Source: an uncultured Ruminococcus sp.
GTDB taxonomy: Bacteria > Bacillota_A > Clostridia > Oscillospirales > Ruminococcaceae
Reading direction: 5' to 3'
NCBI GenBank assembly: GCA_937880065.1
Contig: CALFMA010000298.1
Span: 1-9,771, forward strand
Length of the DNA: 9,771 bases
In this document: piece after piece, positions 1 through 9,771 of the stretch
Layout: each line of letters begins with the position of its first letter
Numbering within the stretch: position 1 is the stretch's first letter
Notes under the pieces: model-generated
Seen by the model: only the letters and a program-made list of their open reading frames with translations
The model's database searches: none
Told to the model about the DNA's origin: nothing
Position numbers and translations under genes: made by a program

Positions 1-42
1 GTGGTGCTCTATGAGAATGACCTCCCTGACTCGTTTAAGTAG
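1..42 (+). CDS. Possible 3' end of an upstream gene (partial)
   Basis: Frame 1 is open from the window edge and reads VVLYENDLPDSFK before a TAG at 40-42. Pilus operons often have another gene, such as a tip pilin or signal peptidase, ahead of the major pilin, so a gene tail here is plausible. Thirteen codons are too few to recognise a family, and an open frame this short can occur by chance. Confidence 0.2.
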   Translation: MVLYENDLPDSFK

Positions 43-58
43 AAGAGATGATAAAAAC

Positions 59-86
59 TTGATTTTTCAAATCCTATATATATAAA
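59..86 (+). promoter_or_regulatory. Putative sigma-A promoter of the pilus operon
   Basis: TTGATT at 59-64 is followed after 16 bases by TATAAA at 81-86, inside an AT-rich tract and about 40 bases ahead of the pilin start. The surrounding TATATATA run allows other -10 placements. No other strong promoter is visible before the pilin gene, so this would drive the four-gene operon. Confidence 0.4.
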
Positions 87-126
87 TATTAAATTTTAAC
101 TCTTTTAAAGAGGAAAGGAAGCAATC

Positions 127-1950
127 ATGAAAAACATGAAAAAAATTGCAAGCGTAGTACTTGCTCTTGTAATGGTTTTTGCAATGGCTTCAGTAGCTTT
201 TGCAGCTAACATTACAATTACCGGCGGAGCAACAGGTGCAGAATATGCAGCTTATAAACTCCTTAATGCTACAAACTCAGGTGACAACTATGCTTATACT
301 CTCAATGATAAGTATACAGCAGTTCTTCAGGAAGTTACCGGTGAAGACACACAGGCAGACATCGTAGCTTATATCGAAGGTCTTGATGCAGAGGGTATCA
401 GAGATTTTGCTGATGCGGTTTATGATAAGATCAAGGATATGGCTCCTGACTACACAACTGCTAATGATGCGTTCACAAATGTTGACCAGGGTTACTATCT
501 TATCGCTGAAACAAAAATTGGTGCTGACACTGATGAAGGTTCAGACGACTCAGTTTCACTTGTAATGCTTGACACAGCTGGTCAGGATGACATCCAGGTT
601 AGCACAAAGGAAGATGTTCCCACTGTTGAGAAAAAGGTTCAGGATACAAACGATACAACAGGCGCAACATCAGGCTGGCAGGATTCAGCTGACTATGATA
701 TCGGTGATGCAGTACCTTTTAAGCTTTATGGTACAATGCCTGAGAATCTTGATAAGTACGGTGCATATTATTACCGCTTTAACGATACACTTGATTCGCA
801 GTTTGATAAGCCTACAAATGTTATAATTACAATTAATGGTGAAGTTGATGGTGTAGCAAAAACTACAAAATTGTATTACAAGCCTACAGGTACTCAAACA
901 AGTACTCAAAATGGTATAGTAACAAACTGGTCTTATGAACAGTATACTGATGATACATTTACTAATAAAGAGACTTCTATAGATAAAAATTGTAGCGTTA
1001 AATATGACGGCTCAAAGTTTACAGTTGCTTTTGAAAACATTAAGGCATATGAAGGTGTAGATATAGATACTGTTGTTACAGTTGAATACAAATCTGTTCT
1101 TAATAAGACTGCTGTAGTTGGTAATCCTGGTCAGAAGAATAAGGTGGATTTAACTTATTCAAATAATCCTAACTTCGATTACAAGCCAACAATTAATGAT
1201 GATACATCTGATTCCCCAGGGAATGAGAATACAGGTAAAACACCAGAAGATTTTGTTAATGTTCATACTTATGCGGTCAAGTTAGATAAGAATTTCTTTA
1301 ATGCAGCTGGTAAAGAACTTACACCTGCAGAAGTAACAGAAGATGTTTATGACGATGCAAGGTTTAGTCTTTCTAAGGGTGGTTCTGAACTTTATTTCCT
1401 GCCTTCTACCGATACTGATTATGATTATGTTCTTGCTAAGGAGGGAGAAAAGGTTACAATAGACGGAACAGAATATACTGCAACAAATCGTTTGGAACTT
1501 ACTCTTGAAAGTACTGATCTTGTAATCAGAGTTAAAGGTCTTGATGAAGGTGCGTATACACTTAAGGAAGAAGTAGTTCCTACAGGTTTTAATAAAGCAC
1601 CTGAACAGACAATTACTATTGATGCTGGTACAGTAAACGATCATGGATGGGACGGAACAACCGAAGATGTAACACTTAAGTCATTCACATGGACAGTTTC
1701 TGATGGTACAAATTCATCTACTGTAAATCAGGGCGTAGATGCAGATGGAAATGCTTACAAAGATAAAGATGGAAATCCAATAAGCATTACTGCTGAAGCT
1801 CTGGCAACAATGGAAAACAGACAGGGTACATCCCTCCCCGGCACCGGTGGTATCGGTACAACAATCTTCTATCTTGGCGGTGGAGCAATGGCAGCAATCG
1901 GCGGCATTTACCTCATTTCCAAGAGAAGAATGAGAAAGTCTGAGGAATAA
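127..1950 (+). CDS. Major pilin (SpaA-type backbone), LPGTG-anchored
   Basis: This 607-aa secreted shaft subunit would be polymerised on the cell surface by the class C sortase encoded next. A signal peptide ends near AFA-AN (residues 24-28). The first globular domain contains GYYLIAET at 122-129. VPTVEKKV at 164-171 is the likely lysine-bearing pilin motif, and DIGDAVPF at 191-198 opens a fimbrial isopeptide-forming D2-type domain. A Cna_B-like C-terminal domain starts near VKLDKN (384-389) and carries the E-box-like YTLKEEVVPTG (477-487). The sorting signal is LPGTG at 570-574, then a hydrophobic segment and an RR-rich tail. The start at 127 is set by AGGAAAGGA at 111-119, and M4 is a less well placed alternative. 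The middle of the gene has different isoleucine codon use from its ends. The pilin assignment is firm; which lysine is joined during polymerisation is inferred. Confidence 0.93.
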   Translation: MKNMKKIASVVLALVMVFAMASVAFAANITITGGATGAEYAAYKLLNATNSGDNYAYTLNDKYTAVLQEVTGEDTQADIVAYIEGLDAEGIRDFADAVYDKIKDMAPDYTTANDAFTNVDQGYYLIAETKIGADTDEGSDDSVSLVMLDTAGQDDIQVSTKEDVPTVEKKVQDTNDTTGATSGWQDSADYDIGDAVPFKLYGTMPENLDKYGAYYYRFNDTLDSQFDKPTNVIITINGEVDGVAKTTKLYYKPTGTQTSTQNGIVTNWSYEQYTDDTFTNKETSIDKNCSVKYDGSKFTVAFENIKAYEGVDIDTVVTVEYKSVLNKTAVVGNPGQKNKVDLTYSNNPNFDYKPTINDDTSDSPGNENTGKTPEDFVNVHTYAVKLDKNFFNAAGKELTPAEVTEDVYDDARFSLSKGGSELYFLPSTDTDYDYVLAKEGEKVTIDGTEYTATNRLELTLESTDLVIRVKGLDEGAYTLKEEVVPTGFNKAPEQTITIDAGTVNDHGWDGTTEDVTLKSFTWTVSDGTNSSTVNQGVDADGNAYKDKDGNPISITAEALATMENRQGTSLPGTGGIGTTIFYLGGGAMAAIGGIYLISKRRMRKSEE

Positions 1951-2019
1951 GTTAAAATATAACATTATTAAATCGGAATAGAAAACAAAAACTAACTAAA
2001 GGCTAATTAACCTAATTAT

Positions 2020-2047
2020 GCCGCCGACGGTGAAAGCTGTCGGCGGC
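2020..2047 (+). promoter_or_regulatory. Intercistronic hairpin between major pilin and sortase
   Basis: GCCGCCGAC at 2020-2028 pairs perfectly with GTCGGCGGC at 2039-2047 around a 10-base loop. No T-run follows, and the sortase ribosome binding site (GGGAGG, about 2053-2058) comes immediately after. It is therefore not a classic terminator. It could attenuate or process the mRNA, or protect the upstream 3' end, giving more pilin than sortase message. Confidence 0.7.
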
Positions 2048-2063
2048 CATTAGGGAGGATCCC

Positions 2064-2957
2064 ATGAAAAAAAAGAAAAAAATCAATAAAGCAAGCTTAT
2101 TTACAACAATATTTTTTACATTAATGCTGTTCGTGGGAGTCTCCGTGATGCTTTACCCAATCGTAAGCGATTGGTGGAACTCCAAGGTACAAAGCCGAGC
2201 AGTTGCCAACTATGAAGTGGCAGTTGCCAATATGGACACAAGCAGAACAGACAAAATGATTGAAAAGGCAAATGAGTATAACAAGAAAATTGCTCGACTT
2301 GAAGCACCATTCGTGGATTTCGACAAGGTTTCGGGCTATGACACAACCCTCAATATTTCGGGTACGGGAATTATGGGCTACATTTCAATTCCTGTAATTC
2401 AGGTTGAATTGCCTATCTACCACGGCACAAGTGAAGAAGTTCTGAATATTGCCGCAGGTCATCTCGAGGGTTCATCCCTCCCCGTAGGCGGAGCGAATAC
2501 CCATTCAGTAATATCCGCCCACAGAGGATTGCCCTCAGCACGACTTTTCACCGACCTTGACAAAATCGAAAAAGGCGATGTATTCACAGTCAATATTCTC
2601 GACCGAATTTATACCTATGAGGTTGAAGAAATACTCATTGTAGAGCCTCACGAAATTAACACGCTTTCAATTATCCCCAACAGCGATTATGTAACACTTA
2701 TGACTTGTACTCCCTACGGTATCAACACACACCGTCTGCTGATACGTTCACACCGTATCGAAACCGTGTACAAGAAAGAGTACAGAGTTGTTGCGGAAAT
2801 GGTAAAAATTGACCCTATGCTTGTAATTCCGTTTATCTGTGCACCATTTGTATTCATACTGGTGTGCGTATGGGTATTCGGCGGCAAGCGTAAACCCAGA
2901 CCACCAAGAGAAATTGCCGCACGTCTGATACTGGACGGAAGGGAGGTTGTAAAATGA
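2064..2957 (+). CDS. Class C (pilus-polymerising) sortase
   Basis: This 297-aa membrane transpeptidase would link pilin monomers by cutting at the LPXTG Thr-Gly bond and joining the threonine to a lysine of the next pilin. Transmembrane segments lie near residues 11-33 and 252-272, the two-anchor layout usual for class C. The core matches the family: GIMGYISIP (102-110), LPIYHGT (116-122), catalytic His153 in SAHRGLPSA, catalytic Cys215 in TLMTCTPYG and Arg224 in NTHRLL. The lid region reads LEAPFVDF (79-86), without an exact DP(F/W/Y) motif. AGGGAGGAT directly upstream supports ATG 2064. The stop overlaps the next start as ATGA. Its position between two LPXTG pilins identifies the substrates. 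Confidence 0.95.
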   Translation: MKKKKKINKASLFTTIFFTLMLFVGVSVMLYPIVSDWWNSKVQSRAVANYEVAVANMDTSRTDKMIEKANEYNKKIARLEAPFVDFDKVSGYDTTLNISGTGIMGYISIPVIQVELPIYHGTSEEVLNIAAGHLEGSSLPVGGANTHSVISAHRGLPSARLFTDLDKIEKGDVFTVNILDRIYTYEVEEILIVEPHEINTLSIIPNSDYVTLMTCTPYGINTHRLLIRSHRIETVYKKEYRVVAEMVKIDPMLVIPFICAPFVFILVCVWVFGGKRKPRPPREIAARLILDGREVVK

Positions 2958-4078
2958 CGACAGCAAGAAAAAGAATCGGGGCTGTGCTACTGGTTATAGG
3001 CATGGCAATAATGTTCAGTCTTAGCTGTATGAGTACTGTTGCTTCGGCTAAAACAAAAGGAACGCTGACGCTGATATGCGAATGTAAGGATAAACCTGTA
3101 AAGGGTTTGGAATGGAGTCTTTACCGAATAGGCTCTTTTGACGGGGAAAAAATTATTCTTGAAGGCGAATTTGCAAAGCTGCCTGTTGATATGAGCGACC
3201 TTTCCGCATCGGGACTTGCAGCATCAGCTTCAACCTTGAAAGAATTTGCTTTCGTCTACAAGTATAAAACAACGGATAAAGCAAATTCTAAGAAAGACGG
3301 TTCAGTTGAACTTAAATTTGATGAGGCGGGAGCTTATCTTATAGCCGCACCTGTTTACAAGGACGGAAAGGAAACATTTGTTCCCACTCCTGCAATCTTT
3401 ATTCTTGATCCCGAAAAAGAACCCGAAACTACAATTTACCCAAAAATCAAAAAAGATGCCGTTCTCACAGGTGAAATTCAGCGTTATCAGCTTGTGAAAA
3501 TCTGGGAGAATGACGAAGATCAGCCATTGAAGCCAAATGAAATCGTAGTTGATATTTACCGTGATTTCAAATACTATGAAACGGTAACTCTTTCCGAAGC
3601 CAATAACTGGAGTTATTCATGGGAAGAAGAACATTATTCGGAATGGTCAATGATTGAGCGAAAAATTCCCGAGGGATGCGCTGTTATTTACAGAGAAAAC
3701 GGCAGACAGTATGTTGTGGTTAATACCTATGTTCCCGATTTTGTATTTGATTGGGAATTGAACTTCCCGCCTCCTGTTGTGGAGGAACTGACAACTACAG
3801 TTACAGAGGAAACTACAACTACCACATCATACACAAGTACAATTGACGGCGGAGTTACATCAGAAAGCACATCAACAACTGAAACTTCAACTTCAACAAC
3901 AACAACTACAACCACATCAACTAAAAAAACATCAACAACCAAGCGTACTACAACAAGCAAACTTCCGCAGACAGGACAATTATGGTGGCCTGTACCTGTA
4001 ATGGCAGTTGGCGGACTTGTTCTCATAGCAACGGGAGCAAGAATAATCAGCGGCTCAAAGAGGGACGAAGATGAATAA
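2954..4078 (+). CDS. Minor/basal pilin, LPQTG-anchored, Thr-rich stalk
   Basis: This 374-aa secreted surface protein probably forms the pilus base joined to the cell wall. It has a signal peptide (cleavage near ASA-KT, residues 30-34). An N-terminal pilin domain contains GAYLIAAPV (126-134), and the motif IYPK at 161-164 is the usual position of the pilin-motif lysine. A Cna_B-type domain follows (about 179-260; VKIWEND and NNWSYSW are typical). Then come a Thr/Ser-rich low-complexity wall-spanning stalk (about 279-336), LPQTG at 337-341, a hydrophobic segment and a charged tail. The start overlaps the sortase stop (ATGA) and has GGGAGG upstream. The long Thr/Ser linker and the single Cna_B domain fit a SpaB-like basal subunit better than a tip adhesin, because no adhesin domain is visible. 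The basal role is inferred. Confidence 0.88.
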   Translation: MTTARKRIGAVLLVIGMAIMFSLSCMSTVASAKTKGTLTLICECKDKPVKGLEWSLYRIGSFDGEKIILEGEFAKLPVDMSDLSASGLAASASTLKEFAFVYKYKTTDKANSKKDGSVELKFDEAGAYLIAAPVYKDGKETFVPTPAIFILDPEKEPETTIYPKIKKDAVLTGEIQRYQLVKIWENDEDQPLKPNEIVVDIYRDFKYYETVTLSEANNWSYSWEEEHYSEWSMIERKIPEGCAVIYRENGRQYVVVNTYVPDFVFDWELNFPPPVVEELTTTVTEETTTTTSYTSTIDGGVTSESTSTTETSTSTTTTTTTSTKKTSTTKRTTTSKLPQTGQLWWPVPVMAVGGLVLIATGARIISGSKRDEDE

Positions 4079-4715
4079 AAAACACGGATTAATTTGTGTA
4101 GTGCTTGGGACATTGCTGCTGATAGCGGCAATGTCCCTTGTTTTCTACAACAGGAACGAGAATAAAAAAAGCGGTGAGGCTGCGGAAACGGTTCTTATGG
4201 AGTTGGTGGAGATAATACCTGCACAGCCGCCAACTGAGCCGCCAACGGAAATTCCAACAGCAGGGGATATTCTTGCGGAATATGACATCGAGCCTACAAC
4301 AGTTCCCAAAGAGGAAACTACAGTTGTCATCGCTGAAAACGGCTATATCGGCATTGTGAAAATTCCCGATTTACAGCTTGAATTGCCTGTTATGAGCGAT
4401 TGGAGCTACCCGAAGCTGAATATAGCACCTTGTCGATACAAGGGCAGCGTAGCCGAGGGAGATATTATCATAGCGGCACACAACTATTGGTCACATTTCG
4501 GCAGATTATCGGAACTGGGCGGCGGTGAGATATTCACATTCACCGAGGCTGACGGCACAGTTCACAGGTATGAAATTACTGAGATTATCCAGCTTGACGG
4601 CAGAGATATCGAGGGTATGGATTTCGGTTCTGCGGAGTCATGGGATATGACGCTGTTCACCTGTACTCTCGGCGGTCAGAGCAGAGTTACTGTCCGAGGT
4701 GTTGAAATAGAATAA
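4071..4715 (+). CDS. Small second sortase of the pilus operon
   Basis: This 214-aa single-pass sortase has one N-terminal membrane anchor (about residues 6-26). A Pro/Thr/Glu-rich linker (about 50-85) leads to a compact catalytic domain beginning GYIGIVKIP (91-99). The triad is visible: His137 in IIAAHNYWSHFG, Cys198 in MTLFTCTLGG and Arg205 in SRVTVRG. The domain lacks the C-terminal membrane segment of class C enzymes and does not match the TLMTCTPYG pattern, so it is a different class, closest by eye to class B/D-like sortases. It overlaps the minor pilin by 8 bases, with AGAGGG at 4059-4064 as ribosome binding site. As the last gene of the operon it probably performs cell-wall anchoring of the finished pilus; that role is inferred. 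Confidence 0.88.
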   Translation: MNKKHGLICVVLGTLLLIAAMSLVFYNRNENKKSGEAAETVLMELVEIIPAQPPTEPPTEIPTAGDILAEYDIEPTTVPKEETTVVIAENGYIGIVKIPDLQLELPVMSDWSYPKLNIAPCRYKGSVAEGDIIIAAHNYWSHFGRLSELGGGEIFTFTEADGTVHRYEITEIIQLDGRDIEGMDFGSAESWDMTLFTCTLGGQSRVTVRGVEIE

Positions 4716-4732
4716 CTAAAGGGCATCTCTAA

Positions 4733-4776
4733 AAATCCCCCCGTGTCGGAAAATCCGATACGGGGGATTTGATTTT
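4733..4776 (+). terminator. Intrinsic terminator of the pilus operon
   Basis: AAATCCCCCCGTGTCGGA (4733-4750) pairs with TCCGATACGGGGGATTT (4754-4770) apart from one bulged C and one G-T pair, around a 3-base loop. GATTTTG follows. It begins 17 bases after the second sortase stop codon. Confidence 0.85.
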
Positions 4777-4801
4777 GTGCGATTGTGTTACATAACAAAA
4801 A

Positions 4802-4868
4802 CTCCCCGATGTCAATTCATCAGCAATATGTCTATTGCGTGAAGTTGAAATCGGGGAGGGATTTTTTT
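4802..4868. terminator. Long bidirectional terminator between convergent genes
   Basis: CTCCCCGAT (4802-4810) pairs with ATCGGGGAG (4850-4858). Inside this, TCAA/TTGA, TTCA/TGAA and the perfect tip GCAATA-TGTC-TATTGC (4823-4838) continue the stem, giving a nearly continuous 57-nt hairpin. Seven Ts (4862-4868) follow on the + strand, and the - strand reads five Ts on its own downstream side. It can therefore stop both the pilus operon and the Spo0A-like gene. Confidence 0.85.
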
Positions 4869-4917
4869 AGTCAAAAATATAGTGTTTGTCTACAGCTATA
4901 AATCTGCCTGCCACAGA

Positions 4918-5742
4918 TTAAATCTTGCGGTTAGTTATATTATTGAGTGCATTTAGATTGTCACTATAGAAAATACTTCTGTATCCCGATGAAGTTCTTT
5001 TCAAATGCATAGCAAGCTTATCGCTTGCAAGTGCGATGAATTCGGAGTTCGTAGGACGGCTTGTGAAATTTTCTGTATTACAGCCGAAAAACTCATTTAT
5101 CGCCGTTTTATCATTTCTGTTCCACGCAATTTCAAGAGCGTGGCGGATTGCTCTTTCGACACGTGCAGATTCTGTCTGATGAATTTCAGCCACACGGGGA
5201 TAGAGCTTTTTTGTAACAGCTTCCAGATATGAGGGGTTTGCCGTACTTTCAAGAATTGCAGTACGCAGGAATTTATACCCTTTAATATGAGCAGGAATGC
5301 CGATATTTCTTATAAGGTTTGTGACTAAAAGCTCAGCATCGTCACATTCATTATTATATTTCTTTACAGCAACAAGCTTGACAGTATTTGCGATTTCATT
5401 ATAATTCAATGGTTTTGACAATACATAAGCCGCACCGTTTTCTATAAGCTGACGGGAAATAAAATCGTTCTCTACCTCAGAAATAACGATAAACTGAGGA
5501 GTACTTGTTCCGTTTGCATTGACCTTACGCATAATCTGTGCAGCATCTGAATGATTGAGCGAAAGGTCTATAATAACTACGTCGGGGCAATCTCTTGCAA
5601 TAGAGTTGAGGATTACTTCTGCGTCTTTTCTTCTTGTATAAGCGTAAATATTATTTTCGTTAAGTTTTGATGCTATACGTATACCATAGTCAGCAGTATC
5701 GTCGCAGACAAGCACCTTTAAAACGGGTTTTTCTCTGTTCAT
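4918..5742 (-). CDS. spo0A: Spo0A-family response regulator
   Basis: This 274-aa cytoplasmic transcription factor has a receiver domain (about 8-125) with the acidic pair D14/D15, phospho-acceptor Asp59 in VVIIDLS, switch residue Ser88 and Lys110 in SKP. The C-terminal Spo0A DNA-binding domain is clear: GIPAHIKGYKFLR (148-160), KLYPRVAEIH (179-188), the recognition-helix region RVERAIRHALEIAW (194-207) and RPTNSEFIALASDKL (229-243). The receiver lacks the usual MPxLDG stretch after the acceptor Asp and is divergent overall. This may therefore be a Spo0A paralogue rather than the master sporulation regulator. A ribosome binding site (AAGGAAGA) precedes ATG 5742. It is convergent with the pilus operon and has its own promoter. 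The DNA-binding family is certain; the regulon is not visible here. Confidence 0.9.
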   Translation of the reverse strand: MNREKPVLKVLVCDDTADYGIRIASKLNENNIYAYTRRKDAEVILNSIARDCPDVVIIDLSLNHSDAAQIMRKVNANGTSTPQFIVISEVENDFISRQLIENGAAYVLSKPLNYNEIANTVKLVAVKKYNNECDDAELLVTNLIRNIGIPAHIKGYKFLRTAILESTANPSYLEAVTKKLYPRVAEIHQTESARVERAIRHALEIAWNRNDKTAINEFFGCNTENFTSRPTNSEFIALASDKLAMHLKRTSSGYRSIFYSDNLNALNNITNRKI

Positions 5743-5812
5743 TTTATATCTTCCTTATAAATATTTCGTTACTTCTGGCTTATGATTTATCCGGAGATTT
5801 TATCACACTAAA

Positions 5813-5841
5813 ATTTTATCATATTTTTCTGGAGATGTCAA
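5813..5841 (-). promoter_or_regulatory. Strong sigma-A promoter of the Spo0A-like gene
   Basis: On the - strand a perfect TTGACA (5841-5836) is followed, 17 bases later, by TAAAAT (5818-5813). TGA stands directly before the -10, making an extended -10 element. Transcription should start near 5806, leaving a leader of about 60 nt before ATG 5742. Confidence 0.8.
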
Positions 5842-5883
5842 TAGAAAAAATCAAAACGTGCTGAAAATATCGTATTTAGGTAA

Positions 5884-5974
5884 TCGAATAGTCTTGAATT
5901 TTATATTATTATGTCGAAAAAAATCGAATTAAATCGAAAATAATGAAGAAATTATCATAAATCGACATAATAAT
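5884..5974. promoter_or_regulatory. TCGAA array with a 0A box inside a 13-bp inverted repeat
   Basis: TCGAA occurs at 5884, 5914, 5924 and 5934, so three copies are exactly 10 bp apart. The copy at 5914 lies in TGTCGAA (5912-5918), identical to the Spo0A binding-box core. ATTATTATGTCGA (5905-5917) is perfectly repeated in inverted form at 5962-5974, which places a second TGTCGA on the - strand. The array lies about 45-140 bp upstream of the -35 of the Spo0A-like gene and just beyond the rsgI terminator. It is the main content of the 340-bp gap at 5743-6082, and autoregulation is the natural inference. Confidence 0.55.
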
Positions 5975-6011
5975 TTATGCTTCGTCAAGAAAAATTCACA
6001 GGTATATAAAA

Positions 6012-6060
6012 AATGAAAAAACAATCCCCCTGCAAAATTCTTTGGAGTTTGCAAGGGGAT
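6012..6060 (-). terminator. Intrinsic terminator of the sigI-rsgI operon
   Basis: ATCCCCCTGCAAA (6024-6036) pairs with TTTGCAAGGGGAT (6048-6060) except for one C-A mismatch. On the - strand the stem is followed by TGTTTTTTCATTTTTT. It lies about 22 bases after the rsgI-like stop codon. Confidence 0.85.
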
Positions 6061-6082
6061 ATGTGTATTGTGAGATTTACTT

Positions 6083-7042
6083 TTATTTTACAATATCTTT
6101 ATTTTTTTCGTGGGGGAGTGTATCGCCAACATTCGGAATTTCCGCATGTACACCGTTTGGCTCTATTTTATCCTTGTCATTCTGGTGGGGGAGTCTGTTT
6201 CCCTTATCATCGGGCTTCTGGTGAGGCGGTACTGCGTTTTCCACAGGTGGAACAGGTGTTTCTTCCAACGTGGGAGGAGTTGGCGGTGCAGCAGGTGCAG
6301 AGGGAGTTACCACAGGCTCATCCTTCGGAGCAGGTGGAACAGGTTTCTCTACAGGCTTTGTTTTTATCGTAGGAACAGGTTTTTCCGCCTTGTCATCATT
6401 GGAAACCGCAGTTGTTATTTCAACTATCGGCTTTTCATGAGGCAGCTTATCCTTTTTATCCTCAATTTTCGGAGGCTTTTTCTCGTCGTGGATATTTACC
6501 TTTATATCGTGCTTGGGAAGTTCCGCTTCAAGCTTTGACTTTATAACTTCAAGATTTTTCTCGCTTTTTCCCTCAACGTAAACATCAACGGTATCACCTG
6601 CTGAAATATAGCCCTCGGAAATTTCCGCCTTTAAGATTTCATTGGCGGCTTCAACATTGTCTTTGCCCTTTATATCGACCTTTTCAATGATTTTTGTGCC
6701 GTAATCGTTATTGCTTTCAATGCTTAGCACCTTGCCCGAACTGTTAAGCGTCATACTTATAGAAGTATCTGATGCAAGGGTAACAGTTGAACATGGTTTC
6801 AGATTTTTGTTATAATACGAATAGCAAGGGATTGAAATTATACCGATACAAGCGGCAGCGGCAACTACAGTTTTGATTATTGTCATAACAGGTTTTCCGT
6901 CCTTGTACTTCTCCGTCATAATCACGGGATTGGTGACAGTTTGTCCTGTTTTGTAATTGAGATTTGCGGCAAAAACGAATTTGCCCTCCTCGTCCATAAG
7001 TACGGAATAGCCTTTAGCACATTGCATTACTATGTATTTCAT
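6083..7042 (-). CDS. rsgI: RsgI-like membrane anti-sigma-I factor
   Basis: This 319-aa single-pass protein is predicted to hold sigma-I inactive at the membrane. The N-terminal cytoplasmic RsgI_N-type domain (about 1-48) includes YSVLMDEEGKFVFA. A transmembrane helix follows at about 53-76. The juxtamembrane extracellular domain (about 83-185) has SISMTLNSSGKVLSIES, aligning without gaps to the RsgI stretch around the autocleaved Asn-Pro bond; here that dipeptide is Asp92-Thr93. The outer tail (about 188-319) is Pro/Lys/Glu-rich, with LPH(E/Q) recurring at 200, 284 and 309, and shows no carbohydrate-binding module. Its ATG shares one base with the sigI stop (TAATG), so the two genes are translationally coupled, as in known sigI-rsgI operons. 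The family call rests on the N-terminal and juxtamembrane domains plus context; the signal sensed is unknown. Confidence 0.85.
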   Translation of the reverse strand: MKYIVMQCAKGYSVLMDEEGKFVFAANLNYKTGQTVTNPVIMTEKYKDGKPVMTIIKTVVAAAACIGIISIPCYSYYNKNLKPCSTVTLASDTSISMTLNSSGKVLSIESNNDYGTKIIEKVDIKGKDNVEAANEILKAEISEGYISAGDTVDVYVEGKSEKNLEVIKSKLEAELPKHDIKVNIHDEKKPPKIEDKKDKLPHEKPIVEITTAVSNDDKAEKPVPTIKTKPVEKPVPPAPKDEPVVTPSAPAAPPTPPTLEETPVPPVENAVPPHQKPDDKGNRLPHQNDKDKIEPNGVHAEIPNVGDTLPHEKNKDIVK

Positions 7043-7764
7043 TAACCCTCACCGCCTTTCAATACCTGCATAATGTGTCCTCTCATAATTTCATAGCCAT
7101 TGGTGCAAATCAACAGAACCGCCACAAGATAGCGTCTGTGTCTTTCGAGTGTTTTTCTTTCAACTCCTGCCCCGTCTGCAAGGGCTGCAAGAGGAACTCT
7201 TTTTGTTCGGAGGAAATCCGCTAAAATCTGTGGATTATTCCTTGCATAGCGGACAGCTTTTCCGCATATTTCAAGAGTTCTCCGCTGCTTAGGGGAATTC
7301 TCGGCAATATCGGTGAAAGAAACACCAAATTCCTCCATTTGTGCCGATAATTCGTCGATTTCCTGCTTTGTAGCTTCACGGATTTCATTTTCGCTGAACT
7401 CATTGCGGCTATCACCGATTGTATCAATAAGTTCGTTTTTATTTTCCTCATCGGGCATATTCAGGGAAATATTGCCCATATTTCGCTTTTCACGACGATA
7501 GTAGTCAATAAGGCGATTTTTTATCTGTAAAGCTGCAAATTTGAGAAATGAGCCACGGAGTTTCGAGTAATTGCAGATAGCCTCGTAAAAGGCAAACATT
7601 GCAATACTCAATTCATCATCGCTCTGTTCGGGGGAGCGATTGATAAATTTCGCCGTTTCCGACTTTATAAACGGCATATAATCAGATATAAGCGCATCTG
7701 ATTCAGATTTATCTTTTTTTGCAAGAGCAACTCTTGCGGCAATCTCATGAGTTTCGGAGTCCAT
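7042..7764 (-). CDS. sigI: RNA polymerase sigma factor SigI
   Basis: This 240-aa alternative sigma-70-family factor has a region 2 block reading ISDYMPFIKS (26-35), DDELSIAMFAFYEAI (49-63), KLRGSFLKFAALQIKNRLID (68-87) and YYRRE, matching SigI proteins. The C-terminal SigI domain (about 158-232) has SPKQRRTLE, RVPLAALADGAGVERKTLER (189-208) and RRYLVAVLLI, the promoter-reading helix-turn-helix. The start at 7764 has GGAGGTG seven bases upstream. It is followed with a one-base overlap by the rsgI-like gene. In known systems SigI drives envelope, heat-stress or cellulosome genes and its own operon. Both a sigma-A promoter and a sigma-I-like promoter stand upstream, implying basal expression plus autoregulation. 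Confidence 0.92.
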   Translation of the reverse strand: MDSETHEIAARVALAKKDKSESDALISDYMPFIKSETAKFINRSPEQSDDELSIAMFAFYEAICNYSKLRGSFLKFAALQIKNRLIDYYRREKRNMGNISLNMPDEENKNELIDTIGDSRNEFSENEIREATKQEIDELSAQMEEFGVSFTDIAENSPKQRRTLEICGKAVRYARNNPQILADFLRTKRVPLAALADGAGVERKTLERHRRYLVAVLLICTNGYEIMRGHIMQVLKGGEG

Positions 7765-7783
7765 TTCTGCACCTCCAGTTATT

Positions 7784-7820
7784 TATAGTATACGTAAGGA
7801 TTTCAAAAAAATCGGGGTAT
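7784..7820 (-). promoter_or_regulatory. Sigma-I-like autoregulatory promoter of sigI-rsgI
   Basis: On the - strand ATACCCC (7820-7814) is followed after 19 bases by CGTA (7794-7791) and TACTATA (7790-7784). The ACCCC -35 and CG-A -10 resemble described sigma-I promoters. The same signature with identical spacing occurs ahead of the divergent secreted-protein gene. It starts transcription about 20-30 bases before the sigI start codon. Confidence 0.6.
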
Positions 7821-7827
7821 TTTCTTT

Positions 7828-7856
7828 ATTATATAATAAAAAAATCTGAAAGTCAA
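7828..7856 (-). promoter_or_regulatory. Sigma-A promoter of sigI-rsgI
   Basis: TTGACT (7856-7851, - strand) and a perfect TATAAT (7833-7828) are separated by 17 bases. It lies just upstream of the sigma-I-like promoter and would supply basal expression of the operon. Confidence 0.78.
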
Positions 7857-7920
7857 TGGATAAATTCTAAAAATAACGAATTTTAAACTTTTTCAAATTT
7901 TTTCAAAAAAATTTTTTCGG

Positions 7921-7957
7921 ATACCCCACTTTTGGGATTTGACCTCCGTAAACTATA
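7921..7957 (+). promoter_or_regulatory. Sigma-I-like promoter of the secreted repeat protein
   Basis: ATACCCC (7921-7927), 19 bases, CGTA (7947-7950), AACTATA (7951-7957). This copies the element ahead of sigI on the other strand. Upstream (about 7885-7917) are A- and T-runs of 5-7 bases, as expected for an UP-like or bent region. A TTGACC at 7939-7944 lacks a good -10 partner, so a sigma-A reading is weaker. Confidence 0.6.
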
Positions 7958-8112
7958 GACATAAGGACACGGAAAGCAGATGAAACCTCGAGGCATCAGT
8001 TAAGCCGTAGAATTTATCGTTAATAAAGGGTACTCTAAAAAACGGAACACGAGTAGAATCAAGCCGTGAGGAGTTTTTTAGAGGTTCCCATAAGATTTAA
8101 GGAGTGTTTATT
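7958..8112 (+). promoter_or_regulatory. Structured 5' leader of the secreted-protein gene (unidentified RNA)
   Basis: About 150 transcribed bases precede the start codon. Two units of the form ACGGAA ... AAGCCGT occur (7969-8008 and 8042-8067), and in each ACGG can pair with CCGT. In unit 1 GATG/CATC can pair inside around CCTCGAGG. Unit 2 lies within the perfect 11-bp stem CTCTAAAAAAC (8033-8043)/GTTTTTTAGAG (8073-8083), so its pairing partly competes with that stem. The ribosome binding site AAGGAG (8099-8104) follows closely. I could not match it to a riboswitch class I know. Together with the promoters, this accounts for the 348-bp gap at 7765-8112. Confidence 0.45.
8028..8089. repeat. 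62-bp imperfect palindrome with GGG..CTCTAAAAA ends
   Basis: The left end GGGTACTCTAAAAAAC (8028-8043) and the inverted right end, read as GGGAACCTCTAAAAAAC (8089-8073), match apart from a one-base gap and one difference. GGGCATCTCTAAAAA also occurs once at 4721-4735, directly after the second sortase. The ends resemble short terminal inverted repeats, so this could be a small non-coding mobile element remnant. It could equally be purely an RNA hairpin. Confidence 0.45.
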
Positions 8113-9039
8113 ATGAATTACAAGAAGATTACAGCCGCAATTACAGCTATTTGCTTACTTTCAGTTGCTACAGGCGCAACAGCTCTCGCTGCAAAGAATA
8201 TCGCAGCAGATACAGCTGAGGACAGCGTAGTAACAGAGGAAACAACTGAGGCTACAGAGGAAACTACAGAAGAAGCTGCTGACGAAGAAGCAGCTGAGGA
8301 CGAGGAAGCTACAGATGCTCCCGAAGTTGAAGCTCCCGAAGCTGAGAAGCCTGTTAAGCCTGCACCTCCTGTAATTGAGGATGAAGAAATCACAGAGGGC
8401 GAAGAAGTTGAGGAAGACACAGAGAAGCCCGAAAAGCCTGAAAAGCCTGCTAAGCCTGCAAAGAAGGCTGGCAAGAAGGAAATCGTAGAGATGATCAATG
8501 TAACATTTGATCTTGAAACTGCTGATTTCGTTGACGAAGACGCTAAGGCTGCTTGGTTTGAGTTCTGCCTCAACAACCTTGAAGATGCTGCTCCAAAGGC
8601 TGATAAGCCCGCAGCTGACAAGGACGCTGATAAGCCTGTAAAGGTTAAGACAGACAAGAAGGCTATTATCGAGAAAATCAACGAAACATTTGACCTCGAA
8701 GCTTGCAGCTTCATTGATGATGATGCAAAGACAGCTTGGTTTGAATACTGCACAATTCTCAACACAAAGCCTGAAAAGCCTACTGCTCCTGCACCTGAGG
8801 TTGACGAGAACGGCAACGTAATTAAGCCTGAGCCTCCTACACCTCCCACACCTGAGCTTGACGAAAACGGCAGCGTAATCGATTCCATGACCACCTCAGA
8901 AACATGGACCGGAATGTGGCACCGTAACTACTGCGAACTGGATATCCCCCGGATCCCCACGACTCCCGGCAGCTACACGGTCACCGTTTACTTCAACGGC
9001 GCGCTGGCAGCCGATGTTCCCTTTACTGTCGTGGAGTAA
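8113..9039 (+). CDS. Secreted acidic/Pro-rich protein with two unknown repeats; C-terminus doubtful
   Basis: I do not recognise this 308-aa protein. A signal peptide (about 1-26, ending ALA-A) leads to a Glu/Thr/Ala-rich acidic segment (about 35-68) and a Pro/Lys/Glu linker (about 70-120). A ~32-residue repeat appears twice (121-152 and 182-213; 21 of 32 identical), each holding TFDLE, DAK and AWFE(F/Y)C. A Pro-rich stretch follows with PE(V/L)DENG(N/S)VI twice. The last ~50 residues, including PGSYTVTVYFNG, resemble the end of an Ig-like secreted domain and are encoded in a different codon style. The start is ATG 8113, eight bases after AAGGAG; a GTG in frame at 8104 lies inside that site. 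No LPXTG or membrane anchor is present. It is likely under sigma-I control. Existence and export are well supported; function is unknown. Confidence 0.75.
   Translation: MNYKKITAAITAICLLSVATGATALAAKNIAADTAEDSVVTEETTEATEETTEEAADEEAAEDEEATDAPEVEAPEAEKPVKPAPPVIEDEEITEGEEVEEDTEKPEKPEKPAKPAKKAGKKEIVEMINVTFDLETADFVDEDAKAAWFEFCLNNLEDAAPKADKPAADKDADKPVKVKTDKKAIIEKINETFDLEACSFIDDDAKTAWFEYCTILNTKPEKPTAPAPEVDENGNVIKPEPPTPPTPELDENGSVIDSMTTSETWTGMWHRNYCELDIPRIPTTPGSYTVTVYFNGALAADVPFTVVE
8473..8751 (+). repeat. Two coding copies of a ~96-bp (32-aa) repeat
   Basis: Copies lie at 8473-8568 and 8656-8751, 183 bp apart. They encode the paired KKxI(V/I)ExIN ... AWFE(F/Y)C units of the secreted protein. Twenty-one of 32 residues are identical and most other positions are conservative. 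The Lys/Ala/Asp/Pro-rich spacer between them is not repeated. Confidence 0.8.
8878..8895. other. Abrupt composition/codon boundary inside a reading frame
   Basis: Before about 8885, threonine codons of this gene are almost all ACA with a few ACT and no ACC or ACG. After it they are 4 ACC, 2 ACG, 2 ACT and 1 ACA. Bases 8941-9000 contain 37 G or C of 60. The GNAT and tsaD genes downstream share the GC-rich style. Either a horizontal-transfer or recombination edge, or a join of two genomes in assembly, lies here. Confidence 0.6.
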
Positions 9040-9060
9040 CCCTAATTGGCCGCAAAAAAG

Positions 9061-9091
9061 CCGCCTGTACTTCAACTGCAAGTACAGGCGG
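9061..9091. terminator. Bidirectional intrinsic terminator
   Basis: CCGCCTGTACTT (9061-9072) and AAGTACAGGCGG (9080-9091) form a perfect 12-bp stem with a 7-base loop. The - strand side is followed by GCTTTTTTGCGG and the + strand side by TATTTATTATCTTTT. It best serves the acetyltransferase (- strand), but can also end the + strand gene, whose stop codon is 21 bases upstream. Confidence 0.85.
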
Positions 9092-9097
9092 TATTTA

Positions 9098-9592
9098 TTA
9101 TCTTTTGAGCGTGCAGAGCTCGTAGGTCACAGTACCGTCCAAAAGCTTTGCGTAGTCCGAGATCACCCGAAAGCCGCACTTTTTATGAACAGCCAGGGAT
9201 GCACGGTTCTTTTTGTCCACATGAGAATAGACAGTGGAGATTCCACTCTCCCCAAGAGAACCCAAAACTGCTTGCAGCAGCGCTGTGGCAAAGCCCTGTC
9301 CCCGCAAACGGGGCGCTGTTTCCAGTCCTGTAATGATCACACCGTCCTGAAAGCTCTCCACACGGAGCGCTGAAGCATAGTTCCCCTGCTGTACCCACAG
9401 AGCATAGAAGGCGCCGGATTCCCGAAAAAAGGCAAGCAGACTGCTGTAAAAAAACTCCTGGAGCCGCATTTTTTGTTCATATTCCGTGCAGTGGGGGTAT
9501 AGGCGCTTTGCCGCTAACTGATTCGACTGGGTATACACATCCATCAGCCGGTCAAAATCCAAATCCCGTACACAGCGGGCAATTTTCAGCAT
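9098..9592 (-). CDS. GNAT-family N-acetyltransferase
   Basis: This 164-aa cytoplasmic enzyme would transfer an acetyl group from acetyl-CoA to an amine; its substrate is unknown. The acetyl-CoA-binding motif A is GLETAPRLRGQGFATALL, with RGQGFA as the pyrophosphate loop. The C-terminal motif region KKNRASLAVHKKCGFRVI has the typical N-x-x-(S/A)-x-x-(V/L)-(H/Y)-x-K-x-GF pattern. An N-terminal helical extension (about 1-60) precedes these. ATG 9592 is preferred, with GGAG eight bases upstream; an in-frame TTG at 9625 would overlap tsaD and has no clear ribosome binding site. It lies 16 bases after tsaD on the same strand, recalling tsaD-rimI neighbourhoods, but it does not look like canonical RimI. 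The GC-rich codon use matches tsaD and not the region to its left. Confidence 0.82.
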   Translation of the reverse strand: MLKIARCVRDLDFDRLMDVYTQSNQLAAKRLYPHCTEYEQKMRLQEFFYSSLLAFFRESGAFYALWVQQGNYASALRVESFQDGVIITGLETAPRLRGQGFATALLQAVLGSLGESGISTVYSHVDKKNRASLAVHKKCGFRVISDYAKLLDGTVTYELCTLKR

Positions 9593-9608
9593 AAGCGTAT
9601 CTCCGGCA

Positions 9609-9771
9609 TCAAAGGGTTTCGCCAATCAGGGATTTGGTGGCATAGGCATTCAACGACATATCTGCCACATTCCCCGCCAGGTATTCATAGTAGCCCTGAG
9701 CGCCGATCATAGCAGCGTTATCTCCACACAGGGACAGCGGCGGCATATACACCTGTGCTCCCAGTTTTTCT
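9609..9771 (-). CDS. tsaD: TsaD, tRNA threonylcarbamoyladenosine transferase, C-terminal fragment (partial)
   Basis: Only the last 53 codons are in the window; the gene continues beyond the right edge. TsaD transfers the threonylcarbamoyl group to A37 of ANN-decoding tRNAs. The family's C-terminal signature is clear: [21 protein letters not shown], in which CGDNAAMI supplies the conserved Asp-Asn of the metal/nucleotide site, then [11 protein letters not shown] near the end. The stop is TGA at 9611-9609. It is an essential housekeeping gene, GC-rich in style, and probably co-transcribed with the acetyltransferase. Confidence 0.9.

Follow-up and report, generated by a model that had tools for sequence, protein, structure and literature searches.

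SigI is known to serve wall homeostasis in Bacillus and to control the cellulosome in Clostridium. Bacillus subtilis has a single SigI-RsgI pair with an ACCCC -35 box and with mreBH and lytE as targets, and the disordered extracellular region of its RsgI has been postulated to sense the wall (PMC10128001, which, like the other sources, is cited from excerpts). In Clostridium thermocellum, where about eight SigI factors serve cellulosome control, the sigI-rsgI operon is autoregulated and the promoters combine a C-rich -35 box, an A/T tract and a CGWA box (excerpts of PMC4711584 and PMC6056542). These two sources and PMC10575876, also in excerpt, give the sigma-I consensus as ACCCCC--AA-N15-CGAA in Bacillales and as C-----AAA-N13-14-CGWA in C. 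thermocellum, whose SigI3 uses CGTA.

The locus described here lies on a Ruminococcus-type contig, of which we analysed one stretch of 9,771 nucleotides (hereafter the window). It shares the ACCCC -35 box and, judged by the 15 relatives' genomes tested, the single pair with B. subtilis, and the promoter parts, including the CGTA of SigI3, and a putatively autoregulated sigI-rsgI operon with C. thermocellum. Autoregulation together with a membrane anti-sigma factor from the same operon is also the arrangement of ECF sigma factors that control themselves and a neighbour (excerpt of PMC6056542), from which SigI differs in having a C-terminal domain that reads the -35 region through both grooves (excerpt of PMC10575876). 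Unlike in C. thermocellum, the target is a Pro-rich secreted protein and no cellulase, and the tract is mostly TTTT. Two promoter-like elements in the window very probably drive a sigma-I circuit that is nearly private, made up of sigI-rsgI and one conserved gene for a Pro/Glu-rich protein predicted to be secreted. A literature search on SigI/RsgI and on Ruminococcus sigma factors, covering mainly titles and the beginnings of abstracts, found no description of such a circuit. It would join one SigI and two promoters to a single conserved output throughout a lineage of gut bacteria that degrade fibre and include cultured members (R. flavefaciens).

SigI and RsgI of the window

The sigI gene (7042-7764, minus strand) encodes a sigma-I factor of 240 aa that matches NCBIfam SigI models with E-values down to 1.7e-55 (TIGR02895, 7.5e-49), all of these matches being below the curated cut-offs. 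Its membership of the family is indicated by a Sigma70_r2 match (1e-07) together with alignment of the SigI C-terminal domain, and residues 18-232 match the solved structures of SigI1 (9.5e-21) and SigI6 (2.4e-20). Relatives were collected by searching genome contigs with the window SigI, and the best 80 of 119 loci were used. The nearest among these 80 is a goat-rectum Ruminococcus MAG (L001), whose SigI is 97% identical. A search for viral copies of sigI found none.

In C. thermocellum SigI6, replacement of H171, the minor-groove histidine of the helix that reads the -35 region, by Asn, Ser, Ala, Tyr or Phe abolishes activity (excerpt of PMC10575876). This histidine is absent here: the equivalent position, residue 160 in the window protein, is Gln in 80 of 81 SigI of the group (the window and the best 80 of 119 loci) and in all 15 SigI from sister lineages.

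Directly after sigI comes an rsgI-like anti-sigma gene (6083-7042, minus strand; 319 aa), which matches RsgI_M at residues 93-198 (1.5e-12). The protein is laid out as an N-terminal part, a hydrophobic segment, an RsgI_M ectodomain and a Pro-rich tail, and a homologue directly follows sigI in all 80 loci (best 80 of 119). A Pfam search at 0.001 found no RsgI_N match in the window RsgI, which counts against the circuit proposed below, and this domain gave weak matches (0.0004 and 0.0084) in two sister-lineage RsgIs. A Pfam search also detected no carbohydrate-binding module in the window RsgI, unlike in C. thermocellum.

Self-cleaving (SEAL-type) RsgI ectodomains are cut at an Asn-Pro site. No Asn-Pro was found near the aligned self-cleavage position in any of 81 Ruminococcus-type RsgI (the window and the best 80 of 119 loci), unlike in B. 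subtilis; in the window protein the position (residues ~86-97) is occupied by Asp-Thr. INPQ is present in six sister-lineage RsgI ORFs, and NPQ/NPE forms occur in sister lineages. The missing motif in 81 of 81 argues for a non-standard relay. According to an excerpt of PMC12203970, RsgI8 of C. thermocellum does not cleave itself, and what initiates the process there is unknown.

Two divergent promoter elements fit the sigma-I type

A sequence-only reading had placed an ATACCCC-N19-CGTA-WACTATA element ahead of sigI and another ahead of the divergent gene, and direct reading and pattern search confirmed both coordinates exactly. The sigI-rsgI element (7820-7784, minus strand; ATACCCC-N19-CGTA-TACTATA) consists of ATACCCC at 7820-7814, a T run at 7811-7805, CGTA at 7794-7791 and TACTATA at 7790-7784. 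That of the secreted-protein gene (7921-7957, plus strand; ATACCCC-N19-CGTA-AACTATA) consists of ATACCCC at 7921-7927, TTTT at 7930-7933, CGTA at 7947-7950 and AACTATA at 7951-7957. The two point away from each other, lie within 100 bp and are identical at 17 of 18 motif bases. The core ATACCCC-N18-20-CGTA occurs twice in the 9,771 bases of the window vs. a mean of 0.01 in 200 dinucleotide-preserving shuffles, none of which (0/200) held two matches.

The same reading had likened ACCCC and CG-A to known sigma-I elements, and the boxes and their spacing do fit published sigma-I promoters. The C-rich -35 box (ACCCC in Bacillales, consensus from the excerpted PMC4711584) is present as ATACCCC in both window elements, and the CGWA -10 box is CGTA in both and in 125 of 126 aligned sites from relatives. 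The spacer between them is 19 nt in 118 of these sites and 20 nt in the other 8. The spacers of the window pair had been thought to share little except TTTT; they are indeed unrelated apart from the tract, but the tract itself belongs to the motif, TTT standing near the spacer start in all 60 aligned target-gene sites and in 59 of 66 sigI sites. In both window elements the TTT ends 13-14 nt before CGTA, so that the TTTT set aside at first occupies the A-tract position of the published consensus, with opposite polarity (TTT in 119 of the 126 sites). Three sigI sites (L002, L006, L060) have AAA instead. A strict coupling between the Gln of SigI and the T tract was considered and rejected, as Gln also occurs with AAA tracts in a wider draw (L223, L232, L241, L242) that covers 24 of 58 loci. 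The logo of the 66 sigI sites further shows CT two bases past CGTA. As judged from these features, the window pair is probably a conserved pair of sigma-I promoters.

Following the numbering used for SigI in PMC10575876 (in excerpt), which places the start 11 nt past the A of CGTA, transcription is predicted to begin at 7780 for sigI and at 7961 for the target gene. Upstream of the sigma-I site of sigI lies a sigma-A-like promoter, TTGACT-N17-TATAAT (7856-7828, minus strand; 11 of 12 consensus bases), which likely gives basal expression of sigI-rsgI. Matches of at least 9/12 within 200 nt of sigI are found in 56 of 77 relatives (best 80 of 119 loci) vs. about 15 in mononucleotide shuffles.

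Sigma factors of other groups exist in these genomes (as partial matches), and the elements could in principle be promoters of such a factor beside sigI, or operators of another DNA-binding protein. We consider this very improbable, given the fit of boxes and spacing to published sigma-I promoters, the fixed placement ahead of sigI (in 64 of 66 sites, 24-33 nt separate the end of CGTA from the start codon) and the recurrence of the pair with sigI in sister lineages.

The site follows the target gene among relatives

Among the best 80 of 119 loci, 77 have at least 100 nt upstream of sigI, and 65 of these 77 contain ACCCC-N18-20-CGWA in that region. The 12 that deviate from the exact core count against the circuit; ten are one base off by script, one (L004) is one base off by eye and one (L074) is two off. 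Among them are L001, which reads ACACC, and five loci that keep ACCCC and have CGCA as the second box. Thirteen loci also gave reverse-strand matches at positions -5 to -8 relative to sigI; these consist of a ribosome-binding GGGGGT and a palindromic TACGTA and were discarded as promoters.

Homologues of the target gene were sought with tblastn (E 1e-4) in the same loci, and 61 of 63 matches were kept as linked target genes, the two in L051 and L063 being dropped since they fall inside rsgI. The element stands ahead of 60 of the 61, in strict form in 58; the exception, L054, has ACCCA at that spot. Random 320-nt segments gave 392 relaxed and 282 strict matches in 20000, a control that is inflated because the loci themselves contain true sites.

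The gene is divergent from sigI, as in the window, in 9 of the 61 loci; in 51 it is downstream on the sigI strand, mostly behind rsgI with its site retained, and in one (L011) it is elsewhere on the contig. The earlier proposal that sigma-I autoregulates and drives its divergent neighbour is thus supported by comparison for the two promoters (65/77 and 60/61) and needs correction for the geometry, adjacency being unneeded and divergence a minority arrangement. The pairing is independent of adjacency, as the target gene occupies several places and carries its site in each. The gene is a clean natural case of varied positions with a sigma-factor promoter always retained.

A probably nearly private regulon

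We scanned 80 whole genomes (best 80 of 119 relatives) with the strict pattern ACCCC-NN-TTT-N13-15-CGTA-NN-CT, using the same pattern reversed as a control. The scan returned 137 sites (36 + 86 + 15), with at least one in 77 of the 80 genomes, vs. none for the reversed pattern across the same 80. Sorting placed 58 ahead of sigI, 72 ahead of the target family, two just past rsgI at contig ends and five elsewhere (G011, G027, G038, G041, G059), the last five counting against the circuit. Thus 130 of 137 precede one of the two genes, and the random scatter of the motif that had been named as a refuting outcome was not seen in these relatives. Within the fetched loci the sites number 56 at sigI, 58 at the target gene and two right after rsgI where the contig stops. 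The 21 outside the fetched loci comprise 14 at target homologues, two at sigI copies on contig ends (G080 and G029, the latter recognised because it is identical to the beginning of L022) and the five elsewhere. These 14 homologues lie on contigs other than that of sigI, all have the site, and all were confirmed by blastx against the linked family (E about 4.8e-40 or better).

With 17 of 18 motif bases common to two sites within 100 bp, the second site might look like a recent, functionless local duplication of the sigI promoter. This is hardly credible, since the two spacers show no relation outside the tract and the site is kept at 60 of 61 linked and at 14 unlinked target homologues, a footprint with which such a duplication is not viable.

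Each of the 15 genomes tested encodes a single full-length SigI (E 5e-44 or better), unlike the multiple factors of C. thermocellum, and the next-best matches are partial and reach 2.7e-10 or weaker. The same 15 of 15 held for the RsgI_M protein, which scored above the cut-off in 14. SigI of this group is therefore likely a nearly private sigma factor that serves itself and one secreted protein: the placement of 130 of 137 sites and the single SigI and single RsgI match the picture expected of one, and dozens of related species have the same pair, whatever the position of the target. The group thereby gains a simple promoter consensus and a named sole conserved output.

A wider regulon, in which the promoters are real and weaker or A-tract sites missed by the strict pattern drive further envelope genes, is rather unlikely, though several sites point that way. 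Three R. flavefaciens genomes (L115, L116, L117) share an A-tract/CGAA site (ACCCCRTAAAT...TTACGAATACTA) that is followed after 16-17 nt by a membrane-protein-like gene of 227 aa, G059 (L124 / L155) has a second divergent pair between a VTC-like gene and a gene that is dockerin-like by eye, and the AAA tract of the three sigI sites mentioned above agrees with such variants. Against it, relaxed scanning of 14 genomes placed 19 of its 26 matches at sigI or the target; the seven in other places, which also count against a nearly private circuit, compare with 10 for the reversed control, and VTC genes have such a site in one of 16 genomes.

Sister lineages carry the site ahead of a sensor-family lipoprotein

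Reaching deeper, we scanned 197 genomes from this family and found 37 sites, spread over 25 of the genomes, vs. 8 for the reversed control; the 35 sites outside reference genome G013 were opened. Eight are upstream of sigI, 20 head a lipoprotein gene by automatic assignment, one more (L150) does so by eye and six are elsewhere; 29 of 35 thus head sigI or a lipoprotein gene of the NPE type. RsgI_M was above the Pfam cut-off in all seven lipoproteins scanned, four of which also have PepSY. From these sites ahead of lipoproteins carrying RsgI_M, it appears that sister-lineage SigI drives a lipoprotein made from the ectodomain family of its own sensor, which suggests that the target may be a sensor mimic. 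The lipoprotein tails, with DSGYD repeats, resemble the RsgI tail of the same genome in L138, L141 and L147. In L139 and L140 the tails are unlike, RsgI ending in Asp runs that the lipoprotein lacks, and this counts against a mimic.

In several sister lineages the lipoprotein gene is followed by a gene that we take to encode VTC. Sigma-I control of VTC as a general target was rejected on the one site near VTC among 16 Ruminococcus genomes.

The target protein and its leader

The target gene (8113-9039, plus strand) encodes a protein with a signal-like N-terminus, low-complexity stretches, acidic and Pro-rich, and a pair of 35-residue modules that resemble each other. The protein has no Pfam, NCBIfam or PADLOC family at 0.001, unlike the B. 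subtilis targets (excerpt of PMC10128001), and RsgI_M in particular was not found in it (Pfam, 0.001). Its AlphaFold2 model (mean pLDDT 59.7) contains two confident helical modules, the rest being mostly of low confidence, and none of 18 PDB fold matches had E <0.001; the want of a known family or fold counts against the proposed circuit.

Like the RsgI tail, the protein is rich in Pro, Glu, Ala and Lys, with a median Pro content of 14% in the target, 25% in the RsgI tail and 3% in SigI. Across 61 pairs, the tail composition of an RsgI is closer to that of its own target than in random pairings (0/5000 permutations, kinship ignored), a result to which we give little weight because species relatedness is uncontrolled.

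The predicted 152-nt leader of the target mRNA (7961-8112, plus strand) contains a long stem-loop, CTCTAAAAAAC...GTTTTTTAGAG. The fold of 7958-8115 has -38.9 kcal/mol (z -4.3), and none of 200 shuffles was equally good. No Rfam riboswitch family reached its gathering score in the leader; the sole Rfam match to the region, on the opposite strand with E 0.22, was set aside as chance-like. The leaders of 60 target homologues vary in length. Many are short, with a stem-loop at the extreme 5′ end, and many of these short leaders have a CUCC...GGAG hairpin ahead of a GGAG ribosome-binding site.

DNA similarity of the window to L001 ends at 8880, and past this joint GC climbs from ~0.45 to 0.53. The last ~52 residues of the window protein differ from those of three close homologues (L001, P0002, P0003), which share the ending GPHHKDEVQEDSD...TVTEEVTE that the window protein is without. 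The joint at 8880/8881 interrupts the target gene within its repeats, away from both promoters, and likely reflects a chimeric assembly or recombination at these repeats.

A proposed circuit

Beyond the assignment of the promoters, the steps proposed here are inferred from known families. Basal SigI and RsgI would come from the sigma-A-like promoter, and RsgI would keep SigI at the membrane. An envelope signal acting on the RsgI ectodomain would lead to proteolysis of RsgI, and the released SigI would fire both promoters. The product of the target gene may then act at the surface site that RsgI senses and so close the loop, a less certain step proposed because the product resembles the extracellular part of the sensor, through its Pro-rich tail here and the RsgI_M lipoprotein in sister lineages. 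More tentatively, this resemblance raises the possibility, doubtful as it stands, that the product, a disordered Pro-rich secreted protein in Ruminococcus and an RsgI_M lipoprotein in sister lineages, is a mimic of the extracellular part of RsgI that competes with it extracellularly for either the signal or the protease and thereby shuts the loop. If true, the feedback would run through the cell surface; as sensor-mimic feedback it becomes testable.

Other features of the window

The window also has a Spo0A-like gene (4918-5742, minus strand; Spo0A_C, 2.7e-36), which is matched twice in L001, at 96% and 82% DNA identity, flanking the sigI region of that locus. A pilin-like operon at 127-4715 on the plus strand encodes a fimbrial backbone protein, a class C sortase, a surface protein and a second sortase-like product, and is followed by a hairpin at ~4738-4767.
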